Of a stretch of DNA of 36,749 nt, positions 1 through 36,749 are shown in pieces. Below the pieces are notes generated by a model, which saw nothing but the letters and a program-made list of their open reading frames with translations, was not told the origin of the DNA and did not search any database. The position numbers and the translations under genes were made by a program. Location of the stretch: assembly GCF_012927045.1 (NCBI RefSeq), contig NZ_JABBFW010000042.1, positions 1 through 36,749 of the forward strand, read 5' to 3'. Positions within the stretch are counted from its first letter, which is position 1. Each line of letters begins with the position of its first letter. This DNA is from Azohydromonas caseinilytica (GTDB lineage: Bacteria > Pseudomonadota > Gammaproteobacteria > Burkholderiales > Burkholderiaceae_C).

Positions 1-115
1 CGTAGGCGTGCTCCAGCGTGCGGCGCAGGCGCTGCAGCTGCAGCGCCTGGATCTCGTCGCGGCTGGCGAGCTCGATGGGCTCCAGGTCGCCGGGGGCGGG
101 CTGCTTGACGGGCAT
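1..115 (-). CDS. paaK: Phenylacetate-CoA ligase PaaK, N-terminal part (cut by window edge)
   Basis: Only the first 38 codons are present. The peptide begins MPVKQPAPGDLEPIE and continues with a residue run rich in LQLQRLRRTLEHAY, which matches the N-terminus of phenylacetate-CoA ligases. These enzymes activate phenylacetate with ATP and CoA in the cytoplasm, the first step of aerobic phenylacetate degradation. A strong Shine-Dalgarno (GAGGAGA on the minus strand) sits 7 nt before the ATG. It lies 26 nt downstream of paaI in the same direction, so it is in the paaG-paaI-paaK operon. The adenylation motifs are outside the window, so the call rests on the N-terminus and the context. Confidence 0.85.
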   Translation of the reverse strand, partial: MPVKQPAPGDLEPIELASRDEIQALQLQRLRRTLEHAY

Positions 116-141
116 GGCTTGTCTCCTCTTTTCGGGGCGGG

Positions 142-576
142 TCAGGCGCCGACGGCGGGCCGGCCCTTGGCGGTGTAGGAGCGGCCGCGGAACACCGCGA
201 TGCGCTCGCCGCGCTGGTTCTCCACCGTCACGTCATAGACGCCGGTGCGGCCGGCCCTGGACAGCTCGGTGCAGCGCGCGGTCAGCACGTCGCCCAGCCG
301 TCCCGGCGCGATGAAGTCGATGCCAAAGCCCGAGGCCACGGTGAGCTCGTCGTAGGAGTTGCAGCCGTAGGCGAAGGCCGTGTCGGCCAGCGTGGCGATG
401 AGCCCGCCATGGCAGATGGCATGGCCGTTGAGCATGGATTCGCGCACGCTCATGGTCAGCGTGGCATGGCCGGGGCCGATCTCGGTGACCTCGATGCCCA
501 GCGCCTGCGCGGCGCGGTCCTGGGCATACATGCCGAGGCGAACGCGCTCGGCGACTTCCTGCGGGGTCGCAGTCAT
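142..576 (-). CDS. paaI: Phenylacetate pathway hotdog thioesterase PaaI
   Basis: This 144-residue protein is a hotdog-fold acyl-CoA thioesterase. PaaI hydrolyses ring-hydroxylated phenylacetyl-CoA and other stalled CoA esters, and so recovers CoA when the pathway jams. The diagnostic stretch MLNGHAICHGG followed by LADTAFAYGCNSY (around residues 48-75) is the PaaI signature, with HGG and the downstream acidic residue forming the active site. The length is normal for the family. The ATG is preceded by GGAG about 8 nt upstream. The gene follows paaG by 22 nt and precedes paaK by 26 nt, which fits co-transcription. Confidence 0.92.
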   Translation of the reverse strand: MTATPQEVAERVRLGMYAQDRAAQALGIEVTEIGPGHATLTMSVRESMLNGHAICHGGLIATLADTAFAYGCNSYDELTVASGFGIDFIAPGRLGDVLTARCTELSRAGRTGVYDVTVENQRGERIAVFRGRSYTAKGRPAVGA

Positions 577-598
577 GCAAAAGCTCCGGGAGGGGTTT

Positions 599-1396
599 TC
601 AGCGGTCGGTGAACACCGGGGCGCGCTTGGCGCCGAAGGCGGCCACGCCTTCCTGGTAGTCGTGCGCCAAGCCCAGCTCGCGCTGCAGCTTGGCCTCGGC
701 GGTGAGCGCGTGCGTGAGGTCCAGGTGCTGGGCCTCGTCCATGGCCAGGCGCGTGGCCACCAGCGCCTTGGTGGGCATGCCCGCCAGCCGCTCGGCCAGG
801 GCCTGGGCCTGCGCCATCAGCTCGGCGTCCTCGACGCAACGCCAGATCAGCCCGATGCGCTCGGCTTCCTCGGCCGGCAGCTTGTCGCCCAGCAGCGCCA
901 GCCCCAGCGCGCGGGCCCGGCCCACCAGCCGCGGCAGCAGCCAGGTGCCGCCGCTGTCCGGAATCAGCCCGATCTTGCCGAAAGCCTGAATGAAGCTGGC
1001 CGAACGCGCTGCCAGCACCAGGTCGCCGCACAGCGCCAGGTTCGCGCCCGCGCCGGCCGCCACGCCGTTGACGGCCACCACCACCGGCACCGGCATGCTG
1101 CGCAACCGCCGCACCAGCGGCCCGTAGTAGCGCTCGATCACCACGCCCAGGTCCTTGGGCGGCTGCGCCGCGTCGGGGCTCACCAGCGGGTCCGACAGGT
1201 CCTGCCCGGCGCAAAAGGCGCGCCCCGCGCCCGTCAGCAGCACGCAGCGCACGCTCGTGTCGGCCGCCGCGTTCTCCAGCTCGGCCCGCAGCAACGCATG
1301 CATCTCGCCGTTGAAGCTGTTGAGCGCCGCCGGGCGGTTGAAGGTCAGCGTGCGCACCGCACCGGTTTGCGACTTCAGGATCAAGGACTCGGGCAC
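599..1396 (-). CDS. paaG: Epoxyphenylacetyl-CoA isomerase PaaG (crotonase family)
   Basis: This 265-residue crotonase-fold enzyme is assigned as the isomerase that converts ring-1,2-epoxyphenylacetyl-CoA into oxepin-CoA. Visible features are the N-terminal strand LTFNRPAALNSFN, the oxyanion-hole segments GRAFCAGQDLSD and NGVAAGAGANLALCGDLVLA, and the segment GLIPDSGGTWLLPRLVG, which is characteristic of PaaG and includes its Asp. The start is a GTG: an in-frame TGA lies four codons upstream, and GGAG lies 11-14 nt before it. A general enoyl-CoA hydratase is the alternative, but the IPDSGGTWLLPR segment and the adjacent paaI and paaK favour PaaG. It is the first gene of this leftward set in the window, with a PaaR-like operator just upstream. 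Confidence 0.88.
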   Translation of the reverse strand: MPESLILKSQTGAVRTLTFNRPAALNSFNGEMHALLRAELENAAADTSVRCVLLTGAGRAFCAGQDLSDPLVSPDAAQPPKDLGVVIERYYGPLVRRLRSMPVPVVVAVNGVAAGAGANLALCGDLVLAARSASFIQAFGKIGLIPDSGGTWLLPRLVGRARALGLALLGDKLPAEEAERIGLIWRCVEDAELMAQAQALAERLAGMPTKALVATRLAMDEAQHLDLTHALTAEAKLQRELGLAHDYQEGVAAFGAKRAPVFTDR

Positions 1397-1459
1397 CTCT
1401 GCTCACTCCTGCATCAAATTCATCGGTCGCGTTGTTCCGCTGCAGCGCGGAAATTCATA

Positions 1460-1475
1460 TACCGACCGTTCGGTA
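1460..1475. promoter_or_regulatory. PaaR-like TetR operator upstream of paaG
   Basis: The 16-bp sequence TACCGACCGTTCGGTA has perfect 6-bp arms (TACCGA and TCGGTA) around a 4-bp centre. It lies 64 bp upstream of the paaG start, in the divergent paaG/phaC spacer. Phenylacetate genes of Betaproteobacteria are commonly repressed by the TetR-type PaaR at ACCGA..TCGGT palindromes, so this is a likely PaaR site. That assignment is by analogy. No paaR gene is visible in the window. Confidence 0.65.
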
Positions 1476-1690
1476 GATGATAGGTCGAAGCGCCGGCTTG
1501 AGCCAGATCAGGCGTACCCGGACAAACCCTGGTGAGGCATCGCCACGAGGCCGCCAGGACGGGCGTGGATGCCGGCACGCCATGTGCAGCACCTGGCGTT
1601 CTGGTGCCCGCGGCCCGGCCGCGGGAAGATGGAGCGGGGAGCGCGGCGCGGGGCGGCGCTCCTCACGACAACCATGGATGGAGACAGCGA

Positions 1691-3442
1691 ATGAACCAGC
1701 CTTCCGTGCCTGACAGCGGCCAGTGGTTCTCCAACCTGCTCAAGTCGCAGCAGGCGGTGCTCGGGCCCTTCACCGCCGACCAGGCCTTCGCGCCCTGGAT
1801 GCAGGCGGCCACGGCCTTCACCTCCTGGCAGCAGGAGACCATCAAGCAGATGACCTCGTTCTGGCCGATGTCGATGGCCGCGGCCATTCCGGGCTTCCCG
1901 CCGGCGGTGAACGTGGCGGCGGACCGGCGCTTCTCGGCCGAGGCCTGGACCAAGAATCCGGGCTTCGACATGCTCTCCAAGAGCTACCTGGTGCAGACGC
2001 AATCGCTGCAGCAGGCGCTGGACGCGGCGCCCATGGACGAGAGGACCAAGGCGCAATGGGGCTTCCTGCTGCGCCAGGTGGTGGATGCGCTGAGCCCGGC
2101 CAACTGCCTGCTCACCAATCCCGAGGCGCTCAAGACCGCCATGGACACCGGCGGGCGCAGCCTGATCGAGGGCGCGCGGCTGTTCATGGAGGACTTCGCC
2201 AAGGGCCGCGTCTCCATGACCGACGAGAAGGCCTTCGAGGTCGGCAAGAACGTGGCGCTGAGCCCGGGCAGCGTGGTGTTCGAGAACGAGGTGTTCCAGC
2301 TCATCCAGTACGCGCCCTCCACCGACGAGGTCAAGCGCACGCCGCTGCTGATCGTGCCGCCCTGCATCAACAAGTTCTACATCCTGGACCTGCAGCCGGA
2401 GAACTCGCTGGTGGCCTATGCGGTGAGCCAGGGTCACACGGTGTTCCTCGTGTCCTGGCGCAACATCGACGCCTCGCTGGGGCACCTGACCTGGGACGAC
2501 TACCAGCAGCAGGGCGTGATGACGGCGCTGGACGTGGCGCGCGAGATCTCGGGCAGCGAGCGGGTCAACACGCTGGGCTTCTGCATCGGCGGCTCGCTGC
2601 TGGCCTGCACGCTGGCGGTGATGGCGGCCAAGGGCCAGGCCGACAAGGTGGCGAGCCTGACGCTGTTGACCACGCTGCTGGACTTCTCCGACACCGGCGA
2701 GCTGGGCCTGATGATCACGCCGCAGTCGATGGCGCTGCGCGAGGCGTCCATCGGCAAGGGCGGCGTGCTGCACGGGCGCGAGCTGGCGCACATGTTCGCG
2801 GCGCTGCGCGCCAACGACCTGATCTGGCCCTACGTGGTCAACGGCTACCTGCAGGGCAAGGCGCCGCCGCCCTTCGACCTGCTGTACTGGAACGCCGACG
2901 ACTCCAACCTGCCCGGCCCCATGGCCTGCTTCTTCATGCGCCAGGGCTACCTGGAGAACAAGATCCGCGTGCCCGGCGGCACGGTGCAGAGCGGCGTGCC
3001 GGTGGACCTGCGCCAGATCACCACGCCGGCCTTCATCTACGCCTCGCGCGAGGACCACATCGTGCCGTGGAAGACGGCCTATGCCACGACGCAGCTGCTG
3101 GGCGGCCCGCGCACCTTCGTGCTGGGCGCCAGCGGCCACATCGCCGGCGTGATCAACCCGCCGGCCAAGAAGAAGCGCAGCTACTGGGAGCTGGCGCCGG
3201 CCGATGCCGACGCCGCCGCCCCTTCCCCGGCCGCGGAAGCGCAACCGGCGCTGGACCCGGACCCCGAGCACTGGTTCAAGCAGGCGCAGCAGTACCCGGG
3301 CAGCTGGTGGACGGCCTGGAGCGAGTGGCTCGGCCAGCAGGGCGGCGACGAGACCGTGCCGGCGCGCAAGACGCTGGGCAGCAAGAAATACAAGCCCATC
3401 GAGCCGGCGCCGGGGCGGTATGTGAAGGCCAAGGCGACTTGA
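1691..3442 (+). CDS. phaC: Class I poly(3-hydroxyalkanoate) synthase PhaC
   Basis: This 583-residue enzyme polymerises (R)-3-hydroxyacyl-CoA into polyhydroxyalkanoate on the surface of cytoplasmic storage granules. The N-terminal PhaC_N region is followed by an alpha/beta-hydrolase fold. The lipase-like box is GFCIGGS with nucleophile Cys298. Asp455 (SREDHIVPW) and His483 (SGHIAGVIN) complete the triad, in the same spacing as other class I enzymes of about 590 residues. The start is the ATG preceded by GGAGA at 1679-1683; the frame is open further upstream but has no better start. phaA and phaB are not adjacent, so the gene is solitary here. It is divergent from the paa operon, and the shared spacer holds the PaaR-like site. 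Confidence 0.95.
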   Translation: MNQPSVPDSGQWFSNLLKSQQAVLGPFTADQAFAPWMQAATAFTSWQQETIKQMTSFWPMSMAAAIPGFPPAVNVAADRRFSAEAWTKNPGFDMLSKSYLVQTQSLQQALDAAPMDERTKAQWGFLLRQVVDALSPANCLLTNPEALKTAMDTGGRSLIEGARLFMEDFAKGRVSMTDEKAFEVGKNVALSPGSVVFENEVFQLIQYAPSTDEVKRTPLLIVPPCINKFYILDLQPENSLVAYAVSQGHTVFLVSWRNIDASLGHLTWDDYQQQGVMTALDVAREISGSERVNTLGFCIGGSLLACTLAVMAAKGQADKVASLTLLTTLLDFSDTGELGLMITPQSMALREASIGKGGVLHGRELAHMFAALRANDLIWPYVVNGYLQGKAPPPFDLLYWNADDSNLPGPMACFFMRQGYLENKIRVPGGTVQSGVPVDLRQITTPAFIYASREDHIVPWKTAYATTQLLGGPRTFVLGASGHIAGVINPPAKKKRSYWELAPADADAAAPSPAAEAQPALDPDPEHWFKQAQQYPGSWWTAWSEWLGQQGGDETVPARKTLGSKKYKPIEPAPGRYVKAKAT

Positions 3443-3452
3443 GGCGAAAACC

Positions 3453-3481
3453 CGGCCGGGCCGCAGCGGGCCGCCCGGCCG
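3453..3481. terminator. GC-rich hairpin after phaC
   Basis: Inverted repeat CGGCCGGGC (3453-3461) and GCCCGGCCG (3473-3481) with an 11-nt loop, 11 nt after the phaC stop. There is no T-tract, so it may be a weak terminator or an mRNA-stabilising hairpin. Confidence 0.4.
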
Positions 3482-3509
3482 CGCCGATTACACACTTTCC
3501 GATCTGCTA

Positions 3510-3534
3510 CGCGCGCTCAATACCCGAGCGCGCG
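3510..3534. terminator. Second hairpin between phaC and the PEP-CTERM gene
   Basis: A perfect 9-bp stem (CGCGCGCTC with GAGCGCGCG) closes the 7-nt loop AATACCC and is followed by CTTTCC. With the preceding hairpin it probably ends phaC transcription. It is 46 bp upstream of the next gene, so a role as attenuator or operator is also possible. Confidence 0.45.
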
Positions 3535-3580
3535 CTTTCCGGCCATGCTGCACGGGGCCTCCAACGCAAGGAGCAGCGGC

Positions 3581-4279
3581 ATGCAGCGAAGTGTCCGGAA
3601 ACTCGTCGGCCTGGCCGCCATCACCCTGGCAGCGCCGACCCATGCAACCCTCACGCATTTCTCCGAGCGCCAGGCCTTCGACGCCGTGCTGAGGGCCCCG
3701 GCCACGGTCGAACGCTTCACCGACGACGCCCATTTCCCGATCAGCACGGGCGTGCTCAATGCCAGAACCAACCTCGTGGTGGACCATGGCACGCCGATCC
3801 GTCCCGGGGATATCCGGCCGGGAGCCACTTACTCGACCGCCATCGGCCGGGAGTTCTTCTTCAACATCGACTGGAGCGGCACCTCCGACGGCGGCTTTCT
3901 CGACGGCTTCGTCCAGCCCAACGGCAATCCGCTCACGGTGACCTTCGACCGGCCGGTGGCCGCCTTCGGTTTCGACACCAACCGCTACATGGGCAGCAAG
4001 TTCGACCTGACCGTCCGCTTCACCCACGGCCCCGACCAGATCCTCAGCTACGCGACCGAACCCACGTTCGAACACTGGTTCTTCCACGGCTTCGTCAGCG
4101 ACCGCCGTGACATCGCCTCCCTGGTCATCGAGGGCGACAGCCAGCACTTCAGCTCGTTCGCCTTCGCCCTCGACAACTTCACCTTCAGCCCGCCCGTGCC
4201 GGAGCCTTCCGCCTGGGCGCTGCTGCTGGGTGGGCTGTGCGCGCTGGGCGGCATGACGCGGACGCGGCGCCAGCCCTGA
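3581..4279 (+). CDS. PEP-CTERM sorting-domain exported protein
   Basis: This 232-residue exported protein has an N-terminal signal peptide (MQRSVRKLVGLAAITLAAPTHA) and a C-terminal PEP-CTERM tail: VPEPSAWALLLGGLCALGG (the VPEP motif plus a membrane helix) followed by basic residues MTRTRRQP. PEP-CTERM proteins are processed by exosortase and usually go to the cell surface or extracellular matrix of EPS-producing Proteobacteria. The middle region is a beta-rich domain I cannot name. The start at 3581 is chosen because AAGGAG lies at 3568-3573; an in-frame ATG at 3545 would spoil the signal peptide. No exosortase gene is in the window. Confidence 0.8.
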   Translation: MQRSVRKLVGLAAITLAAPTHATLTHFSERQAFDAVLRAPATVERFTDDAHFPISTGVLNARTNLVVDHGTPIRPGDIRPGATYSTAIGREFFFNIDWSGTSDGGFLDGFVQPNGNPLTVTFDRPVAAFGFDTNRYMGSKFDLTVRFTHGPDQILSYATEPTFEHWFFHGFVSDRRDIASLVIEGDSQHFSSFAFALDNFTFSPPVPEPSAWALLLGGLCALGGMTRTRRQP

Positions 4280-4299
4280 CGACTGGCGGGCCTGCCGAC

Positions 4300-4320
4300 C
4301 GCGGGCACGCCCTGCCCGTG
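4300..4320. terminator. Bidirectional terminator candidate between convergent genes
   Basis: Stem CGGGCA (4302-4307) and TGCCCG (4313-4318) with a 5-nt loop, extendable by one G-T and one C-G pair. It lies in the 60-bp gap between the convergent PEP-CTERM and acyl-CoA ligase genes and has no T-tract. Confidence 0.35.
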
Positions 4321-4339
4321 GCCACCCGGCGCCGCAGAT

Positions 4340-6064
4340 TCAGCCCTCCGCCTTCAGCCCCGGGAAATCCTCCTCGAAGAACTCCCCGGCCTCGCGCACG
4401 CCGCGCTGGCGGCGATCCGCCTCCAGCCGGCGCAGCTCTACGCGGCGCAGCTTGCCCGAGATGGTCTTGGGCAGCTCGGTGAGGAACTCGATGCGGCGCA
4501 CGCGCTTGTAGGGCGCGAGCTGCTGGCGCGCGTAGCGCAGCACGTCCAGCGCCAGCGCCTCGTCGATCGCCTGCCCCTGCGCCACCGTGACGAAGGCCTT
4601 GGGCACCGCCAGCCGCACCGGGTCGGGGCTGGGCACCACGGCCACCTCGGTCACGGCCGGGTGCTCCATCAGCACGCTCTCCAGCTCGAAGGGGCTGATG
4701 CGGTAGTCCGAGGCCTTGAACACGTCATCGGCGCGGCCGACGAAGGTCAGGTAGCCCTCGGCGTCGCGCTGGGCCACGTCGCCGGTGTGGTAGTGGCCGT
4801 CGCGCATCACCTCGGCGGTCTTCTCGGCGCTGTCCTCGTAGCCCGCCATCAGGCCCAGCGGGCGCGGGTCGAGCTTGAGGCAGACCTCGCCCTCGTCGCT
4901 TTCGCGGCCGTCCGCGTCCAGCAGCACGACCTGGTAGCCCGGCAGCGGCCGGCCCATGGAGCCGGGCTTGAGCAGCTGGCCCGGCGCGTTGCCGACCTGG
5001 GCGGTGGTCTCGGTCTGGCCGTAGCCGTCGCGCAGGGTCAGGCCCCAGGCCGCCTGCACCTGCTCGATGATCTCCGGGTTCAGCGGCTCGCCCGCGCCGA
5101 TGATCTCGCGCAAGCGCAGCCGGCCGCGCCAGGCTGCCATGTCCTCCTGGATCACCATGCGCCACACGGTGGGCGGCGCGCACAGCGTGGTCACGCCGTG
5201 GCGCTCCAGCGTGGCCAGCAGCGCCGCCGCGCTGAAGCGCGCCACGTTGTGGATGAAGACGCAGGCGCCCGCGTTCCAGGGCGCGAAGAAGCAGCTCCAG
5301 GCGTGCTTGGCCCAGCCGGGCGAGGAGATGTTGAGGTGCACGTCCCCCGGCTGCAGCCCGATCCAGTACATGGTGGAGAGGTGCCCCACCGGGTAGCTCT
5401 GGTGCGTGTGCAGCACCAGCTTGGGCTTGGAGGTGGTGCCCGAGGTGAAGTAGAGCAGCAGCGGGTCGGTGGCGGCGGTGGGGCCGTCCGGCTCGAAACC
5501 GGCGCTCTCCTCCTGCGCCAGGGCAAAGTCCAGCCAGCCCGACGGCGCCTCGCCCACGCAGATGCGCGTGCAGCCTTCGGCCAGGCCGTCGAACTTCGCG
5601 GTCTGCGCGCCGCAGGTCACCACGTGGCGCACCTGGCCGCGCTCCAGGCGGTCGCGCAGGTCCTCGGGCGTGAGCAGCATGGTGGCCGGGATCACCACCG
5701 CGCCGAGCTTGAAGGCGCCGAGCATGGTTTCCCACAGCGCCACCTCGTTGCCCAGCATCAGCAGGATGCGGTCGCCGCGCTTCACGCCGTGCCGGCGCAG
5801 GAAGTTGGCCACCCGCCCCGAGCGCTCCGACATCTGGCGGAACGAGCGCTTCTCCTCGCCGCCGTGCTCGTCCACGATCCACAGCGCCGGCGCGTCGTTG
5901 TCCCGCGCCATGGCGTCGAAGTGGTCGAGGGCCCAGTTGAACTGGTCCAGCTCGGGCCAGCGGAAGTCGCGCGCGGCCGTGGCCTGGTCGCTGCGCAGGG
6001 CCAGCAGTTGGTCGCGCGCGGCCACAAAGGCCTGGCGCGCCGTGGAGGCGCGGGTCGTGTCCAT
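4340..6064 (-). CDS. Medium-chain acyl-CoA ligase (AMP-forming, ANL superfamily)
   Basis: This 574-residue cytoplasmic enzyme adenylates a carboxylic acid with ATP and then transfers it to CoA. The P-loop-like motif LLYFTSGTTSKPKLVLHTH, the A5 motif GYGQTETT, the A7/A8 segment YHTGDVAQRDAEGYLTFVGRADDVFKASDYRISPFELE and the A10 lysine motif PKTISGKLRRVELR are all intact. Overall the sequence resembles the medium-chain (ACSM/MACS-like) acyl-CoA synthetase group, which uses medium or branched fatty acids or benzoate-like acids. The substrate cannot be read from sequence. The start at 6064 follows AAGGAGA closely; an ATG nine codons upstream lacks this. It is monocistronic, with the convergent PEP-CTERM gene on one side and a hairpin on the other. 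Confidence 0.88.
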   Translation of the reverse strand: MDTTRASTARQAFVAARDQLLALRSDQATAARDFRWPELDQFNWALDHFDAMARDNDAPALWIVDEHGGEEKRSFRQMSERSGRVANFLRRHGVKRGDRILLMLGNEVALWETMLGAFKLGAVVIPATMLLTPEDLRDRLERGQVRHVVTCGAQTAKFDGLAEGCTRICVGEAPSGWLDFALAQEESAGFEPDGPTAATDPLLLYFTSGTTSKPKLVLHTHQSYPVGHLSTMYWIGLQPGDVHLNISSPGWAKHAWSCFFAPWNAGACVFIHNVARFSAAALLATLERHGVTTLCAPPTVWRMVIQEDMAAWRGRLRLREIIGAGEPLNPEIIEQVQAAWGLTLRDGYGQTETTAQVGNAPGQLLKPGSMGRPLPGYQVVLLDADGRESDEGEVCLKLDPRPLGLMAGYEDSAEKTAEVMRDGHYHTGDVAQRDAEGYLTFVGRADDVFKASDYRISPFELESVLMEHPAVTEVAVVPSPDPVRLAVPKAFVTVAQGQAIDEALALDVLRYARQQLAPYKRVRRIEFLTELPKTISGKLRRVELRRLEADRRQRGVREAGEFFEEDFPGLKAEG

Positions 6065-6252
6065 CGAATGTCTCCTTGGTCTGGTGTCCACCGGAGCGGC
6101 CCGCCGAGGCCGGCCTTGGTCCGGCGACGCGCCGCCACCCCAAGCAGCTCTTCGAGTTGCTTCCCCAACGGCGGCCCACGCGTCCGCGTGACTCTAGGAA
6201 GGCGCGCGCGCCGGCGCGATAGCCAAAGCGGTCAAGTTGCGTGGCGTGTATT

Positions 6253-6279
6253 GCCACCCGGTGCAAGGCGCCGGGTGGC
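6253..6279. terminator. Hairpin terminator after the membrane gene pair
   Basis: A perfect 9-bp stem (GCCACCCGG with CCGGGTGGC) and a 9-nt loop, 11 bp beyond the stop codon of the 324-residue membrane protein read on the minus strand. No T-tract follows. Position and symmetry favour a transcription end. Confidence 0.5.
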
Positions 6280-6290
6280 CCCGTCGCCGC

Positions 6291-7265
6291 TCAAGGAGCC
6301 CTTGAATGGGGCTGCTCCCGCTTCAGGGCCGACAGGCAGGCCAGCCCGGCGCATGCCCAGGCCAGGCCCATGGCGGCCATGCCAGCCAGCAGCAGATCCG
6401 GTGCCCAGGGGAAGAGCCCGAACACCAGCGCCGCCACCGCCGCCAGTCCCAGGGCCGTCTTCAGGAAACGTCGTTCCTTGGGATTGAGGCTCATCACCAG
6501 CTCTGAACCGCCTGCCATCGGCTTTGCAGCTTGCCAGCACAAGAAGGCCAGCAGGCCGCAAGAAGCCGCCAGCAGGCTCCATTTCCAGACCGACGCGCTG
6601 CGCATGTCCGCCACGGTGGCGTCCGCCAGCACGTAGCTTGCCGCGTCCTCCACCGCGCGCACCGTCATGCCGTTTTCCGCCAGGTCGAACAGTGCTGCCG
6701 CCACCGGCACGGCGCACATCAGGTGAAAAAGCACTTCATGGCGATTCATGGACGGGTTTCTCAACGGCTTTTCCTGAGATGCCTGCCTTTTCGGCTCAGC
6801 AATTAGGCAGGCTTTCAGCAATAAATATTGAATCAGGAACAACAGGGTATAGCCTGGGACAATGGCCAGTGAATCAAAATAGAAAGCCAGCCTGAATTTA
6901 CTCAAATCCACTTTCTTGGGCTCGCTTTTCGCGCCCTGGTCCGGTGCCGGCGGCGGCTGCTGGCCATTCTCGGCCTTGCCCGGCACGGGTGCATTCTGAG
7001 GTTGAGGCCAGTTATCGGTCTGCTCATTGATGACACGCAGCAGCCCATCCACGCTGCTCACGGTTTCCATCGGCCCCGGGTCCCGCAGGATATTCTTGTT
7101 CCAAGGGCCATGAGCCGTGGCCGTCATGCCCACCACACCCAAAAGCAACAGCAGCCAAGCCATGGCCAGCAGCATTTGGTGATGGTCAATGAACCATTGC
7201 AGAAAACGGGGAAAGCCGGAGGCCGGGTGGCTGATGGGCCTGCCTTCAATACCGTCAGCGTGCAT
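6291..7265 (-). CDS. Multi-spanning membrane protein coupled to a patatin lipase
   Basis: I do not recognise a family for this 324-residue protein. It has a hydrophobic helix near the N-terminus (MLLAMAWLLLLLGVVGMTA), then a soluble proline- and glutamine-rich loop of about 90 residues, a second helix (LAIVPGYTLLFLIQYLLL) and about four further helices towards the C-terminus. There are no catalytic motifs. The ATG lies inside the last codons of the upstream patatin gene: the overlap is 11 bp, and the ribosome-binding site GGGAG is within that gene's coding sequence. The two proteins are therefore translationally coupled and probably work together in the inner membrane. A substrate-channel, anchor or regulatory role is a guess. 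Confidence 0.75.
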   Translation of the reverse strand: MHADGIEGRPISHPASGFPRFLQWFIDHHQMLLAMAWLLLLLGVVGMTATAHGPWNKNILRDPGPMETVSSVDGLLRVINEQTDNWPQPQNAPVPGKAENGQQPPPAPDQGAKSEPKKVDLSKFRLAFYFDSLAIVPGYTLLFLIQYLLLKACLIAEPKRQASQEKPLRNPSMNRHEVLFHLMCAVPVAAALFDLAENGMTVRAVEDAASYVLADATVADMRSASVWKWSLLAASCGLLAFLCWQAAKPMAGGSELVMSLNPKERRFLKTALGLAAVAALVFGLFPWAPDLLLAGMAAMGLAWACAGLACLSALKREQPHSRAP

Positions 7266-9348
7266 TTTCGGCTCCCTTATTCATGGCAGTCTGCGTCCCT
7301 GCTGGCGCCGGAAAATTCAAGTCTCTTTGCGCCACCCTGCGGGCCGCGGCGTCCAGTTGTTCCGTCATGCTGCGGGACAGGGCCCAGCCCAGGGGTGCGC
7401 TGGCGTTGGCATCGGCCAAAGCCACTTTCATATTCATATGGCTGACCGTCACCGCGCGATAGAGCACATCGCGGATATGCGAATCCCTGACGTTATAGAC
7501 GCCCGTCAGCAGCGGCACGACTTCGTAGAGAAAAGAACCACCCGCCACCACCGGTCGCGAAACCGGGCCCGCGGGCTGCTCGCAAAACATCGTGCCATCC
7601 CGGCGCGGGCATTCCTTGTAGGAATCATTGGAAATGACGAGCAGGGCGATGTTCTTTCCCGCCGCCTTGGGATGCTTCGAGATCATGCTGATGAGTTCGA
7701 GCGCCGTCACGATGCCGGAGTTGTCGAAATACCCGCCGTCCAGCAGGCGCGCCAGCCGACGTCCGGTTTTCATGTCAGTGACCGTACCGGGCGGGCTCAC
7801 CAGGGGAAACCGGGCACTGTGGTGCATGAGCGCCGCGACCGACTGCTGCCGGTAGGACGGCATCACCGAGGAATCGACATGGAAAGTGTCGATGAATCCC
7901 TCGGTTTCCAGATGCGAAAGAATGGCGCGCTGGCCGGATTCCGCCACGGTCGCGTTGAAAAGCGCGTAGGGCATGGCCGGACATCCGGGCGGGCTCGACT
8001 GGAAATCGGAGATATTCATTTCCAGGGGCCGCCCCGGCAGTCGGGACATGGCCCGCTGCCATCCCTCTTCCAGGCCTCGGGAACGGTCGCTGGCCTGGAT
8101 TTCGACCGGCAGGAAGCCATTCATCAGGTTGGGATAGAACATCAGTCCCAGCGTAGGCGACAGGAAATCGGTGCCCAGCGCACGGGTAGCCGCCTTGGCC
8201 GGCACGGCCGCCTGGGATGAATCCGGGATGTTCTGGCCGTCGCTCCCGCACAGGCGGTCACGCAATCCCGCCAGCCACATGCCCGCGCCCACGCTGCCGC
8301 CGGAGACGCTGGAAATCGCGAACACCTCCTTGCGGAAGTTCGGCTTCTTTTCTTCCAGGGCTTCGAGAACGGCAGCAGTCCAGTAGGCGGCACGAATTCC
8401 GCCCCCTTCCGCGGCTACCACGTAAATGGTGTTGACGTCTTTCCTGTGTGCCAGCCAGGCCTCGAAAGCGGAGGCCACCGGCAGCGGAGCCGTCGCCGGT
8501 TTTTCGGTAAGGGAGGATGGCCCCCTGTCGTTGAAGAGGCTGAATATCGCGGCCACCGTAAGCGCGGCCGGCACGAGATTGGGCAAACGATGGCGCAGGG
8601 CCCAGAACGACAGCACGAAACTGCCAACCAGATTGATGCCGGTGAGTGCCAGTGCGACGATGGAAACGCTTCCCACCACCCTTGGCACGGACAATGGATA
8701 CAGCCACACCAATAACGTGCACAAAAAGGTAAATATCATCGACCAGAGCATGACCCGCTGCGTGGCGGGCGGCACGCTGGCCCTGGGCGGCAGGGCCTTG
8801 GGAACCACGAGCCCGAAAATATCGGCACGCTTGACGTAGAAAGAAAACAATACCCCTGCAAGCACCATGAAAGCGATGGCGAGCCCGTATGCATGCTGGG
8901 CAAGAGAAGTGTTGCCTGCTTCTCCAGCACGCGATACCGCGCTGGTGGCGGAATGGGCCAACTGCCAGAACATCATTCCCACCCAGGTGGGCACGGCAGC
9001 GCCACAGAATCTTGGTATGAATTTTCGCCACCATTCCATTTTCACGGGCGCCATCCATAGCCCGGGAAACCTGGCCAGCAGCAGCCAGCGCATCGAATAC
9101 CAGATCGCCAGGCTGAACAAGACGCAGGACAAAGCCAGAAACACCAAGTCGCTGTAGCTGCCGTCGAGCACCCAGCGCTCGGTCGAACGCCGCAGCACGT
9201 CCCGGCCCTGGTCACTCCACAGCAGTCCGATCCATACCGCCAAGGTGGCCAGGGGCACCAGGCATCGCGTGATGCCGCAAATGAAGTTGGCCAGCAGCTT
9301 CATCAGCCAGCCGGCCCAATTTTTCAGGCGCGCCAACAAATTCTTCAT
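7255..9348 (-). CDS. Membrane-anchored patatin-like phospholipase
   Basis: This 697-residue protein has about seven predicted membrane helices in residues 1-275, followed by a patatin (PNPLA) domain. The patatin hallmarks are the oxyanion loop EGGGIRAA (314-321), the nucleophile elbow SSVSGGSVGAG with Ser349, and the catalytic Asp537 in DGGYFDNSG. SARFP at 511-515 also fits bacterial members. Patatins cleave acyl esters of phospholipids with a Ser-Asp dyad, and the long membrane domain suggests it acts on the inner membrane. The start at 9348 is chosen because GGAAGGG precedes it and the first helix follows; the frame continues 38 codons upstream with cysteine-rich, unlikely sequence. It overlaps the downstream membrane protein gene and has its own promoter-like region upstream. 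Confidence 0.85.
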   Translation of the reverse strand: MKNLLARLKNWAGWLMKLLANFICGITRCLVPLATLAVWIGLLWSDQGRDVLRRSTERWVLDGSYSDLVFLALSCVLFSLAIWYSMRWLLLARFPGLWMAPVKMEWWRKFIPRFCGAAVPTWVGMMFWQLAHSATSAVSRAGEAGNTSLAQHAYGLAIAFMVLAGVLFSFYVKRADIFGLVVPKALPPRASVPPATQRVMLWSMIFTFLCTLLVWLYPLSVPRVVGSVSIVALALTGINLVGSFVLSFWALRHRLPNLVPAALTVAAIFSLFNDRGPSSLTEKPATAPLPVASAFEAWLAHRKDVNTIYVVAAEGGGIRAAYWTAAVLEALEEKKPNFRKEVFAISSVSGGSVGAGMWLAGLRDRLCGSDGQNIPDSSQAAVPAKAATRALGTDFLSPTLGLMFYPNLMNGFLPVEIQASDRSRGLEEGWQRAMSRLPGRPLEMNISDFQSSPPGCPAMPYALFNATVAESGQRAILSHLETEGFIDTFHVDSSVMPSYRQQSVAALMHHSARFPLVSPPGTVTDMKTGRRLARLLDGGYFDNSGIVTALELISMISKHPKAAGKNIALLVISNDSYKECPRRDGTMFCEQPAGPVSRPVVAGGSFLYEVVPLLTGVYNVRDSHIRDVLYRAVTVSHMNMKVALADANASAPLGWALSRSMTEQLDAAARRVAQRDLNFPAPAGTQTAMNKGAENAR

Positions 9349-9493
9349 CTTGCCCTTCCAACTGCCTTTGGCAACAAGGTCGAAAGGCTGCCGCCCGCAT
9401 CCGCGCACTGATATGCATGGCACTGCCGACATTTTCAATTGCAGGCAGCAGCAGCCGGGCAAGGTCCCCAGGAGCGTTTCTAGAAGGGGCCAA

Positions 9494-9532
9494 TGCTCCA
9501 GACAAAATAATTCTGGAGCACCGGTGAATCAA
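9494..9532 (-). promoter_or_regulatory. Promoter with embedded inverted repeat for the patatin operon
   Basis: Read on the minus strand, TTGATT (9532-9527) and TATTTT (9509-9504) are separated by 17 bp and can serve as -35 and -10 boxes, each 4 of 6 against consensus. A perfect 8-bp inverted repeat, TGCTCCAG and CTGGAGCA (9494-9501 and 9513-9520), brackets the -10 box, so a bound regulator would block it. It lies about 150 bp upstream of the patatin start. The rest of the 292-bp spacer (9349-9640) holds only a hairpin at its other end. Confidence 0.45.
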
Positions 9533-9592
9533 TCCAACTTTGTTCACATTGACAGCCGCGGGGCCGCCATTCAGGGCATTGCCGGTACCGTT

Positions 9593-9632
9593 GCGGCCCG
9601 GCCGCGCTGCTCTGCCAGCGCGGCCGGGCCGC
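9593..9632. terminator. Strong 17-bp hairpin after the giant exported-protein gene
   Basis: A perfect 17-bp GC-rich stem (GCGGCCCGGCCGCGCTG at 9593-9609 with its complement at 9616-9632) and a 6-nt loop lies 8 nt beyond the stop codon of the gene that ends at 9641. The stem strength and position mark a transcription end, although a T-tract is missing. Confidence 0.65.
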
Positions 9633-9640
9633 AGCCTTCT

Positions 9641-12600
9641 TCACGGCCTGAACACCACGTCCACCCAGTAATTGGACGCCTGGTAGGTCGAGCTCGGGAA
9701 CAGCACCGAGCTACCGCCGTAGGCGTACACGCCGTTGCCGCCGTTCACGCCGTCGCGCAGCAGGTGCAGCGGGCCGCTGTCCACGCCGGCGCTGCTGAAG
9801 TAGCCGGTGTCGGCCGCGTAATGGCCGTTGGGCGCGCGGTACGAGGCCACGTACACGACGCCGGCCGTCACCGGCACCGGGGACGAGAAGTTCGCCTGCT
9901 GCCAGCCGGTGGCCGTCTCGTTGACGAAGGTAGTTGTCGCCAGCAGTGCGCCGGTGTCGGCCCGCCACAGCGCGCCCACGTGCGTGCCGGTGTTGCCGCT
10001 GCCCTTGTAGAAGCGGATGGCCGTGATGTAGCCGTTCTGGTCGGTGCGGAACTTCACGCCCACATTGACGGTGGCGCCGTCCGGGTCGCTGGGCGTGTTG
10101 GGCGTGCTGGAGGAGGAGAAGGCCGTGCACGGGCAGGCCATGGGGGTGACCGTCACGCTGCGGCTCGCGGGCGTGCCCTGCAGGTTGCCGCTGTCGTCCA
10201 CCGCGCGGCTCATCAGCGTGACGGTGCCGCTGGCCTGGGGCGTCCAGGCGTAGCTCCAGCTGCCGCGGCCGTTGGCCGGGTGCCAGCGCACGCCGCCGTC
10301 CACCGACACCTCCACCCCGCCGACCACGCCGCCGCTGTCGCTGGCCGTGCCGGTGATGGTGAGGCCCTGCCCCGCCGGCACGCTGGCGTTGGCCGCCGGA
10401 GCGGTGATGCTGGAAGTCGGCGCCGTCACGTCGGTGGAGGCGCTGGCCGCCACCAGCCCGGCCTGCAGCGTCTGGGGCTGCACGCCCATGTCGGCGAACA
10501 GGTTCACCGTGGCCTGGCGCATGCGCGCGTCCGCCGGCGTGCCGGCGTTGTCATGCGTGGCCTCCAGGCCCCAGGACCACTGGATCGTGCCCGCGCCGAA
10601 CACCCGCGCGCCGCTGCGGTGCTTGTAGAGCGTGAGGCGGTGCGTGACGGTGCCCGTGCCGTAGGTCGAGCCGTAGTCCAGCAGCGCGCCGCTGGTGGTG
10701 AGCGTGGTCTGCGACAGCCGGATCAGCCCCGGCGGGCGCGCGCCGTTGTCGAGGTCGGCGTCCCACTCGTAGCCCAGCACGCCGGTGGGCAGCGTGGCAA
10801 CCTGGCCGGCGGTCTGCGCGGCGACGCTGGTGTTGCGCCAGAAGCGCATCTTTCCGTCGGCGGCCGGCACCTGGATGGCGTAGGAGCGGCCGGTGTCGTT
10901 GTTCATGAAGATCGTGCCGGTGAGCGCGTTCTCCGGGCGCCCGCCGTCGTAGGGCGGCGAGAAGCGCGGGTCGCGCCAGGTGCCGGTCCACACCGGCTGC
11001 GGGTCGATCTTGCGGTTGGCGTGCGTCTCCTTGTAGCTCACCAGCGTGCGGTAGGGCGCGGCGCCGGCGGCGATGCTGGGCTCCCAGCGCGTCTTCCAGA
11101 ACACCTCGTTGCCGCTGAAGAAGGCGAGGTTGACGCCGGCGTCGCGCGCCGCCTCGACGTTGGCGCGCTGCACGCCGGACCAGTACTCGTCGTGCCCCAC
11201 CGACAGGAACACCTTGTGGTTGCGCAGCAGCGCGCCGCGCCGGTCGGTGTCGATGCCGCTGGTGTAGCTGAGGTCGTAGCCGTTGGCCTCCAGCCAGCGC
11301 AGCATCGGGTACTCGGCATGGAACAGCCAGTCGTGGCCACCGTCCACGGCGCGGGTGTTGAAGGGGCGGTTGTAGCTGACCTTGTAGGCCCGGCCCGCGC
11401 CCGTGCCGATGCCGCCGGCGTAGAGGCTGCTGCCGCCCCAGGTGTTGTAGGCCTGCCAGGTGGTGTCAGAGGTCTGGAACAGCAGCGCCGAGGTGCCGGC
11501 GTCGTTGCGCACCACGAACACGATGTGGCTGGCGCCGCCGGTGTCGGTGCGCACCAGGCGGGCGATGTAGATGCCCGACACGGCGCTAGCCGGCACGGCC
11601 CAGGAGCCCGAGACGGCCCAGTTGCCGCAGTCGATGAGCCCGGTGGCCGACTGCGTCAGGCAGGCCGGCTGGGTCTGCGGCAGCGTGGCCGAGGGCTGCA
11701 CGCTGGCGACCTTGCGCGCCCCGCGCCCGCCGTACCAGCCCAGGCGGTAGATGTCGAAGCGGTAGCTCCGGGCGGCGGTCTTGACCTTGAAGCGGACGGT
11801 CTCGCCGCGGTTGACGCTCATCTCCGTGGCGAAGCCCTGGATCGACGCGTCGCCCGCGCCGTTCACGTCCCACTCCGAGGCCGGGTTGCCGGTCAGGCAG
11901 TTCTCGGCCACCACGGCATTGGGCGGCGCCGCGCAGCCGGCCTCCGGCGTGGCTGCAGCGGGGGCCGCCAAGGCGAGTTCCGCCGCCGTGGCCGTCACCG
12001 ACACCAGCAGGCCCGCGTCCGGCGCCTTCACGGCCACCTGCGTCGGCTCCGTCCTGGCCGGCGCGGCCTCGACCACCTTGCCGGTCGTCTTGGCGGCGCT
12101 GGCGCCGGAGCCCGGGCTGAACACCACGTCCACCCAGTAGTTGCTGGCCTGGTAGGTCTGCGACGGGAAGCTGGAGCTGCTGCCGTAGGCGTAGACGCCG
12201 TTGCCCCCGCTCACGCCGTTTTGCAGCAGGTGCACCGGGGCGTTGTCCACGCCGCGGGTGGCGAAGAAATTGTTGTCGCCGGCATAGCCGCCGTTGGGCG
12301 CGAAGTACGAGGCCACGTACACCGTGTTGGCCGTCACCGGCACGGGCGTGGCGAAGTTGACCTGCTGCCAGCCGCTGGCCGTCTCGGGCCCGAACTGCGC
12401 CGTGGCCAGCCGGGCGCCGTCGGCGCTCCACAGGTTGCCGATGTGCGTGCCGGTGTTGCCCGCGCCCTTGTAGAAGCGGATGCCGGTGATGAAGCCGCCG
12501 GTGTCCACGCGGAACTTCACGCCCAGCTCCACCGCGCCCGGGTCGTTGATGGAAGGATTCGTGGGCGTGGCGGTGGCGCTCCAGCCGCTGCAGGGGCAGT

Positions 12601-14815
12601 CGGACCAGGTGGCGCCGCCGGCGCTGGTGAACGACCAGGTCTTGCTGGCCGTCATCGGGTTGCCGATGGCGTCGCGGATGCGCGGCTCGGCGCTGCCGCC
12701 GCGCAGCGTGACGGTGTAGGACGTGGATGGGGCCAGCAGCGCCGACGGCGTGAGCGTGGCGGTGCGGCTGGTGGCGTCCCAGCGCACCGTGGCGGCCACG
12801 ACGCTGCCGGCGGCATTGCGCAGCTCGAAGGTGCTGGTGGTGATCGTGGCCGGGTCCAGCGCGTCGTTGAAGACGGCCTTCACCAGCGTGTTCGTGCCCA
12901 CGCCCGCGGCGCCGGCGGCCGGGGTGGTGGCGGTCACGGTGGGGCCGGCGGTGTCGGCGGCGTAGGTGGCGACGTAGCTGCCGGAGTCCGCCGCGAAGAA
13001 GGCCATCTCCACGCCCTTGATGGTGCGCAGCGTCAGCGGCACGCGCGTGCCGTTGCGCGTGAGGGTGCCGAGCACGCCCGTGGCCGAGCGCCGCGGCAGG
13101 TAGGCCTGCAGGCCGCGCGCCGCCGGGCTGCGGGCGACGCTGAAGTTGAGCGTGCTGCCGTTCCAGCTGAAGGCGCCGAACGAGGAGGCATTGCGCGCGT
13201 CCAGCCAGGCGAGCATCTGCCGCGCCGACACCACCGGCACGCCGCGCGCCTTGGCCGAGGCCACCACGGCCTCGGCCTCGTCGGTGATGGCCTGGTCGGT
13301 GTGGGCGTTGACGGTGTAGGCGCCGTAGTACTCCTGCGGGCCCAGGGCGCGGTCCAGCAGCGCGTCCACCGTGTACGGGTAGCTCTGGCCGGACTCGTCG
13401 GTCATGTGCGTGGCGGCCTGGTACACGTCCACGAAGCGGCCGTCCAGGCGCATGAAGCGCATGGGCATGGCCGAGCCGGTGAACAGGCCGGGCCGGTCCC
13501 CGACCCAGCCCGCCGGCCAGAAGTAGTAGCTCGTGTCCAGCCGCATGCCGTGGCGCGCCTGCGTCTCGGCGCCGCTGCTCCAGTCGCTCCAGACGATGCA
13601 GTGGTGCCGCTGCGTCAGCGGCCCGGGCAGGCTGCCGTACTTGGCGCGCCAGGCGGCGAGCTGGTCGGTGTAGGTGGCGTCCAGCGACAGCGCGCTGTAG
13701 TCGTCGCAGCGGGTGCTGGCGTGCAGGCTGACTTCGAAGCCCTCGGCGTGGTACTGCGCGGCCTGCGTGGGGCTGAGCGGGGTGTCGGTGTAGATGTAGG
13801 AGGTGCCGCGGATGCACTGCCAGTCCGCCACCGAGCAGCCCGCGGGGCTGAGCGCCTTGAAGCGCTCGAAGCGCCCGGCCGTGCCGCCATTGGCGTGGTC
13901 GTCGCCGGTCATGATGACCACGGCCTTCTTGCCGAAGGGGAAGTACCAGAAGCGCGGCAGCGGCTTGCGCGCGCGGTTCATGTGCGAGATGAGGTTGCCC
14001 AGCAGCCGCTGCTGCTCGTCGGCCTGCGGGATGTCCACCTTGGCCAGGTCGACCCAGTCCGGGCGCGGGTCGGCGGCGGCGGCGCCGTAGAACTTGTCGT
14101 CGGAGCGGATGGGCGAGAGGCCGTCGCGCTCCTGCGCGGCCCAGGCCGGGTTGCCCTGGCGGGTCTGCACGATGGAGGTGGCCAGGTCGTAGGCGAAGGC
14201 CGCGGCCTGGCCGCTGCCCACGCGGCGCAGCGTCACGGCCGGGTTGGCCGTGGCACTGGCGGCGCTGCCGTAGAGCATGGCCAGCGCCGTGGCGCCGGCG
14301 AGGTTGTAGCGGTTGGCGCTGCCGTGGAACTGCAGCGTCTGGCTGGCGATGCCGTTGCCCACCGCGCTGGCGCTGTTCACCTGCAGGTAGCCGTTGCTCA
14401 GCGGCGTGCCGGCGCTGCTGACGCCCAGCAGGCCGTTGAGCCGGGCATCGGGCGCCATGGCGATGAGGTTGCCGCCGGCATTGACCCAGTTCGTCAGCAG
14501 CGTGGCCTGGGTGTCGGACAGCGCCATGCGCGACAGGACCACCACGTCGTAGGCCGCCAGCATCCCGGCGTTGACGGCGGCGATGTCGGCCACGGCGAAG
14601 GCGTTGAAGCCCTCGTTGCGCAGGATCTCGGCGTGGTAGAGCCCGAAGTTGGCGCTGCCCGAGGTGACGACCAGGATCGGCCCGCCCGGCCCCTGCGCCG
14701 GATCGGCCGCCGCCGCGGGCCGGGCCCAGCCCAGCAGCGCCACCAGCCACGCCAGCATCCACAGGAGAAACAGCCTTTGCGTGCCGCACGCACGCACCCC
14801 GCCGCCGTGTGCCAT
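9641..14815 (-). CDS. Giant exported multidomain protein: deacetylase-like, DMFase-beta-like and two DUF4082 modules
   Basis: This is a 1724-residue secreted protein. Domains in order: signal peptide (1-37, AAAADPAQ cleavage region); a flavodoxin/ThuA-like alpha-beta domain (46-210, ILVVTSGSANFGLYHAEIL); a polysaccharide-deacetylase-like region (297-540) with VVIMTGDDHANGG and SLHAS; a Big_5 Ig-like domain (622-732, AGPTVTATTPAAGAAGV); a first DUF4082 module (740-900); a domain like the large subunit of N,N-dimethylformamidase (970-1450, with FDIYRLGWYGGRGARKV and FLSVGHDEYWSGVQR); an Ig-like domain (1465-1557); and a second DUF4082 module (1571-1722). Each DUF4082 copy opens with a CPC motif. 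The start at 14815 has AAGGAGG just upstream. A role in matrix or polysaccharide modification is inferred, and no substrate is known. Confidence 0.85.
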   Translation of the reverse strand: MAHGGGVRACGTQRLFLLWMLAWLVALLGWARPAAAADPAQGPGGPILVVTSGSANFGLYHAEILRNEGFNAFAVADIAAVNAGMLAAYDVVVLSRMALSDTQATLLTNWVNAGGNLIAMAPDARLNGLLGVSSAGTPLSNGYLQVNSASAVGNGIASQTLQFHGSANRYNLAGATALAMLYGSAASATANPAVTLRRVGSGQAAAFAYDLATSIVQTRQGNPAWAAQERDGLSPIRSDDKFYGAAAADPRPDWVDLAKVDIPQADEQQRLLGNLISHMNRARKPLPRFWYFPFGKKAVVIMTGDDHANGGTAGRFERFKALSPAGCSVADWQCIRGTSYIYTDTPLSPTQAAQYHAEGFEVSLHASTRCDDYSALSLDATYTDQLAAWRAKYGSLPGPLTQRHHCIVWSDWSSGAETQARHGMRLDTSYYFWPAGWVGDRPGLFTGSAMPMRFMRLDGRFVDVYQAATHMTDESGQSYPYTVDALLDRALGPQEYYGAYTVNAHTDQAITDEAEAVVASAKARGVPVVSARQMLAWLDARNASSFGAFSWNGSTLNFSVARSPAARGLQAYLPRRSATGVLGTLTRNGTRVPLTLRTIKGVEMAFFAADSGSYVATYAADTAGPTVTATTPAAGAAGVGTNTLVKAVFNDALDPATITTSTFELRNAAGSVVAATVRWDATSRTATLTPSALLAPSTSYTVTLRGGSAEPRIRDAIGNPMTASKTWSFTSAGGATWSDCPCSGWSATATPTNPSINDPGAVELGVKFRVDTGGFITGIRFYKGAGNTGTHIGNLWSADGARLATAQFGPETASGWQQVNFATPVPVTANTVYVASYFAPNGGYAGDNNFFATRGVDNAPVHLLQNGVSGGNGVYAYGSSSSFPSQTYQASNYWVDVVFSPGSGASAAKTTGKVVEAAPARTEPTQVAVKAPDAGLLVSVTATAAELALAAPAAATPEAGCAAPPNAVVAENCLTGNPASEWDVNGAGDASIQGFATEMSVNRGETVRFKVKTAARSYRFDIYRLGWYGGRGARKVASVQPSATLPQTQPACLTQSATGLIDCGNWAVSGSWAVPASAVSGIYIARLVRTDTGGASHIVFVVRNDAGTSALLFQTSDTTWQAYNTWGGSSLYAGGIGTGAGRAYKVSYNRPFNTRAVDGGHDWLFHAEYPMLRWLEANGYDLSYTSGIDTDRRGALLRNHKVFLSVGHDEYWSGVQRANVEAARDAGVNLAFFSGNEVFWKTRWEPSIAAGAAPYRTLVSYKETHANRKIDPQPVWTGTWRDPRFSPPYDGGRPENALTGTIFMNNDTGRSYAIQVPAADGKMRFWRNTSVAAQTAGQVATLPTGVLGYEWDADLDNGARPPGLIRLSQTTLTTSGALLDYGSTYGTGTVTHRLTLYKHRSGARVFGAGTIQWSWGLEATHDNAGTPADARMRQATVNLFADMGVQPQTLQAGLVAASASTDVTAPTSSITAPAANASVPAGQGLTITGTASDSGGVVGGVEVSVDGGVRWHPANGRGSWSYAWTPQASGTVTLMSRAVDDSGNLQGTPASRSVTVTPMACPCTAFSSSSTPNTPSDPDGATVNVGVKFRTDQNGYITAIRFYKGSGNTGTHVGALWRADTGALLATTTFVNETATGWQQANFSSPVPVTAGVVYVASYRAPNGHYAADTGYFSSAGVDSGPLHLLRDGVNGGNGVYAYGGSSVLFPSSTYQASNYWVDVVFRP

Positions 14816-15195
14816 ATCCGCCTCCTTCACGCCGAAGCGCCCCCAATCGCAAGAAGGCGGGCAGATGGGATGCCGGGCAAACCCGGGGACGGCTGCGCGT
14901 TCGCGCGGGCCCACCCGAACGCGCCCTCATCCGTTCATGGGATGTGCAAGGCGGCCAGGATGGCAATCACCGTCAGCGTGCAGGGCCGGGTCGCCGGAGA
15001 CTATTCAAAAATTCCAGACAACGATGGCACCGATTGGGCGGATTGTTCAGGTTGCCTGGACAGTCATCGGCCGGACCCGGGCAGTCGGCCGATGCACCTT
15101 TGCGGTCGAAGCTGAAATATTTGCCCGTCACGCCTGCATGGGGACCGGCTCCGCGGGAGTGACGAAACCCCCTCGGGGTGCGGCAGACCCTGCAT
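14816..15195. other. 380-bp spacer upstream of the giant gene
   Basis: I see no gene here. It must hold the promoter of the giant exported-protein gene (minus strand), whose ribosome-binding site AAGGAGG is at its left end. A locally AT-rich patch at 15000-15020 could be part of that promoter, but no clear -35/-10 pair stands out. The right end carries the 3' flank of the acyl-CoA dehydrogenase gene without a convincing terminator. Confidence 0.4.
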
Positions 15196-16944
15196 TCACA
15201 CCCAAGGCAGCCCCGCCTCCCGCGCCAGCACCTGCCGCCAGTGCCGTTCTGCCTGCGGCAGCAGCCACTGCAGCCCGAAGTCGGCCAGCTCGCGCTGGTG
15301 CCGCGCCCGTGCCGCGTCGTCGCCCCCGGCCGCGGCGCGCGCCATCGCCGCCCAGGCCCAGGCCAGCAGCAGGTGGCCGCAGCCCATCAGGTAGTCGTCG
15401 GCCACGCGCAGCGGCCATTCCGGGTCCTGCTCGCGCCCGGCCTGCAGCGCGGCGGTGGCCTCCAGCAGCCGCGCGCATTCGCGCCGCAGCGCCTCGGCCA
15501 TGTGCGGCAGCGCGGCCTCGCAGCGCGCGGCCTCGGCCTCGATGTCGTCCACCAGCGCGTGCAGCGCCGCGCCGCCGTCGGCCAGCACCTTGCGCTGCAG
15601 CAGGTCGATGGCCTGGATCTCGTTGGTGCCCTCGTAGATCAGCGCGATGCGCAGGTCGCGCAACTGCTGCTCGATGCCGTATTCGTGCACGTAGCCGTAG
15701 CCGCCGAAGACCTGCAGCGCCGCGCTCACGCCCTGGAACCCCTGGTGCGTGCCGAAGGCCTTCACGATCGGCGTGAGCAGCGCGGCCAGCCGCTGGGAAC
15801 GGGCACGGCGCTCGGGGTCGGCATGGTGCTGCGCCTCATCGATGAGCAGCGCCGCGCGGTAGGCCACCACGCGCAGGCCCTCGGTGAGCGCGCGCAGCGT
15901 CCACAGCGTGCGCCGCATCGCCGGATGCCAGGCAATGGGGTCGGCGCCGCGGTGGTCCTGCCCTTCGGGCACGGCCGGCGCGCGCAACTGGCGCCGCTCG
16001 GCCGCGTAGGCCAGGGCCGACTGCGTGGCCCGCTCCAGGTGCCCCAGCCCCTGCAGCCCGACGTGCAGCCGGGCGGCGTTCATCATCACGAACATGGCCT
16101 GCAGGCCGCGATGCGGCGCGCCGATGAGCCAGCCGGTGGCGCCCTCGTAGCGCAGCGCGCAGGTGGCGCTGCCGTGGATGCCCATCTTGTGCTCCAGCGC
16201 GTCCACCTCAATGCCGTTGCGCGAGCCGTCGGGGAGCAGCTTGGGCACCAGCGCCAGCGACAAGCCCTTGGAGCCCGGCGGCGCATCGGGCAGCCGGCAC
16301 AGCACCAGGTGCACGATGTTGTCCGTCAGATCATGGTCGGCGCCGGAGATGAAGATCTTGCTGCCCGTGACGCGCAGCGAGCCGTCGGCCTGCGCCTCGG
16401 CGCGCGTGCGCACCTGCCCCAGGTCGCTGCCGGCCTGCGGCTCGGTCAGCGCCATGGCCGCCAGCCACTCGCCGCTGGCGAGCTTCGGCAGGTAGAGGGC
16501 TTTCAGCGCCTCGCTGCCATGCGCCTCCAGCGTGGCGTAGGCGCCGTGCAGCAGCCCCGGGTACATGGACCAGGCCTGGTTGCAGGACAGCAGCATCTCG
16601 TACAGCGCCGCCTCCAGCAGCAGCGGCAGGCCCTGCCCGCCCCACTGCGCATCGCAGGCCAGCGCCGGCCAGCCGCCGTCCACGAAAGTCCTGTAGGCCT
16701 CGCGGAAGCCGCCGGGCGTGCGCACCTGGCCCTGGTCGAGCCTGCAACCTTCGAGGTCGCCCGGCGCGTTGGTGGGCGCCAGCACCTCGGCGGCGAAGCG
16801 GCCGGCCTCCTCCAGCACCTGGGCCGCCATGCCGGCATCGACCTCGGCGAAGCGCCCGCATCGGGCCCAGGAGGCCGGCGCTTGCAGCACCTCCTCGATG
16901 ACGAAGCGCATGTCGGCCAGCGGAGCGGTGTAGGGATGTGCCAT
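15196..16944 (-). CDS. Acyl-CoA dehydrogenase (DmdC-like, with C-terminal extension)
   Basis: This 582-residue FAD enzyme introduces an alpha-beta double bond into an acyl-CoA. It has the N-terminal helical domain, the beta-domain signature MALTEPQAGSDLGQVRT and SGSKIFISGADHD, and the C-terminal FAD segment QVFGGYGYVHEYGIEQQLRD. The likely catalytic base is Glu438 in IYEGTNEIQAIDLL. At 582 residues it is longer than classic acyl-CoA dehydrogenases (about 380-400). With its C-terminal extension it matches the long subgroup that includes 3-methylmercaptopropionyl-CoA dehydrogenase DmdC, but the true substrate is unknown. It is the last gene of the leftward acid-catabolism cluster, separated from the others by a REP-like repeat. 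The ATG is preceded by AAGGA. Confidence 0.9.
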   Translation of the reverse strand: MAHPYTAPLADMRFVIEEVLQAPASWARCGRFAEVDAGMAAQVLEEAGRFAAEVLAPTNAPGDLEGCRLDQGQVRTPGGFREAYRTFVDGGWPALACDAQWGGQGLPLLLEAALYEMLLSCNQAWSMYPGLLHGAYATLEAHGSEALKALYLPKLASGEWLAAMALTEPQAGSDLGQVRTRAEAQADGSLRVTGSKIFISGADHDLTDNIVHLVLCRLPDAPPGSKGLSLALVPKLLPDGSRNGIEVDALEHKMGIHGSATCALRYEGATGWLIGAPHRGLQAMFVMMNAARLHVGLQGLGHLERATQSALAYAAERRQLRAPAVPEGQDHRGADPIAWHPAMRRTLWTLRALTEGLRVVAYRAALLIDEAQHHADPERRARSQRLAALLTPIVKAFGTHQGFQGVSAALQVFGGYGYVHEYGIEQQLRDLRIALIYEGTNEIQAIDLLQRKVLADGGAALHALVDDIEAEAARCEAALPHMAEALRRECARLLEATAALQAGREQDPEWPLRVADDYLMGCGHLLLAWAWAAMARAAAGGDDAARARHQRELADFGLQWLLPQAERHWRQVLAREAGLPWV

Positions 16945-16999
16945 GGGTTCAGTCCTTCGCGGGCGCGGTGCCCGCTCATACCAACTCGCTTTTCGAAAT

Positions 17000-17117
17000 G
17001 AAGTAATCCGTTCGGGCTGAGCTTGTCGAAGCCCTGCGGCGATAACCGAGCGCCTGCCCTTCGACAGAGCCTGTCCTGAGCTTGTCGAAGGGCTCAGGGC
17101 GAACGGGATTTACTTCA
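17000..17117. repeat. REP-like palindromic repeat element
   Basis: The outer arms, GAAGTAATCCGTTCGGGCTGAG at 17000-17021 and its near-complement at 17094-17117, enclose an inner hairpin CCCTTCGACA (17057-17066) with TGTCGAAGGG (17082-17091). The core GAGCTTGTCGAAG occurs twice. This is the extragenic palindrome type seen in many copies in Betaproteobacteria. It sits between two co-directional genes and could stabilise the upstream mRNA or attenuate expression of the dehydrogenase. Confidence 0.75.
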
Positions 17118-17142
17118 CTCTCGAAGACGAACTGGAATCAGC

Positions 17143-18282
17143 TCACAGATCGAGCTTCCATTCCCCGCCCACCACCTTCAGGATCACGCCCGCATCGGGC
17201 TGGAAGCCCCAGTGGTCGGTGGCGGTGTAGCGCAGCATGCCGTTGCTTAGCGCCAGCGCCGGCGCGGTCTCCAGCGCCTCCTTGAGCGCGGCCCGGAACT
17301 CCGGCGTGCCGGGCCGGGCCTTCTTCAGCGCCACCGGCACCACCTGCTCCAGCAGCAGGTACATGTCGTAGGTGTGGCCGGCCAGCGTGGTGCGCGTGCC
17401 CGGCCCGAACTGTTTCTCGTAGGCCTGCACGAACTTGAGCGCCACGGGCTTGGTGGGATGGCTGTCGGGCAGCTGCTCGGCGGCCATCAGCGGGCCGGCG
17501 GACACGAAGCCGCCTTCCACGCCCCTGCCGCCCACGCGCATCAGGTCGCGGGTGGCGGCGGCATGCGTCTGGTAGATCCGGCCCTTGTAGCCGCGCTCCA
17601 CCAGCGCCAGGTGCGGCATGGCGGCCCCGCTGCCGGAAGCCACCACGATCACCGCGTCGGGCCTGGCGGCGTTGAGCTTGAGCGCCTGCGAAGTCGCGCT
17701 GGTGTCGGCGCGCGCGAAGCGCTCGGTGGCCACGAGCTTGATGCCGGCCTTGTCCAGCCGGGGGCCGAGCTCCTGCAGCCAGGACTCGCCGTAGGCGTCG
17801 TTGTAGCCCAGGAAGCCGACGGTCTTGACGCCGGCCTTGTGCATGTGCGCCAGCATGGCGTTGGCCATCACGCCGTTGGAGTGCGGCAGGCGGAACGACC
17901 AGGCGTCCTTGCCGGCGGGCAGCGGGATGGGCGCCAGGGACAGGTGCACCGTCTTGGTTTCGGTGGCCACCTCGGCCATCGGGATGGCCACCGGCGTGGC
18001 GCCCGAGCCGACGATGAGGTCCGCCTTGTCGGCACTGGCGAAGCGGCGCGCGTTCTGCAGGCCCTTGGTGGGATCGGTGGCGTCGTCGAGGACGATGAGG
18101 TTCACCTTCTCGCCGGCGATGGTCTGCGGCCAGAGCTTGAAGCCGTTGTTCATCGGGATGCCCAGGCCCGAAGCCGGGCCGGTGAGCGGCAGGCTCGCGC
18201 CGATGGTGAGGTCGGCCCAGGCGGCCGAGGCGGCGACGGCGGCTGCGAGCGCAACCAGGTTCCGGGTCCAGCGGGTGTTCAT
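17143..18282 (-). CDS. ABC transporter periplasmic substrate-binding protein (branched-chain amino acid type)
   Basis: This 379-residue periplasmic binding protein has a signal peptide (MNTRWTRNLVALAAAVAASAAWA, cleavage before DLTIG). The mature part starts TIGASLPLTGPASGLGIPMNNGFKL and contains VKTVGFLGYNDAYGESW, both typical of type I (Leu/Ile/Val-binding-like) receptors. In Betaproteobacteria such receptors are widely recruited to bind aromatic or organic acids. The start follows AGGAGG, 9 nt before the ATG; the frame is open upstream but only as an overlap with the thioesterase. No permease or ATPase gene is nearby, so it is an orphan receptor. The flanking CoA enzymes suggest it captures the acid degraded by this cluster. 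Confidence 0.9.
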   Translation of the reverse strand: MNTRWTRNLVALAAAVAASAAWADLTIGASLPLTGPASGLGIPMNNGFKLWPQTIAGEKVNLIVLDDATDPTKGLQNARRFASADKADLIVGSGATPVAIPMAEVATETKTVHLSLAPIPLPAGKDAWSFRLPHSNGVMANAMLAHMHKAGVKTVGFLGYNDAYGESWLQELGPRLDKAGIKLVATERFARADTSATSQALKLNAARPDAVIVVASGSGAAMPHLALVERGYKGRIYQTHAAATRDLMRVGGRGVEGGFVSAGPLMAAEQLPDSHPTKPVALKFVQAYEKQFGPGTRTTLAGHTYDMYLLLEQVVPVALKKARPGTPEFRAALKEALETAPALALSNGMLRYTATDHWGFQPDAGVILKVVGGEWKLDL

Positions 18283-18352
18283 GCTTGTCGTCCTCCTGTG
18301 TGTGTGAATGGGCGGGCTCGCGGCCGGCGGGCCGGGCGCGGTGCGGGAGCTC

Positions 18353-18769
18353 TCAGCCGCACCGCGCCTTGATGTCCTCGGGGATCGGGATGGCGCGCAG
18401 GCGCCCGGTATCCGGGTCGCGCACCACGAAGGCCCGCACCTCGGTGCCCTCGCACAGCAGCTCGTCGCCGCGCAGCACGCGGTGCCGATGCTTGAAGGTC
18501 TTGTCGGCCCAGGATTCGATGGTGGTGACGATCTGCAGCTCGTCGCCGTAGGTGGCGGGGCGCAGGAAGCGGGTGCGGATCTCCAGCAGCGGCGTGCCGA
18601 CGATGCCGCGCGTGGCCTCCAGCTCGCGCCAGGGCGGCACCCCACGCGCGCGGAAGAAGGCCAGCGAGGCCTGGTCCATCCAGCGCGAGAAGTTGGGGAA
18701 GAACACAATGCCGGCGGGGTCGCAGTCGCCGAAGTGCACCGTGACGGGATGGATGTGGGCCTTGCTCAT
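18353..18769 (-). CDS. Hotdog acyl-CoA thioesterase (4-hydroxybenzoyl-CoA thioesterase family)
   Basis: This 138-residue hotdog-fold thioesterase carries the 4HBT signature HFGDCDPAGIVFFPNFSRWMD, with Asp17 as the expected catalytic residue. It should release CoA from an acyl- or aroyl-CoA in the cytoplasm. The length is typical. The gene lies 22 nt after the thiolase gene and 70 nt before the solute-binding-protein gene, all in one direction. No good Shine-Dalgarno precedes the ATG, so translation probably depends on the thiolase upstream. Confidence 0.88.
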   Translation of the reverse strand: MSKAHIHPVTVHFGDCDPAGIVFFPNFSRWMDQASLAFFRARGVPPWRELEATRGIVGTPLLEIRTRFLRPATYGDELQIVTTIESWADKTFKHRHRVLRGDELLCEGTEVRAFVVRDPDTGRLRAIPIPEDIKARCG

Positions 18770-18791
18770 GGTGTGATTCAGGGTGTTGGGT

Positions 18792-20042
18792 TCAGTGCGC
18801 GTCCGGGTTCTCCAGCAGCAGCGCGATGCCCTGCCCGCCGCCCACGCAAGCTGCAGTGATGCCCCAGCGCGTGCCGATGTCGCGCAGCTGGCGCGCGAGG
18901 GTGATCGTCAACCGCACGCCGGTGGCGGCCAGCGGATGCCCCAGCGCGATGGCGCCGCCGTGCACATTGAGCTTGTCGGGATCGAGCCCCAGCTCGCGCT
19001 GCACCGCCAGCGTCTGCGCGCCCTGCGCCTCGTTGATCTCGAAACGGGCAATGTCATCCAGGCCCAGCCCGGCACGCTCCAGCAGCAGCCGGATGGCGGG
19101 CGCCGGGCCGATGCCCATGATCTCCGGCGCCACGCCGACCACGGCCGCCGCCGCCACGCGCGCCAGCGGCGCGCGGCCCCAGTCGCGCAGCACGGAGCCC
19201 GAAGCCACCAGCGCCGCCGCGGCGGCGTCGGTCAATGCCGAGCTGTTGCCGCCGGTCTGCACGCCGTCCGGGTAGACCGGGCGCAGCCTGGCCAGCACTT
19301 CGGGCGGCGACAGGCGCGGGTGCGTGTCGCGGTCCGCCACGGCGGCCTTGCCGGAGAGCCGGATGCCGCGCGGCTCGTAACCTTCCAGCTCGAAGCGCTC
19401 GTTGCCCACCGCCACGATCTCGCCCTCGAACCAGCCCGCCTCCTGCGCCCGCACTGCGCGTTCGAAGCTGCGCGAGGCGAAGGCATCGACCTCCTCGCGC
19501 GTGATGCCGTAGCGCTGCGCCAGGTTTTCCGCCGTCTGGATCATGGAGATGCCGGCGGCGGGGTCGGTGAGCGACTCCCACAGGAAGTCCTTGAAGCCCG
19601 GCGGCGTGCCCAGCGTGAAACCCTGGCGGTGCTCGAAGGCGGCGATGGGGTGCCGCGTCATGGACTCGGTACCCACCAGCAGTGCCAGGCTGGCACTGCC
19701 CTGCGCGATCTGCTCGCCGGCCTGGCGGAACAGCTCGAAGCCGGTGCCGCAGATGCGCTGCGCCATCAGTGCCGGCACCTCCAGCGGCACGCCGGCGTAC
19801 AGGCCGATGTGGCGCGGCACGTAGAACTGGTCGAAGCCGCCGGGCGCCATGTTGCCCGCCAGCACCGAGTCCACGCCCTGCGGCGCCAGGCCGGTGCGGC
19901 GCAGCAGCTCGCGCGCGGCCTTGATGCCCAGGTCGATGGGGTTCACGCCGGCGAAGGCGCCGCAGTAGTCCACCTGCGGCGTGCGCACGCCGTCGAGCAG
20001 CCAGACATCGTCGAAGCGGTTGAAGAGTCCGCGTGTCGCCAT
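18792..20042 (-). CDS. Thiolase (acetyl-CoA C-acyltransferase) with an unusual NEAQG motif
   Basis: This 416-residue thiolase-fold enzyme carries out the last step of beta-oxidation, thiolytic release of acetyl-CoA, or the reverse condensation. The nucleophile is Cys98 (QRICGTGFE). His369 lies in GGAIALGHPLAATG, and Cys399 lies in ACVGGGQG. The usual NEAFA motif reads NEAQGAQ here, so the residue packing near the active site differs from standard thiolases. The start at 20042 follows AAGGA; the 21 upstream in-frame codons look non-coding. It is part of the cluster with the thioesterase, receptor, dehydrogenase and upstream acyl-CoA synthetase. Confidence 0.9.
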   Translation of the reverse strand: MATRGLFNRFDDVWLLDGVRTPQVDYCGAFAGVNPIDLGIKAARELLRRTGLAPQGVDSVLAGNMAPGGFDQFYVPRHIGLYAGVPLEVPALMAQRICGTGFELFRQAGEQIAQGSASLALLVGTESMTRHPIAAFEHRQGFTLGTPPGFKDFLWESLTDPAAGISMIQTAENLAQRYGITREEVDAFASRSFERAVRAQEAGWFEGEIVAVGNERFELEGYEPRGIRLSGKAAVADRDTHPRLSPPEVLARLRPVYPDGVQTGGNSSALTDAAAAALVASGSVLRDWGRAPLARVAAAAVVGVAPEIMGIGPAPAIRLLLERAGLGLDDIARFEINEAQGAQTLAVQRELGLDPDKLNVHGGAIALGHPLAATGVRLTITLARQLRDIGTRWGITAACVGGGQGIALLLENPDAH

Positions 20043-20091
20043 TGCAGTGTCCTTGTGGAATGAATCCGGTCGCCCCGGGCCTCCAGGGCAC

Positions 20092-20115
20092 TGCATGCCG
20101 GCCATGCGGCACGCA
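20092..20115. repeat. Imperfect inverted repeat between synthetase and thiolase genes
   Basis: TGCATGCCG and CGGCACGCA form 9-bp arms with one mismatch around a 6-nt centre, in the 164-bp gap between the acyl-CoA synthetase and thiolase genes. It could be an attenuator or a weak terminator within the cluster. Confidence 0.3.
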
Positions 20116-20206
20116 CTGTGACAGGCCCGGTCCGGATGGACCTTGTTTCAGTTCAAGCTCTCAGGCCGGGCCCGCGTTCGTCATGTGCCGCCCGCACCGC
20201 CACGAT

Positions 20207-22006
20207 TCAGCCGACGCGGATCACGCGCGGGTCGGCGGCATCGGCATACAGCGCCTCGACCTCGGCAGCGCGGCGCGCGATGACGGCACGCTGGTTGAGG
20301 TAGCCCTTGTCGGTGATCTCGCCGGCGGCGAGGCTGGCAGGCTCCTTGAGCAGCAGCACGCGGCCGGGTGACTGCGCCGAGCCGCCGGATTGCTCATGCA
20401 GCGCCTGCAGCTTCGCCTTCAGTTCCTCGCGCAACTGCTCGGGCGCCAGCGCCTCGGCCGCGGGCGTGAGGAACAGCAGCGCGCCAACCTGGTCGCGGTC
20501 GTGGCCGGTGATCACCGCGTCCTGCACCAGCGGCGCCAGCGCCGAGATGAGCTTCACCCGCAGCGTGCCCACCGACACCCAGGTGCCGCTGCCCAGCTTG
20601 AAATCTTCGGCGACCCGGCCGTCGAAGAGCACACCCTTTTCCGGATGCACCTCATCGACCAGCCGGCCCGCGTCGCCGATGCGGTAGAAACCTTCCTCGT
20701 CGAAAGCGGCGGCGCTGAGCTCGGGATCGTCGCGGTAGCCGGGGAACACGCCGGCGCCGCGCACGCGCATCTCCAGCTTCTGGCCGTTGGGCACGAACTT
20801 CAGCTCCGCGCCGGGCAGCGGGCCGCCGATGCAGCCCGCGCCGTCGAGCCGCCAGTGCGCGGACGTGACCGCGGGCGCGGTCTCGGTGGAGCCCCAGGAG
20901 GTGGTGAGCCACAGCGGCTCCGCGCGCACCCGCGCCGCCACGGCTTCGAGCCGCTTCCAGCTCGACGGCGCCAGCCCCGCGCCGGCATAGAACAGCACGC
21001 GCAGGCCCTCGAACATCCGGCGCGCCAGCGCCTCGTCCTGCTCCAGGTAGGGCAGCAGCATGTCCAGGCCGCGCGGCACGTTGAAGTGGATGTTGGCCTG
21101 CACCTCGCGCAGGTTGCGCACCGTGCGCTCGATCAGCCCGGGCATGGGGCGGCCGTCGTCGATGTAGAGCGTGCCGCCATGGCTGAGCACCATGTTGAAG
21201 TTGTGGTTGCCGCCGAAGGTGTGGCTCCAGGGCAGCCAGTCCAGCAGCACCGGCTTCTCGTGGTCCAGGAAGCGCCAGGCCTGGCTGATCATCTGCTGGT
21301 TGGCGCACAGCATGCGGTGGGTGTTGATGGCCACCTTGGGATGCCCGGTCGAGCCCGAGGTCAGCAGGTACTTGGCATGGTCCTCGGGCCGGATGGCGGC
21401 AAAGGCGCGCATCACCTCCGGGCCTTCGGCTTCGCTCACCAGGCTGTCGAAGGAGCGGGCGCCGGGCACTTCCTCGGCGCCGCGGCCCAGCACCACCACC
21501 GCGTCCACCTCCGCCGCGCGCAGCGCCGCGCCGTAGACGGCGGCGTCCGAGGCGTACACCAGCCCGGGCCGCAGCTTGTGCAGGATGCCGCGGATGCGGC
21601 TGAAATCCGGGCCCAGCCGGCTGTAGGCGCTGGACACCGTGCAGGCCGGGCGCCCTACGTGCATCGCGGCCAGCGCCAGCAGCGCGTGGTCCACCGAGTT
21701 GTCCGAGAGCACCACCACCGGCGCGCCGGGCGGCAGCTCCAGCGCCAGCAGGCCCTGCGCCAGGCGGCCGACGTGGCGCCGCACCTCGCCCCAGCTCAGC
21801 AGCCGCCAGCCGCCGGCGGCATCGCGCTCGGCCAGCGCCGGCGCCTCGGGCGTTTCCCTCGCCCAGTGCTCCAGCCATTCACCGATGCAGCGCACATGCG
21901 GGCGCAGCGGCTCGGGGGAGCGCAGCACGAAGCTGCCGTCGGCGCGCTGCTCGCGCAGCGCGCGCGGCGGGGCGAGCAGACGCTCGTCGTCGAAGAAGTG
22001 GGCCAT
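20207..22006 (-). CDS. Feruloyl-CoA-synthetase-like acyl-CoA ligase
   Basis: This 599-residue ANL-superfamily ligase forms acyl-CoA through an acyl-AMP intermediate. The ATP-binding motif YLLTSGSTGHPKVAINTH and the A5-like segment TTSWGSTETAP are clear, as is FDGRVAEDFKLGSGTWVSVG near the C-terminal hinge. The segments LDWLPWSHTFGGNHNFN and FDGRVAEDFKL resemble feruloyl-CoA synthetases and related aromatic acid ligases, so a phenylpropanoid or aryl acid is the likely substrate. This is an inference. The ATG has GAGGAGA 5 nt upstream. It is the first gene of the leftward catabolic cluster and is divergent from a TetR regulator. Confidence 0.88.
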   Translation of the reverse strand: MAHFFDDERLLAPPRALREQRADGSFVLRSPEPLRPHVRCIGEWLEHWARETPEAPALAERDAAGGWRLLSWGEVRRHVGRLAQGLLALELPPGAPVVVLSDNSVDHALLALAAMHVGRPACTVSSAYSRLGPDFSRIRGILHKLRPGLVYASDAAVYGAALRAAEVDAVVVLGRGAEEVPGARSFDSLVSEAEGPEVMRAFAAIRPEDHAKYLLTSGSTGHPKVAINTHRMLCANQQMISQAWRFLDHEKPVLLDWLPWSHTFGGNHNFNMVLSHGGTLYIDDGRPMPGLIERTVRNLREVQANIHFNVPRGLDMLLPYLEQDEALARRMFEGLRVLFYAGAGLAPSSWKRLEAVAARVRAEPLWLTTSWGSTETAPAVTSAHWRLDGAGCIGGPLPGAELKFVPNGQKLEMRVRGAGVFPGYRDDPELSAAAFDEEGFYRIGDAGRLVDEVHPEKGVLFDGRVAEDFKLGSGTWVSVGTLRVKLISALAPLVQDAVITGHDRDQVGALLFLTPAAEALAPEQLREELKAKLQALHEQSGGSAQSPGRVLLLKEPASLAAGEITDKGYLNQRAVIARRAAEVEALYADAADPRVIRVG

Positions 22007-22047
22007 GCTGTCTCCTCACGGGTCCGTGACCAGGCACTGTCCAGACA

Positions 22048-22063
22048 CATACGTTTGTGTATG
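22048..22063. promoter_or_regulatory. Candidate TetR operator 1
   Basis: CATAC-N6-GTATG (CATACGTTTGTGTATG), 42 bp upstream of the synthetase ATG in the divergent spacer. It shares its geometry with a second site at 22131-22146. Confidence 0.5.
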
Positions 22064-22129
22064 GAGGCATGCTAGGCACCGGCCCCGTTTTCTTCATGAG
22101 GGTTTGCGTGGGCTGGGTTTTCGGCAATT

Positions 22130-22147
22130 CCATACAGGACTGCATGG
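22130..22147. promoter_or_regulatory. Candidate TetR operator 2
   Basis: CCATACAG and CTGCATGG form 8-bp arms with one mismatch around GA, and contain CATAC-N6-GCATG like operator 1. The site is 33 bp upstream of the tetR start, so the regulator could control both itself and the synthetase cluster. Confidence 0.5.
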
Positions 22148-22179
22148 CCGGAGCGGTGGACGCTGGCTAACATGGCCGC

Positions 22180-22845
22180 ATGGATGCGCCTCTGACCCGC
22201 CCTGCCCGCCCCCGCCGCCGCCCCGTGGCGGCCGCCGACACCGCCCGCAATGCGCTGACGCCCGCGCACTGGATCGAGGCGGCCACGGAGCTGCTGGTCG
22301 ACGGCGGCGTGGACCTGGTGCGCGTGGACGTGGTGGCCAAGGTGCTGGAGGTGACGCGCGGCAGCTTCTACTGGCACTTCAAGGACCGCAACGACCTGCT
22401 GGCGCGGGTGCTGGAAGCCTGGCGCACGGCGGCCACGGAGCAGGTGATCGAGCGCTTCGAGGGCCGCGGCGGCGACGCGCGCGAGCGCATCGCCGAGCTG
22501 CTGACGCTGCCCTTCCGCGGCCCGGCGGCCGAGCGCGCGGCGCGCATCGAGCTGGCCATCCGCGACTGGGCGCGCCGCGATGCCACGGCGCAACGCGCGG
22601 TGGACGAGGTGGACGAGCGGCGCATCGGCTACACGGCGCAGTGCTTCTCGGCGCTGGGCTTCGACATCGCCGAGGCCCGCTCGCGCGCCTTCCTGCTCTA
22701 CGGCTACCAGGTGGCGGAGGCGCTGCTGCGCCGCCAGGGCAGTGCCGCGCAGCAGGGCGAACGCTGCGCGCTGGTGGAGCGGTTGCTGCTGATGCCGGTG
22801 CCAGCAGTTGCGCCCGAAACGGCCGGGCGCGGCAAGGCGCCGTAG
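22180..22845 (+). CDS. TetR/AcrR-family transcriptional regulator
   Basis: This 221-residue one-component regulator has an N-terminal helix-turn-helix (about residues 30-75, with VDVVAKVLEVTRGSFYWHFKDRNDLL) and a variable ligand-binding C-terminal half, as is usual for TetR proteins. The first 20 residues are Arg/Pro/Ala-rich. It is divergent from the acyl-CoA synthetase and separated by a spacer with two matching palindromes, so it most likely represses that cluster and is released by an acid or its CoA ester. It is not a good candidate for PaaR, because the palindromes here differ from the paaG site. Confidence 0.88.
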   Translation: MDAPLTRPARPRRRPVAAADTARNALTPAHWIEAATELLVDGGVDLVRVDVVAKVLEVTRGSFYWHFKDRNDLLARVLEAWRTAATEQVIERFEGRGGDARERIAELLTLPFRGPAAERAARIELAIRDWARRDATAQRAVDEVDERRIGYTAQCFSALGFDIAEARSRAFLLYGYQVAEALLRRQGSAAQQGERCALVERLLLMPVPAVAPETAGRGKAP

Positions 22846-22873
22846 CGCCCGCCGTGGGCCTCGCGAGCGGGCG
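22846..22873. terminator. Hairpin between convergent tetR and rep
   Basis: CGCCCGC (22846-22852) pairs with GCGGGCG (22867-22873) across a 14-nt loop, directly after the tetR stop and before the end of rep. It is a possible bidirectional terminator. Confidence 0.35.
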
Positions 22874-22894
22874 TGAAGCCCGGCCCGCGGACGC

Positions 22895-24331
22895 TCAGGC
22901 CGTCGTGTCGCCCACCTCCGCCGCCAGCTCCAGCAGCTGCTCGGCGCTGGGCTTGTCCCAGCCCAGGCCGCGCGTGCCGTTGCCGTAGAAGCGGATGAAA
23001 TCCTGGATGAACAGCGAGTGCGTCCAGCCGCTGGTGTCGAAGCGCTTGAGCAGCGCCGAGCGCTTTTCGGCCAGGTGCTCGCGGAACTGGCGCTGCCAGT
23101 GGGCGCGTTCCGCGTCGGGCAGGGCCAGGATCTCCTGGCGCAGCGCCTCGCGGGCGCGGCGCAGCCACTCGTCGAGCCAGCGCGCCTGGCGCCGCGGCGC
23201 GTCCACGACCACGGCCGGCTTGGGGCGCGGCGCGGGCGCGGGCACCTCGGCCGGGGCGGCCTTCTTGAGCACACCCGGCAACACCGCACGCAGGTAGCGC
23301 CCGGGGTTCTGGACCGGGTCCACCACGCCCGGCGGCAGCGCGGCGCGCTTGTGCAGGCTGTCCAAGCCCGCGCTCAGCGCCTCGGGGCCGAACTCCTGCA
23401 GCAGCCGCTCGGCGTCGTCCTGCTTCACGCCGGCATCGATGGCGCGGCCGATGAGCGGCAGGTCCACCGGCTCCAGCTCGCGCTCGCGCACGGCGGGCCG
23501 GCTGGCGGCGCTGCGCGCCGTCTTCTTGCGCACCACGGCGAACTGGATCTGCTCGATGGTCTTGTTGTCAGCGCCCTTGTGCTCCACCGGGCCGCGCACC
23601 TCGATGTCGGACAGCGCGTTGATCTCGGCGATGGCCGGCGCCAGCACGTCGCGCTTGAAGTAGCGGTACTGGGGCGGCTTCTTGGCGGGGTCATCCTGCT
23701 GCCCGGTGAGCACCGGGCGCCACCAGCGCCAGTGCTGGCGCGCGGTGAGGTGGCTGGGGTTGTCGATGTAGCGCACGCAGATCTCGTACAGCGCCATGGC
23801 GGCATGGCTGCGCAGCTGCGTCACCACGTCCAGCGCGATGCGGGCGTAGCGGTCGGGGCCCATCAGCTGCTCGCGGATCTGCGGCGAGTAGGACCACTCG
23901 ATGGTGATGGCGCCGCTCTTGCGGTTCTTGATCAGCTTGCAGCCGGCCAGCAGCGTGGACGCCTCCCAGACGTCGAACTCGCCGGACGTGGGGCTCTGCC
24001 ACTCCACGACGGTGCCCATGAGCTGCTTGAGCGTCTTCTTCAGCAGCTCGTAGTTGTTCGAGTCGAAGCGCGAGAGGTTGATGATTTCGCTCAGCGGCGC
24101 GCTGTAGATGTCCTTGCCGCTCTGGCGCTGCGCCACGTGCAGCAGCACGTTGAAGGAACGCCGCGCCAGCAGCGTGATCTTGCGGTCGCGCGGCATCAGC
24201 GCCACGGCGTTGACGTGCTTGCGCACGACCTCGGCGCAAGCCGGGCTGTCGTCCTCGTCGAACAGGGCAGGTTGGCTGGGCATCCCGGCATGGTAGGCGA
24301 TCACGTGAGTGAGCATGCTGTCAAAGCTCAC
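22895..24331 (-). CDS. Replication initiator protein, Rep_3 superfamily
   Basis: This 478-residue initiator is expected to bind the iterons upstream of it and open the origin. The two winged-helix domains span about residues 48-190 (including SEIINLSRFDSNNYELLKKTLKQLMG and YSPQIREQLMG..YARIALDVVTQLRSHAAMALYEICVRYI) and about 195-270 (YRYFKRDVLAPAIAEINALSDIEV). The length exceeds the usual 250-350 residues of Rep_3 proteins, because a C-terminal part of about 200 residues, partly Pro/Ala-rich, follows. The GTG at 24331 is the longest start, but in-frame ATG codons 5 and 16 codons later are possible and none has a clear ribosome-binding site. Dispersed iterons lie just upstream of the start, so autoregulation is likely. 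Confidence 0.9.
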   Translation of the reverse strand: MSFDSMLTHVIAYHAGMPSQPALFDEDDSPACAEVVRKHVNAVALMPRDRKITLLARRSFNVLLHVAQRQSGKDIYSAPLSEIINLSRFDSNNYELLKKTLKQLMGTVVEWQSPTSGEFDVWEASTLLAGCKLIKNRKSGAITIEWSYSPQIREQLMGPDRYARIALDVVTQLRSHAAMALYEICVRYIDNPSHLTARQHWRWWRPVLTGQQDDPAKKPPQYRYFKRDVLAPAIAEINALSDIEVRGPVEHKGADNKTIEQIQFAVVRKKTARSAASRPAVRERELEPVDLPLIGRAIDAGVKQDDAERLLQEFGPEALSAGLDSLHKRAALPPGVVDPVQNPGRYLRAVLPGVLKKAAPAEVPAPAPRPKPAVVVDAPRRQARWLDEWLRRAREALRQEILALPDAERAHWQRQFREHLAEKRSALLKRFDTSGWTHSLFIQDFIRFYGNGTRGLGWDKPSAEQLLELAAEVGDTTA

Positions 24332-24362
24332 ATGTCCGTCACGCCCGCGAGACAGTGTTGCC

Positions 24363-24638
24363 TACCAAATTTCCTCACATGCGCAGGGCGCCGGCCTGGC
24401 CGCGCGTGGCAACCGGCGCGGGGCTTACCAAATCCGCTCACGTACCTTTCGCGCCACCCCGGTTCGCATCCGGGGCCAGTGCACGGCAGCCACTACCAAA
24501 AGCTCTCACCTGTGGTCCGCGGTCGCGTTGTCGGGCTGGGCACTGGACCGCTACCAAATTCCCTCACCTGTTTGAGCCAGCGGTGGAAGGACGGGGCAGT
24601 CGCGGAAGCAGCACAGCCTTCCCAAAACTTCTCACGTG
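24363..24638 (+). repeat. Five dispersed iterons (58-68 bp apart)
   Basis: Direct copies at 24363-24381, 24426-24444, 24494-24512, 24552-24570 and 24620-24638. The first four read TACCAAA-N4-CTCAC (the N counts the variable bases after CCAAA), and the fifth reads TCCCAAA. They lie next to the rep start and may serve copy control and rep autoregulation rather than opening. Confidence 0.85.
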
Positions 24639-24771
24639 TGAGGCCGGACTTGCATGCGCAGGCGCCTGGGCTTGCTGATACCGGCGCATCGGCATGCGGC
24701 GAGCCGCTGAGCGGGGTCGCAGGCGGCGCCGAACCGGGCGCATGAGGGTCGGGCAACACGGGCGCGCGCGG

Positions 24772-24791
24772 TTCGTGAGTGCATTTGGGAA
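24772..24791 (-). repeat. Single inverted iteron
   Basis: The minus strand reads TTCCCAAATGCACTCACGAA, a full match to the iteron motif. It lies between the dispersed and tandem groups and faces the tandem array. Confidence 0.8.
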
Positions 24792-24822
24792 GGGTGTCGA
24801 CCCTGGCGGGCCAATGAGAACG

Positions 24823-24930
24823 TTCCCTTATCCCCTCACCTGCCTTCCCAAGACGCCTCACCTTCGTTCCCACAAGCGCTCACGCACGTTCCCAAAACGG
24901 CTCACCCACGCTCCCAAAACACCTCACGCG
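24823..24930 (+). repeat. Tandem iteron array, five copies at exactly 22 bp
   Basis: Copies start at 24823, 24845, 24867, 24889 and 24911, each of the form TTCCCAAAA-N-CTCAC (the last begins C instead of T; the first has CTTAT in place of CAAAA). A 22-bp period places the copies on one face of the DNA, as in classic Rep-binding iteron arrays. The AT-rich stretch starts 10 bp after the array. Confidence 0.92.
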
Positions 24931-24988
24931 TTTGCAGCTAAGTGGTTGTCACGTATAAGAAAAGTCGAGGCCAAAGGTATTAAAGGGT

Positions 24989-25013
24989 TTGAACGGAATT
25001 GAACTGATTGAAC
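24989..25013 (+). repeat. Three TTGAAC motifs at 9-10 bp intervals in the AT-rich region
   Basis: TTGAAC occurs at 24989-24994, 24999-25004 and 25008-25013, near one helical turn apart, just after the AT-rich stretch TATTAAAGGG. This is a likely DNA-unwinding element or helicase-loading strand motif. The function is inferred from position. Confidence 0.5.
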
Positions 25014-25184
25014 CCCTGCGGAAGCGGGTCAAAGCGAGAAATTCTGGAATTACCCGCTGCCAGCATGCGCTGCGCCTGAACCAGCGTGAGACAAGCTGCT
25101 TGTTGGATCTTTGCTTTTGATTCAGCAAAACATCGTTGAGGCAGCAGGAAGTCGCTGAGTCCTGACTATGATCCGGCCTCCCGA

Positions 25185-25190
25185 AGGAGG
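25185..25190 (+). promoter_or_regulatory. parA ribosome-binding site; -10-like TATGAT upstream
   Basis: AGGAGG lies 6 nt before the parA ATG and fixes the start. TATGAT at 25167-25172 could be a -10 box, but no -35 at proper spacing is visible and it would leave a very short leader. Confidence 0.5.
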
Positions 25191-25196
25191 ACAACA

Positions 25197-26378
25197 ATGA
25201 GCACGAATACGGCGACGCTGGCCCCCCAGACGCTGTCCGATGTGATGGACCAGGCGGACCGTTCGGGTCTGCTGATGAGCCGGGTGCGCAGCGCCATGCT
25301 GTCGCCCACATCCCGCAAGCGGCCCCCGGTGTACAGCAGCGGGCAGCTCGGCGCGATCTGCGGCCTGGACCGCAACCAGGTGGCCTACCGGATTCAAAAG
25401 GGCGACCTGCCCACGGGCCGCGTCAGCGGCAACGGCCGGCGCGAGTTCTCGCTGGCGGACGTGCAGGCCTGGTCTCGGGCCTATCGAGCCGGCGCGATGC
25501 GGCCCGAGGGCGCGGAGGCGGTGGCGGTGGTGCTGGCCAACTTCAAGGGCGGGGTGGGCAAGACCACCACCGCCATGTCCGTGGCCCAGGGTCTGAGCCT
25601 GCGCGGGCACCGCGTGCTGGCCGTGGACTGTGATCCGCAGGGTTCCCTGACCACGCTGTTCGGCATCCTGCCCGACACCGAGGTGGAAGACGAGCAGACC
25701 ATCCTGCCGCTGTGCGTGGGCGCGGAGACCTCGCTGCGTAGCGCCATCCGCCCCAGCTACTGGAGCGGCGTGGACCTGGTGGCCGCGGCGCCGCTGCTGT
25801 TCGGCGCCGAGTTCTCGCTGCCCTCGCGCCAGCAGACCGAGGACGACTTCGAATTCTGGAACGTGCTCAACGTCGGCCTGGACGAGGTGCGCGACGAGTA
25901 CGACGTGATCGTGATCGACACGCCGCCCTCGCTGTCCTACGTGACCATCAACGCGCTGATGGCCGCCAACGGGCTGCTGATGCCGCTGCCGCCCAACGCG
26001 CTGGACTTCGCTTCGGCGTCCCAGTTCTGGCGCCTGTTCTCCGACCTGGCCGGCCAGCTGGTCGAGCAGCGCGGCGTGGGCAAGGAGTTCGACTTCATCC
26101 GCGTGCTGCTCACGCGCGTGGACAGCAGCGACTCCACCACCACCGTGGTGCGTGACTGGATCGGCCAGGCCTACGAGGGCAAGGTCATGCCGGTGGAGAT
26201 TCCCAAGACCGCGGCCGCGGCGTCCGCCGCGGCCGAGTTCGGCACGATCTACGACGTGGGCAAGTACGACGGCAACGCCCGCACCTACAAGCGTGCCGCC
26301 GAGGCCTACGAGAAGGTGACCGAGCTGGTGGAGCAGCTGATCCAGGCTACCTGGCTGCGTAAGACCACTGCGGCCTGA
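25197..26378 (+). CDS. parA: Partition ATPase ParA (type Ia, N-terminal helix-turn-helix)
   Basis: This 393-residue protein is the Walker-type ATPase that moves ParB-bound replicon copies over the nucleoid. Residues about 44-97 (SSGQLGAICGLDRNQVAYRIQKGDLPTGRV..EFSLADVQAW) form a MerR-like winged helix-turn-helix. The deviant Walker A is KGGVGKTTT (117-125), the A' motif is VDCDPQGS (143-150), and Walker B is YDVIVIDTPPSLSY. The N-terminal DNA-binding domain marks the plasmid/chromid type Ia ParA, which also represses its own operon. It forms an operon with parB, with a 19-nt gap. Confidence 0.95.
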   Translation: MSTNTATLAPQTLSDVMDQADRSGLLMSRVRSAMLSPTSRKRPPVYSSGQLGAICGLDRNQVAYRIQKGDLPTGRVSGNGRREFSLADVQAWSRAYRAGAMRPEGAEAVAVVLANFKGGVGKTTTAMSVAQGLSLRGHRVLAVDCDPQGSLTTLFGILPDTEVEDEQTILPLCVGAETSLRSAIRPSYWSGVDLVAAAPLLFGAEFSLPSRQQTEDDFEFWNVLNVGLDEVRDEYDVIVIDTPPSLSYVTINALMAANGLLMPLPPNALDFASASQFWRLFSDLAGQLVEQRGVGKEFDFIRVLLTRVDSSDSTTTVVRDWIGQAYEGKVMPVEIPKTAAAASAAAEFGTIYDVGKYDGNARTYKRAAEAYEKVTELVEQLIQATWLRKTTAA

Positions 26379-26397
26379 TCCGGGCCGGGAGAGCGAC

Positions 26398-27399
26398 ATG
26401 ACCAAGAAGATTGCCGAGAAGTCCAAGCTGGTGAACCTGCTCCCCGATCCGGAGCCCCCGATGGCCCCGCCCGCCGCGGTGGACGACGGGCTGGGGCAGC
26501 GCAAGGCCTACACCGGCGTAGGGCAGATGATGGGCGTGCTGGGCCGCTCCAGCCCGCTGGGCAAGGAGCTGGCGGAAGTGAAGGCTCGGCTGCGCGAGTA
26601 CGAGGGCAGCGTGCCGCTGAAGCTGCTGGACCCGCGCACCATCACCCGCAGCCGCCTGGCCAACCGGCATGAGTCCGAATTCGAGTCGGAGGATTTCGCG
26701 CGGCTCAAGGGCGAGATTGAGCATGCCGGCGTCAACGTGCAGCCGGTGAAGGTGCGCCCGCTGGAGCCGCCGCGCGATGGGGTGCAGTACGAACTGGTGT
26801 TCGGCCACCGCCGGCACCGCGCCTGCCTGGAGCTGGGCGTGCCGGTGCTGGCCATGATCGAGAGCGTCAGCGACAAGCTGATGTGGCTGACCATGGACCG
26901 TGAGAACCGGGAACGGCGCAACCTCTCGCCCTGGGAGCAGGGCCAGAGCATCCAGCGCGCGTTGCAGGCCGGGTTGTTCAGCTCGATCCGGCGCCTGGCC
27001 GAGGAGTCGGGCATGGACCACAGCAACGCCGCCAAGGCGCTGCGGCTGGCGGAGCTGCCGGCGGCGGTGGTAGCGGCCTTCAACTCACCGGCCGACATCC
27101 AGCTGCACTGGGCCCGCCCGCTGTCCGAGGCGCTGCAGCAGGACCCGGAAGGGGTGCTGGCCCGTGCCAAGAGCATGGCCGCCCGGGGTACCGTACCACG
27201 GGCCCCGAAGGCCGTGCTGGACGAGCTGTTGGGTCACTCGCAAGCGCGCGGTGTGGCCGACAAGCGCCAGTTGAAGAAGGATGGCAAAACGGTGGCCGTG
27301 CTGTCGCAGAAGGCCGGTGGTGGCTTGGCCATCGAGATCCGCCAGCCGGTGGACATGGGGGAGGTGGAAAGCCTCCTCAAGAAGCTGCTGCGGCTGTAG
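26398..27399 (+). CDS. parB: Centromere-binding protein ParB
   Basis: This 333-residue partition protein binds parS and spreads using its CTPase fold. The N-terminal domain has NVQPVKVRPL (113-122) and FGHRRHRA (135-142), the variant of the GERRxRA CTP-binding motif found in plasmid-type ParBs, followed by ENRERRNLSPWEQG (169-182). The central helix-turn-helix is about 194-220 (SIRRLAEESGMDHSNAAKALRLAELP). Residues beyond about 280 form the C-terminal dimer part. The ATG has GGGAGAG upstream. A copy of the palindrome proposed as parS (27185-27199) lies inside its coding sequence, at codons for ARGTVPRA. Confidence 0.94.
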   Translation: MTKKIAEKSKLVNLLPDPEPPMAPPAAVDDGLGQRKAYTGVGQMMGVLGRSSPLGKELAEVKARLREYEGSVPLKLLDPRTITRSRLANRHESEFESEDFARLKGEIEHAGVNVQPVKVRPLEPPRDGVQYELVFGHRRHRACLELGVPVLAMIESVSDKLMWLTMDRENRERRNLSPWEQGQSIQRALQAGLFSSIRRLAEESGMDHSNAAKALRLAELPAAVVAAFNSPADIQLHWARPLSEALQQDPEGVLARAKSMAARGTVPRAPKAVLDELLGHSQARGVADKRQLKKDGKTVAVLSQKAGGGLAIEIRQPVDMGEVESLLKKLLRL

Positions 27400-28937
27400 C
27401 CGGCCCTGGCTTCTGAAACTCCGGAGCAGGGCGGGGTACCGTACCACCGAGCCTTGGGCGGCCAAGCATCCCGCCGGCTCGGGACGCCTGCCGGCGCGCA
27501 GGCCCGGTCTGCCGTGGTCTCGTACCACACATCGATGCCGGCCAGGGCGCCGGGCGGTGCCGCGCACTACAGCCTCGCCGACACCTTGGTGCCGGTCCGC
27601 GCGTGCTGGCCGAGCCGGCGCTCCAGGGGGCGCGAATGACGTGAGGTACCGTACCACGGGGTCAAGGGCGGCGGCGGCCGGACCGTCGCCTTGCAATCCC
27701 TGCCAAGGCCACTAACGGCCTGGGCCCCGCTCCGGACCGCAGTCCCAGACTGCCTGGCGCAAGGCCGCACCGTCGGCCCCAGGGCGCCTCTCGCTGTACT
27801 GCTTAGGCGCCTGAGTACCGGCCGCGCGGAGCGGCTTGGCGGTGCAGCAGGTCCTGCTTGCCGCTCCCGACGGCAGAGTCGATCAGCGGGCGCCCGAGGT
27901 TCCCCTTCGAGCGGGACGCCATTCGGTCTGAGCCGATCTCATCCTTGGACTGCGAGGACCGGGCCACGGACGCGCCCGTTCGAGGGCCAAATGGTGCGGC
28001 ATGGGCGCCGCACTCTCCGCCCGGTCCATGTGGTCTGCACGGCTCGGTGAGCGCCTGGTCGCTGGTCATCGTGTCGCCAGCGGCAACGCTTGGCATCGGC
28101 AGCGTACAGGCAGGGCCCAGAGGCATCGAGCCACCGTCTGTACGGCGCCGCCACACGCACCAATGGCTGGCATCTGGTCACTTAGGCGGACGGCGGCCCC
28201 GGCTTGGCGGGCACAGGGCATCGAGGGGAGGTTGGATGCGACCTTTACCGGCTCTCGTACAACAGGTCCGCTGGATCAGGGGTTGAGGCCGACGGGCCCG
28301 CCAACGATGCGGGGGCAGGGCGACCAGCGGGGTTTCAACGAGGCCCATGAACCGGGGTGTGGTCCCGTACCACGCTCTTGAATTGGTCAGGTCCCGGAGC
28401 GCCAGCGTGAAGCTGTGAGATTCGGTCCACTGATCGGGGTGCGCCCACAGGGCGAGCGGGTGAATACAGCCGGCGGCCGGGATGGCTGCCCGGCTGTGGC
28501 CAGGATCGCCCGCTGCACGGCGTTCGCGGCGATCGGCGTTCCGTTGGAAGGGCGACGCGTCGAAGCTTGTACCGTCTGCCGTTCCAGTCACGCCTCTTGG
28601 TCAAGACGCGACTCCAGGCCAATTCCACACCACCGGTCCGCAGCGCCCCTTACCCCGTGTCCCAAACGGCGGCCAGGGCGCTTGCAGGCGACGACACCCA
28701 TGCTGCACTGCACCGACAAGGGCGCTTTGGACCCGCTGTGCGCAATCCCCGGCCACTTGTCTGCGCCGCCGTCGCGAGTCGCTTCACGTACTCCGCATGC
28801 CGACGCCGGTAGGTCCGCCGCGTCTGTGCCTGGCATCGTGCCGGCCGCCTGGACTTGCCCGAGCCAGCCCTGCCGTCGTGGCTATGGGTCATGCCGGCGT
28901 TGCTTCGCCCGCCACAGATGCCGAGGTACCGTACCAC
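27185..28937 (+). repeat. Six parS-like palindromes, consensus GTGGTACCGTACCAC
   Basis: Copies are at 27185-27199, 27433-27447, 27514-27528, 27643-27657, 28359-28373 and 28923-28937. The right half CGTACCAC is identical in all six. The left half varies only at positions 2, 6 and 7 (GGGGTAC, GTGGTCT, GAGGTAC, GTGGTCC). The motif is an odd palindrome centred on C. Copies begin inside parB and continue through the non-coding DNA downstream, all in the same orientation. Clustering beside parAB makes them the candidate centromere. The assignment is inferred. Confidence 0.75.
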
Positions 28938-29163
28938 GCCCCATCCGGCCACGTGATCCATGCCAAGCGCCGGGACCGGGGCAGTCCGTCGAATACGGCC
29001 GTGTTCCAGCCGAGCGCGTGGTCGATCCCAAGTCACGGAACAAGACGCCGTCGCCACACCAGGCCGAATCGATCCCGCCTGGAAGCACCGCCGCGGACCG
29101 AAATAATGGCGGCCTCGCCGGAGCGTCAGGACGCTCCTCGTACAACCTTCATGGAGGCGCCAC
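27400..29163. other. 1.76-kb non-coding partition-site region
   Basis: No frame in this stretch looks like a protein: the open frames are compositionally odd and carry no motifs. It holds five of the six parS-like palindromes, and at its right end an inverted repeat and the ribosome-binding site of the next gene. It probably serves as a centromere and ParB-spreading zone rather than as coding DNA. Confidence 0.6.
29121..29138. promoter_or_regulatory. Perfect palindrome upstream of the ModA-like gene
   Basis: GGAGCGTC and GACGCTCC (8-bp arms, 2-bp centre) end 25 bp before the start codon. Position and symmetry suggest an operator. The AT-rich AATAAT at 29103-29108 may be part of the promoter. 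Confidence 0.45.
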
Positions 29164-29853
29164 ATGTCATCCCCCATCCGCATCATTTCGTCCATGGCCA
29201 CCAAGCAGCTGCTGGCTGATCTGGTCGCCCAGTTCCAGCAGTCTTCCGGCCAGCAGGTCAATGTCGAATCGGTCGGCGGCGTCGATGCCGCCAAGCGCGT
29301 GCAGGCCGGTGAGGCCTTCGACGTGGTGATCCTGGCGTCCAACGCCATTGACCAGCTTGCCCAGGCCGGCAAGGTGGTCGCGGGCAGCCGCAGCGACCTG
29401 GTCCGCTCCGGCGTGGCCGTGGCCGTGCGTGCCGGCGCGCCGCACCCGGCCATCAGCTCGGAAGAAGCCGTCAAGCAGGCGGTGCTGGCGGCTCCCAGTC
29501 TGAGCTACTCCACCGGGCCCAGCGGTGTTGCCCTGGTCAAGCAGTTCGAACGCTGGGGCATCGCGGAGCAGATCAAGGACCGCATCGTGCAGGCGCCCCC
29601 GGGCGTGCCGGTGGGATCGCTGGTGGCCAAGGGCGAGGTGGCCTTGGGCTTTCAGCAGCTCAGCGAGCTCATCCACCTGCAAGGCATCGATGTGGTCGGG
29701 CCGCTGCCGCCTTCGATCCAGGTCACCACCATCTTCTCCGCCGGGGTGGCTGCCACCTGCGCTCAGCCCGAGGCTGCGCGCCGGCTCATCGAGTTCCTGA
29801 CTTCGCCGGCGGCCCAAGCGGCCAAGGTGCGCAACGGCATGGAACCAGCCTGA
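29164..29853 (+). CDS. ModA-like substrate-binding protein without signal peptide
   Basis: This 229-residue type II periplasmic-binding-protein fold resembles ModA, the molybdate receptor. Features are SSMATKQLLADLVAQFQQSSG at the N-terminus, GGVDAAKRVQAGEAFDVVILASNAIDQLAQAGKVV, and GVALVKQFERWGIAEQIKDRI..VASLVAKGEVALGFQQLSEL-type sequence (VGSLVAKGEVALGFQQLSEL here). There is no signal peptide: the fold begins about five residues after the ATG, which has GGAGG 5 nt upstream. No modB or modC lies nearby. It may be a cytoplasmic solute sensor or enzyme-like relative rather than an importer receptor. It lies alone between two long non-coding stretches. Confidence 0.82.
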   Translation: MSSPIRIISSMATKQLLADLVAQFQQSSGQQVNVESVGGVDAAKRVQAGEAFDVVILASNAIDQLAQAGKVVAGSRSDLVRSGVAVAVRAGAPHPAISSEEAVKQAVLAAPSLSYSTGPSGVALVKQFERWGIAEQIKDRIVQAPPGVPVGSLVAKGEVALGFQQLSELIHLQGIDVVGPLPPSIQVTTIFSAGVAATCAQPEAARRLIEFLTSPAAQAAKVRNGMEPA

Positions 29854-31257
29854 ACCGCGGGTCGCCGGCCGGCGACCACTGAAGCGATCTCGGCACTCTC
29901 CTCGGGAACGCGGGGTCAGCGCCACGGGACCCGTCAAGGCACGGAGTGGGAAAGGCAGCCGGGTGTGCAGCCACCGTCACCTGGACCGGCGTGACGGTGC
30001 CGCCAGACCAGGCCTGGCCAAGCCATCCAGCCATGGCGTGGCTGCCGTGCCCGCAGCCCTGAGCGTCAGAGCACGGCCGCGTGCGAGGCCGGGCGCAGCA
30101 GCAGGCCTTCGTGACCCAGCTTGCGGCAGGGCAGGGAAAGGCTACTGCGTCGTCATTTGCTTCGGGTGCTTGGAACGCCTGGCGGCCTCGCTCCCGTGAG
30201 CCGGGCTGTGGACCCACGTCCCCGGCGGCCGCCACCGTCTTCGCCCGCGTCCTCCTGTTTCCAGGGAGCTGTCCCGTGGCCCATGGGTCGTGACGCAGGC
30301 TCCGCGCTCAGCCTGCCGTGATCCCATTGCGGCCAGGTGAACCTGGAGCGTCGAGACCACACGGGTGGCTTGCGCAGGCGTGCGGAGCAGGCCGCAGTTC
30401 CACCCTTGCAGGCAGAGAGCCCGGCTCGGCAATCGCATGAACCTGCCTGAAGGAACGACAAGAAGTCGTCCCGGAACACGACGCTTTCCAAGTTCCGCCT
30501 CCTTTCCTGAGCCAGGATGCAGGCCCAGCGGCCAGCCCTCTCTTTGCCGCTCCATGGGCGGGCCTTGAGGCGACAGCGACCGCTACCACCGCAGCTTGAG
30601 ACCGTCAGGCCGGTGCAGGCTTGAATGTCCCGTCGTGAGGGCAGGGCATCGTCTCGTGATGTGGCCCGCAGCGACCTGCCGACCGGGTCAGGGCACATGG
30701 GGCGTGTACCGATCTGCCGATAGCCCCGCCATTTCCGCCGTCTCAACCCCTTGTGCCCGATGGCTGCCGGCGCGGTTCCATCCCGACGGTGCCTCGGCCT
30801 GGGGATGTTGCCGCGCCGACCGTTGGCGTATTCCCCGGACCGCATGCAACTGCTTGTCGCTGCTTGTGAAACAAACAGGGTGCGGCAAAGGCCATGAATC
30901 ATGCAAAAAAAGACAACCTAAGATTAGTGCGCTTATGCAAGGTGCAAAAACTGGAATGCAGGGTCGTTACACCGGCGTAAAAGTGGCATGGACCGCCCGT
31001 TGTCACGTCTGGAGGGCAAGAGCAGGCGCGACCGGGTCAGATGCCGCCAGAGCGGCTGATGCAGGGGGCATGTCGGCGGACCCGCCCCGCCTCGACGGCC
31101 TCAAGAGAAGGCCGGGCGGCAGCCGCGGTCACGCGGGCCCGCACTGGGCGCCGCAGAAGCCTGGACAGCTCTTGTCGAGGAGCGGGAAGCAGGCGCCGAC
31201 GGCAGCCGTGCTGGCACCGTGTGCGGGCTGTCCGATGGCGCGCTTGCTTGCGGCGGC
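29854..31257. other. 1.4-kb stretch without a convincing gene
   Basis: Open frames here are rich in Arg, Cys and Trp, lack start signals and match no family I know. A small AT-richer patch at 30885-30960 contains an A-run and could hold a promoter or a decayed gene edge. I see no repeats of note. Confidence 0.45.
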
Positions 31258-32055
31258 TCAGCGGCTCAAGGCCGCACGCGTGTGCTGCGCGCACACGAAG
31301 CGGCCGCTGCGCTGGTCGAAATCCCAGCGCTCCACGCAGCAATGGGCCGCCAGGGCCGCACTCTCATGCCGCAGCACATTGACCGAATTCGGCTGCTCGC
31401 TGCGCACGCGGTGCGAGATCGAAGTGCCGGCCTGGACGATCCAGATGGCCCGGGCGCCCATGTCCACACGATCACAGCGCGGTCGGTGCGTGTGGCCGCC
31501 CAGGATCACATCCACGCCCGCCTGGGCCCAGGTGGACAGCGCGTTGCGGGGGCAACGCAGGCGGTGGCCGAGGTCGCAGGCGTCGAGGGGCTGCAGCGGC
31601 TGGTGGGTCGCCACCACCCGCAGTTGTCGCGGCGACGCCTGGCGCAGGCGCTGTGCCACGCGCTCCACCTGCGCCGGGGACAGCTCGCCATGCTTGTGGC
31701 GCCAGCGCCGCGTGGTCTTGACCAGCAGCAGCAGCAGATCTTCGCGTTCAAGCTCGGGCTCCAGCTCCGTGCCGAAGGCGCGCCGGTAGTTGGCATAGGG
31801 CCGCACCAGGCGGTCCACCAGGTTGTAGAGCGGGATGTCGTGGTTGCCGGGCATTGCCACGGTCTGGGCTCCGGGCAGCGAGTCGGCGAAGCGCCGGGCC
31901 GCGCTGAACTGCTCGCGGCGTGCCCGTTGCGTCAGGTCGCCCGTCCAGACCACCACGTCGGGGCGCTCCTGGAGGGCCAGTTGCCGCAGGGCATCGCGCA
32001 CCGCCGGGATCTCGGCGCCGAAATGGGCGTCCGACACCTGCAGCAGCACGCTCAT
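31258..32055 (-). CDS. Metallophosphoesterase (calcineurin-like)
   Basis: This 265-residue phosphoesterase has the full metal-binding set: DAHFG near residue 9, TGDLTQ, GNHDIP, THQPL and GGHTHRP. Such enzymes use two metal ions to split phosphodiesters or phosphomonoesters; the relatives are 3',5'-cAMP and glycerophosphodiester phosphodiesterases. The true substrate is not evident. Its ATG overlaps the stop of the upstream lipid-kinase gene (ATGA), so the two are translationally coupled. That suggests a shared role in lipid or phosphoester turnover. The frame continues upstream only as an overlap with that gene. Confidence 0.88.
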   Translation of the reverse strand: MSVLLQVSDAHFGAEIPAVRDALRQLALQERPDVVVWTGDLTQRARREQFSAARRFADSLPGAQTVAMPGNHDIPLYNLVDRLVRPYANYRRAFGTELEPELEREDLLLLLVKTTRRWRHKHGELSPAQVERVAQRLRQASPRQLRVVATHQPLQPLDACDLGHRLRCPRNALSTWAQAGVDVILGGHTHRPRCDRVDMGARAIWIVQAGTSISHRVRSEQPNSVNVLRHESAALAAHCCVERWDFDQRSGRFVCAQHTRAALSR

Positions 32056-33038
32056 GCCGTGCTTTCGGGGGCGGTGGACAGCAACTGCAGCGGTGTCGGG
32101 GACACGGTGAAGGTCAGCGGGGTGTGCAGCCACAGCACCTCGCCGTCGATGGCGGCTTGCAGCCGGCGCGCCCGGCGCCCGATGCCGGGCGACACCGTCA
32201 GGCGGCGGAAAGCGAAATCCACCGCATTGCTGGCCTCGGCCAGACGGCCCAGCGCGCCGCGCAGGGCCAGGCCCAGCATGCCGAGGCGGCCCACGGGCCG
32301 CACCATCACCGCCGCCAGCGCGCCCGCGCCGGCGGCGGCGGCTTCCGGCAGCCCCAACTGCTCCACCTGCAGACGGTTGTTGCTCACGAACAGGGTGGCG
32401 GTTCGCACCGTGACGCTGCGGTCGCCCAGCTCCAGCTCCAGCGTCCATTCATGGTGATGGCGCAGGATCGTGCCCAGCGCGGCCAGCATGGCGTTGAAGC
32501 GATAGCGTCCGAACTGACGCTTGAAGGCCTCGCGGTCCTGCAGCAACTGCGGATACAGCCCGAGGCTGGCATTGACCAGGAACACGCGGTCGTTGAGCAG
32601 CCCCACCTGCACCGGACGGGGCCGGGCGGCCAGCAGCTGCCGCGCCGCTTCCTCGGTGTCGGTGGCAAGGCCGTGCGAGCGCGCGAAGTAATTGAAGGTG
32701 CCCTGCGGCACCACGCCCATTGGGCGGCCCGTGGGCAATACCGCCTGGGCCAGGGTGTTGAGCGTGCCGTCGCCGCCGGCCGCCACCACGGCACCGCTGT
32801 GCGTCACCGCCCAGTCCACCGCGTGCGCGGCTACCTCCTGTGGCGAATGCTCCTCGTCGATGCGCCAGATCTCATGGCGACGGCCCGCTTCGAGCATCAC
32901 CCGCCGCAGGGTCTCGATGCGCGCTTGTGTTTCCTGGTGGCCCGAGCCGCAGTTGACGACGATGGCCAGCGGCATCTCGGCGTTGTTGCTACTGCCGGCA
33001 GTGACCGCCGGCCGGGCGAATTCCGCAGCCGTTTGCAT
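32052..33038 (-). CDS. Diacylglycerol-kinase-like lipid kinase
   Basis: A DAGK-catalytic-domain protein of about 328 residues (YegS/DgkB-like) that phosphorylates diacylglycerol or a related lipid at the membrane face. Key segments are PLAIVVNCGSGHQ at the start of the fold, AAGGDGTLNTLAQAVL (the GGDGT nucleotide motif), GVVPQGTFNYFARSHGL and AIDGEVLWLHTPLTF at the end. Three starts are possible: GTG at 33116, ATG at 33038 (used) and ATG at 32975. None has a clear Shine-Dalgarno, and the conserved domain begins right after the last one. Overlap with the phosphoesterase gene indicates an operon. Confidence 0.85.
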   Translation of the reverse strand: MQTAAEFARPAVTAGSSNNAEMPLAIVVNCGSGHQETQARIETLRRVMLEAGRRHEIWRIDEEHSPQEVAAHAVDWAVTHSGAVVAAGGDGTLNTLAQAVLPTGRPMGVVPQGTFNYFARSHGLATDTEEAARQLLAARPRPVQVGLLNDRVFLVNASLGLYPQLLQDREAFKRQFGRYRFNAMLAALGTILRHHHEWTLELELGDRSVTVRTATLFVSNNRLQVEQLGLPEAAAAGAGALAAVMVRPVGRLGMLGLALRGALGRLAEASNAVDFAFRRLTVSPGIGRRARRLQAAIDGEVLWLHTPLTFTVSPTPLQLLSTAPESTA

Positions 33039-33393
33039 GACGCAGCCAAGGCAACCGGCGTACCCGGCAGGGACGACGGCGGATTCGTCGGTCTTGACGC
33101 TTTCCGGGCACAGCACCCAGAAGGGTTGGGACAGACAGCAATTTGAAGCGCCTGACTTTGAGCCTTACCAGGACTGAAAAATGAAGCGGGTAGTCACATA
33201 TGGGACATATGGGGGGCTGCCGGTGTGAGTGCGCGTGCCGGGTATTTCCCTCCTGTCCAATTGCGCTCAGCTGCTTACCAAGTGATTCGGGCGATACATG
33301 CCGGCACAAGCAGACGTTAAGGCATGGGGTTTGTTCTGCATTAAATCATGCGCAAAGTGCAGTAAAGCCGCCGCCTCGTTGGGAGGTCGCCTT
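33039..33393. other. 355-bp divergent spacer with a tandem 9-mer
   Basis: This is the spacer between the lipid kinase (minus) and the oxidase lipoprotein (plus). Two exact tandem copies of ACATATGGG lie at 33196-33213. The part after about 33290 is more AT-rich than the flanking genes. No clear promoter pair is recognisable. Part of the left end would be coding if the kinase starts at 33116. Confidence 0.4.
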
Positions 33394-35187
33394 ATGTGCA
33401 ATTCTCCGGGCCTGTATTCCATGCATTTACGTGAATTAATGATGTCGGCGTCGCGCAACGGCGTGTCCCGCAATACTTTCTCGGTTCTGGCGCTCGCCGC
33501 GCTCGCCGCTTGTGGCGGGGGCGAATCGGTCACGGTCTCGCCCGAGGATCCTGCGGCCATGGACATCGCCGAAGACGATGTCGAGGCACCGGTCGATTTC
33601 GGCAGTGGCCCGGTCGCCGCGGCCGGGGCAGTGACCGAAACCATCAAGGCACTGGCTGCCGCTGGCGAGCTCAATGCCTCCTACAAGCCCCAGAGCACCA
33701 CCCGAGCCGCGTATACCGCCGGTGCCTTCGGACCTGCCTTTGCCTGGCCCATCATTCCGTTGCACATGGTCCAATTGCCCGATGGCCGCGTACTGGCCTA
33801 TGGCAGTGACGACAAGGGCGCGCAGGGAGCCAAGCTGCACTATTCGGTCTGGGATCCAAACTGGAATCCTTCGGCACCGGGCGCGGATGCCTCGGCCTTC
33901 CAGTTGCTTTCGAACACCACGGGCACCGACCTGTTCTGCAATACCCAACTGGTACTCCCAAGCAATGGCCAGGTGTTCATGGCCGGCGGCGACCGTATCG
34001 TGAACGGAATACGCAATTACGCCGTCGCGGACACGAATTTCTTCAACCCGGCGGACAATTCACTGCGCAAGGAGCCTGGCTCGATGGCCTACCGGCGGTG
34101 GTACGGGACGGCCATCACCACGCAGCGTGGCGAGGTGGTGGTCATGGGCGGACGGGATGACCGCTATTACGCGGGCACGAGCACCAAGCCGGCCACCGCA
34201 GCCACATATTCGCCGATTCCCGAAATCTATGTGCCGGGCAGCGGGTGGCGCACATTATGGGGTGCGCGCAGCGACGCGGCTTTTGGAGAGATCAAAGGCA
34301 ATTGGTGGTATCCGAAGTCTTTTCTGACACCTAACGGCAAGATCCTGACCATCACCAACGACGGTTATTTCTATTCGCTCGACCCGGCTGGCAGCGGCTC
34401 GATCACCAAGCTCAACGGCAAACTCCAGGGGACGAACTACAACACGACCTCCGTGATGTATGCGCCCGGCAAAATCTTGTCCATCCGAAACACGACGCAG
34501 GCCGCATTGATTGACGTCAACGGCGCGCAACCCGTCATCCGCATCACCGCGCCGACGAGCACCGGGCGCAAATGGGGATTTTCTACGGTCCTGCCCGATG
34601 GGACGGTCTGGCTCAATGGTGGCTCGCGCAACGCCAATACGCTGGCCGACGCGGTCTATACCAGCGAGCTCTGGAATCCGGCCACTGAGAAGTGGACCAT
34701 GACGGCAACGGCTACCAAGCCGCGCCTCTATCACGGCAACTCGATGCTCCTGCCCAGCGGTGCAGTGGTTACAGGTGGCGGCGGAGCTCCGGGCCCGGTG
34801 CGAGGGCTGAATGCCGAGGTGTATTTCCCGCCGTACTTCTTCAACCCGGACGGTACCTGGGCGACGCAGCCGGTGATCGATTCCGTCTCGCCACGCAACT
34901 TCGGCTGGAGCGACACCTTCACGCTGCAGATGGGCACCTGGGCCACGATCGACAAGGTGGTGATGATCCGTACGGGCTCCTCCACCCATTCCTTCAGTAA
35001 CGAGCAGCGCCGCATGGAACTGCCGTTCACGCAAACAGGGCGTACGGTCACGATCACCGCCCCGGCCCGCGCCACCGAAATGCCGCCGGGCTACTACATG
35101 GTGTTCGCGCTGAAGAAGAATCCCCGTGCGCTTGCCGGAGACACGCGTCTGGTGCCCTCGGAGGCCAAGATCGTCAAGCTGTCCTGA
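33394..35187 (+). CDS. Copper-radical oxidase lipoprotein (galactose/glyoxal oxidase family)
   Basis: This 597-residue protein has a lipoprotein signal (ALAALAAC, lipidated Cys40), a kelch beta-propeller and a C-terminal DUF1929 Ig-like domain (ITAPARATEMPPGYYMVFALKK). All metal and radical residues of galactose oxidase have counterparts: Cys182 (DLFCNTQL) for the Tyr-Cys cofactor, Tyr237 (RRWYG), Tyr446 and His447 (RLYHG), and His532 (SSTHS). It should oxidise an alcohol or aldehyde to aldehyde or acid with release of H2O2, at the outer surface or in the periplasm. The start at 33394 is chosen because GGGAGG is at 33381-33386; ATGs at 33421, 33439 and 33442 lack one. The substrate is unknown. 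Confidence 0.88.
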   Translation: MCNSPGLYSMHLRELMMSASRNGVSRNTFSVLALAALAACGGGESVTVSPEDPAAMDIAEDDVEAPVDFGSGPVAAAGAVTETIKALAAAGELNASYKPQSTTRAAYTAGAFGPAFAWPIIPLHMVQLPDGRVLAYGSDDKGAQGAKLHYSVWDPNWNPSAPGADASAFQLLSNTTGTDLFCNTQLVLPSNGQVFMAGGDRIVNGIRNYAVADTNFFNPADNSLRKEPGSMAYRRWYGTAITTQRGEVVVMGGRDDRYYAGTSTKPATAATYSPIPEIYVPGSGWRTLWGARSDAAFGEIKGNWWYPKSFLTPNGKILTITNDGYFYSLDPAGSGSITKLNGKLQGTNYNTTSVMYAPGKILSIRNTTQAALIDVNGAQPVIRITAPTSTGRKWGFSTVLPDGTVWLNGGSRNANTLADAVYTSELWNPATEKWTMTATATKPRLYHGNSMLLPSGAVVTGGGGAPGPVRGLNAEVYFPPYFFNPDGTWATQPVIDSVSPRNFGWSDTFTLQMGTWATIDKVVMIRTGSSTHSFSNEQRRMELPFTQTGRTVTITAPARATEMPPGYYMVFALKKNPRALAGDTRLVPSEAKIVKLS

Positions 35188-35716
35188 GTGTTGCCTTCGC
35201 AACCAACAGCCATGAGTCTGCTTGGGTCGGCTGCCAGATCCTGGACAGGCTGGTGGCACTCTCGGCATGCTCATGATCGGCGTTGCACCGATCGAGCGTG
35301 CCGTGTCTCCATTTCAAGCCTTGCGCTGTATCGGTAGAGTAGGGCGCTGCGCGCCGTCCAGTTGCGGAACAGACGGCCTGCCATGCTGAAATGCGGCGGG
35401 ATGTCCGTCACGGCACCGAGCTACGAGCACATCGTGAGCTCACTGTGCCCATGCAAAGGCCCGCCGTCCCACACTGCCGGAAAAGGCAGCCTCAATAGAA
35501 GAAGCACAGCCTGCTTCGCGTGTTGAAGCACTGCAACCGGTGCAAGCGCACCCGGTCCTCCTGGGCCGCCTTCACGGCATCTCATCGTCTACGACTTCCC
35601 TGGCGCATAAGGTTGGCCATTGCCTTAACCATCAGGCCGCAGGCGCCACTCGACCCAACTGGCACAACACCGATCCCAGATCACGGGCCCCGCTTATCGG
35701 CGAGCGTCTCAGTCCA

Positions 35717-35741
35717 GATGATTGCCAGTGGCAATCATCTT
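35717..35741. promoter_or_regulatory. 25-bp perfect palindrome
   Basis: Arms AGATGATTGCCA and TGGCAATCATCT around a single central G. The 1-nt centre cannot form an RNA hairpin loop without losing pairs, so a dimeric DNA-binding protein is the better explanation. No target gene is adjacent. Confidence 0.6.
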
Positions 35742-35937
35742 TCGAAATGGCAAGCGCCCTTCGCGCGGGTCGAACGAAGGTGTGATGGTTTCCAGTGAGA
35801 CGCCCTATTACATCCATCAAATAATGTGTCAGGCGTATCTTTACACAAGCGTTGTCATCACAGTTGCGCCGGCTTTGATTTCATATCTATCATCTTGGCT
35901 TCCGTATCTCGCATCTTCTTTGGAGGGAGCCAGCTAC

Positions 35938-36429
35938 CTAACCACGCAGATTCCATCGGGACGTGTACCCCTGTGAATTGGCGAGCACTCTGGACTGCTT
36001 GAGGTCAAAGACACCTCCGCGGTTTGGACGCTGATCAAGGATGCCGCTTTGCGCGGCGCGAAGAACAGCCCGTAGACCATCCCGCCTTTGACGCATGTTC
36101 GCGTGAGGAGGAAACATTCCTCCAAGCCGCGTGTACTGCTCTGGGCCATTCAGCTGTCTGCTGAGCAAAGCCGGCGTGATAGCGCCATCGACTGCACGGA
36201 TCAGCGCACCGACGCGCTGATGCCGTGGCGTCACCGTGCGAATTTTTGGGTCAACGGCCTGGAGAGCTGATATCTCTGGGACGGCGGCCACTCCACTCGG
36301 AATCAACGACAGATTTCCGGAGTACTTGCAGGTTTCCTCTGCCAAGGCAGGGCCCGAAATACCTGACGACCATGCCTTGTGTCTGATTTGGTCAGACGAG
36401 GGATCTTTTTGTCTACTTTTTATTGACAT
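35938..36429 (-). CDS. Doubtful hypothetical protein (163 aa)
   Basis: An open frame of 163 codons from an ATG at 36429 (MSIKSRQKDPSSDQ). It can be extended upstream only by running through the opposite lipoprotein gene. It has no motif I recognise, no ribosome-binding site, and its start abuts the divergent lipoprotein start, leaving no room for promoters. It is probably non-coding and is listed because it is the longest frame in this gap with fairly ordinary residue composition. Confidence 0.2.
   Translation of the reverse strand: MSIKSRQKDPSSDQIRHKAWSSGISGPALAEETCKYSGNLSLIPSGVAAVPEISALQAVDPKIRTVTPRHQRVGALIRAVDGAITPALLSRQLNGPEQYTRLGGMFPPHANMRQRRDGLRAVLRAAQSGILDQRPNRGGVFDLKQSRVLANSQGYTSRWNLRG
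36107..36123. repeat. Perfect inverted repeat
   Basis: GGAGGAA-ACA-TTCCTCC, 7-bp arms and a 3-bp centre. It may be an operator or a small hairpin. Confidence 0.35.
36381..36397. promoter_or_regulatory. Inverted repeat upstream of the edge lipoprotein
   Basis: GTCTGATTTGGTCAGAC has perfect 6-bp arms and a 5-bp centre, 30 bp before the lipoprotein ATG. T-runs follow at 36406-36410 and 36416-36421. It may be an operator, or a terminator of transcription arriving from the left. Confidence 0.4.
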
Positions 36430-36749
36430 GATGCAGATGACCACTCGACGCTCTCGTATTGCTTTGCTGTCTTCTCTGATGGGGACAGTTTTTCTGGCTG
36501 CCTGCGGTGGAGGAGACGAGAGCAATGCAGCGGATGCAAGCAATATGGGAGCGGAAAGCTCCTTGGAGACTGCAGCCGCAATTTCTCCCACGTCGAGTGG
36601 CACGTGGACAAAAATTGCAAATGAGTGGAGCTATTTCACGCTGAGCAGCAGCCAATATGTGCGCTACGGCTCCGGCTCCAAATGGGTCGGCAAATATGTC
36701 AGCGGCAAGGCGCAGTGCGCCAACGACTTCTTCGGCTCCGACCCCGCCC
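36428..36749 (+). CDS. Exported lipoprotein, N-terminal part (cut by window edge)
   Basis: About 107 codons are visible. The signal (RIALLSSLMGTVFLAAC) ends in a lipobox LAAC followed by GGGDES, very like the LAACGGGES of the oxidase gene upstream. The mature part contains WTKIANEWSYFTLSSSQYVRYG and KWVGKYVSGKAQCANDFFGSDPA. This resembles a short module (C/ANE..F.G.Q.VRYG..C.N..FG.DPAPG) that I recall from secreted carbohydrate-active proteins, but that link is from memory and uncertain. Starts at 36428, 36431 and 36437 are in frame and none has a clear ribosome-binding site. The main domain is outside the window. Confidence 0.75.
   Translation, partial: MMQMTTRRSRIALLSSLMGTVFLAACGGGDESNAADASNMGAESSLETAAAISPTSSGTWTKIANEWSYFTLSSSQYVRYGSGSKWVGKYVSGKAQCANDFFGSDPA

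Follow-up and report, generated by a model that had tools for sequence, protein, structure and literature searches.

A probable family of 15-bp odd-palindromic parS sites beside plasmid-type parAB genes in Azohydromonas and relatives, with specificity that looks largely readable from ParB

Results

The rep-parAB module and its six 15-bp sites

The stretch of DNA analysed here (the window, 36,749 bp of Azohydromonas caseinilytica contig NZ_JABBFW010000042.1) carries a replication and partition module made up of a Rep3-type initiator gene, iteron-like repeats, parA, parB and six short palindrome-like sites (Table 1). In sequence the module fits a Type I ParABS system, with ParB binding and replicon stabilisation inferred, in that a gene for a Walker-type ParA adjoins a gene for a ParB with ParB_N and helix-turn-helix (HTH) domains, and cis-acting palindromic sites are clustered near parAB. 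ParA also matched TIGR03453 over residues 20-388, under the cut-off of that model, and the RepB equivalog TIGR03454 scored 76 bits on ParB, below its cut-off of 201.5. The predicted fold of ParB (AlphaFold2 model) matched KorB, Noc and ParB, with KorB as the top match, and placed the recognition helix at residues 208-218 (mean pLDDT 95-96 over residues 201-220). Residues G136, R138, R139, E169, N170 and R171 (G-x-RR and ENR), which we take to be the CTP site although CTP binding is not shown here, were invariant in 20/20 and in 25/25 aligned ParBs.

Table 1. Features of the rep-parAB module, with positions in the window.
Feature	Position	Strand	Basis
Rep3-type replication initiator	22895..24331	-	PF01051, PF21205 above cut-off
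Iteron-like direct repeats (CCAAA..CTCAC), rep-parA interval	24357..24931	+	Repeat families D1, D3, D4
parA, 393 aa, Walker-type ATPase with N-terminal extension	25197..26378	+	PF13614, PF01656 from residue 111
parB, 333 aa, ParB_N + SoPB_HTH	26398..27399	+	Pfam PF02195, PF18090 above cut-off; TIGR00180 above cut-off
Codons of ParB D207 H208 S209 N210, proposed specificity tetrad	27016..27027	+	Top columns for bases 4, 2, 3, 5
parS-type site 1, GGGGTACCGTACCAC	27185..27199	+	In 3' part of parB; window and genome scan
parS-type site 2, GGGGTACCGTACCAC	27433..27447	+	Window and genome scan, palindrome search
parS-type site 3, GTGGTCTCGTACCAC	27514..27528	+	Window and genome scan, palindrome search
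parS-type site 4, GAGGTACCGTACCAC	27643..27657	+	Window and genome scan, palindrome search
parS-type site 5, GTGGTCCCGTACCAC	28359..28373	+	Window and genome scan, palindrome search
parS-type site 6, GAGGTACCGTACCAC	28923..28937	+	Window and genome scan, palindrome search

An earlier note on this DNA had described six 15-bp sites in one orientation, with an invariant half and a nearly symmetric left half, running from the parB 3' end into non-coding DNA and without a further full copy in the window. A window scan with GTGGTACCGTACCAC at ≤2 mismatches reproduced the six sites and their spacing (248, 81, 129, 716 and 564 bp) exactly and gave no match elsewhere in the window; at ≤3 mismatches one extra site appeared (34098, minus strand), and the 13 strand-wise matches then counted compare with 0.53 expected and a shuffle maximum of 5 (n=100). 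The consensus is the odd palindrome GTGGTAC-C-GTACCAC. Its right half, CGTACCAC, is invariant in all six sites and the left halves differ from it (GGGGTAC twice, GAGGTAC twice, GTGGTCT and GTGGTCC), so that none of the six is a perfect palindrome and all six share an orientation. Site 1 lies within the parB frame and sites 2-6 lie downstream of it; the non-coding status of that DNA was backed in part, two compared ORFs among those overlapping 27281-29326 being without a Pfam match. A counterpart of site 1, equally far from where the parB match ends, is present in another locus (L052) and, as a perfect palindrome, in four more (L087-L090).

Eight paralogous ParBs, each beside a different motif, in one genome

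By the earlier note's own account, an even scatter of the 15-mer over the genome, or its absence beside homologous parAB loci, would have told against a centromere. Neither was found. Across the whole genome (98 contigs) the window motif matched six times at ≤1 mismatch, five times in the window and once on contig C24 (GTGGTACCGCACCAC), the remaining window site having two mismatches to the pattern; at exactly two mismatches there were also one place on C1, three on C16 and three on C57, of which those on C16 and C57 are the motifs of two other ParBs. The motif is therefore clustered at parAB and not evenly scattered. Orthologues of the window ParB, 84-89% identical, occur in three other Azohydromonas genomes with the same motif adjoining. 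The chromosomal parS (TGTTNCACGTGNAACA, ≤1 mismatch), from which the sites had been said to differ, has three places in the genome, all on C1 and none at the window locus.

The genome encodes eight paralogous ParBs at E <1e-50, plus two weak matches, and the three other Azohydromonas genomes encode 10-12 such ParBs each at E <=1e-40. A Rep3_N match is present on each of the eight parB contigs (on C29 below the family cut-off) and lies ≤3 kb from parB on seven. All eight paralogues have different 15-bp odd palindromes, above threshold, beside their own parB, with the half-sites GTGGTAC (window), GTTGTAC, GTGGGAC, GTTGAAC, GCTAGAC, GTTCTAC, GGTGGAC and GGAAACC, most of them in the common frame G-NNNN-AC-S-GT-NNNN-C. 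When five of the other motifs were searched for in the genome at ≤1 mismatch, 6/6, 4/4, 4/4, 4/5 and 7/8 matches fell at their own parB locus (GTTGTAC and GTGGGAC were not among the six motifs searched and were met only as near-matches of the window motif). The six genome-searched motifs are thus almost confined to their own parB locus.

Survey of 15-bp odd palindromes in relatives

Recurring palindromes around parB were sought without information on ParB residues, at a threshold of log10 score ≥9. In four Azohydromonas genomes, 37 of 41 parB loci had a 15-bp odd palindrome at threshold; a 38th (L062) has two sub-threshold sites of its relative's motif, and at another of the 41 (L057) the gene is near a contig end. 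Further half-sites from this genus were GCAAGAC, GCTTTAC, TTTCAAC, GTTGGAC and GATTGAC. The threshold was met at 70 of 80 named loci (10 below) and at 45 of 66 new distinct loci (21 below), compared with one of 213 shuffled loci and none of the seven control stretches (the highest of which scored 8.8). The training set consisted of 121 loci minus 5 duplicates and 14 below threshold; the new set consisted of 92 loci minus 26 already-seen ParBs, leaving 66, and minus the 21 below threshold, leaving 45. One of these (L245), a GC-rich motif judged spurious by eye, is kept in the 45 and left out of the 44 and the 155 given below. From named plasmids, 9 of 16 fetched loci were used, two of them near-alike (L263, L264); those left out were L260 (= L259), L261 and L270 (below threshold), L262 and L271 (16 bp), L265 (16-bp-spaced motif only) and L266 (other frame). 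The accepted palindromes come from 155 de-duplicated parB loci in all, mostly of Burkholderiales, and comprise 39 half-sites. At the chosen cut-offs, relatives occur in at least 7 of 300 genomes of the order and at least 65 of 399 of the family, the window's genome included; these are lower bounds, few candidates having been scored per genome.

Of the 102 de-duplicated training loci, 96 have G as the first base of the half-site (positions p1 to p7), 91 have A at p6 and 101 have C as the last base. Among symmetric sites, those with p6p7 = AC have a G or C at the centre (322 of 329) and those with p6p7 = CC usually an A or T (62 of 74). Scoring covered spacings of 14 and 16 bp as well as 15 bp, and also the inner 13 bp alone. 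At the window locus the 15-bp spacing scored 16.9 vs 4.1, 5.3 and 6.2 for 14- and 16-bp forms, and over 172 loci an even form at threshold outscored 15 bp in four (L140, L158, L202, L244); the even-spaced motifs of L158 and L244 look like other repeats. Two Caballeronia loci (L262, L271) have a clear 16-bp GTTCACCCGGGTGAAC and, as far as the DNA alone can tell, some relatives (these two and L140) may use 16-bp sites. The inner 13 bp outscored 15 bp in six loci (L094, L099, L108, L113, L117, L118) because the outermost base varies there. At ≤1 mismatch, 146 loci had 511 sites, of which 325 are downstream of the parB match, 94 fall within the last 1 kb before its end and 92 are farther upstream. 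The published partition region of pMOL28 (L272), also tried, has a ParB of another kind and no such motif.

Co-variation of the ParB recognition helix with the motif

When 230 ParB columns were scanned over the 102 loci, the top column was 208 for p2, 209 for p3, 207 for p4, 210 for p5 and 236 for p6. Rules from residues to bases 2-5 had earlier been drafted by visual inspection of the 41 Azohydromonas loci; at that time the motifs of the 80 named loci were already listed, but their ParBs were not yet aligned. Over the 155 loci, which are not independent, several pairings were without exception: D207 with G4 (107/107), N210 with T5 (43/43), D210 with G5 (26/26), Q208 with A2 (8/8) and S208 with C2 (5/5). 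On these alignments, residues 207-210, where the recognition helix begins, largely track bases 4, 2, 3 and 5, and base 3 appears to need a second residue besides 209. The code is incomplete: Ser209 occurs with T in 40 loci, G in 37 and A in one, His208 with G in 27 and T in 12, and Ser207 with any of A, G, T and C. It fails for Rhodanobacter L266 (Gammaproteobacteria), the 15-bp GACCCGG motif of which is above threshold in another frame.

A table frozen on the 102 training loci, with the 92 further loci fetched afterwards, was compared on the 45 new loci with a majority guess and with the nearest relative. The frozen table was right for p2, p3, p4 and p5 in 39, 24, 42 and 41 loci respectively, the majority guess in 28, 16, 27 and 26, and the nearest relative in 37, 38, 41 and 36; all four bases were right in 27/45 by nearest relative, 19/45 by frozen table and 3/45 by majority. 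Five of the six p2 errors of the frozen table fall in the window's own class (H208 with S209), for which it gives G and T is observed; the sixth is L245. A two-residue table (p3 from 209 and 212, p5 from 206 and 210), chosen after the failure at p3 had been seen but learnt on training loci only, was right in 39, 43, 42 and 42 of the 44 loci without L245, with all four bases right in 34/44. When the base of the nearest training relative differs, the frozen table was right in 21/24 cases without L245 (21/28 with it) and the two-residue table in 22/24 (without L245).

Among the 44 loci, six combine p2-p5 in a way not met in training. The two-residue table predicted three of these in full (L211, L236, L247): GTTTTAC and GATTAAC, which the frozen table had also given correctly, and GTTGCCC. 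On the nine named plasmid loci the unchanged two-residue table was right in 8/9, 8/9, 7/9 and 6/9 for p2 to p5 (abstentions 1, 1, 0 and 3), with full matches for plasmids of Cupriavidus metallidurans, Aquabacterium olei, Polaromonas naphthalenivorans and Rhodoferax antarcticus; GTAGTAC of plasmid pPNAP04, unseen in training, was among the combinations fully predicted. On 37 motif-less loci the site predicted by this table was found at ≤1 mismatch in 14, vs 9/648 control pairs. The listed sites of L160, L207 and L214 escaped the table-guided search through errors of the table at p2 or p3.

Relatedness of the loci was addressed on a tree built without the HTH columns, which requires at least 16, 18, 15 and 21 base changes at p2, p3, p4 and p5. 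Over all branches of the best tree, with support ignored, residue and base changed the same way in 9.3 of 11 independent pairs for D207/G4, 12 of 12 for N210/T5, 6 of 8 for D210/G5, 5 of 6 for Q208/A2, 5 of 6 for S208/C2, 4 of 4 for H208/G2, 12.4 of 17 for G209/T3, 4 of 7 for T209/A3 and 1.8 of 2 for residue 236/C6, and the opposite way in 0.0 pairs on average. Four of five mismatched residue-base controls gave no link, the fifth (p5=T with G209) giving one. Well-supported branches alone leave 1-4 independent pairs per test among the tests listed, too few for significance. In 77 closest-pair contrasts, 187 columns were ranked; the mapped one came top for p2, p3 and p5, third for p6 and ninth for p4.

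Orientation of the sites

The four window-type loci of Azohydromonas hold 26 sites, of which 25 have an intact downstream half and one an intact upstream half; none is symmetric. The 18 related GTGGTAC loci listed have 35 downstream-intact sites, one upstream-intact site and 25 others, the latter symmetric save one with equal imperfection in its two halves. In the other motif groups most sites are symmetric. Two of these groups are uniformly asymmetric, namely tandem repeats in L240/L242 (GATGCAC), with 21 one way, and four sites in L135 (GTAGGAC) the opposite way; asymmetric sites outside these two split 22 to 35. Natural asymmetry has a precedent in the Ralstonia pickettii 12J parS, with five repeats, according to the portion of the source available (PMC5450999).

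The uniform direction in the window clade would, on the somewhat favoured reading, be a by-product, a half-decayed founder site having been copied in direct orientation. This is consistent with left halves that fall into few types and with asymmetric sites in most other groups that have no common direction; on the other hand, the flanks of the six sites resemble one another little better than random pairs from the region do (mean 0.315 vs 0.291), and site number and spacing vary between species. A functional polar centromere, which might give ParB loading or sliding a direction, seems rather unlikely. The copying of a founder is the plainest account, and a functional direction is not excluded.

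Discussion

The six sites are very probably the parS of the adjoining ParB, with no binding data to hand, and the whole very probably represents a ParABS centromere of known kind in a 15-bp variant. The earlier proposal of a new parS-type centromere accordingly gained support from the observed clustering at parAB, recurrence beside orthologues, specificity of the motif to this ParB among the eight paralogues, and joint change of motif and recognition helix, again without binding data. We have good confidence in the fuller explanation, that the sites are the parS of a rep-parAB module in which a tetrad of ParB residues sets specificity and each replicon has a private centromere. A ParB dimer would place one HTH on each half-site (G-p2-p3-p4-p5-A-C), and a single base pair at the dyad would separate the halves, which makes the palindrome odd and 15 bp long. 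Specificity would come mainly from a run of four residues where the recognition helix begins, 207 with p4, 208 with p2, 209 (and 212) with p3 and 210 (and 206) with p5, together with 236 for p6; that these residues contact the bases directly, and that ParB binds the sites at all, is inferred from the observed co-variation and from prediction on new loci. Co-resident paralogous ParBs may have diverged in the tetrad residues together with their sites, giving a private centromere, observed here as near-exclusive motifs, to each replicon. ParB would first nucleate at parS, then load as a CTP clamp and spread, and ParA would move the complex; both clamp and segregation are inferences. It is fairly likely that these ParBs read their centromere by an almost modular code of about one helix residue per base.

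Two other explanations were weighed. The sites could be operators of another protein, for ParA autoregulation or for the Rep initiator, with ParB binding elsewhere; the N-terminal extension of ParA could bind DNA, and a Rep3 initiator and iterons are close by. We consider this scarcely credible, since 325 of the 511 sites (146 loci) lie downstream of the parB match and bases 2-5 track the recognition helix of ParB, although co-variation with ParA or Rep was not covered. Alternatively, the sites may be parS while the link between residues and bases reflects shared ancestry, other parts of ParB deciding specificity. Motif and ParB clade are indeed strongly linked, the nearest relative predicts well, and supported independent contrasts are few; yet the frozen table was right in 21 of 24 cases (without L245) where the nearest relative differs, same-way pairs prevailed on the tree (9.3/11, 12/12, 6/8 and 12.4/17, with 0.0 opposite; all branches, support ignored), and four of the five mismatched residue-base combinations showed no link. 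Ancestry alone is thus improbable, and specificity set by the tetrad remains the preferred explanation.

Knowledge of replicon coexistence and of the evolution of ParB specificity has so far come from few characterised pairs. Here one genome holds eight paralogous ParB-motif pairs plus the chromosomal parS, and the family offers 39 half-sites and a simple, falsifiable residue-to-base table, in what looks like a large radiation of private centromeres with specificity largely readable from ParB. Such a table would allow parS to be predicted from ParB sequence and would help to explain the compatibility of secondary replicons in Burkholderiales, and private motifs might let bacteria with many DNA molecules keep these apart. 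If the modular code is true, centromere specificity is predictable and possibly rewritable. Candidates for orthogonal ParB-parS labelling of DNA would also come from these pairs; a three-colour tool published recently, as described in the accessible part of the paper, uses one natural pair, one engineered pair and their hybrid site (PMC11798528).

In the openly licensed literature, supplements excluded, we found no 15-bp odd parS family with a residue-base table, and six of the 15-mers had no match in a full-text search of the same scope. A paper on Polaromonas plasmids gives putative parS sites in its supplement (PMC6015842, available in part), and single 15-bp sites of this family may therefore be in print already.

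The half-site frame G....AC resembles the chromosomal GTTTCAC, and in the alignment with Caulobacter ParB the tetrad falls on residues 172-175 (the last two numbers obtained by counting on). In chromosomal ParB and Noc the same helix start decides part of the specificity, R173 of Caulobacter ParB reading G1 and Q173 of Noc reading A1, and by analogy the pairing Q208-A2 would be in keeping with the latter (PMC7383237, as far as that source was available). Differences are that the chromosomal site is even (TGTTTCACGTGAAACA) and ours odd at 15 bp, and that ParB-parS and Noc-NBS comprise two sites distinguished by scattered residues (173, 179, 184, 201), compared with 39 half-sites and the tetrad 207-210 here (PMC7383237). 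Furthermore, the contacts named for Caulobacter ParB in the available part of that paper are residues 170-173, 178, 201, 204 and 162, not 174 or 175, and residue 173 reads base 1 whereas the aligned position here goes with base 2 (PMC7383237). The shift in base number might be explained by the odd spacing, which is an inference; these two discrepancies lowered our confidence in the best explanation slightly, from high to its present level.

Likeness to repABC extends to a ParA that resembles RepA (below cut-off) and to several compatible systems per cell; the length and centre of the site, the Rep3-type initiator and a RepB model below cut-off are unlike repABC. The six 15-bp sites do not fit the 16-bp repABC parS consensus GTTNNCNGCNGNNAAC (PMC9040568, seen in part).

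The ParABS systems of Burkholderiales secondary replicons (Bsr; for example Burkholderia cenocepacia c3 and pBC and the Ralstonia pickettii 12D/12J plasmids) are likewise plasmid-type and of Burkholderiales, with palindromic parS and replicon-specific ParB-parS pairs (PMC5450999). Their parS is a 16-bp palindrome with a central CG and narrow cognate specificity, compared with 15 bp and an odd centre in the window, and the earlier note's statement that the sites are unlike the GTT..AAC-type Burkholderia parS holds on this ground; the part of that paper available gives no residue-base table for the Bsr systems (PMC5450999). A parS inside parB is known in B. cenocepacia, again from a source available in part, and is common to the Bsr system there and to site 1 of the window (PMC4948915).

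With KorB of RK2 and SopB of F, the window ParB shares an HTH that matches the SopB HTH family. The KorB operator is a 13-bp odd palindrome, and the Bsr systems were reportedly studied by Passot et al. in 2012. The 15-bp site, the paralogous radiation and the co-varying tetrad set the present family apart from KorB and SopB.

Half-site and spacing of the palindromes

Across the family, the central base of symmetric sites varied with half-site positions p6p7. Where these positions read AC, 322 of the 329 sites have C or G at the centre; where they read CC, the centre is A or T at 62 of the 74 sites. At the Variovorax parB locus L140, the palindrome is 16 bp long, in place of the 15-bp form, with the half-site GTGGTTC. 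The tetrad of this ParB (residues 207–210) is DPSN, for which the two-residue table, a residue-to-base prediction, gives TGGT at p2–p5, and site spacing may therefore change without a change of the half-site code.

Behind parB at loci L240 and L242, GATGCGCGGTGCATC is repeated in tandem with a spacing of approximately 37–38 bp, and all of these repeats are asymmetric in one and the same direction. In several named plasmids (loci L256, L257, L258 and L267), an integrase gene lies immediately downstream of parB and its sites.

Gene context

The iteron-like repeats of the window are probably part of the replication origin; they are listed below with genes of the contig.

Features of the contig carrying parAB
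Feature	Window position	Context
AMP-binding enzyme gene	20207–22006	contig shared with parAB
Iteron-like repeats (CCAAA..CTCAC)	24357–24931	flanked by Rep3 initiator gene and parA
Solute-binding protein gene (SBP_bac_11)	29164–29853	downstream of parS region
Metallophosphatase gene	31258–32448	contig shared with parAB
Galactose-oxidase-like gene	33298–35187	contig shared with parAB
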